Source of the DNA: Botryotinia globosa
Taxonomy: Eukaryota; Ascomycota; Leotiomycetes; Helotiales; Sclerotiniaceae
Reading direction: 5' to 3'
DNA length: 64,000 nucleotides
NCBI GenBank assembly: GCA_014898425.1
Contig: RCSZ01000005.1
Coordinates: 248,001 to 312,000 of the forward strand
The position numbers and the translations under genes are program-made. The notes beneath the pieces were generated by a model. That model saw nothing but the letters and a program-made list of their open reading frames with translations, did no database searches and was not told the DNA's origin. Position 1 is the stretch's first letter; each line of letters begins with the position of its first letter. Shown one piece after another: positions 1 to 64,000 of the stretch.

Positions 1-1519
1 GGATCGCGACCGGGACCGAGATAGAGGAGATAGAGATAGGGGCCGGGATAGAGATAGGGACGATCGAAGAAGAAGATATGATGACGATAGACGTAGAGAT
101 TCCCTCGGTGTTCGAACGCCTATCTCGAAGCCAGAATTGTCGAAGGAAGAAATTGAACGCCTCGAACAAGAGGCGCTTAATGATCTTCTGAAAGAGGGCA
201 AAAAAGTTGCTAATCGATCTAGACATCTATTGGAAATGGAGGTCGACGAGACCTTGGCACCACCTCCCCGAAAGGCTATGCCCGCCTCAGCCATCAAACC
301 AATATCTCGAGATACGCCTATTAAAACGATTGAGCATAAGAAAACTGCAGTTGCGAAGCTCAAGGAAGAATCCGGTTCGAAAACCCCTCAACTAGCCGAT
401 GCGAAACCGATAGTAGACAAGGCGAATGAGTCCAGCCATGACAAAGAAGGTAGTCAACAAGCCAAAAGTCCTGAATCAAGCAGGGATACTACTAAGGTTA
501 AGGATGAGACAAAGACTAATGAGGAATCTAAAGCTACAGAAGTAAATCACGATGGCCGCAAAGACAAGGATGAACGCTCTCGCCGTGGAAGTCGAGATCA
601 GGATGATAGACGACGACGAGACAGCAGGGATAGGGATCGCGACCGGGATAGAAGGGATAGTAGAGATCGGGATCGAAGTGACTATCGACGACGTAGGTCA
701 AGTAGAGACCGTGACGATAGGCGTGATAGAGATCGTATTCGATCAAGATCTCGCGACCGACGAAGAAGTTATAGATCACGAAGCCGTGAACGTATAGGGG
801 ACCGTGACACGAGACGTGCAGAGAGCAGTGTGACCAGGACAAGCGCCTCGAATCTCGATACGGAATCCTACAAAGTTGCTGCGGCACAAGCAAGAGCCGA
901 AGAAGCTAGAAAGTGGAACGAAGAACGAAAGAATCAGCCACAATTACCTAGTCTATCAACTAAGAAGGAAGAGGTCATCGCTGCCACACCTAGAGCCAAG
1001 GATGATGCTAGAATGAGCAGTCCTGTCTCGGCAAGAAAAAGAGAAATTTCTCGCGACAGGGAAAGTCATAGGAGAGAATCTCGCGCAAGAAGTAGGTCAC
1101 CTACTGCGAGACGAAGTAGTCGGATCGAGAGAAGCACTAGTCCGATCAATATTGACCGATATGTACCAGGTGCCACTGAACGAAGGGAAAGTATAGTTAC
1201 GAGAAGTTCCCCAAGGAAGAGGGAGAGAAGTAGGGATAGGGAAAAGCAGAGGAGATCAAGAGATGATGATAGGCCGAGAAGGAGGAGCCGATCACCCGAT
1301 GATAGGAGAGATAGAGATAGAGATGGGCATTCCAGGAGGTATAGAAGTCGAAGTAGAGACAGGGATAGGAGAAGGGAGAGGAGTAGGAGTAGAGAGAGAG
1401 AGAGAGACAAGGATAGGGATAGGAGGGATAGAGATCGAGATCGCGACAGAGTCAGAGACAAGGATCGTGATAGAAAGAGAGATAGAAGTAGAGAGTCGAG
1501 GAGGGAATCGAGGAGATAG
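1..1519 (+). CDS. Arginine/serine-rich (RS/RD-repeat) splicing-type protein, C-terminal part
   Basis: The frame is open from base 2 to the TAG at 1517-1519, so only the last ~505 residues are present and the 5' end lies outside the window. The visible protein starts in Arg-Asp repeats. A short ordered, acidic/helical segment follows (ELSKEEIERLEQEALNDLL, ~137-195), then long RS/RD/RE dipeptide tracts (~560-800 and ~1040-1510). Such tracts are known from SR-type pre-mRNA splicing and mRNA-processing factors that act in nuclear speckles and are phosphorylated by SR kinases. The order (RD tract, short helix, RS tail) would fit a PWI-domain SRRM1-like coactivator, but the diagnostic N-terminus is off-window, so the family is inference. 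ORFs on the other strand here are shadows of the repetitive codons. Confidence 0.8.
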   Translation, partial: DRDRDRDRGDRDRGRDRDRDDRRRRYDDDRRRDSLGVRTPISKPELSKEEIERLEQEALNDLLKEGKKVANRSRHLLEMEVDETLAPPPRKAMPASAIKPISRDTPIKTIEHKKTAVAKLKEESGSKTPQLADAKPIVDKANESSHDKEGSQQAKSPESSRDTTKVKDETKTNEESKATEVNHDGRKDKDERSRRGSRDQDDRRRRDSRDRDRDRDRRDSRDRDRSDYRRRRSSRDRDDRRDRDRIRSRSRDRRRSYRSRSRERIGDRDTRRAESSVTRTSASNLDTESYKVAAAQARAEEARKWNEERKNQPQLPSLSTKKEEVIAATPRAKDDARMSSPVSARKREISRDRESHRRESRARSRSPTARRSSRIERSTSPINIDRYVPGATERRESIVTRSSPRKRERSRDREKQRRSRDDDRPRRRSRSPDDRRDRDRDGHSRRYRSRSRDRDRRRERSRSRERERDKDRDRRDRDRDRDRVRDKDRDRKRDRSRESRRESRR

Positions 1520-1953
1520 GTGTATCTGCCCTTGTAGGATACGAGCCGAAAGAAGGGAAAATGAGATCATGGTTTAGGTATTTATAATAGCGTCCCGTAC
1601 GCGATCACGGAATTTCGGTAACTTTGGGTCTAATTTTACTTCGCTCGGTCACGTCAATAAAGCGACGAATGAACGGATGTTGTTACTTACGTCTGCAATC
1701 TGGAGTAACGGTGTTAGGAAGTGTTGGTTGTTTGTACGATAAGTTGCAGAACTGGGATATATGCTGAGGGATGTTGATTCATAAATGAGAACACCCCAAA
1801 TAAAGCAAGCGAAGAGTTCGAGGAATTCAAGACTTGATTAATAAACTCTTCATAGTATTGGTCTCTAGTGATGACATTTTCTATTTTCTCAAAAAGCAAT
1901 AGATTAACTGAATTGGTGCGAATTTAATTGACTTCAGACTAAAGAAGTGACAA
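1520..1953. other. Convergent 3' intergenic spacer
   Basis: This 434-bp stretch lies between the stop of the RS-rich gene and the stop of the minus-strand hydrolase. It should hold the two 3' UTRs. I see no convincing coding potential or repeats; the 61-codon minus ORF at 1714-1899 has no recognisable motif. Confidence 0.6.
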
Positions 1954-3364
1954 CTACAAGGATGACTGACAGTGTTGGTGAAATAATGGGACCTTATAAT
2001 CCAACGTCTTCTTCCAGAGAAGCTCGCTCGCCTCTGCCACACCAAAAGAGACTAAATTCTTCAAATTCAACTCTTCTGTCTTCAAGTCCTTGGCATGAAT
2101 AAATTCCGCTTTAGAAACCAATTTCTTGCCCTCCGCAAAAGCAACAATAACCTCAGCCCAATCAGCAAGAATCTTTCTCGTCTGCGGTGCTTTGCTAAAT
2201 ACCCAGAAGAATGTATGAGGCATGCCCTCATATTCCTGAAGCACGACTGGAACGCCCTGTGAAAAAGCAGTTTGAGCAACCAGTCGAGAGCCATCCACAA
2301 TTTGTTCCTGTCCAGATGCAAACCACAGAGGACAAGATCCAGACCAATCAAAGGAGGCAACGGGACTTGCTAGCGGGTGAGCAAGCATCCCAGCCTCGCA
2401 GTATAAATTTGCTCGTGCAGGCTTAGTTGGCCAAATCGAACAGGTCGGAAAGCTTTTTTCTAGGTAGGGGAGCTTCTCGATGGGAACGGGAAATACATCA
2501 TGCATTATGTTTCGTTTGTATGAGGGAAGTGCATTGACTAGATCAGTTGTGACGCTCAACAGTGCGAGGCCCGCGGGTATGAATTCGGCTGGCTGAATTG
2601 TATTTCCATGGAACTTTATTACAGCATTTTTTCGTTTGAGTTGCAGAAGGACTTGTAATAAGCTTAATGCGAGAGCAGATCCGGAACTATCGCCTGCTAT
2701 CACAATGTTTTTGGCTGCGATGGCTTCGTGTGGTGAGTTCGGAGGTGGTGCGAGAAGTGAAAGGTAGGCTTGGAATGTATCGAGGAAAGCTGCTGGGAAT
2801 GGATTCTGTGGTGCCAAACGCTGCTTCACCATTAAGATTTTGCCTCCAGTTGCTTTGGCTAGGCTTCCAATGCGTCTTCGGTAGCTGGAAGGGGTATTGA
2901 GCCTAAAGCTCATATGTGAGTAGATGATAAGTGATAATTTGAAGGAGGTTTACATACACGAATGAACCGCCATAGAGATACAAAACCGTTAATGGGCTCT
3001 TGGTGCCCTCCACTAATTTTTGATACTTCTCATTTTCTGACATTAGTGGTTCGGGCGTACCAGCTTCAACTCCCTCGCGGTAACCTGTCCATTCACAGGA
3101 AAGTGGCTCGCAATTCGGACGATCATAATGTATATTATGCGTGTTTGCCTCATCGATGAGACCATGAAGTAACTCTCGAGAGTTGTCATTGTGGGAAGGA
3201 GACGGTGTTGTGAATTTGCTAACCCATACAGGACCTTTGACGGGAAGGTTCTGTGTCGTTGCAGCTTGCTGGACAGAGATAGAAGTTCTGATTGCATCAT
3301 TCCAATATTTCTCTCGCATTTGCTTCGTTGCAGCAGTCAGGTGTTTGATATTTTCAAAATCCAT
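1954..3364 (-). CDS. Alpha/beta hydrolase (HSL-type esterase/lipase)
   Basis: Two exons on the minus strand: 3364-2958 and 2902-1954. The 55-bp intron (GTATGT donor, TTTAG acceptor) rejoins the frame as GGSFV-LNTPSSYRR, giving ~451 aa. The fold is the hormone-sensitive-lipase-like alpha/beta hydrolase type. The nucleophile elbow is GDSSG (Ser ~208), the acid is in QEQIVDGSRL and the His in GMPHTFF. RLAPQNPFPAAFLD is the family's conserved block between the oxyanion loop and the elbow. The oxyanion loop reads LYLYGGSF rather than the usual HGGG. No signal peptide is seen, so it is probably cytosolic. It would hydrolyse short-chain esters or a metabolite ester. It lies ~3.7 kb from the P450 and PKS genes, with the SAT4 gene between, so a role in the cluster is possible but unproven. 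Confidence 0.88.
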
Positions 3365-4274
3365 AGTTATTAGTCCTGGTTGAAGTAGAATGTTGCAGAC
3401 GGGAATATATGCGGCTTGAGCCTCTCAAATTTCCTTGCGTTGAATACTGTGAAGAAGATTAGTAGGAGTCTAATCACATAGCGAAATAAATCGGAGTTTG
3501 ATTTGTAAAGGAAAAAGAGACGAGTTGATCGATCGAGAATGATGTAGGTACCTAGGTAATCAACGTACTAAGAGAGAGTGTGCCAGGATTGAGAGAAGCA
3601 GAAACTTCTAGGTGAATACTAACGAGGGAGTGAAGTGAATTCACAGCTGTGGGGTAGATATGCTTACTGCCTAGGTATGAGAAAGGCTTGAACCTCCCGC
3701 TTAGATGACGAAGCGAAGGTAAAAGTAAAGAGTAAACAGAAATTCTTTGGGTGGATCATATGGTCGAACTCAGTGAATATATATCCATATAACACGCCAC
3801 AGGGAAAACGAAGCATGTGGGTGAGTGGCTCAGTCTATGCATATACCGCGGTGTATGTAGGTACCTGGTATCTGCAGTCCAATCGGCAAAAGCCAATTTA
3901 ACATGCGAGGCAATTGATACGTAGCAATTGATTCAAACACTACTTGGCACTAGATTTGAAGTTCAGAGGCACTTATTATATAATGAATAGAATATAGCAA
4001 AATGTAAAAGCTCTCAATACAAGATCGATATCTTTTAACTCTATTTCATCCCTGATTTTTTGGGACCACCAAAGCAGATTTCCCTTCATTGAAGAACTGT
4101 AGTCAAACACTATCACATATGTATTCTGAGAATCTTGTCACCGAACTGCCCCACGCATTTTTGTCAGTATATATCGAAGAATTGTATAAATGGAACGGTA
4201 AATCGAAGCCCCACTGCGTAACCGGCAATTGACTTTTGATGTCTAGGTTTGTTCCGCCAACAACAGCATTGAAA
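3365..4274. other. Intergenic: promoter of hydrolase, 3' flank of SAT4 gene
   Basis: A 910-bp spacer with no supported gene. It contains a perfect TACCTAGGTA palindrome at 3549-3558 and a partial copy (CCTAGGTA) at 3670-3677. Both are members of a motif that recurs in intergenic DNA of this window. Confidence 0.5.
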
Positions 4275-5443
4275 CTATGATACATGAACGTCCTGCTGGA
4301 CTCGTACACCATCCGAAGGCAAGCTTTGTGTCTTATTGCCGCTCTGTATCTGTGTAGAAACCCCCGTCATATGAATGTTATCGCCATTGCTATCCCCCAT
4401 TCTGTAATAGTAAGCGGTAGGGTTAGAATGTGAGTCGGGAGCGGCCTTAGTCGTACTGCTGCCGGAATTCGCAGAAAAGTGGTTGGTCCAAAGCGAGGTG
4501 CCGATCGTGTGAAACTTGCCAAAAAGAGGTTTGTATGTTGGTAGACAAGCGCAGAGGATCGCTACTCCTAGATTGATGACCGACCATAAAGATGCTTGCG
4601 CTAGCGATACTGTGTTCTCTTAGCTTCATTTTGGGCTAGGAGAAGACATAGACTTACAGAGTGAGGCACTTGGCTTGTAAACATATCCGATTCGTATGGC
4701 GCTGGTTACAACGACCCTGTATTCATGAAGGTTATTACTTACGACCGATAATTATTGAATAGGGGTGCTTACAGTGCTCCCAAAAGGAAGATGCAGAGTA
4801 TTCCAAGCCTTTTTGACAATGGCATATGTAGGCTAAGAATAATTTTCAATGGAAGACAGAGAATGGCGATATCCAACAACATATCAACAAGCTCCATAAC
4901 TAAGAAGTATAATGGAAAATTGAAACATTTCCCTTTGACTTCTGGATTCCAAAATGTAGCCATGGGTATACAGTAGAGTAGGTCACCGATGATGGCAACT
5001 ACAAACCAAACTGTGCATATCCCTATGATAATGTAGTTGTTTCTCAGGAAACTATCGGTTGTGAAAATGCGACGATAGAAGAATAAGATCGAAAGTTTGA
5101 TGGTAGTGACATTGATAGCATAAAGTGGAGGAATAGCATACTCGCTCTTGAAATACTGTTGCGACTTAGAGGCGAGCACGAGAGGGTCGGTATACGTCTG
5201 TCCACTGCCAATAGTATAGACACCAACCAGTATATTGGCACAGAATGGAAAGAACAAAATGACACTGGCGATGAGAAGCCAGTCGTCAATTCCAAACTTG
5301 GCCCTCTTTACTACCCTAGTCCAGACGCGGAGTGCAGCCGCTAAGACAGATAATACCATAAAGAATATGCAAATAACCAGAGTCGTGTATCCCACATGGT
5401 TCAGTCCCAGCTTATAGGGGGCGGAGGAAGCTGGCGTAGTCAT
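4275..5443 (-). CDS. SAT4-family (fungal rhodopsin-domain) seven-helix membrane protein
   Basis: Three exons on the minus strand: 5443-4773, 4716-4658 and 4609-4275, with introns of 56 and 48 bp, giving ~354 aa. The middle exon reads VVTSAIRIGYVYKPSASL and the third opens with LSLAQASLWSVINLGVAILC. These are the sixth and seventh membrane regions expected for the SAT4/rhodopsin domain. Other family marks are LRVWTRVVKRAKFGIDDW after helix 1, the WFVVAIIGDLLYCIP block and CACLPTYKPLF closing helix 7. The tail is polar (Ser/Asn/Gln-rich) and probably cytosolic. No N-terminal CFEM domain is present, so this is not a full PTH11-type receptor. Members are plasma-membrane proteins of mostly unknown function; one (SAT4) sits in the satratoxin cluster. 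Its position beside the hydrolase and P450 allows, but does not show, a cluster role. Confidence 0.9.
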
Positions 5444-7083
5444 GTTTTATTGATGAGATAGAAGGCAGAGTTGAGATCGTGAAAGAGAAAGTCTGACAAA
5501 GGGCTCCAGTAAGGCAGTGTAGTAGAATTAGAGCAAGTGCAGAAATACTTACATCATATGTATTAAAGTAGAGGAGAATAGGGGATAGCATTTGAAGTCA
5601 ACGAAACACGAGAGGCAATGTCGAGTATCAGAAGAGGGTTCTGACTGTGCCTAACTCTTAACCAGAGTGTCGTTGTGGTACCTACAGGTGTGCAAATAGA
5701 GTTTGAGGATATCCATCGGATCGTTACACCTTTGAACTACAGCTGCAGTCAATTATGATGTCCAAGGAGGGCTCAGAGATCCTCATACTTCTCAGGTGAG
5801 AGCTTTGAACAGGGCCTCATCCTATGGCTGCAGTCATGGTTGCATTTCTTCGAAAGAGCCCTCTTGGAAAGCAAATTATTGTGAAGCTTTCCTGAAGCTT
5901 TCCCGGTAATAATTACAAACAATGGAGACGCACCTCGTCTAAAATGCTAGGGATCCCGACAAAGAAAAAATATTCAACAAACAGAACTTTCAATTGATAT
6001 ATTGTAGTCAAATTGAAATACGATGATATCTTCTGACGCAAACGCATTGTTTTTGAAGGAATGCTGTAAGAAATCCACAATTAGCTAGTTCTTAATCATC
6101 ACTCCTTTCCCACTTATTGAAATCTCCCACCCTCCTTTTCCTTTTTTTCCTTTCAAGCAAGCCACAAATTTGTTTCTAACAAACTAGCAATTCAAGTTGG
6201 AATAATCCTGCGCCGCAAAGGCTTCAATTTTTAAATTGACCTACAAACGAGGAGAAAGTCGAATGCCAAGTCTCGATCGAGTATTGCCGTAGAATCCCAA
6301 CAATAATGGACAAGGGGGGTGGGTCTACTTTGATTTGTCGTTGAGTAATGCACCCTAATTCTTATTTCCCCAGGATTATGGGCGGGATTACGAATATACT
6401 AGTTTGACTAGCCATTTCCATTTGTTGAGTTGATTCGGCATATTTTGAGTCTTACATGCAATGCATACCTAGTTGCAAGCATTCCGCATTATCAACCGGA
6501 CATCCATTCAAAACGAAATAACCTAACCGGGCGCACCAAAACTCGCCAAAATCCAAACTCTATATTAGAGACGCTATTACTCCGAGGATGGGCAATAATA
6601 TAAGAAAGTGATACGAATTTATAAAAACGATAAAATAATTATAGATTATAAGTATGTTTAAGTTCCCCTATATTAATCCAATTGGCAGCAAAAAATCTTG
6701 AAAGTCTGATTTAGATGAGAATTTCAAAAATGGTATGATCTGTTGGCATGCCGAGCTTTTCGTCATACTGAAGCGGACATTCCTATTTGCTGAACTTCGG
6801 CGACTGCAGGAATCCTCCAGTCGACAGCGAGACATGGCCTTCTCCAATCGTGGAAGATTTATTTATGTAGCCTCATCAAGAGAACGTTCTCAGTGTGGAG
6901 GCCTATTAGATGGCGACTTCGCTAGTAAGTCAGCAATGGCTTGGAGAAAGATATGCTTCAATCAGAATCACCGCGAGCGAGCTAGTAGTGTTTTACTGTG
7001 GGCTCTCACAAAATTATTGTACGACGTATGACCATTGTGATTATTTTCTAGATTAAGTAATATGCGACATTGTACTAATAGAC
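5444..7083. other. Intergenic spacer between SAT4 gene and P450
   Basis: About 1.6 kb without a supported gene. It holds the SAT4 promoter (right of 5443) and the P450 3' flank (left of 7084). Around 6590-6660 the DNA is A/T-rich. The 98-codon plus ORF at 6735-7031 has no family motif and no visible partner exons, so I do not call it. Confidence 0.5.
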
Positions 7084-8956
7084 TCAATCCCTCTCTCTCA
7101 CTTTAACCATTATACCGGGTGTGTCTCTCGCCTGAGCGCCTAGAATGTAATCTCGGCTAGCATCTATATCACGAGCTCGATTAACTTGTGAGACGTCGAA
7201 ATCAAACCGTCGATACACAGAAGCTAAAATCAAATAGAGCTCTGCGCGAGCGAGATTGATACCTAAGCAGGATCTAGTCCCGCGATTGAAGGGGACAAGG
7301 TACCGCTCAAGCTTTTTGTTCTCATTCCCCAACCATCTCTCTGGCTTGAAAACCATAGGTTCCGGGAAGATTTTATCATTTTGATGCGTGAGTAAGGCTG
7401 TCATGTTAACTATTGTTCCGGGTGGAATCGTTTTACCATGACAGATGAAGGTTTTATCGGGGAATTGTCGGCCAATACGGTGGGTAACTGGATCGGCAAG
7501 ACGAAGACCTTCTTGGATGACAGCTGTCAAATACGGTAGTTTTTCTAATTCTGACAGCGAAAGAAGGTTTTTAGGGTCTGGAATGGCAGATTTTAGCTCT
7601 TCGTGAAGTCGCTGAGTAATCTCAGGGTTGGCCGAAATGTGATATGAGGTTCCTCTGAGGACATATGCTCTGAGTATACACACATTGTAAGCTATTGTTC
7701 GAAAAGGTTTTCTCTTTTTTACAGAGATGACTCACGTTGTACCAGAGCCCGCGGTGACTAGACTGAAAGCTTCATCACGTAGTCTGTCTCGTTCCATTTC
7801 TTGTGGTGGCAACTTGCTCTCCAGCAGTTCATGAAAGACAGTTCTATCGACAAGTTTCCTTGGTTCGGATTTTTCATGCTCAAGTCGAATGGACTCTACT
7901 TGTCTCGAAAGATCCTATACTCAGTTAAAAATTGGTTGAGTCCGAGTTATTTATTAAGATTCACCTTGCGGTAGTCCAGGATTTCTGCCATGGCAGGAGC
8001 CAAGATCTTGTTCACGTTGTCCTAAAGATGTCAGCACCATCTAAAATCAGAGGTCAGAAAGGGCTAGAGATACCGGGAGGGAATAGCTAAATCTCATCAA
8101 GTATGGGATATGAATGTTCTTAAACGTTAGCATCTATTCCAATCGATTGAACTTGAACGTACCAAAAGACTAATAACCAAGAAGTTGTCCACATCGTCAA
8201 AAGACTTCCGTCCAAAGTCTTCCCTTAAAATGCTATCTGGCTGCCTCGAGAAACAGTAGTCATTGATAATGTCCAGCGTCACTGCGGCATAGAAATACCT
8301 CATATTGAGAGTCATCCCAGATTTGCTTGCCTCCTCAAGTCGATCGCAAAGAATAAGGATAGGACGTTGGATTCTTGAGACGAGGTCGTTGATTGATTTT
8401 TTAGAGAAGAATGGGTTGAGAGCATTTCTTCTCATGCGGTGGTGCTCATGATCCTGTGTTCCTATAGTCTTTGCAAAATTAGCAACATGATTTGAATTGA
8501 TAGAGACTGAGATGTACCGCTGGATATGGACCGAATGCTTCAGCAACATTTAGAGGTTTTTGCGTTCGGCCATTTGACTGATTGAACAGCTCTTCGAAGA
8601 AATCAGGATCATCGATATGGACCTCGTTCGGGTTGATTCTAATGATGGGACCTAGAGGGAAGTATCAGTGATGTTAAAGTTGCGACAAAAGACTCAGATA
8701 GCATACCATATCGCTTGTGCAACTTTTTGAGTTGGAAGGTGTATTGACCACTGAGGTACAAATCGTAGTACCACTCGTAGAGGTAAGTCGATATAGCGAG
8801 TGGTTGTCCAGGAATATGTGCAAGAGGGTGGAATAAAAATCGATAAGTCAGTAGCCCAGCTCCGTAAGTAATCAATAAAGCTAGAAGTAAAGTTTGTATC
8901 TCCATAGTTTCTGATTTGAAGGGGACTAAAACTGAGAAGATGCTGTGATTTTCCAA
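7084..8956 (-). CDS. Cytochrome P450 monooxygenase
   Basis: Seven exons on the minus strand: 8956-8707, 8651-8518, 8468-8163, 8118-8074, 8021-7965, 7914-7736 and 7669-7084. Introns are 44-66 bp and all phases close, giving ~518 aa. An N-terminal membrane anchor (MEIQTLLLALLITYGAGLL) is followed by a proline-containing hinge (HIPGQP), so it is ER-bound. Helix I reads TAGSGTT (~319-324), the ExxR motif is EGLR (~377-380), the PERW loop is KPERWLG and the haem loop is FNRGTRSCLG with the ligand Cys near 458. All key residues are present. The sequence resembles the group often labelled trichodiene-oxygenase-like, which hydroxylates secondary metabolites. It shares a 908-bp divergent promoter with the flavin monooxygenase, suggesting co-expression. 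Two nearby Met codons (8956 and 8905) could start translation. Confidence 0.95.
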
Positions 8957-9864
8957 TACTTAGATAAAAAGCCGGAAGTTCTATCTAAACAGTGTAGCAG
9001 GATATGATAATTCTAAGCTTTTCCAAGACCAGAATGATCAATACGACTGTGACTACTAATTACACACCTTGTTAAGCCACTTTGTGAAACCTCCCGAAGT
9101 CATCCACATCCATCGTATCATACCTATTCGGCACCCCTGTACGCCACCAACACGTAGGAAGCTACCCCGCTATCTGTGCCGTATTATATGTTGTATTTTC
9201 TTCGGCAATGCAAAAAGTCACAGCCTTCGGAGCCGGTCACTTTTTCCAGCCCTGGAGTGTGTCTTTGTAACCAATGAGTCTTATCAAGTAGAAAGCTTGG
9301 CTGCAATATCGATGTCGAATTTGATGCAAATCCTAGCTCTGAAATAAATCGAAAGCAACGATTCAATTCGAACACTATTATTTCAAGGATTCCATCTATT
9401 GTTGACTACACAGGTATGGTTGATGAATGAGTAAATTCGGGTCATGCACAATATTCAGCTAAGGAATACTCCTCGCTATGCATGCTGCAATTTCCTCAAA
9501 AGATGCTAGTATACATTAGCACGGAGCTTCTCTCGGTCTGCATATGTAAGTTCCAAAAGGAGAGTTTATTGCTGCAAGTCTCATTGAATCATCTGGTGAG
9601 TATCAGGTAGTCAGCTTCTAGCTCCAGTGGGGGGATTGGGGAAGTTTGCAGCCAGGATCTTCCTACTATGGCACTGATAGTACGACTGCTTACTGAGAAG
9701 AAGATGACGGTTGAATGAAGAACTATAACTTGCCATTCTGTTGTTGCAAATTCCAACGGCTGGAGACAGAATAGATAAGTCTGATCTTCTGTAGTATTTA
9801 CAACAACTTTCAAAAAGAGATTTTACCTTCCTTATTGTCAATTCCAGCCACACTAACTGCAAGC
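8957..9864. promoter_or_regulatory. Divergent promoter region of P450 and flavin monooxygenase
   Basis: A 908-bp spacer between the start codons of the P450 (-) and the monooxygenase (+). Short ORFs here have no motif. No binding site can be assigned with confidence, although head-to-head layout commonly gives joint regulation in fungal clusters. Confidence 0.5.
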
Positions 9865-11945
9865 ATGAAGTCATCAGCACGGATCTCTACTCGTGATGCT
9901 TATGGAGAGAATTCCCATGTTTACTACCCCATCGTCATTATTGGGGCTGGACCTTCAGGCATTGCCATGGGATGTCAACTAAAAAGCAAGCTTCATTTTG
10001 ACCAGTTCAAAATATTTGATCGCCAAGAGGGGCTTGGAGGTAAACTTTAAATTTCTGCGCCTATTTAGAACAGATCAAAGCAAATTAAAGCTGATGAGAA
10101 TGATCATTAGGCACGTGGTGGGCAAACAGATATCCCGGAATCGTGAGCGTCTCAAAACTCCACTTCTGTACCATCATTTAGCTAATCCATTCGTTTAGGC
10201 TTGTGATGTGTAGGTTTGCCAATCATTGGAGTTGCAACGCTTTCTTACTAGGCTTATTTAGACCAACCTTGTTTTACTCATTTTCCTTCGCCCCGAATTA
10301 CACTTCACCAACAGTGTTTCCTTCAGGTTGCGACTATGTGATGTATCTCAATAAAGTAGTAGAACGCTTTGAGATAGCAGACAAGATCAATTTAAACACG
10401 GAAGTCGAGAGTTTGAAATGGAAAGAAGAGGAAGAAGAATGGGAAATCGGGATCTGTCGTGTTTATGGAGAGGGAAAACTCATAACTCATAGTCGACTTG
10501 AGATAATCCGAGCCAAAATCGTTATTAGTGGTGCTGGCATTCTTACCAATCCTAATGATTGGCCAGAAGTTGTCTCTGGAAAGAACGCATTCAGCGGTGA
10601 GATTTTGCACTCTGCTCGATGGCCGAGAAATCTCAATCTTGTTGGAAAAGACGTGGTGCTTGTGGGCTCAGGATGCACCGCCGCCCAGATTGCACCCGCA
10701 ATTCTTCAATCAAAGGTCAAGTCTTTGACGCACATTATACGAAATCCACCGTGGTTTGTTCCTCGCATTAAAGAGCCAGGAGGTAAAGAGGCTTACGCGA
10801 AGTTCGCACCCATGATTTACGGCTCCGTACCGATTTTGGGCTTCCTCGTTCGATTCATTGTTTGCTGCATGTCTGAGTTACTATGGTACGCTACATTCAA
10901 GCGAAAGAACTTAGAGCTTCGGAAAATATCGGAAAAGTCGTCCCTGGACCATATGAGAAAGCTGGCACCCCAAAAATATCATTCCATGTTAACGCCGCAG
11001 TATAGTCTTGGCTGTAAGCGCCGCGTCTTCGACAACGACTGGCTCCAGAGTATGAGAGATCCTCGCTATACCCTAACTACACAGCCTTGGATAGGTATGG
11101 GAGGTAATGAAGTAACTGTTGAGAGTTCCGAATCAAACTCCAACCTCGCTACACTGCCGAGCCAGTATCCTGCCGATATTCTTATCTTAGCAACGGGATT
11201 CAAGGTATCACAATTTCTACACCCTCTCTCCATTATGGGACGCCAGGGTATCTCCCTTCAGCACGTTTGGAAGGAGCGAGGAGGCCCCCAAGCGTATATG
11301 GGAACAGGAATCGACCAATTTCCAAATTTCTTTATGATCATGGGCCCAAACACCTTCGTTGGTCACACCTCAGTCATAATGAGCATCGAAAACAATGTCC
11401 AATATATTCTCAAGATGATTGCCCCTATTCTACAAGGGCATGTTAGATGTCTGGAACCAAAGCCCGAGGCAGTAGAAAAGTGGGTACAAGACATCAGAAG
11501 AGATATGCAAGGAACCGTTTTTGATGCCTGTCAAAGCTGGTATAACGATTCTGGAGCTTGGAACTCTGTCATATATCCGTAAGTATGGCCATAATATCTG
11601 AGTCTAAAGCCTTTGTAAAGCTGAGTTGGCGCTTAGTGACTCAACTGTATGCTGACTTTTTTTCGCAGCCGATCTCAACTTGACTTTTACCTCCGCTGCA
11701 GGTCTCCCAAATTGAACGATTGGACCCGAAAGCTTTCCGTACAAGGCCAGCGTCGACGAACGCGCCACCAAATGATAAATATGGCCATGATGATGACAAT
11801 GATTATTGCCATCTGCTACGGCGTGTGGTCAGGTCGAAGCTTCGAAGCTTTAGTGGATAGAAAGATGCTGTTACGAAAGCCGATTCTCACAATAATAGAC
11901 AGCACTATCACAGCGATGCAGGAAGTCAAGCAATGGTTCTCGTAA
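9865..11945 (+). CDS. Type I Baeyer-Villiger / FMO-like flavin monooxygenase
   Basis: Five exons: 9865-10039, 10111-10142, 10199-10209 (an 11-bp microexon), 10262-11578 and 11669-11945, giving ~603 aa. Start: the first ATG in the exon-1 frame is 9865. FAD-binding GAGPSG is at residues 27-32. The spliced segment across three introns reads GLGGTWWANRYPGI then ACDVP, the conserved block of this family. The Baeyer-Villiger fingerprint FxGxxxHxxxWP is present as FSGEILHSARWP. The NADPH Rossmann motif is GSGCTAAQ, followed by the ILATGF motif and a C-terminal SQLDFYLRC block. A hydrophobic stretch near the C-terminus may tether it to a membrane. Known members insert oxygen beside a ketone to make esters or lactones, or oxidise heteroatoms. 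Its site between P450, MFS and PKS points to tailoring of the polyketide; the substrate cannot be read from sequence. Confidence 0.93.
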
Positions 11946-12336
11946 GCTGAGCCTCTAGCTCAAAATTTATGAACTTAAGTAGTTAGAGTAGGGAAGATCA
12001 GAAGAGGCTTTGGCACAAGTTAGACTGTGAAAATACGTCTTCTCACCTGTGCTTTATTTTTTCACGTGTGGATTCCAGGTGTACCTCAACTACTTCCGCT
12101 TCTTTGCGATTCAGCCTTCAGGATTTGTAAGCCCCATCAGAATATAACACATAATCAATTGCCCACTCGAAGTACTTGTTCGAAGTTCATGGTGGTCAAG
12201 AAAAGGTTTATTTTAAGCTTATCCCTTTCGTCGCGACTTTCGAGCCCCACATTCACATCTCCACTAAAATCCTTGGAAGACAAGATTGTCACGACATTCC
12301 AACATTCGCTAACCTTACATTTGTTACGTTGATATC
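11946..12336. other. Convergent 3' spacer between monooxygenase and MFS gene
   Basis: 391 bp between two convergent stop codons. I see no gene motifs; the overlapping ~70-100-codon ORFs have no family signature. Confidence 0.5.
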
Positions 12337-14273
12337 TTATGCGAGTCTGCGAGGTTTTCTCTCCCACATAAGCCCTATGGCCAAGAGCTCAGCAGCGCAA
12401 AAGCACAGTATCATGACCAATTGATTCTTATATCCCTGAGCGAACGCGGTTCGAACCGCGATTTGATCGCCCGGAGACAGTAAAGCCACCGAAGAGATAT
12501 TCTGAAGAAGGTGATTAACAATTTCAGTAGGTAGGATATCAGCCAGGGCTGATATGACATTGCTACTTAGTAGACTAGTAGCAATTGCAACGCCAATCGC
12601 GCCTCCAAGAATACGCATCTGTGTGACACCGCCGAGTGCAACAGCTACGCCATTGTTAGTTCCTGAAAACGAAAGGAAATTTGCATTATGAAAATCTGTA
12701 GGTACCTAGAAGTCGCTTTTCAACGATGAAGGGTGTGATGCTTAATAGCGTCGTTAATCCAAGGCCAACACCCATTCCTGCCAGCACTTCATAGCCGTAG
12801 AAACTAGCCGGCATATGGGCTGTTACTGGTATTGAGTATAAGAGACCAGTTCCAAGGATTTGCAGAACGGTGGCTGCGGTCAGCACATGAATCGGGGGTA
12901 TTCGACCTTTCGCCGTTAAGCCCCCAGTTATTGCTGAACCGACAGCAACAGACATTGTGTATGGCAAAACGCGCACACCCGCAATCAAGGTGGAGGTATT
13001 GCTGATGTTCTGGACTCTCTGTGGAATTTCAATCACCAAAGTCACGAAAGGGACTCCTGATAAGAGCGCGTAACTAACTTCGTGTTAGTTAAGAATTTGA
13101 TGTTTCAATCGGACTGAGTAAACCTTACATATATATGCCCATAAGAACCCTATGTTTCAGGAATTCCCATGGGATGACGGGTTGCCTCGCAGATTGTTTC
13201 AAAAACAGCAATCTCTGCCATGCAAAAAACAGAGCAAGAAGAACAAAAGCAAGTACCAAGAAAGTGATTACTAAGGCCGAATTCCAAGCGAAGGCTACCC
13301 CCGCCTCCTCGAAAGCTACAATAAGAAAGATACAAGCGGTTGGGAGTAACAAGAAACCCACATAGTCGAATTTTCCCCGCAAATCACTCAGCTTTGGTGG
13401 CAATAGTACTGCTTTAGATGGTCTGTTGTCGGGGAAGCCTGCAGGCATTGCCAATATGACTAGGACTAATCCTACCATACCGATAGGCAAGTTAATCCAA
13501 AAAATCCATCTCCAGGTCGTATGCTGAGGAATTGCACCTCCCAGAAGTGGACCCAGTAGAAAACTAATAGCCAGAGCCAGAGAAACGATGCCGTTGAATT
13601 TGCCGTATTGCTCCGGCACGACCATCTCCGCTACGATTATAGGTACCATGCTAAATATTCCAGCACCCCCAACTCCCTGTAGGGCTCTGAAAGTAATACT
13701 ATATCTTTTGATTAGGGTTATGAATGACTGAGGTTATGGGTTCCTTTTCCTTACAGTTGGGTACTATTTGATGCACCTCCACAGCCACCCGAAAACGCCA
13801 AAAAGATCACAAGGGCGACAACAAGCATAATTTTACGACCAACGAGATCACTCATCTTAGCCCAAATGATCAGAGCGCCTAAAAAATTAGAACGCATACA
13901 CGCGTGTACCAAGGCTTACTTACTAAAGTATGTGGCCAAGTAACTATTCACTATCCAACTGCTCTGGTCAAATGCCTGAAGGTCATCAGATATAGTAACA
14001 AGAGAAGTGCTGACGATGGTGATATCCAGCGAAGATAGCATGAGACTCAGGCATAGACTGCAAACAAATCAGTCAAGTCTTACGCTTATCAAACATTCAA
14101 GCATACCCAAGTGTGAGCAGACCTAATCGCCACCCAGAAAGGTACCTTGTGCCGTCACTAGCACTCTGGTCGCTGATGGTCCCCGAATCCTCTGGCACCA
14201 CTTTTCCAGGGGCCACGGAGGAAGGCATTGTGCCCGAGGCTTGCTTCGTCGTGATAACCTCAAGGCTGGTCAT
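12337..14273 (-). CDS. MFS drug:H+ antiporter, 14-TM (DHA2-like) exporter
   Basis: Six exons on the minus strand: 14273-14107, 14057-13924, 13878-13755, 13698-13129, 13073-12706 and 12662-12337. Introns are 43-56 bp with phases consistent throughout, giving ~562 aa. The spliced product shows LDITIVSTSLVTIS in TM1, SALIIWAKMSDLVGRK (the loop 2-3 MFS motif), ALQGVGGAGIFSMVP (the motif C region) and LGPLLGGAI. About fourteen hydrophobic segments are separated by short loops, and the hydrophilic N-terminus is Ser/Thr-rich. These proteins export toxic or secondary metabolites across the plasma membrane using the proton gradient. Position opposite the PKS suggests product export and self-protection. 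Start: 14273 gives a normal-length N-terminus; in-frame Met codons also exist at 14285 and 14321. Confidence 0.93.
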
Positions 14274-16918
14274 TATTCTCAACATACAGAGAAAAGAGTA
14301 ACAGGTGAAATGTATTTTCAATCGATCTCCTCCAGATTAGGCAGATTATCGCCAGAGTGAATGCTTTCTTTCCTGCAGCCTTGATTTGTCTTGAAATTGG
14401 TATCGCATGTGCCGTTACACGTTGATGGTTGTACTACATATCTGCATTGCAAACAAAGCGAACATTGATTTTTTCGTCAAATCAAAAAGCCAAGCCACAT
14501 TCAAGTATTTCTGTAATATATCCAGTTGAATCCTGAAATCGCCCCAGTGATTCAGTGACTGCGATATAATTTGACCTGTGTTTTGGCATGGCGAAGAATG
14601 CCTGACTGGTCGTTGCTATTCCAAAGCCACTCAGGTGGGTTTAATTTCCGATTTATGCATTTGCTTTTCACCGCGATCTCAAGATCCAGTGGCGTTCACT
14701 GCATTGATGCTGTGCCTCTGGAATATTGAAATAAAATATATATTGCAGCTGCAGTTGCAGGTGTAGGTGCATCTGTATCAATTTTGCAATCCCTTTCAGT
14801 GAAGGATTCACTACCATGGGGAGCCCTGCAAAGATCGCAATGCTGGTGAAAAACGGGACGTCTGATTCACTTGGCATGCACCAGCAATAACATAAAGCTT
14901 CGGAGAAAATGAATCCCTGTTACCAAGGAGAAGAATAAATCTAATGTTATCAGATGGTTCTCCTTGGGTTTCTCTTTCTGGTGCTTGTAATATCAACCAA
15001 CCAATGCAGAACATCTCTACGGAGAACATTTTAGGAATCCTGATTGGGATGCAAATCGTGATGTATAAGCTCGGAAGTCCGAAGATCATACCACTTAACT
15101 GCGGTGAAACTGACTCCCGTCGGAATGGGAGCTAAGATCGATTAAGTCATTATATGGTGGTCATGATATTTTGAGTAGCATTGAAGGTTTAGACACTTAA
15201 TTAGGGCCTGTTTGGCTTGAGGCTCGCATAAATAATACATTATATATATAAAAAATACACATAAATTTCTTTGTATTTTATAACTCAAAATATACACTTT
15301 GAAATTGTTTTGTTTAAATCAACTTGAAAATATAAAACAAGTATATATTTTTGTTTGTATTCTTAAATATATTATCAAAATAAAAAGCACTAAGTTAATT
15401 TGTTATATAATAAATCTTTCATATATATAACTTTCTTCCTTCTTACCGTTTTTTATATTGTTTTTTATATTCAATATATATACTCAATATATAAACTATA
15501 ATTTATTATATAATATTATATAACAATTTTATTATCACTTTTAATATTATTTTCAATCTTTATTTTATTTTAGATTATATTTTGTATAATAAAAATTAAA
15601 CTATTGTGTAATAAATTCATCTTTTTTTTATGTAATACAAAAATTTATTTATATGCATTTTGTCAATATTAATGCGAGCCTCGAGCCAAACGGGCCCTTA
15701 GCTTAAGTGGGCATATCTCTCACATAAGTACCGGCAAGATTTCTTCACCCAGAGTGATAGGATAGTAGCAGCTAGCAAGGATCATTGGGTATTTTATATT
15801 GTATTTCTACTTCCTTTAAAGGTTGACAGGTGATATTATGCAGCCAGCGTGTCATCAATCCTAAACTCAGACCGAGCCGCACACAAAACCAATTGGGAGG
15901 TTGGTAAGTCAGCCGACGATTGTGGAGGGATATCCAATAATCATCAGAAAAATCATGAGTATTGCTCCTGGTAAAAAGGTCACTTAGGAGAACTCATATC
16001 AGGATCGGCTCTTTGCAGCTGAGATGTATTGTTCTATTCTTGGATATATTGGCAGCATGAATTCAAGGACGTTCCATAAGCCACATGTATTGATTGGCTA
16101 GTTTGAGGAGATTGGACGGATACGCTATGCTTCATCACTGATAAAACCCACTATCTAAGAGTGTGCACTTAAGGGGAATAGATGAGATCAGAACAGACTA
16201 GTCAACGTCCGAATTTAGTCTATTCAGATGATGATTCTGCACACACACATGGTCACAATCCTAGGGCTCCAAGCGTACTTTGTGGAGAGATCAAATTTTG
16301 CATGAATCTGGTATTAAATTCTTCGTGATATGAAGATCCAAGATTAGCTCAATTTTAGTCTAAATTTGAACCAAAGTATTGTAATGATGCCCGTTAGTAT
16401 TTTGTAAGTTGGCTAATGGAAGCTAAAAAAACAGTCGCATTATACAGGTCTAAGAACGTTATGGTTTGAAGCTCGCCATTATAAAATTATGAATTATAGC
16501 GTTTCTACTCATCTTAAATCTCTGTACTTCGTGTTGTTTCACGGCAATTCATTTATACCTACTACTTCGGTATCATCATGACTGGGGGATGCAAAAAGAA
16601 TATATTGGTAAACGGGACTGCCGTTCCAATTATGCACCTTCCAATACTTCAGCAATACTTCCATTGTTCTATTCCTCACACAAGATTGTTCAGATATAGC
16701 TCTCAGTAACCTATCATCAGCTCGTCACTCTCAATCTTTCACTCCAGATCTTAAAGCCATAATACTGCATCATTAGTAGCACATTATTCGCTAGCACTGC
16801 TTAGCTGATTGAATTTCCCATCGAGATACATGCTTCTAGTTTGGTCGCTCAAAAGATTAAATTGGTACTCGAATTCACAAGTCAAGCAAGTCCACATTCA
16901 AAAACGACTATTTCAAGT
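14274..16918. promoter_or_regulatory. Divergent MFS-PKS intergenic/promoter region (contains a MITE)
   Basis: A 2.6-kb spacer between the start codons of the exporter (-) and the PKS (+). A 494-bp MITE occupies 15204-15697, listed separately. The rest shows no gene. Small ORFs at 14578-14766 and 14811-15135 have no motif. A pathway transcription factor gene, often found in such gaps, is absent. Confidence 0.55.
15201..15700. mobile_element. Tourist-like (PIF/Harbinger-type) MITE, 494 bp, with TTA target-site duplication
   Basis: The element proper is 15204-15697. Its left end begins GGGCCTGTTTGGCTTGAGG. The right end, read on the other strand, begins GGGCCCGTTTGGCTCGAGG. The two agree over 26 bp with two mismatches. 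Both ends are flanked by TTA (15201-15203 and 15698-15700), the 3-bp duplication of PIF/Harbinger elements. The GGGxxTGTTTGG terminus matches the known Tourist family consensus. The interior is extremely A/T-rich and has no transposase ORF, so it is non-autonomous. It lies ~930 bp upstream of the MFS start and ~1.2 kb upstream of the PKS start. Confidence 0.88.
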
Positions 16919-19900
16919 ATGGCTGAATCTTCTCACAAAATCGAGCCATTGGCCATTATTGGCTTATCATTCAAGTTTCCTCAAGGTATGGAAACTGCCG
17001 AATCCCTCTGGGAGCGACTCGCTACTAGTCAATCAGCCTGGTCGCCATTCCCCGAGAGCCGTTTAAACTTCGACGGCGTTTATGATCCAGATTCTGCAAG
17101 ATTGAATAGTGTAAATAAGCTCTCAACCCTTGCATACAATGACAGTCACTGAGAACGTATAGTTTCCTCTGAAAGGAGCACATTTTGTGGACGGTGATCT
17201 AGGCGCATTCGATGCACCGTTTTTCACAATTGGACCTCATGAAGCGGCGGAAATTGATCCTCAATCTCGAATATTGCTTGAAGTAACATACCGAGCCCTA
17301 GAGAATGGTATGTTCCTACAGGTACTCCAGCAAAATAATACTAATCATTCTTATAGCGGGAATACCATTGAAGAAAGTAGCCAATTCAAACATATCTGTA
17401 TACACTGGAAGCTTTGGAGATGACTACAAGTCTTTCTCTACCAAAGATCCTCAATTTGGAGGCCAGTATTCAGCAAGTTCTGTGTCAGCTAATATGTTAG
17501 CCAATCGTATCAGCTGGTACTTTGACTTACGTGGCGAGTCCATCAACATGGACACAGCTTGCTCTAGTACTCTTGTCGCATTTCACACTGCATGCCAGAG
17601 GCTACGGAATAATGAATCTGAAATGGTATGTCGATAAAAATTGCATTGATCTCTAGTAGTCTAATGAGGATGTTAGGCCATTGTAGCTGGTTCAAATTTG
17701 TTTTTGAGTCCAGATATGGCTATGTCATTAAACAATCAGAATTTTCTATCACCAGATGGGAGATGCTGGAGTTTTGATGAGAAAGCGAATGGGTATGGTC
17801 GTGGTGAAGGATTTGGAGTGTTGATAGTGAAGCGATTAAGCGATGCGCTCAAGAACAATGATGCCATACGAGCTGTTATCCGAGCCACAGGAACGAACCA
17901 AGATGGAAAAACGCCAGGTATTGTTCAACCAAGTAGAAGTAGCCAGGAGCAACTCATTCGAGATTTATATGAAAAAGCTGGTTTGGACATGAGCCAGACA
18001 AGATATGTGGAGGCGCATGGTACAGGAACACCTGTCGGAGGTAAGGCGAAGAAAATGCCATGAAACGAATAATACTAATGTGATAGGATAGATCCTATAG
18101 AGGCAGGAGCAATTGCCGATGCGTTCAGCCACGCTCGCTCTGCTGAATCTCCTCTGTATATAGGAACTATCAAATCAAACATCGGCCACCTGGAGGGTAC
18201 CAGTGGTATAGCAGGTCTCATCAAGAGCGTTTTAATGCTTGAACACAGAATGATTCCAGGAATCGCAGGACTTGAAAATGTCAACCATGCTATCGGAGCA
18301 GAGCATCCACATTTGAAGGTATCTTTCTCAGTTGATACTGTTTAACGTAGAATTCAGACTTACTCTATCATGTTTAGTTTCCAAAAGAGCTCATACCATG
18401 GCCCTCGGAAGGCTTATGTCGCTTGTCAATCAACTCTTTCGGATTTGGAGGAACAAATGCCCACGTGATAATGGAAGATGCGATCGGTCATCTCAAGCTT
18501 CGAGACGATGTTTCGGACCACAAACAGATAAACGGAAACATGGATTCAGCACACAATAAAGCTCCTGTGTCTAATGGTTTCCATCATCATGAGGTTAGAA
18601 AAATTCTAGTGTTCTCATCTCAAGACGAGAATGGCATCAAACGACTCGAATCGGCATACAAAGGGCACTGGTCCCGAATGACCATGAATAATTTTAGTAA
18701 TTCATACATGAATAGACTAAGCTACACACTGAGTGACCGACGAAGTTCTCTCTTATGGAGATCATTTGCAACATCTAACTCTGAAAACGATTTGACAGCT
18801 GGGATCAAGTTTTCGCCGGCCATACGTGCCATCTCTCAGCCACGTCTTGCATTCTGTTTTACAGGACAAGGCGCTCAATGGTATGCGATGGCTCGAGAAA
18901 TTCAGGCTAACGCTTTCAGAAAAAGTCTTATAGAAACATCCGAGCTTCTCAACGAAATGGGATGTTTGTGGTCACTACAAGGTATTTTTTTTCCCATTGC
19001 TTCTCATGCCAACGCTAACTAACCCACTTTCAGCTGAACTTTCACGGGATAAAGAAACTTCTAGAGTGAATAGACCAGAACTCAGCCAACCAATTTGTAC
19101 TGCAATACAGATAGCTTTGGTTGATCTTTTAGAGAGCGTTGAACTTCGACCCTCGGTGGTATTTGGCCATTCATCCGGCGAAATAGCGACTGCGTAATCA
19201 TTATCTCTTTCCAAATATATTACCACATGCTTACAGAATCTTTAGATATTGTATTGGAGCTTTGGATAAGCGTTCTGCTATGAAGATCGCTTATCATAGA
19301 GGTTTACTCTCAGCTAAGATAGCTGAAAATAATAGTACCCAAGGCGGAATGCTTTCGGTTGGTTTATCTGCAGAAAAAGTTCTGTTGTATCTCACCAAAG
19401 TTGAAGTCAAATTTGGTTACTCTGGAATTTCAATAGGATGCATCAATAGTCCTAGTAATGTCACAATTACAGGCAATATGAACCACATAAACTATCTCCA
19501 TGAGATTCTGGAAAAAGATAACATCTTCACCCGAAAACTACTGGTTGGTGTCGCATATCATTCTCATCACATGAGTGCCGTAGCCGCAGCATACTCGGAG
19601 CAATTAAGTAGCTTGTCTTCCCAGGTATCTGCAATACCTATCACCATGGTATCTTCAGTTACGGGAAAAGTAGTCAGCAGTGATGAGCTACGTCAGCCAA
19701 GCTACTGGGTTAAAAACATGGTATCCCCTGTGAAATTCCTCGACGCGGTTACTTGTGCTAGCTCACTAAGCATATCAAACGATGGAGTCATTCTGCACGA
19801 TAGCTCAAAAGACTGTTTCGATGATGTGCTAGAAATTGGACCCCATTCAGCCTTACAAGGACCTTTGAAAGATATCTTCAAGCAATCGGATAAAAATTCA

Positions 19901-22900
19901 GCTATAGGGTATTATTCCGTCCTGATACGCAATGTCAATGCAAATAATTCGATGCTTGAAACGATTGGAAATCTTTATTGTCGGGGTCATAGTATAAACA
20001 TCCAAGCTTTAAACGACCAGAATTCCTCAGGGACTTGTTCCTTAACCCCGTTAACAGACTTGCCGGAGTATCCTTTTGATCACTCTAAATCATATTGGCG
20101 TGAATCTCGCCTTAGCAAAGGTCATAGATTTCGCAGAATTCCTCGTAATGACTTTCTTGGCACTCCAGTACCAGATTGGAACCCACAGGAAGCTAAATGG
20201 AGACGTCGAATTAGAATCTCGGAAGATCCTTGGATTGAGGACCACAACATCTCCAACGCATGCATTCTTCCTGCTTCTGCTATGCTTGTCATGGCAATAG
20301 AGGCGGCGAAGATCATGGCTAAGTTGAGATCTAAGAAATCCATTTCCGGATTCATCATCCAAAACGTCGTCGTGTCACGAGCTCTCACTGTTCCTTCCGA
20401 TTCAGATGGAGTCGAAATGGAATTCTACCTCCGACCATGCGGACTTGCATCTGACAGAGAGATAACATGGTCAGAGTTCCGAATTTATACCTCAGAGAAT
20501 CATGATTGGGTTGAAGTATGTCGAGGCCAAGTCCGAGTGACTCATGGAGATCTTGAAAATGAGGTCGATAATGGGATTGAGCAAGCTTTAGATGATGAAT
20601 ATCATCGAACGGAGCTCTCGCGTATCCGCGCCTCTAGCTACCAGAAAGTGGATATGCAAAACTTCTACCCGGTGCTGAAAGAAAATGGAATTAATTTTGG
20701 AACCGCTCATCAGACAATCAGAAATGGTGCTTATGGTCAGGATAAAGAGTGCATTGCCGAGATTGCGCTGGATAGTTGGATACCAAAAAAAAGAGAACTC
20801 CAACAAACAAATTATACTATCCATCCTACCTCACTCGATGGAATGTTTCAATTGGGTCTGTTAGCTTTGGTGGCAGCGAGGATGAAGATAAATCCAAGTG
20901 TCATAGTTGGGCTTCGCAGATTATGGATTGCAGAAGGCAAGATTAATATTCCCGGTTCATCGACGATGTCTACGTATGCAAAGTCTGTAATGAATGGTTC
21001 TACAACCACTCTCATGGATGCAGTTGCATTTGATAAAGAAGCAACTAATCCTATATTAATCATTGATGGACTCGAAGGAAAATTCTTGGTGCAGCCGGAC
21101 AGGCCTTGTGATACACATAATCGTCACATCTCCTGGAATTTTGATTACAGACCGGATATCGATCTCCTTTCCAAGAAAGAGCTGGTTCAATATGTTTCCA
21201 ATTCAAGCAATATTCAGTCTGCTCCGCTCAGACTAGATCATGACGTCAAGCTATTATTATATCTCTGCATTCTGAGAACGTTGAATCGGCTAACTGACTT
21301 TGAAGTTGCGGGGCTGAAGCCACACCATATCAAATATTTACAATGGATGCAATATGAAAGAACCAAGCTTTGCAGGTCAGATATGTGCAATGGCGCAGTC
21401 AATGTTAGAGAGCATATCGACGACAATGCATTCTATGAAAATCTTTTAAACCGTCTGAGGCATACCAATGCGCGAGGAAAACTCTACGCGATACTTGCAA
21501 CAAATCTCTACGATATACTCACAGGAGAGATCGATGTTCTCGAAGTCATGTTCGCGGAGCCATTAGTAAAAGATTATTATAGAGAACTATACAAATCCAC
21601 AAATGGCTTATACAAAACTCTCACCTATCTCGACACTCTAGTCCACAAGCATCCCAATATGAAGATATTAGAGATCGGAGCAGGTACAGGAGGAATGACA
21701 AACTACCTCCTCGATATTCTTGCACAGAACGGTGCTCGTGATCCTCGTGTTGGTACGCCTCGATTTGCCCACTACACATATACGGATATTTCCGCTGGTT
21801 TCTTCGAAGGCGCGACTTCTTTATTCGAGAATTTTCCAGATATGGTGACGTTCAAAGTACTGGATATTGAGAAAGATCCAGTCAAGCAAGGATTCGAAAT
21901 AGAAAGCTATGATTGCATCATTGCAGATAACGTTCTTCACGCCACTCAAGACCTCGAGATTACGATGAAAAACGTGAGGATGCTGTTGAAACCCGGAGGA
22001 AAGCTTCTACTTTTCGAGCTGACGGTTCCAGAGGTTGTTCGAACGAATTTTGCGTTTGGTCTGCTCCCTGGCTGGTGGCGCTTTAATGACAAGTATCGCA
22101 GTTTTAGTGCTGGGATCTCAGATGAAGTATGGGATGAAGTGTTGAAGAGTACTGGATTTTCGGGTATCGACTTCAACTTCAAAGACTACGATGAAGATGA
22201 ATGCCATGAGCATAGCGCACTTATCTCCACATCTCGTGAAGATTTATCAAATGCAACACTGTTCCCTCCAACGATAGTTATACTCGATCCGAAGTCTGAT
22301 CTCCAGAGCAAAACTTACGAAGCGCTGCGTGATCAATTGCGATTATCAGGAACCACAGAAATTACTTCCACTCCACTTAATGAGGTCACCACGTTCAAAG
22401 AAAAGCAGCCCTTTATTGTCGTTCTTTTGGAAATCGACAGACCTTTTTTTCACGAGATGACCGAGCCGGAGTTCGAGGATCTCAAAGCTATGTTCTTGAC
22501 TTTTGAGAATATTTTATGGGCTTGTAAAGGCGGAGGAGATCGACCCAATATGCCAGAGTATGCACTTGTTCAAGGTGCTTTCCGCGCACTACGAATGGAA
22601 AACGTAAGACTCAAATTTATCTCCATCTCATTCGAGACTTCCTCGAATAATGCCACGCATCTCGCGAATAGAGTCTTTGAGGTCTACAGAGAGATTTCCA
22701 CCAAAGGTGTTAAGGACTGCGAGCAGGAATATGTAGAACGCAACGGTATGATTTGCATCGATAGAGTAGTCGATGCAGATTACATGAATCAGAATTTCTC
22801 TGCAACGACAGACGAAATATTACGCAGCGACTGTGAGTTTTCAAAGGCGTCTCCAGTAACTCTCAGTATCAGAACTCCTGGACTGCTTGATACTCTTGAG

Positions 22901-25121
22901 TTCATCCAGGACGACACTCTCAATACTGATCTCGCAGCCGATGAGATCGAGATCAAAGTTGAAGCCAGCGGTGTTAACTTCCGAGACTGTCTCATCGCAC
23001 TGGGACGAATACCCAGCGTGAGTTTCGGGTTTGAGTGTTCGGGTCGTGTTTCCCGCACTGGATCTCACGCGACCAAATTGCAGGTAGGCGATAGGGTGTG
23101 CGCAAGCACAATTGGAACGTATAAAACCTATGCTCGTTGCAAGACAAGTAATGTCATTCCTATCCCCGATAACATGTCTTTTGTTGAAGCGGCCGCGATG
23201 CCGGTAGTATTCACGACGGCGTACTATGCCCTTGTGCATATAGCCCAATTGCAGAAAAATGAATCTGTTTTGATACATTCTGCAGCCGGCGGAACAGGGC
23301 AAGCTGCTATTCAGGTAGCAAAACTCCTAGGCGCTGAGATTTTTGTGACTGTGGGATCGAAGTCTAAGAAGAACTTGCTTATTAGTCTGTATCAGATACC
23401 GGCAGATCATATTTTCTATAGTCGCAATTCCCTATTCGTCAAGGGCATCAAAAGAATGACTGATGATCACGGCGGTGTCGATGTTATCTTGAATTCACTC
23501 AGCGGTGATCTTCTAGTAGACACATGGCAATGCATAGCGCCATTCGGAAGATTTCTCGAAATTGGCAAGAAAGACATCTTAGCGAATGGGAATTTACCCA
23601 TGCTTCCATTCTCTCGAAATGCCTCTTTTCATGCCATTGATTTGAACGAGGCGCAAAAGTACCGACCAGGACTCCTTATCGATCTCCAAAGAAGTATCAC
23701 CACTCTACTTTTCGATAACAAAATACGACCACCGCAACCTATCCACGTTTATGGGATCGGAGAGGTTGAAAAAGCCTTCAGGTATCTACAGAGCGGGAAA
23801 AACTCTGGCAAGACAATCATTCAAATCCAAGGGAATGATATGATCAAGGTAAGTTCAACCACTCCCACACAAATGAATCAATCTCACAAAAGTAGACATC
23901 TCTCAAAAGACCACATCCGTGGGCATTTCCAGAAAACGCAACCTACATTATCGCAGGTGGACTCGGTGGTATCGGTCGAAGTACTGCACAATGGATGGCG
24001 GATCGCGGAGCCAAAAATCTAGTCTTGCTCTCGCGATCTGGACCCACATCAGAAGAAGCATCGCAATGCATTGCCAAATTACAAGCTCAAGGGGTACGTG
24101 TAGAAATCCCTCGATGCGATATCGCTGATTTCACATCCCTCGAGTCGGTTCTCAATCATATACATAAAACAATGCCGCCTATTAAAGGGTGTATCCAATC
24201 TGCCATGGTGTTACGAGTAAGTGTTGATTTCGTAAGTGTTATCCAAGCATGCTAACAAAAGTACAGAGTAGTGTATTCGAGAATATGACATACTCTGACT
24301 GGCGAGGAGCATGCGATTGCAAAGTTTCCGGGACCTGGAATCTGCACACTCTCCTCCCGAAAGGTTTGGATCATTTTATCGTGTACTCTTCCATCTCAGG
24401 TGCTATTGGTGGAACAGCATCTGTAAACTACAGCGCCGCTTGTGCCTATCAAGATGCAGTGGTACACTACCGCAATAAAATGGGCGAGAAAGCTACTACT
24501 TTCAACCTGGGAGTTATGATAGACGACGGCATCTTGAGAGATAACATAGCGGTGAGAACTGCGTTACTTGGTACTGGATACTTAGTTGGCATAAAGCAAA
24601 AAGAGATGTTTACTTTACTTGAACATCACTGTGATGCGCTTTTGAGTATACCGACCACTCCACTCAAGTCCCAGATTCTTGTAGGTATCGACACCCCTTC
24701 GTCGATAAAGGCGCGGGGCGCTGACGTACCCTCCATGATGACACTTCCGAAGTTCAGGGGAACATGGAATATCAATGAGAAGGGCACAACAGATATGAAA
24801 GAAGCGGTGTTTAGTGACGTGGCCAGTCAATTACATTGCGTAGCTTCACAAGCAGAGGCAGCCAGAATTATTGCCAATGCATTGATGGAAAGATTGAGCA
24901 ATGCACTGGCTGTTCCTCTACAGAACTTGGATTCCTCGCGCCCTATGCATATCTATGGGGTCGACTCGCTAATCGCCGTTGAGTTAAGAAATTGGTTCAA
25001 CCAAAAGCTCAACGCCGAGGTCGCAGTATTCGAGATCTTGGGGGAAGTCACATTCCAGGACATTGGAGTTCTAGTTGCCAGTAAAAGTAAGCTGGTGGAG
25101 GCACTTTTGACAGGGAATTGA
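16919..25121 (+). CDS. Highly reducing type I polyketide synthase (KS-AT-DH-cMT-ER-KR-ACP)
   Basis: Ten exons: 16919-17110, 17163-17307, 17357-17625, 17677-18040, 18092-18318, 18378-18981, 19034-19193, 19237-23848, 23896-24216 and 24267-25121. Introns are 43-59 bp, giving ~2582 aa. Start 16919 is the first in-frame ATG ([17 protein letters not shown]). KS: DTACSS Cys ~181, EAHGTGTP His ~316, NIGHLEG His ~356. [10 protein letters not shown] and GHSSG with Ser ~647. DH: His ~990 and Asp ~1188 (HPTSLDG). c[11 protein letters not shown] ~1465. ER: NADPH site HSAAGGTG ~2002. KR: GGLGGIG ~2212 and NYSAAC with Tyr ~2353. ACP: GVDSL with Ser ~2532. There is no thioesterase or release domain, as is usual for fungal HR-PKSs, so release must be in trans or by hydrolysis. 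The expected product is a reduced, C-methylated aliphatic chain. DH and KR motifs deviate from consensus (see findings). Confidence 0.97.
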
Positions 25122-25800
25122 AAGTGTAAATAATCCAGGGCTTCTTCTATCATATCTTACAATCCAATATTGTTCCTTAATCCTGTAAGACTAAGAGGTT
25201 TCATACACTTAATCAGTAAAAAGTTTCTTTTTCAAACATTCAAATGCCACCCTTCACACTATACATCGATGCCACGAAGTGATATTGACGCTATTCTAAT
25301 CCTGTCCTGCGATATGTACAAGTGTAAGATAAAACTTCTAATTCTATCTCTTAATCTCTAGTAAATTAATCCCATACCTCTCAAAAGCCATCTAACTACT
25401 TTTATCCTCTAAAATTGAGAGGTCATTTCTTCTTATATCTAGCTTCTGGATAGATTGTGCGAGTGTGCGATTGTACAATCTGGACTGAGACCTAGCGATA
25501 TGAACTAAAAAGTTGCCATCTGCACTAAAAATTCGAATTTTGTCACTGCTTATCCCAAAAAGACTCCATACAGAGATTCTACTAAGAATAATCTCTTTAT
25601 ATTAATACCGTCCTTTCGACAGACCCCTTTTTAACTAAACATTGTGAATATCGAGGATACAGACAATCATAGATACCTTTCCTGTCTCCATACCAGAGGT
25701 AAGAACACCTCAACTCTGCTTCATCGTATAATCTTCTCAAAACTATTCTTGACAATTTTTATTTCTACAATCAAGAGCGTCCATATAGGACTTTCGATAT
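25122..25800. other. Convergent spacer downstream of PKS
   Basis: 679 bp between the PKS stop and the stop of the minus-strand membrane protein. It is likely 3' UTR sequence; no gene or repeat was recognised. Confidence 0.5.
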
Positions 25801-26681
25801 TCAATTTGCTTTTAGAGTGATTTCCTTAAAATACCAGCCTATGAACAGAGTAGTACCTGGTCCAGCAAATACAGTTGCAATGGGAAGCGTTATACTGTAA
25901 AGCAGCCATTCTCCATCTAGCAGTCCAGCTATATGAAGATCGCAGAAGGAAAATACTAACCATAAGAATGCGACCAGAAAGGCGCCGACTTGATCCGCTT
26001 GAAGCGCTTTTCGCGCACGAAAAATGAAAATCTGATTGCACTTCGACTCTTGGAAGAAAGATTGTCGCGATCGGGAAAGGCGAGGATGTGATTGTAAAAA
26101 GCCATACAGAGGTGGAGATAGCACTAAGAATCACGAGCGGGCTTCCCAAGCTTGTAAATGATCCAGCACCTGCAATACGATCTTTGGTGATACTTGAGCT
26201 AACAGTGACGGCAATACCAATCCATAGTGGGGGTGTTTGCCATGCCCAGGTCCAGTAGTGTCTCGTTGTAAGATCGGTTCCGAGGAACATGAGAAATACC
26301 TCCGCGGTATGCAGCAGCAGAACAACAGGAAATAGTGTCCAGATATCATTATGACCAACTGTGCGAGAAGAGGATGGAAGTTTGGCAAGATCGTGCGCCC
26401 CTGGACCAAAGACCAGACAAAGGAATAAGAAAAAAGGAGCAACGATTCCGATACCAGAGAACTGCGCCAAGCATGTGAAGATCGTAGGATTAGAATTCCT
26501 AAGGTCAATAGCATATTTTTTCCACAGAAAATGGAACTCACAAGTATGCTGGACTCAGAGCGTTTGCGGGGCGAAGTGACTCCAACAGAAACATCGTGTA
26601 CAGCGGGCCGAGATCAGTGAGAAAGGAAAACATCTGTTGCGATGTAACCTCGTCGTAGCCAAGCGTTGACGGACTAAACAT
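25801..26681 (-). pseudogene. Multi-pass membrane protein with apparent one-base frameshift
   Basis: Exon 1 is 26681-26542 and exon 2 is 26498-25801, separated by a 43-bp intron. The spliced N-terminus reads LGYDEVTSQQ, then LGPLYTMFLLESLRPANALSPAY, then NPTIFTCLAQFSG. About 278 residues with six or seven hydrophobic segments are expected, ending ITLKAN. From memory this pattern (ESxRxxN followed by PTIF and APxxFF) occurs in poorly characterised membrane proteins next to fungal PKS clusters; some similar small polytopic proteins are cyclases. In exon 2 the frame ends its good similarity at IFLP and resumes, one base out, at ESKCNQIFIF. Removing one A near 26048-26052 would restore a continuous frame. 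No canonical intron of usable size fixes it without losing plausible sequence. It may be a true disabling mutation or a sequencing error. Confidence 0.6.
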
Positions 26682-27403
26682 AGCCACCGTGCCCCGCCAT
26701 ATCCGAACAAATATTTCACTTGGGAAGAAAGGTGACTGGATATATATACACTTGATATGGCGACACTTGATCTTCAAGCTAGGAGATCAAGTCACTTTAG
26801 AAAACACAGGATTTATTTCGCAGTCAATCGCAGAGCATAGTAGATGCTGAGTATTTGGCGTTGAACCTTTCGCGCTACGCCACAATTTTGCATTTAATGC
26901 TTGTTGATACTTGTCAGCTTATTGTATTCGATGTCGTGATTGAATAATAGGTCGGTCAATTCATTACACAGATTGAACTTGGTGTCTCGAACTGGCCAAC
27001 AGAGTCCACTCGCTATAATCAAATTGTTGGTGGCGTGTTGCAGTACACGTATATATACTCGGAGGAGGCAATCATGTCAAATATGGAGGAGGAAAGATGG
27101 TAAAGATCACACCTACGATTCACTCTTTCGAAGATAAGGATGAACATTTAGCCAATATTTTTAAAAAGAATACGTACTTTTGCAAACGAATAATCAGATA
27201 GGGTAGTTGAAAGGAGTATTCTATATTTAACCGAGGCTCACAAATTATTAGCGGTTGTCTCAAGGCTAACATAACAAGGTGATAGGATAGCATAGCACTT
27301 TAAAGAACAAGCTTGGAAGTATTAATCTTTCTAAAGCTTCCACTCACTTAAACGAACTCATAAGGCAATTCCAGCTTGTAAAACGCGTACAGCAGGTCAC
27401 CTG

Positions 27404-27643
27404 ATTACCATCATACCTACTCCCACACGGGAGCAGACCCAAGATATGCAGAAACGTATTGACGATACGGTAGCGTCCTCGATACACATCTCCAATGGCA
27501 TCATGGTTGGTGCAGCGACAGCATCCGTGGTTATGAGATGCATGGCGCGGAAAATGAGCGCATCTGGTAGAGGAGAGGACGACACCTGTCTTTCTTTACA
27601 CACGCCAATCCTTGAAGAATTCAGCAAGATAGATGAGAGGTAG
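27404..27643 (+). pseudogene. Possible SAT4/rhodopsin-domain fragment (remnant)
   Basis: An open frame ends at the TAG at 27641-27643. It contains a hydrophobic stretch (SNGIMVGAATASVVM) followed by RCMARKMSASGRGEDD. This resembles the first helix and the R-x-x-R...DD loop of SAT4-family proteins such as the one at 4275-5443. No convincing downstream exons with the remaining six helices are seen, so it would be a truncated relic. The similarity is by eye only and may be chance. Confidence 0.25.
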
Positions 27644-28331
27644 CATATCCAAAATCAAGAAGCTTACCTATTAGCCGATCCAATGACGTGCCAATAGAGG
27701 TGAATGAAGTGCATGGACCTGCTGATAGAGTGTGGTTATTAATCACTATTAAGAAAAGTAAAACTAGAGACGCTCGATATTCGCACTAAACATCGTCATC
27801 ACCAACAGCGGTGAAGAAACAGATTTCAACGACGAAAACATCACACTGTTTCGGTTGACATTTGGATGATGAGAATATTACAATGTTTGCCGCTAATTGT
27901 AGCATCGAACCATAACCCTCTCACTCTCTCCTATCACATCTTACATCTTACGTACAATACGATTTTATTTTCGAGACCTTTAGGTCTTACATGACTTTTG
28001 ATATTCATACATCCATATATTTCTCACCCAAATTCCCTCTCAAACATCCAGACACCAGACACCAGACACCACCCACCACTAATAAACATGAACCATCAAA
28101 CCACACACCCAAAAAACCAATATACTCCAACTCAAATTTTCATTCCCACATCTCATCTCATCTCATCTCATTTCCAATCTATCAAGTAAGATACAATATA
28201 CTATATAGTACTCTACAACTAGGTATATATCACCATCCCATTCATTCTCCTCCATTTTCCATCATGCTTTGATGCACTAACTTATAAACATCTATTAAAT
28301 ACTATCTAACTATGATATGAGTATCAATAAG

Positions 28332-28333
<2 letters not shown>

Positions 28334-28363
<30 letters not shown>

Positions 28364-28440
28364 AAGAAGAAGAAGAAGAAGAAGAAGAAGAAGAAGAAGA
28401 AGAAGAAGAAGAAGAAGAAGAAGAAGAAGAAGAAGAAGAG
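28334..28440. repeat. (AAG)n trinucleotide microsatellite, ~35 units
   Basis: An uninterrupted AAG/GAA run of ~107 bp, purine on the plus strand. It sits 87 bp before the larger CAGA array. ORFs across it are artefacts. Confidence 0.97.
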
Positions 28441-28526
28441 CAATCAGCTAAACATCAGCACTCCACACATTAAAAGAGATAAATGCCATCCACCTCGCCA
28501 CCTCGCCACCTCGCCACTTCGCCAGA

Positions 28527-28758
<232 letters not shown>

Positions 28759-29271
28759 TGATAAACAAATAGATAAACATTCGCGACAAACTCAAGAACC
28801 AAGATTTCAAAAAGAAGAAAGATAAAAATTCAAGCGTATAAAGACAAGGCTAATAAACGAACAAAACATCAGACCCATTTCATTTCATCTGATCCATCTT
28901 ATATACTCCTCCCCATAAAACTCCCCATCATTCCATTCCATCCCATCCCATCCCATTCAATCCAAACAATCCCGCTCAAGCAATAACCATCCATCCATCA
29001 ACTTTTTGTTTCTTGCCTACCAACCAAGCTAGCCTAATGAGATGAATGCCAACGCCAGTACTAACTTTAACGCCAATAAATAATATGTACCCGAGCAAGC
29101 CTAGCTCTTCCATGCGAATTCGTCACACATATCTGTACATATTTAATAGCACCCCATTATCATTTCGTTCCAATTTATCTTCTGTAGCATGAGTTTCTGC
29201 ATACACTCCCACCGAACTAGATTCTTACAACCAAGACCGCTATTAAAGATCTTATTCGGTGATAAATGTTA

Positions 29272-30936
29272 TCACGCTTGGGGAGATTTGACACCAGCTC
29301 CATTTCTACTTTCCTCACTTGTGCGGCCCAGCCCACCAAATTTCCTCTTTTTCACCGAGCCAGCCCCAGGAGTCTCAGCCTCCCCCTCAACATCCTGATC
29401 ACCCTCCTTTTCCTTCGGAATCCCCTCTCTTTCCCTCTCCAGCCACTTCTCCTTCAAAACGTTATAAATCATCACAAACTGCGCAACTCTATGCACCATC
29501 AACATTCTCTGATCCCTCAGTCTCTTTACTGTTTCATAGACCGGATCCTTATCTTTCGATAACCCATCCAGATGACCCATTTCTAGTTCCCTCAGAAGGT
29601 GATCGAGCGCTATGAACGTGCCAGTACGGCCAACACCTGCCGAACAGTGGATTATGCGAGGCGTGGTTGAATGATTATTGGCTGCGCGTGAGACGTCGAG
29701 GAGGGAGAGGAGGGCATGTATATCGGCGGGAGATTGAGGGATGTCATTATCGGGCCAAGATTCGAAGAGAAAATGGTGAATTGTACGTTCTTCGACTTCC
29801 GCTTCCGCCTCTGCTTCTTCCTCTTGTAATTCCTCCGTTGCGTCTTCCGATTCCTCTTCTGTTCCAGGGTGATCCTCTGCTATTGCTTCAATCGTCCCAA
29901 CCGTTCCATTCCCAATACTCGCATTGCTTTTCGTGCTCACACTACTCGCCGCTCTCTTTACCCTCTTCACTTTCAATGTCCTCCGAACAGTTCCCCCCTC
30001 TTCTTCTTTCCCAACACATCTAACCTCCCAGCCCCCAATCATCTTAACCTCGTCCACATCCTCCGCGTAATAAACACCACATTTTTCCTTTCCCTCTTCG
30101 ATCGGTCTCGTCAGCATCACCACCACTTTTGCATTCTCCTGCCAACACATTTCCCAAAACAATCCCCCATCATGTCCATTATCCCTTGGTCCTTGCGTCG
30201 CGATATAATTTTCTTGCTCCTCTCCACTTCCATTTGCAGTGCGAAGTGCGATGGGCGATGCATTTATGTAGCCAAATGGTAGCGAATGGAGATTAATTCG
30301 ATGATGTTCCCATGGGTAGACATCGCTATATCTATTGCGCGATACTACGACAGGGTGGTTTATTAATGTATTTGGTATCGTTCTGAGCGTCTGTTCATGA
30401 TTTCTCAGAGCTATGAATTTGCTCATCAATGCATTCGAAGAGGAGTTGAGGAAATGCGGAATCGCATTTTTTTGTTTCTGCGATGCAAAATCCGTTTTGA
30501 CTGAGAGACTTGTAATCATGGGGGACATGAAGGATTGTCGTTTGGAAGGAGATAGTTTCGCAGACGAGGTCGAGACGGACAGCGATGGTTTGTCTGAAGT
30601 ACTTGGTCTTCTCTCAAATATAGAGTTTGGGGCTTTATTCGGTAATTCGGTAATTCGCGATTGTGGTTGCGATTGTGATCTCTCTAGTGAAGACGAGAGT
30701 TCATCACTGCTACCACTATTATTGAGACTGCCACTACCACTACCACTACCCCCACCAGCCTCAGCACCATCGACGTCGTTATTATCAATCGTGTTCATAT
30801 TGTCGTTTTGTCGATGGTGATTTCGATGGAGATGTACCGGTGAATGTTGCCGAATGCAAATACGAATTCGTTGAGAAAGAGGAATTTTATCAGTTACCAC
30901 TCCAGGTGTATGATTTGAATGTCGTAAGATACCCAT
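29272..30936 (-). CDS. Protein tyrosine phosphatase (classical PTP)
   Basis: A single exon of 554 aa. The N-terminal ~170 residues are low-complexity (Ser/Gly/Asn-rich, including GSGSGS) and probably regulatory. The PTP domain follows. It has NRYSDVYPWEHHR (phosphotyrosine-recognition region), NYIATQGP, FWEMCWQ, the WPD loop in FESWPDNDIP, the P-loop HCSAGVGRTG with nucleophile Cys ~431, and the Q-loop region MVHRVAQFVMIYNVL. An acidic Glu-rich insert (EESEDATEELQEEEAEAEAE) precedes the WPD loop and is unusual. Family members dephosphorylate MAP kinases or other phosphotyrosine proteins in the cytosol or nucleus, comparable to yeast PTP1-3 and fission yeast pyp genes. The orthologue cannot be settled by eye. 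An internal Met (MNTIDNN) is an alternative start. Confidence 0.93.
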   Translation of the reverse strand: MGILRHSNHTPGVVTDKIPLSQRIRICIRQHSPVHLHRNHHRQNDNMNTIDNNDVDGAEAGGGSGSGSGSLNNSGSSDELSSSLERSQSQPQSRITELPNKAPNSIFERRPSTSDKPSLSVSTSSAKLSPSKRQSFMSPMITSLSVKTDFASQKQKNAIPHFLNSSSNALMSKFIALRNHEQTLRTIPNTLINHPVVVSRNRYSDVYPWEHHRINLHSLPFGYINASPIALRTANGSGEEQENYIATQGPRDNGHDGGLFWEMCWQENAKVVVMLTRPIEEGKEKCGVYYAEDVDEVKMIGGWEVRCVGKEEEGGTVRRTLKVKRVKRAASSVSTKSNASIGNGTVGTIEAIAEDHPGTEEESEDATEELQEEEAEAEAEVEERTIHHFLFESWPDNDIPQSPADIHALLSLLDVSRAANNHSTTPRIIHCSAGVGRTGTFIALDHLLRELEMGHLDGLSKDKDPVYETVKRLRDQRMLMVHRVAQFVMIYNVLKEKWLEREREGIPKEKEGDQDVEGEAETPGAGSVKKRKFGGLGRTSEESRNGAGVKSPQA

Positions 30937-33153
30937 AACAGAATGCCCCTCGAGGAATTCTAGTTATCTAGTATGACGTATAATATATTTTTGGAAAAGA
31001 GGCGTGAGTTTAATTCTGATTTCGTTGGATGATATTGCTTCAAGATCCGAGCGAGTCTGAGAGCAGGTGCAGTAAGGTTGAGAGGTCCAAAATTAGATAT
31101 TATAAGATCTTCATTAAATAGGTATAAGCAATGGAATGTCTGCCAGTGAGAAAGGAAATGGTAGTAACGATAGGAAGTATATAGAAGGAGCTAGCAGTAT
31201 GATAGAATAGTACTACTGAAAATAGTAACAAGAGAGAGAAGAGAAGTCAAAGTATATATTCGAGTGAAGTGTGTGAGATCCCTTTGACCAACGAATCGAC
31301 TAATAAATATGCCACCTTTGGAAATATTGAAATGGGAAGATTACCTAGGTAAAAAGTGCCCACCTAGGTATAATCGAGATATTAATATAGAATTATAAAC
31401 GGAGTTATAAATCATATTTATAATTCAAATTCATAGTAATAGTCATGGTCTGTATTAATAAGAATCTCATAGTATTCGCTTGTTTAGAAAGTACCGATGC
31501 ACACATCGTAGATATTAGGTAGTGGAGATATTGACAAACATATGAGAAACGGGTCGTCGGTACATACAACTTAACACCGATTTTGCAGATGAAAATCTGG
31601 GGTTGGGATCACTACCTATCGTGGGAAATTGGTTCAGGCTCCATACGCCCGTATAGACGTATAGAATCCTAATAATGGAAGACGATGGGGCAAATTGGGT
31701 GGATTGCTAGATTGAGACTACTTTCATACCTTAACTCCGTTTCAGCTGGGAATGGGATCATTAGATTTGAAGACTAGTTTGTTGCTTGTTATTTGAAGTT
31801 TTTACTATAAACTATATACATAGTATCTATCTATTCCAAGACTGTGTGTGTTCCATCGCGCTCGAATCGTGGCTCGTTTCATCGAAGGATTGATATTCTC
31901 ATATTCGATTTCACTGACATGTAGTACTATATCTGTAGTTATCCCAAACCTATCTTACTATATATCGCTACTTTCTAGATCGTTTCAGATCCTTCCATTA
32001 CTTGTACCTTCCCAAAGCAATAGATAAGCTTTTTGATTGCCTGTAATAAGCTATTGAAGATCCTTAGGATCTCACTAACCATTCAAGGCCTTAACAAAGA
32101 AATCTACCTAGAGAGATGTATTCAAGTATTCCAAGCATTCTCAAAAGCTAATCGTCACTTCAGGTCTCAACGTTAGAGACCATAAACGCTACCAACCATT
32201 TCAACAATCCAAGTTGAATCTCAATGCCTATTGCACACTTCATATTCATACCCAGATACCTATATACACATCTCCAAAAGCTTCCTACTCCTTACAAAAC
32301 CCTCCTCTTCCTCTTCCTCTTCCTCTTCCTCATTCCCCCAATTTCCCATCCACCATCCCCTGTCCAAAATCCTCCAGAGTCCATAGGGAGCTGAAAAATT
32401 TCATCTCTAGCGCCCCATATCGCGCATTCAGCCCCATCCTCGGAAATCAATTTTTCGAATCCGTGATATATTCTCTATCCTATTCTGATTAATCCCTCCT
32501 GAGTCCTTACTTACCAGGAACCCAGCTCATATAAATAGAGTTTCCCCAATCTCCAAAAACAAAAACGTCCGAGCGATATCCGTTTTGCTTCCAAGATTGC
32601 TCGGTAGCTAAGCGATGTCTAACGATTTTGTAATCTTACTTTGCTCCGAGATGTTAATACAGTGCCGGGAATTCCTGTGACTGCCATCAAATTAAAGGCA
32701 TGAAGGTTTGTTAATATCGGAAGTAATCGAAGTACCGATTACATCGACATTGAGCCAAAAGATAGTCTAAAAATGAGATCATGCGAGACCTTCAGGATAT
32801 GTGCGTCGTAATCTCAATCAACATTTCATCATTGTTAAGATATCAAAAATGCTAGGAGTGCTAGCAGGAGATCCATGATTACCTTGGTCACCGTTCAAGC
32901 ACAATCAAAATACTGTGTAAGTGGATTTAATGATATAAATGTATTTTATTCTAACTTCGGAGTTAACCTATGCTTGTGCTGTACTCGAATACGCCGAGGT
33001 AAAATAAACCCGGCATCGACTGGTATGGAACCAAGCTTCCACCTCATGCCATCGCACCTTTCGAACCCACCGAATCCAATTCAAACGCCACGCTATGCAT
33101 ACAAAGTAAAAAGTACAGTATCCTGCCTCCCAAAGTTCCCCTTGTTACCCAGC
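30937..33153. other. Intergenic spacer, phosphatase promoter and protease 3' flank
   Basis: About 2.2 kb with no supported gene. It contains a TACCTAGGTA palindrome at 31342-31351, a second near-copy ACCTAGGTA at 31362-31370, and a CTTCCT-type pyrimidine repeat at ~32301-32331. Plus ORFs at 32214-32492 and 32875-33318 carry no family motif, and the latter overlaps the protease end. Confidence 0.5.
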
Positions 33154-35319
33154 TTATACCATAAGCAAACCCCCCATATTATTCTCTCTCGTCCCGTCAC
33201 TGCTATCCCTCCCACTTTTGCTTTTGCTTGTACGCATGTAGGGTTGAGGTATCAGTATAGCCTTAGTCGGAGTATATCTCGCTTCGATTTTTTGCTTAGT
33301 ATCTTCTTCTCCATCTGAGGCAGTGATTTCTTTGTTATCACGATTTTCGTCATTCGTAAACTGCGTGTCTACATCTGATAAATTAGAAGACGACGAAGAT
33401 CTTGATATGAGGTGCTCTGTATCGTCGGTCTCAGTGACAGGTTTAATATTTGTTGAGTTTGAGATCGCGTCATGAGGTATGAGAGGAGTGGTTTCATCTC
33501 GAGAGCCGCATGCCGATTGCTTTATACTAGTATCTTGCATCGATGTATCAATGACGGGATCTAGGGCTGATAGATGAACAGCAGGTTCTATCTGATCATA
33601 AAAGAGCATAAATACCCCTCCTTGCGCCAAGACATTATCTTCACTGACTTTCATGACATGATCATCACTTAAACGCCACCATTGATCTTGTTTGCTACCA
33701 TTTTCATCAGTTTTGTTTTCCGAAACTGGGTGTCTTCGGTAGCAAATATAGTGACCATTATCATGCCTTCCAGAATGGGTAACAACTGCCCGTAATTCGT
33801 ACACCGGTCCCTGTATCCGAGACTTCTTTTGTACTCCCGCAACCATAGAGTCATATGGAGCTAAGAGCCATTCTTCGCTATCATCTTCATTATCATTGTG
33901 TCCGGCACTACCTAGACAGAACGGGCCAAGATCGAGATGTTTGGGAAAGCGAATAGCAGCTGTCTTCTTACTCAACTCTCCGTCAGGCCCATAAGTGCTT
34001 CGATTAAGATGAAGGGCTAAAGATTTTGGAGGCCGAGCAATTATATCTTGTTTTGATTTGGTGACTGATACCCAATTTTCTATAGGTATTTTGCACTTAT
34101 CTTTAAGTGTCTTTTCCGCAAAATCATCGTTTTCTAGTGCTTCTGTGACGGCCCGTAGTCGTTCGGATGTATTTATGCGAATTCGATTATCTTCCGGTTC
34201 GGCCGCAAGTCGCTCCATCAAAGTGGAAAGTAAATGCTGGCTTTTCTGTAATGTACATCTCTCACAGTAAACACCATTGACAAACTCTAGTTTTGTACCT
34301 TCGTGAAGCAATTGAGAGAGGTTATATTCCCAACCTTCCCCAACAATCAAAGGCTGACAAAGAGAGGGCGTTGTTTTCAAGCCTTCGGAGTAACCACATT
34401 TGGTGCACACAACCCTAGTAGCGGTAAGTCCAGTCAAAGGATTTGGGAGTAAAACTTGAGTGTGTGATGGTTTTTGACTCGAAATTTTCAGAATATTGAG
34501 CTGCTCCAATCCCGATACCCCGCCCAACTTTGTTGTTGTTCCATACTCTTTGTCTATTGCGCCAAGAAGACGAGAAAAGTATTCTTGCGCATCTTGTTGT
34601 TGCCAACTACTCATATTTTTCAAAGCTGCCGGTGTCCAAATCCTCCTACCATTATTCGATTTGTCCTTAAGAGTAGCGATCAACTCCTTCAAAGCATTGG
34701 CCATTTTGATGTCTTCGGATTTCGAACCCTCTTGTTGTAGAAATTCATCATTTTGGAAACTTTCTAGGAAATCTGGCAGTGAGTCTAATGATGCTAGTCC
34801 CTGTAAAATACTATTTTGATAGCAGGAATTGTCCCAATTTCCTAATCCTGCAGGTGTTTCATCGTCTCCCACAACCCCCAAGCCACCGATGAGAGGAAGA
34901 GTTGATAGTCTTCTCCTCCCAGCACTTGCGACGGAATCTATAATCCCACCAGGAGTGCCCAAGCCAAAAAGACGGCGCATCATCTCACTTTTCTGCGCCT
35001 GTGTTCGCGGGTATGTCATTGTGTTGGGATTTCGGATTGGCAGAGGATTTGAGTAATGGTCGGCGAAGTCAAGTAATGCAGAAGGCGTTAGGTAGACTAG
35101 AGCGTTCCAAGCTAATTGTGAGGGAGGCAGGAGGTCATAATCGAGATTAATGAGCCCTTGATAGACTAATGCGATGACGATAGCTGATACCGACAAGATG
35201 GTTCCGATTCCAATGCGTTCCTTCTGATATAATCCTTCAGTATAGTCTTGATGATAATCATCTGCTGTAAACTGATCTCTATCAAAGAGATCATACGTTT
35301 GCCCGTTTTGAGGATTCAT
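33154..35319 (-). CDS. Membrane-anchored ubiquitin-specific protease (Ubp16/USP30-like)
   Basis: A single exon of 721 aa. Residues ~37-58 form a transmembrane anchor (IGTILSVSAIVIALVYQGL), with the catalytic domain downstream. The Cys box is PAGLGNWDNSCYQNS with nucleophile Cys ~166. The His box is HSGRHDNGHYICYRR with His ~523. A Cys-x-x-Cys pair (CTKCGYSEG, then YCERC) is the zinc ribbon of USPs. The domain ends near FMLFYDQIE. The N-terminal single anchor plus USP arrangement is that of yeast Ubp16 and animal USP30, which sit in the mitochondrial outer membrane and remove ubiquitin from surface proteins. The C-terminal ~130 residues are polar and disordered. Location is by analogy. Confidence 0.93.
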   Translation of the reverse strand: MNPQNGQTYDLFDRDQFTADDYHQDYTEGLYQKERIGIGTILSVSAIVIALVYQGLINLDYDLLPPSQLAWNALVYLTPSALLDFADHYSNPLPIRNPNTMTYPRTQAQKSEMMRRLFGLGTPGGIIDSVASAGRRRLSTLPLIGGLGVVGDDETPAGLGNWDNSCYQNSILQGLASLDSLPDFLESFQNDEFLQQEGSKSEDIKMANALKELIATLKDKSNNGRRIWTPAALKNMSSWQQQDAQEYFSRLLGAIDKEYGTTTKLGGVSGLEQLNILKISSQKPSHTQVLLPNPLTGLTATRVVCTKCGYSEGLKTTPSLCQPLIVGEGWEYNLSQLLHEGTKLEFVNGVYCERCTLQKSQHLLSTLMERLAAEPEDNRIRINTSERLRAVTEALENDDFAEKTLKDKCKIPIENWVSVTKSKQDIIARPPKSLALHLNRSTYGPDGELSKKTAAIRFPKHLDLGPFCLGSAGHNDNEDDSEEWLLAPYDSMVAGVQKKSRIQGPVYELRAVVTHSGRHDNGHYICYRRHPVSENKTDENGSKQDQWWRLSDDHVMKVSEDNVLAQGGVFMLFYDQIEPAVHLSALDPVIDTSMQDTSIKQSACGSRDETTPLIPHDAISNSTNIKPVTETDDTEHLISRSSSSSNLSDVDTQFTNDENRDNKEITASDGEEDTKQKIEARYTPTKAILIPQPYMRTSKSKSGRDSSDGTRENNMGGLLMV

Positions 35320-36143
35320 GCTGGGGTGGGCGAATAAAGGTGGACGGAAGGTATGGAATGATTGAGTTTCTGTTGAAAGATTGTAGACGAAGAATGCGAA
35401 GGCGAAGGCGAAGGCAGAGGCGAATGCGACAAAGTCTCGAATATCACATTAAGGCGGACGTGAATGATTAAGTAGGATTCCTAGATCGATATTTAATTCT
35501 GGAGGCAGAAGTCAGAAGCAGGCGTCACGGTGTTGTATTTAGAGAAGTAATAGAGAAGTAAAAGGTAAAAAGTTTGTAAAGATTTAGAGAATTATGTTAT
35601 TATGTTATTATGGCGTAGGAACTCCATGTGGTTGGTGGTATGCATACCTAGCAGCCTACCTAGTAGTAGTAGTAATAAGTAGGTATATATGGTAAAGATC
35701 TTGAGAGGCTAGGTTGGTAGTTAAATAGGTGGTACGTACTAGGTAGTAATAATTATAGTAATTATAGTAATTATAGTAATTATAGTAATTATAGTAATTA
35801 TAGTAATTATAGTAATTATAGTAATTATAGTAATCATAGTAATTATAGTAATCATACGAATAAGTTCACCAGTGGTTCTTCAAATGTATGCTAAGCAAAC
35901 ATGTCTGTTAAAAGTCTTTTAGTGGATACAGTAGAAATCGTCGGGATCCCTAGTAGATAATTACTGAGTAATTACCCCACAACGAAACAAAATAATTATA
36001 ATATCTACAGATTCAAAGGGTCAAAGAAAAAGAAGAAGAAAAAGAGAGAGAGAGAGAAACAAGAAACATAAAATCAAAACAAATCAAAAGAAAAGAAAAG
36101 AAAAAGACCTCCAAGAAGTATTTTTTATTGTTCTTCTATCACA
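35320..36143. promoter_or_regulatory. Divergent promoter region of ubiquitin protease and Alb1
   Basis: 824 bp between start codons on opposite strands. It holds a GGCGAA/GGCAGA-rich stretch at ~35394-35430 and a 9-bp minisatellite (listed separately). It also has AG-rich DNA at ~36025-36110 just before the Alb1 start, typical of an unspliced 5' UTR. Confidence 0.55.
35750..35857. repeat. 9-bp minisatellite TAATTATAG, 12 units
   Basis: Twelve tandem nonamers spanning exactly 108 bp. Two of the last four units carry a T-to-C change (TAATCATAG, TAATCATAC), so variation is concentrated at the right end. Confidence 0.95.
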
Positions 36144-36756
36144 ATGGGTAAAACTGCGCCCCTCAAGAATAAGGCTTGTAAGTGAAACATGGAATCTTCT
36201 CTTCTGCTTCAAAACTTAAGTATTAATAAATCTATCAGCTACCTCAGTACGTTCTCGCGCCGCAAAACGTGCATCATCTCCAAGTATCGACACCGATAAG
36301 TCTCTCAAAAATGTCAAGGCTCCAGCAGAAACAGTATACAACCCACAAATCCTATCTCCACATCAAGGTGCCGGTGTGTCGAAGAAGAAGAGTGGAAGAC
36401 AATTGAGTTCAAAGGCAAAAAAGCGACAAAACAAGGGAATGGATCGCGCGGAAGCGGTAATGGATAGAACGTCCACGAAAATCGAGAAGAGCAAATATAG
36501 AGGAAGAAATGTTCAAGAAAGAGCAAAGACGTGGGAAGCTTTAAACAAAAAGGCACAGGAAGCTGTTCAAGCAGCAATGGACAAGGAGAACGAGGAGAAC
36601 GAAATCTCTGAAGAAGAGGGGGACGTCGACGTCGAGGATGATCACTCGCAAGGAGAAATTGAAATGGATGGTACTTCAGTTGCTCCAGTTGCTCCTGCTG
36701 CACTCCAATCAGCTCCGTTACCTACACCAGTGGAGGATGAAGAAGAGATCCTATGA
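36144..36756 (+). CDS. ALB1: Alb1-like 60S ribosome biogenesis factor
   Basis: Two exons, 36144-36177 and 36239-36756, with a 61-bp intron, giving ~183 aa. The spliced N-terminus reads MGKTAPLKNKASTSVRSRAAKR, then SPSIDTDKSLKNVKAP. A conserved core follows (SKKKSGRQLSSKAKKRQNKG, then MDRAEAVMDRTS), with an acidic Glu/Asp-rich tail. The short first exon, basic core and size match the fungal Alb1 family. In yeast Alb1 binds Arx1 and shuttles with pre-60S particles between nucleus and cytoplasm. The protein is expected in the nucleolus or nucleus. It lies downstream of a divergent promoter shared with the protease gene. Confidence 0.88.
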
Positions 36757-37449
36757 GTTTAAGAGGGGAAACTTATATTTGCATGGCGAACTGGCGTACC
36801 AAGGAAGGGAAAAGGATTTTTCACGCTCAAAATTATGACTTTGATACCAATAAATCATGAAGGGTTGATTTGATAGAAATATGGGACGATCGAACTGCAA
36901 CCAAGTACTGAGATTAGAAGTTCTGTAGGATGGCAAACCATATAGCTGCAGAGCTCTGAATGGTGGAAAAGAAGCAATTCACAGATACAGGTTTGTGGTC
37001 TATGAAACTTTACAGTATGAGCATACAATCTATGCGCTCAAGATTTGACTGCAATTTCAAATGTAAACCGCAGGTTTCCTCGAGAAGAATATCACCCTAT
37101 TGTATTTTTGGAAGCGCAAACTATAAACTCTATATATGAATTAACATTAAATCCTGAAAAGGTAACAACATATCACTGCCAAATGATCAATATGGATATG
37201 AAATTTTACGATAAATAAGATTTTGATAAGTTATTGCACTCCTACCCACCGTTATCTTAGCGGCGCATGTATCTGGTCCATCATGTCCATGAATTCTCTT
37301 GCAGGGATAATAAGTGCAGCAAGGCAGACTAAAAATTGCTCTATTTCAGCCTCGTGAGATTTCCCAAGCTCCATCTACACAGTACAACGTAGGTAATTCA
37401 ATCTATCAACCCGATTTTCGTAGCATCATTCATATATTCAATCTTAATC
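36757..37449. other. Intergenic spacer Alb1-MFAP1
   Basis: 693 bp between two plus-strand genes. It should contain the Alb1 3' UTR and the MFAP1 promoter. No gene or repeat was recognised. Confidence 0.5.
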
Positions 37450-38640
37450 ATGTCTGGGAAACGTATGACCGCGAATCCAATTAAACCATCACGATACCGA
37501 CCGGGCAAAGCACATCTTGAAGAAGATGATTCTTCAGATTCTGGAAGTGATGCAGAAGAGACACCTACAATTGCGCCGCCCCCAAAAGCTTCAACCGCAA
37601 TTGTAATCTCTAGTAGTTCACTCAAAGGTGACATAAACGAGAGGAGGAAAGTCGCGGCAGCCAAAGAAAATGCGCGAATTCAAGAAGAAAAGGCCTTGAA
37701 GGCTGCAGAAGAAGAGGGATTTGTGACGGAAGAAGAAAGTGAAGAAGAGGAGGAAGGTAGCGAGGAGGGGAGTGAAGAGGATAGCGAAGAGGAAGAGAGT
37801 AGTGAAGAAGAGGCGCCTAGAAAGGTTATGATGAGGCCGATATTCATCAAGAAGGAGAAACGCAACAATTTACCTGGGGCTTCCAACACCGATACTAAAA
37901 CGGAAGAAGAATTGGCTGCGGCTGAGGAAGAACGAAGGAAAAAGATGGCAGACGAGATTGTTGAGGAGCAAATCAGAAAAGATATCGCTGCGAGGGAAGC
38001 GGGGAAGAAGAACTGGGATGATGAGGAAGAGGAGAATGAGGTCGACGACACCGATGATATTGATCCAGAGGCGGAGCTTGCAGCATGGAAATTGAGAGAG
38101 CTCAAAAGAATCAAGAGAGATCGGGAGGCAATTGAAGAGCGAGAAAAAGAATTGGAAGAAGTCGAGAGGAGGAGGAATTTGACGGAGGAAGAAAGGAAGA
38201 AGGAAGACGACGAATATATTGCGAAGCAGAAGGAGGAGAGGGAAGGAAGAGGGAAAATGGCAACAATGCAGAAGTACTATCATAAGGGTGCCTTCTATTC
38301 AGATGCATTGGCTGCGGAAGGTCTAGACAAAAGAGACATCATGGGTTCTAGATATGCGGACGATGTACAAAATCGAGAGCTGCTTCCAAAAGCACTACAA
38401 ATGAGGGATATGACGAAATTAGGAAAGAAAGGAGCGACGAAGTACAAAGATTTGAAGTCGGAAGACACGGGCAGATGGGGGAACTTTGATGATAGAGGTC
38501 CGAAGAGAGGTGGAGGGGGAATGGGCGGATCTACGGAGGATGAAAGATTCATGCCAGATAGAGATAGGGGAGGTGCTAGCGGTGCTAATAATGTTCCCGT
38601 GGGTGATGAAAATCGTCGAAAGCGTCAAAGATATGATTAG
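37450..38640 (+). CDS. MFAP1-family pre-mRNA splicing protein
   Basis: A single exon of 396 aa. The N-terminus (MTANPIKPSRYRPGKA) is the conserved start of MFAP1 proteins. A Glu/Ser-rich acidic block (~95-125) follows, then RPIFIKKEKR, long charged helices (~160-270), and the signature MQKYYHKGAFYSD and RDIMGSRYADD. The C-terminus holds the KLGKKGATKYKDL and RWGNFDDRG blocks. MFAP1 is a component of the spliceosomal B complex in animals, linked to PRP38, and the fungal homologue is expected in the nucleus. Despite the historical name (microfibril-associated) it is not a matrix protein. Minus-strand ORFs here arise from the Glu-rich codons. Confidence 0.94.
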   Translation: MSGKRMTANPIKPSRYRPGKAHLEEDDSSDSGSDAEETPTIAPPPKASTAIVISSSSLKGDINERRKVAAAKENARIQEEKALKAAEEEGFVTEEESEEEEEGSEEGSEEDSEEEESSEEEAPRKVMMRPIFIKKEKRNNLPGASNTDTKTEEELAAAEEERRKKMADEIVEEQIRKDIAAREAGKKNWDDEEEENEVDDTDDIDPEAELAAWKLRELKRIKRDREAIEEREKELEEVERRRNLTEEERKKEDDEYIAKQKEEREGRGKMATMQKYYHKGAFYSDALAAEGLDKRDIMGSRYADDVQNRELLPKALQMRDMTKLGKKGATKYKDLKSEDTGRWGNFDDRGPKRGGGGMGGSTEDERFMPDRDRGGASGANNVPVGDENRRKRQRYD

Positions 38641-40621
38641 GTAGGTAGTTAATAATTTCGAAGAGTTCCTTCGTGTTGATATCTATAGATGGCGTTGGCA
38701 TTGGCATTTGACTTGAATATTGAAAGACTCGGGCATTCTCAAATTAAGCATTCATCCAGTTCGTTCATATAGTCTTATCAATAACTCTTTCTCACAGGCA
38801 AATTCGAGATCGAACTTTAGAGTCAAGATTTGAGATGGTATTCATATACCCAGTAGTTGTGTTCTTCTACGCAGCCTAGGAATAAATCTTCACATATCGA
38901 AGCTTTCTAGGATTATCTGATACATACCGCATAATTTATGATGGATTCTCGTCCTCTCATTTCAGAGTAATAGGTAAGCAACATCGACGATGGATAGATC
39001 TCTTCAGATGAATATTATGGGTTCTGTTCTTTGTTTTAGATCTAGCAACATTCTGGTGTGCTTGCTAGTATGCTTTTCGATGTGAGAAAGATACTAGGTC
39101 GGTATGGTGGTACAGTATTTCCTTCAACTCGCTGGAACTTAGGTATCTATCGATTACCAGCACGTCGAAACTTGTCGCTCAACATCATCGGGAAGTGAGA
39201 TGATGAATGATGAGTATATAGATGGATGTGTTTACTACTTTGTATTATGCAGATGGGAAGGGAAGCACGAGGTACGAATGAGGGAAAACGGGTTGGATGG
39301 AATTGATCGATAGATAGACTATCGTATTAGCGAGGGGAAACGAAACGAAACGAAACGAGATGAAATGAAATGAGATGAAATGAAATGAGATGAAATGAAA
39401 CTTTTTAGAAAGGGAAGTGGATTATTTATTGTCTGTGGAGTAATCGAGAGGGAATGGAATGATGTTTCAGGATCTGGAGATGATGTGAAGATATGAGACG
39501 AACTAGACTTTTGTTTGATGTTAATAATCTCTATTGTGAATGCAGGTGAGATGTGGAGAATGTATGGTAGAATTTTAATTGTTGATGTGAGAGGAAGGAA
39601 GAGGTAGTTACAGTAGTTTATTTTGGTGTGGTATTTTCTCAGATGTATAAGTAAAGTAGAGAGAAGTCATAAATGCTAGCTCTAGTAGGTGCTTAGGTGC
39701 TGCGGCTGTGTCTGCATTTCGGTTCTAGGATATTTGAATTCGTTCCATTATAATACGTCTACAACGATCTTGGATTGCAATGTTCAGATGCTTACCTTAC
39801 CTACTCTTCTTACTTCTCAATCGTGGGATGCGTATTATGTATTTATTGTCTTTGGATGTCGCCATTATATATCGAGATTGGAAGGATTTTATTGGTGGGA
39901 ATGTATTGTGTCATCAAATATATTTCAGATACTTACTAGGTAGGTAGTGATGAGATGCCAAGTAGATTTCCCCGGACATATCTCCCAAGATGTATCTTCA
40001 CAAAGTTTTCTCCCATTTCATCTATTATTATTTTCCTACAAAGTACTTCTTCTCGAATCTCTACTGACCAATTTTCACTCCAATTTACGATTCTCACCCC
40101 GCAAAGACGCGAAACTTTAAGAGACACTTTCCCCACAATCTCCACCCCTGGGGTCCCGAAGTTGGTGCGGTAACTACTTCGTAAATATGCATAACCTTAC
40201 AGCCCATGCAAAACTGAAAGTGGAAAAAGAAGGACCTGCAAGGACCGACTTGCATCGCTGGCGACAACTTTGATGCGCATCAATAGGAAGTCTCCTTTCA
40301 TGTCTATCAATGCCGTAAGCTTGCGAAATGCGGAGAGATCTTGTCGGCATTCGATCGCTTAAGAAATAGCTTCATTTTGGCATGTTTTCTGCAATTGCCA
40401 CGATCGACATCCAATTGCATGTATTCGGGTCAATATCTGCCTATAGCTACTGGTGGGTCGATGTCCTCTGTTAGTCCGAGATGCATGCAGCAGAATCATA
40501 CGTGAAGTCTTGGGAAATCGTAATTCCGAGGTATATATAGTACTGGGAACTTCGAGTTCCATGGCCTCTTTTCCCATCATTGCTATGAGGTTGCATTCAT
40601 TTTCAATCTCGAGCTTCCAAT
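38641..40621. other. Intergenic spacer upstream of GH51 gene
   Basis: About 2 kb without a supported gene. It contains a GAAAC/GAAAT pentanucleotide tract at ~39340-39400. The right end holds the GH51 promoter. Possible CreA-type hexamers (CTGGGG near 40147, GCGGAG near 40331) are short and could be chance. Confidence 0.5.
40532..40539 (+). promoter_or_regulatory. TATA-like box of GH51 gene
   Basis: TATATATA, 83 bp before the GH51 ATG, followed by a pyrimidine-rich leader. Position fits a fungal core promoter. Confidence 0.5.
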
Positions 40622-42928
40622 ATGTTTTCTTCTAGTCTTTCTGTTTTACCGGTGCTTGCTGGCATTGCCAGTGCCATCAATATCACTGCGTCTGCGGGTG
40701 GTGGAAATGCCTCTTCTCCATTAGCATATGGTCTCATGTTCGAGGACATCAATCATTCTGGCGATGGTGGAATCTATGCCGAACTGATTCAAAATCGAGC
40801 ATTCCAAGGAAACCGAAAATATGCATCGACGTTGGAGCCATGGACAGCAATTGGAAGTTCGGTTTTGACCTTGCAGAACACATCGAAACCATTATCGTCA
40901 GCATTGCCTACATCAGTCAATGTGCGTGCATCATCCAATGGCACGTATGCCAATGGCACGGGGACAATTGGACTCTCCAATCCCGGATGGTGGGGATTCA
41001 GCGTCCAACCTCAGAAATATACCGGGAGCTTCTGGGTTCTCGGTGCATACACTGGAAATTTCACGGCAAGTTTGGTCGGTGCGACTTCTGGAACCGTTTT
41101 TGCGAGTGTCGATATACCATCCAACTCTACCTCTGAGGAATGGACCGAATTCCCATTCGCTCTCGAACCTACCGCTGCAGCTCCAGATGTCAACAATAAC
41201 TTCACCATCGAATTCGAAAGTGGTCATTCCCTCAACTTCAATCTCATCAGTCTTTTCCCACCAACTTATAATGACAGACCAAATGGTCTTCGACCAGAAC
41301 TTGTGCAAGCCATGAAAGATTTAAACCCAAGTTTCTTTAGAATACCAGGAGGAAACAACATGTACGTTTTCTGTGTTGTCTCATTTCTTGTAGGCAATGG
41401 GCATTACTAATCGTTAATGAAAATAGTGAGGGAGACTCTTACGGTTACCGATGGGTGTGGAATGAGACGATCGGTCCTCTCAAGGATCGTCCCGGGAGAC
41501 CAGGTATGTATTAAGCAATCCGAATCCCGTCTACTCATGAACACATTGACTAACACTTCGATAGGAACATGGGGTTACCAAAAGTGAGCATAATAGCTTC
41601 CATTACAAACATGTCTTGACCCCTATACATTACTTGATACTAATTTGTGACAATCTAGCACTGATGGACTTGGTTTGATTGAGTATATGAACGTAAGGCT
41701 CTTGTTCCCACTCCGAAACAAAAAAAACACTCAAGCTAATCTCTTAAAGTGGTGTACCGATCTCAATGTCGAGCCAGTCCTAGGAGTCTGGTCTGGCCTT
41801 TACCTCCGTGACGACGATTCACAAGTATTGGTTGTACCCGAAGCAGAACTCCAACCATATGTCGATGATGTGATGAACGAACTTGAGTTTCTCCTGGGCG
41901 ATACCAGCACAACATACGGAGCTCTTCGTGCTTCCCTCGGTTACCCCGAGCCATGGAAAATCAACTATGTAGAAGTGGGCAATGAAGATAATCTCAGCGG
42001 AGGACACCCCTCATATATCGCCTACCGCTGGCCCATGTTTTACAACGCCATCCATGCTAAATATCCAGATATCCTTGTCATCTCTTCTGCCCAAGATCTT
42101 CTCTCTGTTGGTCCTCCTCATGAATCCGCAACGGATTTCCATCAATACCTCAGACCAGATGATTTCGCAGTCCAATTCGACCTATTCGATAACGCAAATC
42201 GATCTTATCCCATCTTATTGGGTGAATATGCCGTCATCCAACCAAACGCAAATGGTGCACCTGTAGACTGGAGCGCCGCCAAACAAGACTACGGAACGTG
42301 GGTTGGCGCAGTCGGTGAAGCCATCTACCTTCTCGGCATGGAGCGAAATGGGGATATCGTCATCGGAGCCTCCTACGCTCCTGGATTCCAAAACATCAAT
42401 TCTTTCCAATGGACTGTAAGTCATCCGTAATCCCAAACTACCTACCTACCTATCACCGAGATTGAAAATCCCAAACTAACCATGCTCACCCCCAAAAAGC
42501 CCGATCTCATAACTTTCAGCGCCGACCCCGCCGAAACAGTGCTCAGCTGTTCCTGGCACCAACTGCAGCTGTTCTCGACCAACCGCTTCAACGCCACCGT
42601 GCCCTTCCGCGTCTCCAACTCCGCGAATGCAACCTCGCCCTTCGGTCCCGCTTTCTACGTCATCGGCGTCAATGATCCCGGAGAATACGTTTTCAAAGCC
42701 GCCATCTACAATACCACCGCTCCGGTGCCGTTCTCGATTGCTTTTGAGGGTGTGGATGCCGGTGCCGTGGGTACCCTGACCGTGTTGAATGCCCCCGAGG
42801 GAAATGCGATGAATGTTTATGGGGGCGAGGATGTGGTGGTGAAGACGGTGAAGAGTGTTACGGCGGGGACGGGGGGGAAGTTTGAGTTTGAGTTGAAGGA
42901 GTATGACATTGCTGTTTTTACTACGTAG
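40622..42928 (+). CDS. Secreted GH51 alpha-L-arabinofuranosidase
   Basis: Six exons: 40622-41361, 41427-41503, 41565-41583 (a 19-bp microexon), 41659-41692, 41750-42415 and 42500-42928, giving ~654 aa. A signal peptide (to ~residue 18, ending GIASA) begins the protein. The GH51 marks are GLMFEDINHSGDGG, NPSFFRIPGGNN, joined RPGTWGYQNTDGLGLIEYMNW, the acid/base Glu ~369 in VEVGNEDN, and the nucleophile Glu ~449 in LLGEYAV. Several N-glycosylation sequons lie in the N-terminal beta domain. It removes arabinose side chains from arabinoxylan, arabinan and pectin in plant walls. It points to a plant-associated lifestyle. The codons of the last exon are more G/C-rich than those of neighbours. Confidence 0.96.
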
Positions 42929-43339
42929 AGTGTAGATAGAGAGAGAGAGAAGGAAGATTGAAATGGATAATGACTCGATACGAGGCAAACAACTGAGCTT
43001 GACTGGAAATACATGAATATCTGAACAACCCGCGCTTCCTGACTTGGGAATGCTCGCTCTGAATCGCCGATTTGTGGTATTATATTTTCCTTCTATGCTA
43101 GGAATATGATGGTGATGAGTTCACCGCTCTCCTTTCAACAGACATATGCACCTAGAAAATTGAGGGACTGTCCAGATTGGTAGTTTCTGGAATATGGTAT
43201 TCTCACCGGACCCATTCTCATCTTGTAGTACCTATACCTCGTCGTTGATAGTGGTTTGTGGATGGGATGGTTCGTTGTTTAGATGCCCAGGATCGAGATT
43301 TGAAATTGGCTGTGTTTTTTGAAAAAGGTTGAGAGGATT

Positions 43340-43374
43340 GGGCAGTGGGCAGTGGGCAGTGGGCAGTGGGCAGT
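43340..43374. repeat. 7-bp tandem repeat GGGCAGT, 5 units
   Basis: Five perfect heptamers in 35 bp of intergenic DNA. Confidence 0.9.
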
Positions 43375-43870
43375 GAGTATTACTGTCTGTCGTCTCTGCG
43401 ATGATCATGATGAATATGAAGATGAATAAGGTGTATGCTGTCTCATCTCGGGTTCTTGTTTATATCTTACTTGGTGTTGCCAAAAAGAAGATAATTGAGA
43501 TATTGAAGATATTCACACGTGACACGACAGGTGATACGACACATCGGATGATGTAATACGGTAATTAGTAATGATAAAAACTCAAGATTAAGGCCATGTC
43601 AAACGACACTTCCTATTGGTTCAATCACGATCTTATCGCAGAATCTGCAAATCGCCCGGAAAATCCAATTGTACTACCTCAGACCAAACCCTTTTCTTTC
43701 ATACACCCAATCAAATCATTCTTAACTTTTCTTATTCCGTGATTTTCAATTGAGACACTCATCACTCACTCACTCACATTGACCAAGTGATATCAAGGAC
43801 AACAATATTTACTCTCGAATACCTACTGGAATACTCGAATTCTCGTCATTCACATTTATCTATCGTTTTT

Positions 43871-43960
43871 ATCATCAATATCATCAATATCATCAATATC
43901 ATCAATATCTTCAATATCATCAATATCATCAATATCATCAATATCTTCACCATCATCGAT
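43871..43960. repeat. 9-bp tandem repeat ATCATCAAT, ~10 units
   Basis: Mostly perfect nonamers (variants ATCTTCAAT, ATCTTCACC, ATCATCGAT) ending ~55 bp before the PQ-loop ATG. They are probably in its 5' UTR. They make a spurious Ile-Asn-Ile ORF. Confidence 0.9.
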
Positions 43961-44015
43961 GCCCTCAAATTACATTCAACCCAGAAAGATCAAGATATAA
44001 TTAACAGACATCATC

Positions 44016-45353
44016 ATGTCGTTCTTGTCCTTATCACACGATTTGTCCGTCCAAGAAGCGTTATCGGGCATCTTTGGAAGCATCAGTTTAGCAACTTGGA
44101 TCTTTTTGTTGGTTCGTCACACCTCTGTATCCAGTTGGGAATCCTTCATGCCCAACCAAAGGATGGAGACTCATTGGAGAGTTTATGGTATTGGGTCCTG
44201 AATACTCATATTGATGTGATTCGATCGTTCTAGGTACCACAACTTATTTTGAACTATCGGTCTCAGAGTGCCGATGGAGTCTCATTGGCTTTCTTGTCGG
44301 TTTGGTTTATTGGCGATGTTGCGAATCTTGCCGGTAAGTCAAAAGATGGATTTCCAAGAGGGTCGCACCATCTGATCAATCATGTCGTGGCCGTGAAACC
44401 CATCATCGTGATATTGATGACTCTTCGTCCAACCTACCAACTTGTCTATCCAAGATCTCATTCGGAAACTGTCACGTGCGCATATTAACTCGTCTTCAGG
44501 TGCAATTTGGGCAGATCTTGTCCCTACAGTCACGGTTCTAGCCATCTACTTCTGCATTGCGGACTTTGTACTTATCTCACAATGTTTGTATTACAACAAA
44601 ATCAATGCTCAGAAACGCCAAGAAACGGAATCTATTGCCCCAACTGAGGAAGACCCTCTTCTTGCCCGTCGACGAAGTAACAGTAACATTGGACTTCCAG
44701 GATCTCATAGAAGACGCTCCTCGGCGATGAGTGGAACTCAATGTCATGAAGATACCTTGACCAAGATGTTGGAAGAGGATGATTCACCAGATGCAAATGC
44801 GTGGGTGAAGAATATTGTTAGCATTTTATTGGTTATTGCTGCTGGAACAGCTGGATGGGCTATTGCTTGGAGAAGTGGTGTCTGGACGCCTACACCGGAG
44901 AATGGAGGTGATGTTCCTAAGACGAACGAAGTTGCTGTTGGCGCAGAGGTACTGGGATACTTTAGTGCAGTTTGCTACCTTGGGTATGTTATTTCATGGG
45001 AAAGAAAGTTAAAGGACGCGGGCTAATCAGATTATCTATCAAGCGCTCGCATTCCTCAAATCTTGAAGAACTACAAGGAAAAGTCTTGTGACGGTATGCG
45101 ATTTTATTTGGCTCTCCCACAATACTTTAAGCTAATAACCACAGGTCTCGCACTCCTTTTCTTCCTTCTCTCATTGATGGGAAACCTGACATATGGTGCT
45201 GGTATTCTCTTCCATTCATTGGAGAAAGAATATCTCATCATCAATACCCCATGGCTCATCGGATCTTTGGGAACGATTGTTGAAGATGCAGTGATCTTCC
45301 TTCAATTTAGGATGTACGCACCAAAGCCAACTTCAACCACCGCTGTTGAATAG
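44016..45353 (+). CDS. PQ-loop vacuolar amino-acid transporter (Ypq/Rtc2 type)
   Basis: Five exons: 44016-44111, 44234-44333, 44500-44983, 45044-45093 and 45145-45353, giving ~312 aa. Introns one and two are longer (122 and 166 bp) than is usual here. Both PQ-loop repeats are rebuilt by splicing: LLVPQLILNYRSQSADG and GARIPQILKNYKEKSCDG. Around them are seven hydrophobic segments (e.g. VSLAFLSVWFIGDVANLAG, VTVLAIYFCIADFVLI, LALLFFLLSLMGNLTYG). The central loop holds EDPLLARRR, a di-leucine/acidic type sorting signal suited to vacuolar targeting. Yeast Ypq1-3 export cationic amino acids from the vacuole. The first donor is GTTCGT, weaker than consensus, but the family alignment demands it. Confidence 0.93.
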
Positions 45354-45995
45354 GCGAAATATATGATGAACGAGTACAACTTGCATTGGGGGGATCTCAT
45401 ATTTAGTATCGAACTTGTACAATAGACCGCTACTGAGAGCAGAGGATGGGCGTTTTGGAATTGTGATCTTTTCGACATGCATGGAAGAGGAATTGGAAAG
45501 ATAGATTGAACTACGGATGATGAACATTGGATATACTAATGATAATTAAAGTTTGAAAATGTTTGATATCTTTTCTACCAAGATCGCCCCCTTTGATTAT
45601 CATTTCATTTTACATCTAATGTTTCTCATCTCGTGTTTCTTCAATGCCAAGCGCTCTTATAGCAGTAATAATAATAATAACCCCGCCAAGCCATCCAATC
45701 TCTTCAATCAATCCTTTCCGGCAAAGCGTAAAATCCCCCTTGATACTGCACGACCTCAAATCTCAATTAACTTTCTCATACAACTTATCAATCGACCTCA
45801 CTCACCTCACCATCTATTTTGCCATCGCAATTGCCACTCTTTAAGTGTTTTTGAATAATCCATTTAATTCGCCAGTCACTCTTTTATTTACTTTCCCATT
45901 GCATATACACACACGTAAACAAGCCGCCAACGCGCACTCTCTCCATCTCCACCCCCCACGGCCATTTTAACCTTAACCCACAACCTTAAACTACG
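45354..45995. other. Intergenic spacer PQ-loop to GH17 gene
   Basis: 642 bp. The right part is pyrimidine-rich (CTCTCTCCATCTCC, CCACCCCCC), typical of a promoter of a strongly expressed fungal gene. No other gene is seen. Confidence 0.5.
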
Positions 45996-47148
45996 ATGCG
46001 CTCCCTCGCAACCCTTCTTCCCCTTGCTGGAGTTCTTTCCACGGCTGCAGCTGCAGGTACATTGGGATTTGCTCTCGGTGACAAGAAGACCGATGGTACA
46101 TGCAAATTCACCGCCGATTACGAGGCGGATTTCGATACGATTTCTAAAGGGAGCTCGGCTCGCATCGTGAGAGGATATGCTGCGAGCGATTGCGATACTG
46201 CGAAGGAGATCTTGCCGGCGGCGAAGTCGAAGGGCTTTAAGGTTGTTTTGGGTATTTGGTTGGTTGATTTTATTTTATTTTATTTTATTTGATGTTGTTT
46301 CATTTTATTTTATTTGATGAGAAATGCAGGTTTGGGTGTAGGATGGATAGCTAATATTGTGCAAAGGCCAGATACCGATGAATCCTTCGCTGCGGATAAA
46401 GCAGCAGTAGTCAAGTATGCGCCTCAATATAGCGATCAAGTCTACGCTATTACTGTCGGTTCGGAATCTCTCTACCGGGGAAACTTCACGGGCGAACAAC
46501 TTCTCGAGAAGATTCAGGATGTTAAGAAGGCGTTGAATGGAGACTTTAAGGTTGGAACGGCTGATAGTTGGAATAAATATATGGATGGCACGGCCGATGC
46601 TGTTATTAAGGGTGGTGCGGATATCTTGCTGTGCAATGCTTTCAGTTATTGGCAGGGGCAGGAATTGAAGAATGCTACGCATAGTTTCTTTGATGATATC
46701 ATGCAAGCTTTTGGTCACATTCAGGATGTTGCTGGATCTGCTACTGATGGACCTGAACTCTGGGTTGGAGAGACTGGTATGAGATATATTTTCTTTACAT
46801 CTACTTTCGAGTTCACCGCATTCGAAGATATCGTGGGCATGATGTTTCAACGTCATGGTCTATCTCCACGCTCACATCTTAGCTATGTGCTAACATGATT
46901 TCTCAATAGGATGGCCAACAGCAGGCTCCAAATACCAAAATGCCGTCCCGGGCACATCGTCTGCACAAACTTTCTGGAGTGAAGGCATCTGTGGCATCAT
47001 GGATTGGGGCGTAAATGTTTTCTCCTTTGAGGCATTCGATGAGCCATGGAAGCCAGTATCTACCGGTGCCGACGGATCAGTCGCGGATGAAACTCACTGG
47101 GGAGTCTGGAACAGTGACCGAAGCAGTAAATACTCCTTGAGCTGTTAG
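45996..47148 (+). CDS. Secreted GH17 cell-wall beta-1,3-glucanase/transglucosylase (Bgl2-like)
   Basis: Three exons: 45996-46258, 46367-46776 and 46910-47148, giving ~303 aa. A signal peptide (to ~residue 19, AAAA/GTLGFALG) opens the protein. Conserved blocks are FDTISKGSSARIVRGYAASDC, the acid/base Glu ~121 in TVGSESLYRG, FSYWQG, nucleophile Glu ~223 in WVGETGWPT, and FEAFDEPWK near the end. Size and motifs match yeast Bgl2 and Aspergillus Bgt1, which cut and re-link beta-1,3-glucan in the cell wall. The intron-1 donor (GTTGGT) is weak; the chosen splice gives GIW-PDTDESF, which continues the family pattern. ATTTT pentanucleotide repeats (~46265-46315) lie inside intron 1. Confidence 0.95.
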
Positions 47149-47610
47149 ATTCGGAGCTCCGAGATGATGGCCTGGATTTGCATCGAGAAAGGGGAAGATT
47201 CGTGGATATTATGGGGTATGGTTCGCTCGCACATTGATTTGATATTAAAGTGAGGTGAGGAATGGGAAGCATAGGACTGTAGTTTTGCGATTAGATTGTT
47301 AGCTTTGGATTTCGAGATACCATTTGTTTTATCTTCTTTCTTCTCCGCTCTTTTGCGATGCCATGCTGGCTTGGCAACGCCTCTTGTGCATCTCTGATCT
47401 CATCTCCTGCCCTAGGGGAATTTTCTCATGCAAGGGACAAAGGCTTATCTCCATGATTGCGCATATTTTTGAATTTACTATTGAAACTTTTCTCCCCAAT
47501 GCCCCTCTCTCTTCCCTCACATTCGTCTACTGGAATATGGTGAAAAAATGGAATCATGTGGCTCTTGAAGCGAGACCACGCACATGGGGTATTTTTTGCG
47601 GGTCGGACCG

Positions 47611-47658
47611 TTAGCTGTGGTGTTAGCTGTGGTGTTAGCTGTGGTGTTAGCTGTGGTG
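47611..47658. repeat. 12-bp tandem repeat TTAGCTGTGGTG, 4 units
   Basis: Four perfect dodecamers followed by a partial unit, in the GH17 3' flank. Confidence 0.9.
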
Positions 47659-48743
47659 TTAGGTTAGTTGGTCGTTGGTAGCTGTCTGTAGCTGTCCGTG
47701 AAAAGACCCTGAACTAATGGCATAGCTCCACGTTTTTACTTGGTCATGATTACCCGGGAGAGATTGTAAGACTTCCGAGGTTGATGGGGGAGATATATTG
47801 TTTGTTTGTTTGTTTGTTTCTTAAGAGGAGGGTGATGTTTAGGTATTATGATTGAATTGGTTGAATGGGTTGAATTGAACTGATTGAATTATTCTGCCTC
47901 CACGGCAGTGGCTCCCAGAGGGCCAGCGGAGCGTCTTGCTAATTGATTGATATGGTGATTGATGATATGATTATCTATCTATTATTATGGTTATCTTCTT
48001 CAAGAATGTATTGGCTCGCTCCCTGTGCTCGAACCTAGGTAAGAAAACTAAGAAATACTAATCAAACCGCCCCTTTACTGCTGCTGTCATGTCAGTGCAT
48101 TCATTCATTATTGATTCGTCTGGGAATTTGCAACATACTATATCTTTTTGGAAGAACTATTTGATATAGAGACTCAGAGTCATACTTGTCATACCTAGGT
48201 AGGTAGGTAAGGAAGAGTATCTGATGTTTCGTGTGCGATATATGTGTAAGTATTCGAGTAGGTAGTAGTAGGTAGTCGTAGGTAGGTGAGATATATAAGA
48301 ATCATCATCTTATAAGTTGGTTTCATTCATGAGGCTCTGGACTCTCTACGAAACTACCGGATCCTTCGTATTGTGGTTTGTCTGTACAGAGTACAATACT
48401 ACCTTCCTGGGTAGGTGGTATGAAGAAAAAGGTAAGTCTTACTTACTTCTTTCGTTGGCCGTTGGTTATTAGATGTTCCATTTCCTTTCCCCTGTGCGAT
48501 TCTTCTTGTACTGACTTGACTTGACTTGACTGTACTTACTGTATTGTATGTATGTACTCGCTCGTACGTACGTACGGTTACTATCAATAAAAGTTGCCAG
48601 CAAGACTCTTTCCCATTCCTCACTGTCGATATCTGAATTGTCGTGTCATTTAATTCACCAAGGGACACCCCGAAGCTTTATTCGCTCCATTCATTTTTTA
48701 ATTACCGAACGCATCGCTCCCATTCTACGGTAAATGGTAAATA

Positions 48744-48829
48744 CGACTACAAGACTACAAGACTACAAGACTACAAGACTACAAGACTACATACTACAAG
48801 ACTACATACTACAAGACTACAATACTACA
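48744..48829. repeat. GACTACAA-type tandem repeat, ~10 units
   Basis: Octamers GACTACAA mixed with the variant TACTACAA/GACTACAT over ~86 bp of intergenic DNA. Confidence 0.85.
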
Positions 48830-49318
48830 ATGTACTCTATCTGTACGGTAATGGACGCAGTGAAGAAGTGAAATGAAGGTCGAATTTGTATTTACATTCA
48901 ATTCACTCTCATCAACAAACACAACCTGGTGACCCCAAATACCCAACAACATATACCTAGGTAATAATAGGTATAAAGAGGTCCGAGTGAAGAAAGGCAT
49001 CTCACATCCATAATTCAATAAATAGCTCGAGGTACTTGATAATTGTTGATTTTCTTGTAAAAAATCAAAAGGGAGGAAGAGATACAGCGACAGACGAATA
49101 TAAAATCGTCTGCCCTGTTCTCCAAAACTTTTGGTGAGTTGTTACTTTTTTTATTTTAATAATTACTTTTATCTTCTTCTTATTCCTGTTCCTGTTATCT
49201 GCCTGCATCCTCATTTCTCATTCCCTCATTCGGCAAAACACTGGAGATTTGGAATTTCTATCTCTCTTCCTGTGACTCTATGAATTTTATTAATCCGCTC
49301 ATTCTCTTCTTTTCATAG

Positions 49319-52300
49319 TCAATATTCAATCATTGATTTCAACACCTCCTCGTACGACGACGGCAGAGGCAGGATTCGAACTACAGTATCCTGATCCATC
49401 GAAATCTCCTGCGTTGTCAACTACTTCAACTGCTGAGGGTGGAGGGTCGTCTCCTATTCTTCCACCTCTACCAGAACCAACAATTTACGGTCATACCATC
49501 GATCTTTTTGGAACTCCGCCTTCACGCCCGCCATCAGAACCGCGAACCGATACGAGTGCATTCTTTACAGCTAGTTGGGGATCTCCGTATCAGCACCCAG
49601 TAGGATCGTCGGTTGGAAGTCGTTCACTCTATCGAAGTGCATATAGTGAAGCTTCAGAAGACTCGGAAGATCTGCCAATTCGTCATCTTGAGTTGCACAC
49701 GCCGTTCTTGCGTCCTCCTCCAGCTTTCACAAGGTCTCAGACAGAACCGGATTTTGTGTCCCACGACGGTCTCATCAGCGCAGCCGTACTAGCCAACCGA
49801 GCTCGACGTCCAGCACATCGATTGACCGAAGATTGGATACGTCAACATACAGGAGGCGGCTCAACAGAAAGGAACAACTGGCTCAGTGACGATCCTGGAG
49901 AAAGTGAGAACTCTTCATTGAGCGGATCAATCTCAGGGGGCGCAGCGAATTCTTCGGCTTTCGAATCCGATCCCAGAACGCCCACTTTACAACGACATTC
50001 ACAACCGAGTCACGAACCCAGGTGGGATTTTGGAAGTGGTCATCGAAGAAAGGATACCGGGGAAACTTTGACACAAGCAGATATTGCCTCTTCAGTACGC
50101 GACGAATCCTCCAGTATGTCTGTCAGAAATGAAAATGGTTTGCAGAGAACTTCGGCAAATCATACACCAGTAGACGAAAAACCTCTTCCTCTTCCACCTC
50201 TCATGGCACCATGGGCAGCCAAAGCTCTACCTAACCCGACACCATCTCCCACTACCCCGCTCGCGCCACGATTGAAGAAGAAAGTCCCATGGAAGGGCAA
50301 AAATATCTTGGTTCTACTTCCTTGGGATGAAGATCGCGGCAAGAGGGGAGGAGCACCAAAACCGATGACACAAAGAGATGTGGTTGGTATGCTGAAGGAT
50401 TGGGAGGAACTGGGTTATGATACCAGCGGATTTAACCTTGGCTCTGATGATGGAGGTGAAGGAGGTCCCGGTCAGAGCCGAAATGGTTGGCCCCTTATGA
50501 CGGATGTAGAAGCTGAGAGAGATCAGAGAAATTTCAGAGTCAGTATTCCTGACAAGAGAGGTAAGATTGAGCTCTTGTTTGTCATTTGTTTTCTTGAAAT
50601 TGAGATGGAGAGGGTTAGATGTAGTGGAAGAATCCATCCCTTCATTGCAATCCGTGGCGTTCCCCCTTCCATTCCTTACTTGCTTATTTGAGCTACGCGA
50701 GATAATTTTGCGCCAAGTATGAAATAGGGAACGTGAATTTTTGTGTTGTCATTTCCATGTCACTTTTGATAATTAGATACTGATGGATTGGATTAATGTA
50801 GAATGGGACGCTTATGTCGAAGAGTTAAAAGAAGCCAAACTACGAGCTCTAGGTGTTTCGTTGGGAGATGATGACCCCATCCCTATCATTTCACCAGCGA
50901 TAGCAAGTTTGAGTCGTCGCACTTCGATGCAATACCCACCATTGCCATTTTCACCTCCCGTACCAACTTCGTCGGCAGCGAGTAGCCACATGGCTCATAA
51001 TTCCAATCTTCCTTTCTCTCCCGCTTTGATGCCCGGCAATGGTTTATCTACAAGCCAAAGCTCCAATCACGGCTCTATTCCTTCCCCTGCTTCAATGCAT
51101 GCGCACTTGCATGGAAAATTTGGTGGTGTGAGACACAGTTCAGTGTCGTTTGGAAATGGGGATCATCCTTTTGGATCACCTTTTCAATATCCACAACCAA
51201 CCTCGTCGCCAGGTGTTTGGTCTCCACAGCAAATGCTATACCAGCATGGGCACAGAAGTGGATCTCCTTCAATGCATAATTTGGGTTCTATTAGATCTCC
51301 CGCTTCACCTCTTTCTCAGGATGGATACTTTCCACAAGGCCCTGGTGATGCCATGTCACGACAAGTTTTCATGCAAAACCAATTGTTGGCAGGCGCTCGT
51401 GCTCGTGTATCTCCAAGTCTTCAAGAAGTCCGTGAGAGCGAAGATGAGCAAACCGTGGAAGTGCCCATTCCAACCAAGAGTCCATCCAAGACACCAACAT
51501 TGGAAACTAAGCCAAAAATCAAGCATAATGCGAGTGCAAGCTTACAGAGAGAGATTGATGACGCTGAGTATCATCTCGAGGAACAGTTTCAAAGACAGCT
51601 TGACGGTGATGATTATAGTCCTCACTCAGATCATGGAGAAATGGATAGGCAATTTGAGAACAAATCTGTACCGCACGTGAGGAATACTTCGATTGTTGGT
51701 GGTGGACTTGGATCCTCTCGGTTTACGGTAGAAACAACTGAAGAGGGGCCAGTCCTTCATCACCCACAACCTCACAGCCGCGGCCATTCCCTATCTCAAC
51801 GCCCGTTCCAGGATTCTGAGCACGATACTTCAAGTGGCGAATCGAAGACTGCATTACGCGGTGTGAAGGATAATGCGAAATACGATTTGTCTGATGTTGA
51901 GACTAATCCTAGCAACATGGGCACACCGACTTTACAAAATCGCGTACCTACATTTGGTCATGATAGGGACATTTCTATGTCTACCAATCCATGGCTTGAT
52001 GCCGCATCTACTCAATCGAAGATTAACCAACCAGTTCATCGCGCCAACAAGCAATCTATGTCAACATTGAATGTTGCAGCCCGCCCTTTCAATTTCAATC
52101 CGGCCAACTCTTTCCAACCGAATCAATTCTCTTTCACTGGTGGCAACTTCCAGCCAGCGCACACAGCTGTAAACTATGTGCCATTTGCTCACCAAGGACC
52201 TTTACCCGGTGTGCCTGAACTTTCTGGTAATCACACTGTGAAGAATTCATTCGGTAAAATTCATGCCCCAGCGCAAGTATTTTCTCCCAACTTGCCGGGA

Positions 52301-55300
52301 TTTGTACCAGGACACAGCGAATTCAACTTCCAGGGACCAAGCTTCAGACCTGATGCGCCAACATTTACTCCAAGCTTTTCAAGCTCGATCACTTCTACGG
52401 GTGAAGCATCTGGAAATGAAGCTCCCCAGAACCCCATCTTTGGTGGCCTCGACTTGAACTCTCTTAGCACTTCGAAGCCTTCGAAGAAGTCAAAAGCGAT
52501 TCCTATTGTTCGTCCTGATAGCAGTCACTCGAAAGAGGCCGAAGAGACGATGGAAGGTAAAGATGGTCGCCCGATGCAAAACCCAAACAATATTAAGAGG
52601 ATGCGCAGAGATAATGATAATGGAGATTCAGTGCCTCTGTTCGCCGAGCCAACTGCACCTCTTCAGGAAACTAGTCGAGAACAGTCGGGTCCAAAGGTGT
52701 CCAACGTTTCTTCTATTGACGATGATAAGGAGAACTTCGAACCTTCGAATGAAAGTGCAGATGACTTACCTACTGCTAATGTGAACGGGAAGCCATTCAG
52801 TGGAGCGGACTTTTCACCATTTGAATTTCAACAACAAAAGCAAGCAGAAGATTTCAATGCTGCAATTCCATTTGCCGCACAAAGATATGAATCTGGTCTT
52901 CCTGGACATGGAGTCGACACTGCTGAGTCGGAAGATGAGACTGGAGGTGCCGGTGAGACTGCTCCTAAACAAGACTTACACTCGCAGACAGCATCGAATG
53001 CAAGTGGAAGTCAACTTGGTCACGGGAAAACGTCATCATCTCTCTCTGCGACCGCCGAGCCTTTCGAAAATCAACCCAAGGAAAACTTTGCTTTTACTTT
53101 TGGTGGAAGTCAAGCTCCGGTACTTGCGCCAGCTTCGCCGGTTCTTCCAAAGATTGGTGGCCTCGCAGCCTCGAGATATGCTAATAGTCCATCACCGCCT
53201 CGGGTACCCGATTCAGAATCGCCAGCCTTACGACCTCATGAAGTGAATGATTTCCAAAATGCTTTGCCAGGACCTCAAAGTCCACCGCAATACGATGTAG
53301 ACTCTGAATTGGAGGAGGGCGAGATTCCAGAGGATCAGGATCCAACATTTGAGGAGATTGATGCTGTTATGAGACATCTTAATTCAACGGAAAGATCACC
53401 AGCCACGATCTCTAATGGAGATGATACTCCAAGATGGCATGAAACGAGCCCGCGAAGACATATACAGATTCCCTCGATGTCATCCCCGATTCGTCTTCAT
53501 CCCAATCTTCTGCGCAGCGATGCACCAAGTCCAAGCCCAGGTCTCAGGCGATACGCAGACGATAGTCAATTTGGTGATATGTCTCCTGATAGAGTATACT
53601 CTCATATGGGAACCGAAGATGATCCATTTGCGGATCCTCATTCTACTGTTGCATTTGGATCCCCCATTCATCGCCTCAATACTGGACATAGTCTTCCGGT
53701 TAGCGATTGGGATGATGTTCTTAGCGAGGGCGAGGAGATCAAACTTCATGAAAGAATTGGCTTCTTTGATAACCGTGTCAACGATATCGTTGGTTCGTTG
53801 TTGGCTGATCGATTGGATCCAATTGAAAGGATTCTGGAGGGCATTACAGATTCTTTGCATGCGTTACCTTATGCTGTCAAAACCGAATCACATCGCAGAG
53901 AGCAACGCAGCATGTCTGGTGCACTTAGCGATGCTGATGATGAAGATGATGAAGAACCTGGAAGATCTGCTAGTCCAAGAAGAAACGCAAAGTTGGAGAA
54001 AATTAGAATGGTCGTGTTGGAGGCTCTCAATACTCATTCATCCAGACCTCAAAGTGCCATTACCCCGACTACTGCGTCGATGCTGCCTGACTCGCGTAAT
54101 GTTCTTCAAGCTCTGGATGAAATGAAGGAACATTTTACTCGATCGTCACAATCAGCTTTCAATGTGGAAGATCTCAAGAAGGCTGTTGAGGAAGTTGTTG
54201 GAAGAAGAATGCCTGAGTCGGTCAAGACTGATGATGTTTCTGCTATGCAACTAGCTGAAGCTGAAGCAAAAATTGCCGCTCTTGAGCAGCAAGCCCACTC
54301 TAGGTACATTGAGATGGAAGAGAGTACTCGAGCTAGAATTTCCGAGCTGGAGGAAAAGCTTCATCGGGCTGATGATTGGGTTGAGGAAGAAATCAAGAAG
54401 CGTAGGGCTGCTGAAGATTCCAAAGCTATGACAGAAAGACTTTTGGCAAGTTCTCTGGAAGAAGAAACTCGATTAAGACAAATCGTCGATGAGAAGAGTT
54501 CAAAGGCGGAGATTGAATTTTTCAATCGACGAAAGGCTGAAGATCGTCTGGCTGAAGCTCAACGTCTACTTCGCGTCTCATCCGAGGAGGAAGATCGACT
54601 TCGTGACGCCATGTTGGAAAAGGATGCGAAGATGCGACAGATTGCGGAAGATCGTGATCACAAGGTAAGAGGCATTGAAGAGTCAAGAAACAAGACAACC
54701 ATGCGCATCGCCCTTCTGGAAGCTGCTCAGGAGAACTCTCGCAAGACCGAGGCAGATCTTACTGCCACGATCCACATGGCCGAGTCTGAATTACGAGAAT
54801 CACGTTCATTAGCACACCGATGGCAACTGGAAGCCGAAGGAGCCATGGAAGCCGCCAAGAGACATAGCGAGGATGCAGAACAAGCCAATGAAACCAACAG
54901 GAACCTCAGGAGGACCATCGAGACCTTGAAGAACCAGATGGAGGAAAGTATCCGAGTCCGCGAATCCATGAGATCGAAATTAATGGATTTGCAGGAGGAT
55001 ATGGCCGCAGCCGCCCGAAATATCTCACAAGAAAACGCTCGTCGTGCCAAGAAGGAACAGGAATTACTTGCCAGACAGGAAGTCCTTGACGCTAAACTTC
55101 ATGCCGAAGTTAGGACAAGGGAACGACTCGAACTGGAAAATGAACGATTGGAAAGTGGCGAGAGACAAGGTATGAGAGCTGTTAATGAGTGCAAGAGGTT
55201 GGAAGCTCTCGTTATTGAACTTCGCAATGAAAATCATTCTGCTCACAAAGATGTCATGAGATACAAGAGAGAATTTGAGGAAGCTCGCGAATCTGGCCTG

Positions 55301-56812
55301 GGTGAAGTTGCACGTACGAGAAAATACATGCAAGTCGAGGTTGAGACTGCCAATAACGAGGTCAATGTTGTCAGGGAAGAACTTGAGAATCAAATCTCCA
55401 GACTTCAAGCTGAGATTGATCTTGTCAAATTGGATGCCGAGACTGCAAAGGAACAACACGATATGCTTTTGGAAGCCGCTCAAACTGCCAAGAAAGACAT
55501 GTTTGATGACATCACAAGAAAGCATCAAGATCAACTTGAGGATTTACAAGATAAATTGAAGCGACAGCTTGAGAATACTATTGTGGATGCTCAAAGATCA
55601 GAGCAACATCTTTTGGAACGATTGAGTTTGAGCACGGCCAAGACTGAACATCTTCAAGATCGTGTTAGTCATTTGGAGGATAAGTTGGAGGTCGCTAGGT
55701 CTGCTGCACAAGCTGCCGCTACTCATGCTAAAGCTGCAAGATCTGCAAGTGTAGCTGGGTCTTTACCATCGCCATCACTACAGAAAGCATCCACACGTGG
55801 ACTGGATGTGCCAGAGAAGATTTCACCACAAGCACTTCGAGAATCTATCATGGTTCTACAAGATCAATTACAAGATCGTGAATTGAAGATTGAAGATCTT
55901 GAACAGAAATTGATGGATGTGGACCCTGACGCGTCAACAAAGATTAGCAAACGTGATGATGAGATTAGCTGGCTACGAGAACTTCTCTCCGTACGCAAGA
56001 GTGATCTTCAGGATATTGTGCAGGCCTTGTCGAAAGGAACATATAATCCAGATAACGTTCGCGATGCCGCTATTCGACTGAGTGCTAATCTTCAGATGGA
56101 GGAACAAGAACGTGAAAGAGCTATGAATGGTGGCTCGGCTATCAATCTTCCTAATATCGCGGCTTCTATTGCAGCTAGTCCACGAGTTGCACAAGTTGCA
56201 AATGCCGTCGGACCACTTGCCGCAGCTTGGGGAAATTGGAGAAATAAGAATCAAGCAAAGGATTCAAGTGCTCTCATGAGTGGTGGTAATGGCAATGTTA
56301 CCTCGAGCGGTAGCTCAACGCCATCGAAAGCCGGAAGCTCATCTGGGTTCCTGAATGGATTAATGACACCACCCGCTAGTAACGCCAGACAGTTTCCTAG
56401 TACTCCTGGAGCACCTCCACCGGTAATTATTAGTAGGGAACCAGCCACTTTTGCGAGAGACAATGCACTCAGTGCTTTCAATGCCACAAGTCAACGATTC
56501 GCTGCTAGGCAAGGTGGACTTGGTTCGAGAACTGCGACACCCAGACGTGCAGATAAAGTACCAGTTAGAAGGGAAGCACCAGCAACTCCACCGATGATGT
56601 CGAGAAGTAGCTATGATAACGATGCTGTAGTGTCAAATCATGATGAGTTGGGTAATGGAACTAGACGTGGAAGTTCACTTGGGCAACCAAGTTTGGGAAT
56701 GAGCTTAGGTGAAGAACTTGGGGACTTTGGAAGTGAAGAAGGCTTCTATGATGATGACGAAAGTACAGTGGATGAAATGGCTGGAATCTATAGTGGAGGA
56801 TTCGGACGTTGA
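49319..56812 (+). CDS. Very large fungal coiled-coil protein with disordered N-terminal half
   Basis: Two coding exons, ~49319-50560 and 50802-56812 (intron 241 bp; junction DKR-EWDAYVEELKEAKLRALG), giving ~2415 aa. The N-terminal half is Ser/Pro-rich and disordered, with one ordered island (RLKKKVPWKGKNILVLLPWDED). Phe-Ser/Phe-Asn-rich sequence lies around 52080-52380. From ~53740 a conserved-looking helix (LADRLDPIERILEGI) leads into long heptad coiled coil (~54230-55730). A Gly/Ser-rich tail ends the protein (56812). Similar fungal proteins are labelled 'M protein repeat' or myosin-like, with no proven role; a scaffold at the cell cortex, septum or MTOC is plausible. The first in-frame ATG is only at 50116, although the frame upstream looks coding. 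The start is unresolved. Confidence 0.85.
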
Positions 56813-58308
56813 TTAGAAAATTTTCTTTTGTCATTTCTTATTACTTACAATTTTTATTGCAATTTGAGTTTTGAGCTTTGAGTTTTGAGAATATTTGAGG
56901 GGAGGAGGGAGGGGGCTCAAAAAATTCTTATACCATTACTGCTGAAATGTAGAGTGGCTCTCTTACATACATACATATTCTTTAATAGTTCTAGAATGAT
57001 ACCCGGAGCGCGAGTAGGGAGAGTGGTAGGTGGGATGAGGGATGAGGGAGGGATGGGGATATTGGATATTGGATATTTAGTTTCCTTTGCTAATGTGGAT
57101 GAATACTTTGGTAGGAGAATGAACATATATCACGTGTAACGTTGTGTGTACCTACCTAGTTGATGTTGAGAAGTGATTGATTGGAGTGTGTATGTGTTTT
57201 AATTGGTGGAGTGGCATGTATCAACAGCTTGAGTGTAGATTTGGTGCTTTCGATAGTAAATTCGATGAAGCATCGCTTTTAATAGTACCCCTATTCTTTC
57301 TCTAATAATTATTTGGAGTGTATAGTTTGAGATATCTTATCATTCTTGCGTGGTATTCTATAGAATGATTCTTGATGGATTTATAGTGAGAATATCTTTC
57401 GCTGGATGTTGTGAGGATTTTGTATGATTGTGTATGTGTTTGTGTATGTTAGTAGGAAGTTGGTTCTTTGGTTTATTTAATTTGGTTATTTATTTTTATG
57501 TTGGGTTTTGAATGAGATGGGATGGGATGGGATATATATGGGGATTAATTCCATTCGTTTTTGAATGCAAATATCGAATTTCGTTGTCTGTTGTTTCGTA
57601 GGTATGTAGTTTACAACCTTTTTCTGGGTATATGATCTCGTGTTGGTAGCGAGGTTTTCAGCAGGTGGGATCTTTGATTTTTGATTTTTTACGGGTTTTT
57701 CGAGTATCATCTAAGTAGTACATAGATGTAAAGTTAAACGACGCATTGTATCTTGATATGTAGTGCTTGCGCTCAGCTGACTAGTTTTGATTGATTCTTT
57801 AGGTTGCAAACTCGAAGATATTTGGGTTTTGAATATGAGAAGAAGCGTATCATGGGAAGGAATCTCTAGCGAACAAGCTCGCAGGAGAAACTTCTCATAT
57901 AGCTACGACAAATGTTGACCCGTTTGGTGATAAGATGGCTCTGTACGTGTAGATCAGAAGCATTTATTTAAAAGCGGTACAACCAAAGTCATGATTAAAT
58001 AGAAGTTGATTTCTATGGGTATTGGATTTGAATCAAACTCCTTATACAGCACTCTCACTGTAATAATATTTTATTCACTGCATGAACTAGAATTTTACCC
58101 AGATAAGGACTAGTTAATGACACAGTAGTATATTGTTAGGTTTTCAAACTCCGCAGTATTCTGCATCCGTACAGCATTCCCAAAAAGATATTTAAGAATG
58201 TTGCTTTTCCTGCAAACCTCCTCTTTCTTTAATTACCACTTCTCCTTGAGTTTGAAGCTCCACCAAATTATCCAAATACTCAAACATCGACAGCAAAGAC
58301 TTCTAACA
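56813..58308. other. Intergenic spacer downstream of coiled-coil gene
   Basis: About 1.5 kb, T/G-rich, with no supported gene or long repeat. Short GGGATG/GATGGGATGG runs occur near 57035 and 57516. Confidence 0.5.
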
Positions 58309-60052
58309 ATGTCACGACGTATAAGTTTTTGTTATCCTATGGATGATACGGGATGCAAATATCAAACTCAACTCCCACCTGCGGATGAAGAAGCGAGTAG
58401 TAATCTCATAGCAGTTGGAAAGTTGCTACTTCCCAAAAATCCTTCGAAACGCGACTTAGAAGAATTATTAGAAACTTTGTATCCAGAAGTGGAATGCAGG
58501 CCGAAAATGAAAAACCCTATTCTTAATGAGTTGAAATCAGATAGTAAGCCAGGGTGTACGGAAACCACATGCTGCATCGAACATATTAGAATGATCATGA
58601 AAGATGGCTGTCGGAATTACCTTTCACAGTCGATGGCGTACTACACTGTTACACCAATGGTGAGTATCCTGACCGATTCTAAAATGACACTACTAACAAT
58701 TATCCGTATCCGAAAGAGCTCCGTTATTTCCATGATAAAGCAGACTACCCGGGCTCAAAGACTTACCTCACTCAAATAGGCCATCAAAAATTGACATTCA
58801 GAAGTTCTTTCTATCCCGGAGCTTTTCGTCCACTTAAAGACGTCGATCGAATCTCAGATGATATTGAGAAAATTCGAAGATTGTTGGGCACCCATAAAAG
58901 CCAGCCTGGATGGAATCGTCCGAGGACTCATCGATTCCATCTTTTAAATTTTCCGAAAGGTATGTTCTGACCCTAATTCTAAAAGCTCTGATCTCTAATC
59001 CAAATCAGAAATCTTGAAGATGATCTTCGCCTATACACTCACTCGTTGCTAGAGGCGGAGCGTTTGTCACTCCGACAGTAGTAAATTCCAATTGTTCTGA
59101 ATCGTACTCTGAAGCAGATTTTCGAATTTCTTTCCCAGAATCTCCTTATTATAACGAGTACAAGTCTTTCGAGAGTGGCTTGGGCGTTACTCTTCGCGAG
59201 AACGTCGGTCCTAGGCCAGGCTTTCCTGACTCAGCTCCGTACGTTGAACTTACAAGAGTTCTTCGTCCCATTATAGATGCCACATGCTTCCGTACCTGCA
59301 AGCAAATATGGGATCTTGGATCGCAAATCTTATATGCAGATAATGCATACAGCTTCAAGATGAAGGGCGACGGGATGAAACTTTATGACAGTCCACCTTC
59401 TCTTTTATCTGAGGACGGCAACTATCACTGGCCAAATCCCGATAAACCTATATTATCCCACGAGGGCATCTCTGACGATTCCGCGGTCAAAAAATAGTTG
59501 GCTAGACAATATAACTCCAAAATCAAACATGTCATGAATCAGATTGAGAGGGGTGTCCCAGTTCTTAAGTTAAAGGGCTGGGCTTATTACGATCCATTCC
59601 TCCGTTTTCTCTACACGATCGGACCACAAAGTAGAGCTTCGATTCGCACTTTACGATTCACAGGCGCTCCAAAAACCCATGTGCGAGAAGCCCAGGGGTG
59701 CCATTGTCATGGTGTAGATCTGTTGCACAACCTGCGCACATACATCCCCTTTATCAACAAATTTTGTACAAGCGTAATAAAACTTGTATTAGATATGGAT
59801 ATGGATGTTTGCGCAACTATGAGCAGTTTGGAAAATGCCGTCAGAAGCTTCGACGAAGTCTTGATACCGTTTTTAAGTGAACTTGAGAAACTTCAAAAAG
59901 TTCGCACTCTGGTGATGAGAAGCAGAGTATCTCCAAAGGACAGCTTTTATGGAAGAATACTCTATGAAGATATTGATTATGCCAAAGTTACGATCAATTC
60001 TTTCAGAAGCAGGGTCGAAAATAAGGTACGAGTCGGCAAATTTGAGGACTGA
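58309..60052 (+). pseudogene. Decayed gene of a fungal protein family of unknown function (2EXR/DUF7730-like)
   Basis: Exons 58309-58659, 58719-58959 and 59009-60052 join well across introns of 59 bp (with CTAAC branch) and 49 bp. The start is MSRRISFCYPMDDTGC. In exon 3 the frame hits TAG at 59050-59052 after AYTLTRC, but coding resumes one base out with RGGAFVTPTVVNS. A second in-frame TAG stands at 59495-59497 between SAVKK and LARQYNSKIK, after which the same frame runs to 60052. The block FRTCKQIWDLGSQILYADNAYSF resembles the LxRTCrqIyxEaxxILYxxNtF motif of fungal proteins sometimes named 2EXR or DUF7730, whose function is unknown. With one frameshift and one stop it is best read as a pseudogene; sequencing error at one site cannot be excluded. 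Confidence 0.65.
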
Positions 60053-62703
60053 GGATATATCGTTGGAGATGGTGGTGGTGGAAGTTGATATTAGGGAGCA
60101 GATTGCTTGGGGGGATTTTGTCAATGGCGTAACGGAGCGATGAGACAGTGTAGTCAGACCATGTGGCTATTGCCAATAATGGTTTCAATATTGATGGTAC
60201 AAGTTCAACTATCTTTCTAATGTAGCTAGATGTCGTGAAAGCTGTGAGGTTGAGTAGTTGCCATGCTGAGTCAGCGAATTTATGCCTTCAGTAAGAGTGC
60301 ACGGACTGATGGACTGAATTACAAGTTGAATATCTCATTTTTTCGGTCTAATATCAATTGATAGATAAGTTTATTAGAGATTAGATAAATGGAAGTCGAA
60401 AGAGACCTGCAAATTCCAAACTCAAGACTGGCCCACGAGCCCATGTATCTCAGCCTTGTACAACGGAAAGGGATCAAGATATCGCAATTTATCTCATAGA
60501 TTGCGATACCTAAGGTTACTAATTTGGCATCGCGCTCATCATCATGACCTCCATTCTTGGACAAGGCTACCTTCAATGAGATGTATTCTTGTTTCCACAG
60601 AGAATCAGCAGTAATTCGAGTTGCTGTTCATAAGTTGGTAACTTCTGCAACCTCATTCGATAATTGCGAAATGAAAATCGATGGCATAGAGCAGATGGGA
60701 ATTATCCAGATGGCATTATCGTCAAGCGTTGTCTACACCTAATGTTATAACCCAAGTCAGACATCCGATATGGCAGATCGAAACTGTTATGTCCTTGATG
60801 GTAGTCCCTGGATGAGACTAGCAAGAAGATGGAATTCTTGTTGTCTGCATGCTCCACCATCCTCTATCTTGTGCATCTACACAAATGTCGAATTGCTGTC
60901 GTGAATAATGTCGATGTCAATCTGACCGTACGAAGTCTCGACAGGTATTCACCTTCCACTTAAGCTCAACTATCTCAGGTGATGAATTCTTATTTCTGTT
61001 TTGGTAAAACAACTTCTATTTTGGGTGTGGCTTAGCAAGTGCTTTCGAATTCTCATTTATCGTCACGTTGGGTGGAGAATGTCTCTCAAGACTGATCCTA
61101 AGATATCAGTTCTTTATTTGTCTACTCCGCTTCGGATTATGCATATCTTCGCATCGATTCTTCCGTTGAGGACATTACTTCACATGGTATTCTTTGTGCT
61201 TGAAATGCCTCGGGATTTGTTCCTGCTAGTATGGCAATGGATTCCACGATGCATTTGAGCCCTAAACTTCTACAGATTCCTGTTTACGAGGGGTTCCGCA
61301 CGTAGTTGGTGTGAAATTCATTCTTTGTCTATTAATATCACATGCATTCTGCTTGGTGGATAAATGTAAGTGATTGTGGCCGTAGTATCTATTCTGAAAA
61401 TGGATAGCATAGTCAGTCGTCCTATCCAACAATTTTGCTGGAGAGTTTTGAAGTTCCGATAGCTCCCCGGCTTAGACTTCAATATGATGGCGTTGTGGGT
61501 TGTCGGAGCCGATTTGTTCTTCAAGGTCGAGTGCCATTTGAATTCACGACTTTCATCGGATGAAGCCTTCAGATGTAGTCGAACTTCTACGTTATTGCAT
61601 TTTGCAGAGGAGTCATTGCTAAGAACCCTGATCATGTTACACCCCGCCAGAAGCACAGGCAAGAGATTGACATAGTGTTATACCAGAATAAGAATTTAAG
61701 TAAGTTAGTTACCTTGTGACCTTGTCACTATGATTGTATTTGTAGCCTACTTTACATAGCTATTGCTCAAGTGCGGTTAGATGCCGATACGGTAGGAGTC
61801 ATGTGAAAACCTCGCTCTTGTTCAAAGATGGAAGGTTCATTCAGAACTCAGGGAAGGCACCTAACCATGATGATATCTCATCTTAGTTCCCTGCAAATAG
61901 CCCGATAAACAATGTCTTCAAAGCTTACTATCTTGCAAGTAACCAATCACTGCTGGTACTCAGCGCCGTCAACGTATCTCATATAGAAGTTCATTAAAGG
62001 CGGGGTACCTGAAGGTTGAGCTAATATGGACAACTGCCCCCCCATCCCACCATCCAGCTATCCACAACTAGCAAGTGGTAATAAATATCATCTACCGCAG
62101 TTCTTGAAGTTTAATTCATCGGAAAATCGCTCAAGTTTCCCAGTTGATCTTACTCATACAATCATATTATTCGCCGTATTAACCTGCACAGCTATGCACG
62201 ATAGCTAGTATTGGGAAGTTCCTTAACGTAAACTCAATCGGCTAATTATTCATTTCTTCACTTTGAGTCGTATATGCCATCTAATCCTGGTTTGTCTGCA
62301 TTTCACATGTTGAAATCTTCAATAAAACATGTAAGTACCGAGGAAAGCCTCCTTGAGGCCCCTCATTATATATCCCTTTCAGGAAAAAAATTATGGGGGG
62401 TGTTATAGTTTAGGGATTCCCCGCATCCGCAACAGCTAATGCATACCCCCGGTTAAATGCACCAGGAACTCCGCATTTTCACGTCTAGGATTGCTTTCCG
62501 TTTCATGCCAAGATTTGGATTTACTGTGCTCGTAGAGCTTGCTCGCTGCTAAGGACTTGGGGACGTCGGATCATAATATAAGGAAAGAACTATAAAAGGG
62601 TCAGAACTTCCACCTTGATCAACTGTCATCGCGCAATCTCAAAAGTCAATCACACAATAACATCATTATTCACCACATATATCTTTGATAAAAATCTGAA
62701 ATC
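60053..62703. other. Gene-poor stretch between pseudogene and CFEM gene
   Basis: About 2.65 kb. Only short ORFs (<115 codons) occur, none with a family motif or plausible partner exons. Around 60990-61250 both strands show fragments that might be old coding sequence, but this is not supported. The right end holds the CFEM promoter. Confidence 0.5.
62591..62598 (+). promoter_or_regulatory. TATA box of CFEM gene
   Basis: TATAAAAG, 113 bp before the ATG at 62704. The leader that follows (CATCGCGCAATC, then CACACAATAACATCATT) is pyrimidine/adenine-rich, as in highly expressed fungal secreted-protein genes. Confidence 0.7.
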
Positions 62704-63126
62704 ATGAAGTTCTCATACGCTGCTATTGTTCTCGGAGCTGCCTCCGTCGTTTCAGCTCAAAGTGCTGCTTGTACAGCAGCTGTGGCCGCTGTGCCTGCTT
62801 GCGGCGTAAGCCATCTCTTTCTTTACCTCAATTATGTTGGCCTCTACAACATTATCCCTTCGCTCTCAAATCTATCTCATCTATTCCCTTGCTTGATCTT
62901 CTGTGTCAATTCTCAGTTCATCGTCTGACATTCATCCTAGGCTTCTTGCATCAACACAGCTGCTGCGACATATTGCGCCGCGGGCGACTACGCTTGTGAA
63001 TGCGCAGCTGCCACCTTTTCCAAGATTGAGAGTGACGCTACCAATTGCGTTCTTGCCGCTTGTGGGGTTACTGTCGGACAGCAAGTCTTGAGCGCTGCCA
63101 ATGGCATTTGTACCGCCTGTGCGTAA
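62704..63126 (+). CDS. Small secreted CFEM-domain cysteine-rich protein
   Basis: Two exons, 62704-62805 and 62941-63126, with a 135-bp intron, giving ~95 aa. The signal peptide (MKFSYAAIVLGAASVVSA) is followed by a mature protein of ~77 aa. The CFEM pattern is visible: VPACGASC, TYC, the Asp before the CxC pair (GDYACEC), then ATNC and AAC. Ten cysteines are present in all, two more than the eight of the canonical domain (extra pair GICTAC at the C-terminus). There is no long Ser/Thr tail or GPI signal, so it is predicted to be free and secreted. Known CFEM proteins bind haem or act as surface or effector proteins in plant pathogens; which applies here is unknown. Confidence 0.87.
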
Positions 63127-64000
63127 GCTTGCACTTTTGTGGCCTATTGGTCATTCAAAGTCCTTGCATGGTTTGAGAGGATATGGTGGTGTTGGGTTTG
63201 AAGCAGAGCTATGTATGGTGTGGCTGTGGTTTGAATGGAATGATAATCAATGATTGAACCTCATGGGTGGATGATTGTTGTCCATTGAAAATGAAATTTA
63301 AAGTGTCCGAAAACCAGAAACAACTGAGGTCCCGCTGCCGTGCCTTCTCCAGAATCATACTTACTCAAGACGATCTGGCTACAGAGAATTCCATATTGCT
63401 CGGCTTAGAACACATGTAATAATTTTTGAAGTGACGCCTGACCCTTTGAGCGTAATAGACCTAGCGTAAACATAGCGCTAATCACTAATAACTCACACCT
63501 CTGCTTATGACATCATAACCTATAGATCAAACTCTTGCTATTGCTATATCATCTAACGCTTGTAACTATATCACTATATTTAAAAAGAATCAACAACGAC
63601 GAGAAGAGAAAGAAAGCTCGGAAGTGTGTCATACTCACAGTGTGTGGGATGTCAACATCCTTTCAATTGATCTACCGATGATGTATCTTACTATTTAATG
63701 TTCATCAGTGAAAGAAAGGGCTTGAAATATATTGCTTCGTTAATTAACATCGATTTTGATATATTGTTGATGAAATTTATTTCATTCAGGTCGAAAAACT
63801 TCGTTGAGGTTGGGCGCTAAATCAAGGTTTAGGGGCGAGGGGGCTAAAAATTAGGGCTACTCCCATGTTGGTGACACTAAAGTTTGAAGTAACAACCTCA
63901 CAACGACTGCCCATCTTAAATATCATCACATCGCCATCATTGTCGCCATCATTGTCACCATCATTGTCGCCATCATTATCAAGATTCCCATCATTCAATC
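63127..64000. other. Right-edge non-coding stretch
   Basis: 874 bp downstream of the CFEM gene with no supported gene. At 63928-64000 a CATCATTGTCGC/CATCATTGTCAC imperfect repeat runs into the window edge; it may be the 5' UTR of a gene outside the window. Confidence 0.5.

What the first reader, a model, noticed from the sequence alone, without database searches (positions are those of the whole stretch)
7084..26681. Candidate polyketide cluster: HR-PKS, Baeyer-Villiger-type monooxygenase, P450, MFS exporter and a small membrane protein
Seen: a complete KS-AT-DH-cMT-ER-KR-ACP PKS with a divergent MFS gene, a P450/FMO divergent pair, and a membrane protein of a type seen near PKSs. An esterase lies at 1954-3364. 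Known: such groups make and export reduced polyketides. Inferred: the FxGxxxHxxxWP monooxygenase could convert a chain ketone to an ester or lactone, which the esterase could then cleave. That would be a distinctive tailoring logic. I cannot match it to a characterised cluster by eye, and no pathway transcription factor lies within the window.
Basis: partly seen in the sequence, partly recalled or inferred. Interest (0 to 1): 0.75.

Follow-up and report, generated by a model that had tools for sequence, protein, structure and literature searches.

The report
Orphan PKS21 polyketide gene cluster, Botrytis
This stretch of a Botrytis mould genome holds a real gene set, shared with other fungi, for making and exporting an unidentified polyketide, including an enzyme that looks able to insert oxygen next to a ketone; it is a known kind of cluster whose product is still unknown.

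Summary
Window 7084-26681 encodes, with clean spliced models, a P450, a Baeyer-Villiger-type flavin monooxygenase (BVMO), an MFS transporter, a complete KS-AT-DH-cMT-ER-KR-ACP polyketide synthase (2579 aa) and a small membrane protein, between housekeeping genes. By neighbouring tags it is the orthologue of the orphan PKS21 (SsPKS21/Bcpks21, 'unknown polyketides'). PKS, BVMO, P450 and MFS look like one conserved unit: in Sclerotinia sclerotiorum the tags are 055480 (P450), 055490 (BVMO), 055510 (PKS), and 12 of 20 chosen PKS relatives share a contig, judged by length, with one of the oxygenases. The BVMO reading rests on homology; substrate unknown. New here: the membrane protein is homologous to a membrane domain that, by my splice model, is fused to an FAD monooxygenase in a second PKS cluster of this genome, a hint that it partners flavoenzymes. 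Verdict: real, conserved, orphan; new member of a known kind.

The parts
16919..25121 (+). HR-PKS gene (PKS21 orthologue), 10 exons, KS-AT-DH-cMT-ER-KR-ACP, no release domain in the Pfam table
12337..14273 (-). MFS transporter, 6 exons, divergent from the PKS
   Evidence: 59% over 270 aa to the MFS half of an Aspergillus hancockii PKS record
9865..11945 (+). Type I BVMO-like flavin monooxygenase, exons 9865-10039, 10111-10142, 10199-10209, 10262-11578, 11669-11945
7084..8905 (-). Cytochrome P450, 7 exons, divergent from the BVMO; I-helix AGSGTT
25801..26681 (-). Small integral membrane protein, 3 exons; homologue of a membrane domain that follows an FAD monooxygenase in another PKS cluster (C4)
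1954..3364 (-). alpha/beta-hydrolase (Abhydrolase_3) esterase, 2 exons; membership in the cluster doubtful
4275..5443 (-). Fungal_rhodopsin-domain membrane protein, 3 exons, between esterase and P450; membership unknown
15203..15698 (.). AT-rich (18% GC) element with terminal inverted repeats alike at 25 of 27 bases, dispersed in the genome; lies between MFS and PKS

Best explanation
A conserved orphan polyketide cluster (PKS21). Shown: the gene set, its integrity, its linkage in other fungi, and the family of each enzyme. Inferred: the HR-PKS builds a C-methylated reduced chain; the P450 oxidises it (possibly to a ketone); the BVMO inserts oxygen beside a ketone to give an ester or lactone; the MFS exports the product. 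Release of the chain needs a partner in trans, since no release domain was found in the PKS; which one is unknown. The membrane protein may assist a flavin-oxygenation step.
For: Complete PKS. S. sclerotiorum tags P450 055480, BVMO 055490, PKS 055510, all on a contig of 2434682 bases; B. deweyae BVMO EAE98_005011 and P450 EAE98_005012. The A. hancockii PKS record carries an MFS half 59% identical to the window MFS over 270 aa. Quick trees of chosen rows: in PKS (27 rows) and BVMO (22 rows) the Sclerotiniaceae and the close Eurotiales rows are two starred sister clades. Sharp housekeeping borders: Shg1, IF-2B, DNA pol alpha B to the left, PTP, UCH, MFAP1 to the right. BVMO: PDB relatives, NCBIfam pentalenolactone D synthase 117 bits (far below its cut-off of 1100), KR pair in 15 of 15 aligned relatives counting one RR.
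Against: No product, no expression data of this species. FxGxxxHxxxWP is strict in only 6 of 15 aligned relatives and 19 of 120 hits. The pair is listed without a close PKS in Bogoriella (BVMO M1820_000945, P450 M1820_000946), and Stromatinia cepivora has the BVMO at 78% while its only listed PKS is 39%; but lists hold the best 120 of 796 to 1798 and rows stand for 90% clusters, so a PKS may be hidden. A. bertholletiae PKS and P450 lie on contigs of different length; 7 more of the 20 show no oxygenase row. Most shared contigs are hundreds of kilobases or megabases long, so equal length shows only one chromosome. SS1G_03594 (P450) is not named in the paper that lists PKS21 as up. In the P450 tree relatives from species with no listed close PKS fall inside the clade.
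Confidence: 0.85

Rival explanations
1. Same cluster, but the flavoenzyme is not a Baeyer-Villiger catalyst in this pathway: it epoxidises or hydroxylates the chain, and no ester is inserted.
For: The motif is loose in the family (6 of 15, 19 of 120); in the second PKS cluster a membrane domain of the same family follows an FAD_binding_3 monooxygenase, a class that (recalled) often makes epoxides.
Against: The best-scoring solved relatives are BVMOs, and the KR pair is conserved. The window enzyme has FSGEILHSARWP and GGTWWANRYPGIACD.
Confidence: 0.35
2. P450 and BVMO form a separate detoxification pair that merely adjoins the PKS and MFS.
For: Divergent pair with its own promoter; Bogoriella and Stromatinia cases without a listed close PKS.
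Confidence: 0.08
3. The esterase 1954-3364 belongs to the pathway, releasing the chain or cutting the Baeyer-Villiger ester.
For: SS1G_03597 lipase/esterase lies six tags from PKS21 SS1G_03591 and three from the P450 SS1G_03594, which fits the window's order; Ser, Asp and His of a hydrolase triad look present by eye; the PKS needs a release partner.
Against: Different induction times in S. sclerotiorum (48 hpi against 6 and 24 hpi); a rhodopsin-domain gene between; identity of SS1G_03597 with this gene is inferred from numbering only; the oxyanion motif reads YGG instead of HGG (by eye).
Confidence: 0.25

Closest known systems
PKS21 locus: SsPKS21 (SS1G_03591) and Bcpks21 (Bcin05g08400)
   Same: S. 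sclerotiorum PKS sscle_07g055510 is 76% identical over 97% of the 1586-aa exon query, with P450, BVMO and PKS tags in the window's order; PKS21 is listed as a key enzyme shared by the two species (SB10) and Bcpks21 under unknown polyketides
   Different: The passages I read name only the PKS and describe no tailoring logic. SS1G_03591 = sscle_07g055510 is inferred from neighbouring tags. Which listed B. cinerea protein is Bcpks21 was not checked.
LovB-type fungal highly reducing PKS (7cpx)
   Same: Best PDB match, 801 bits, best stretch residues 1-1798
   Different: ER signature intact here; LovB (recalled) relies on a separate ER, LovC.
Type I Baeyer-Villiger monooxygenases (steroid, cyclohexanone, phenylacetone monooxygenase)
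   Same: 162 to 116 bits, KR pair, motif
   Different: Distant by score; C-terminal extension of about 90 aa with a hydrophobic stretch (by eye); fungal pathway context.

Membership tests
Fungal highly reducing PKS | KS-AT-DH-(cMT)-ER-KR-ACP domains in order | tested here: met
   motifs of all but DH checked
Fungal highly reducing PKS | Iterative synthesis of a reduced chain | not testable with these tools
   needs product
PKS21 orthologue group | Closest to S. sclerotiorum PKS21 with conserved neighbours | tested here: met
   rests on tag numbering
Type I BVMO | FxGxxxHxxxWP fingerprint | tested here: met
   FSGEILHSARWP; not strict in relatives
Type I BVMO | [AG]GxWxxxx[FY]P[GM]xxxD fingerprint (recalled) | tested here: met
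   GGTWWANRYPGIACD; found in 36 of 120 hits
Type I BVMO | Active-site Arg in a KR pair (position recalled from phenylacetone monooxygenase) | tested here: met
Type I BVMO | Ketone to ester activity | not testable with these tools
   assay needed
Cytochrome P450 | Heme Cys motif | tested here: met
   FNRGTRSCLG
Cytochrome P450 | Usual I-helix acid before Thr | tested here: not met
   AGSGTT; no acid in 18 of 19 aligned rows (Gly in 15). Usual, not required, so membership stands
Co-expressed biosynthetic cluster | Co-expression of members | tested here: inconclusive
   PKS21 and the likely esterase differ in one published table; P450 not named there

The most novel reading that the evidence does not exclude
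The small membrane protein is a stand-alone form of a domain that elsewhere is fused to flavin monooxygenases of polyketide pathways, and it works with the BVMO at the membrane, for example by cyclising or channelling the oxygenated intermediate: a two-part oxygenation module for reduced polyketides.
Probability: 0.15. Interest if true: 0.55.

Novelty: new member of a known kind. Interest (0 to 1): 0.36.

Why it matters
Most Botrytis secondary-metabolite clusters have no known product (stated in PMC6417074, section 9). This one has relatives in Sclerotinia and in distant Aspergillus and Penicillium species, so one product elucidation would inform many genomes. If the BVMO acts on the chain it would add a defined case of oxygen insertion into a reduced fungal polyketide; the membrane-domain link gives a protein without a Pfam family a first functional lead.

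Tried and rejected
Codon-usage gene finding gave a near-complete model only for the PKS (2573 of 2579 aa); splice-site dynamic programming plus reading by eye against relatives gave the rest. The first DP model of the FMO start was wrong and was replaced. Monilinia paper PMC8988988 was opened and its abstract concerns an NRPS cluster. Paper searches for six S. sclerotiorum new tags gave none; for the pair of annotation names none. A PKS origin nested in Eurotiales (recent transfer) was looked for and not seen: the two groups are sisters in a quick tree; the P450 tree puts Sclerotiniaceae inside a Eurotiales-rich clade, weakly (86). Pfam, NCBIfam and PDB gave no family for the membrane protein. 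A regular-expression count of P450 I-helices over 120 hits mis-hit other stretches in many rows and is not used as a count. Structure prediction of the BVMO was lost.

Full report
Place. The window is G000:C5:248001-312000 of a 45.68-Mb, 27-contig genome. The PKS protein in the window is identical, 2579 of 2579 residues, to Botryotinia globosa EAF00_003839, and the contig length given for that protein, 2724154, equals that of C5. I take the genome to be B. globosa.

Genes. All five genes of the finding exist, with open, spliced models. The PKS has KS, AT, DH, cMT, ER, KR and ACP domains and no thioesterase or reductase release domain in the Pfam table; short signatures of all but DH were checked and are intact. 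The FMO start, broken into short exons, carries GGTWWANRYPGIACD, and later FSGEILHSARWP. The P450 has the heme motif but Gly in place of the usual I-helix acid (AGSGTT), as do 14 of the 18 relatives aligned with it; 3 others have Ser, Val or His and the most distant has Glu. The esterase is a two-exon Abhydrolase_3 protein. Between esterase and P450 lies a fungal-rhodopsin-domain membrane protein.

Borders. Left, in C5:238001-248000: COMPASS-Shg1, IF-2B, DNA polymerase alpha subunit B, CRAL/TRIO (the Shg1 frame runs on into the window, its RS-rich end at 2-1519). Right: protein-tyrosine phosphatase, ubiquitin hydrolase, MFAP1. No Zn2Cys6 domain was listed in the window.

Conservation. In S. 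sclerotiorum P450, BVMO and PKS carry tags 055480, 055490 and 055510 on one contig; B. deweyae BVMO and P450 have consecutive tags. Beyond these, I matched species and contig length across the three lists of 120 best hits (of 1798, 1238 and 796). Of 20 PKS relatives that I chose (the 18 named rows of P0002-P0028, plus P0045 and P0084; 43% identity or more; unnamed rows and rows below that left out), 12 share a contig with a listed BVMO or P450: S. sclerotiorum, A. tanneri, A. minisclerotigenes, P. longicatenatum, A. coremiiformis, P. chermesinum, A. spectabilis, A. mulundensis, A. steynii, A. unguis, Glarea lozoyensis and A. hancockii. Eight do not: A. bertholletiae, with PKS and P450 on contigs of different length, and seven with no named oxygenase row. 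An unnamed contig of 71783 bases also holds both PKS and BVMO relatives (P0007, P0137). Equal length is a proxy, strong on short contigs (41-104 kb in three named cases), weak on long ones. Rows stand for clusters at 90% identity, so species can be hidden in either direction. The A. hancockii PKS record includes an MFS half 59% identical to the window's over 270 residues. Quick trees of chosen rows (27 PKS, 22 BVMO, 32 P450) each give the Sclerotiniaceae as one starred clade; for PKS and BVMO the close Eurotiales rows are its sister, while for P450 the Sclerotiniaceae sit, weakly supported, among Eurotiales rows. Against: Bogoriella shows the pair, and Stromatinia cepivora the BVMO, without a listed close PKS.

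Known name. SS1G_03591 is S. sclerotiorum PKS21 and the P450 hit SS1G_03594 is three tags away, so the window PKS is the PKS21 orthologue, by inference from tags. PKS21 is among 19 key enzymes reported as shared by the two species, most with microsynteny; a later paper lowers 19 to 16, naming pks1, pks18 and dmats1 as changed. Bcpks21 is listed under unknown polyketides. S. sclerotiorum has two HR-PKS clusters on chromosome 7 without a named product (07_1, 07_5); I did not determine which is this one. PKS21 is up 2.5-fold at 6 hpi and 2.2-fold at 24 hpi on B. napus; SS1G_03597, a lipase/esterase near by, only at 48 hpi, 5.1-fold. Bcpks21 transcripts fall in a Bcdim5 deletion and rise with Bchda1 overexpression; it is named among co-expressed genes in a Bcras2 study and as raised at the translation level in a Bcfrp1 deletion.

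BVMO. Of 34 solved relatives with 66 bits or more, 21 are named as Baeyer-Villiger, steroid, cyclohexanone or phenylacetone monooxygenase or OTEMO; ancestral animal FMOs come last with 22-28 bits. A KR pair that aligns with the BVMOs' is kept in 15 of 15 aligned sequences, counting one RR. The classical motif is strict in 6 of 15 and in 19 of 120 hits. I therefore call it BVMO-type, activity untested.

Membrane protein. Outside its own exons its only match in the genome is at C4:2852612-2852812 (E 3e-4), about 10 kb from a KS-domain locus on either side. The chance that a random place lies within 12 kb of one of the 17 other KS loci (my grouping) is at most about 0.9%. There the homologous stretch follows, after one inferred intron, an open frame that holds a weak FAD_binding_3 tail (E 0.039) and the start of the membrane domain; upstream frames match FAD_binding_3 clearly (E 7e-10), and an HR-PKS end (ER, KR, ACP) lies before them. 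Aligned to the spliced domain, the window protein gives 25% identity over 279 columns, 57 bits, E 2e-13 against three splice variants. No transcript confirms the fusion. A domain that seems fused to a flavin monooxygenase in one polyketide cluster and is free beside another flavin monooxygenase in a second suggests a shared step. This is one fusion, and a different flavoenzyme family, so it is a lead only. Whether the protein is conserved in the linked species was not tested.

Mechanism, graded. Shown: genes, families, conservation. Likely: one pathway, exported product. Inferred: P450 then BVMO on the PKS chain. Weak: esterase cleavage. Unknown: release, product, regulation.

Noticed in passing
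15203-15698: AT-rich (18% GC) element with terminal inverted repeats alike at 25 of 27 bases in the MFS-PKS intergenic region; 22 matches in the genome (its own included), six further places with long matches at 75-81% identity: looks like a MITE that may affect PKS expression.
   Followed up: partly
7084-8905: P450 lineage with Gly in place of the usual I-helix acid (AGSGTT) in 15 of 19 aligned rows, from Botrytis to Aspergillus and Penicillium; by pattern a few Penicillium, Paecilomyces and Talaromyces hits read AGSDTT.
   Followed up: partly
L015 1678-9593 (C4:2845000-2854999): A second HR-PKS cluster: PKS end, FAD_binding_3 monooxygenase followed by a membrane domain (fused by my splice model), P450.
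   Followed up: partly
about 28334-28440 and 28530-28760: Long AAG-type and CAGA tandem repeats between the membrane protein and the phosphatase gene, seen by eye.
   Followed up: no
G000:C8:339668-341059: A 40%-identical paralogue of the BVMO elsewhere in the genome.
   Followed up: no
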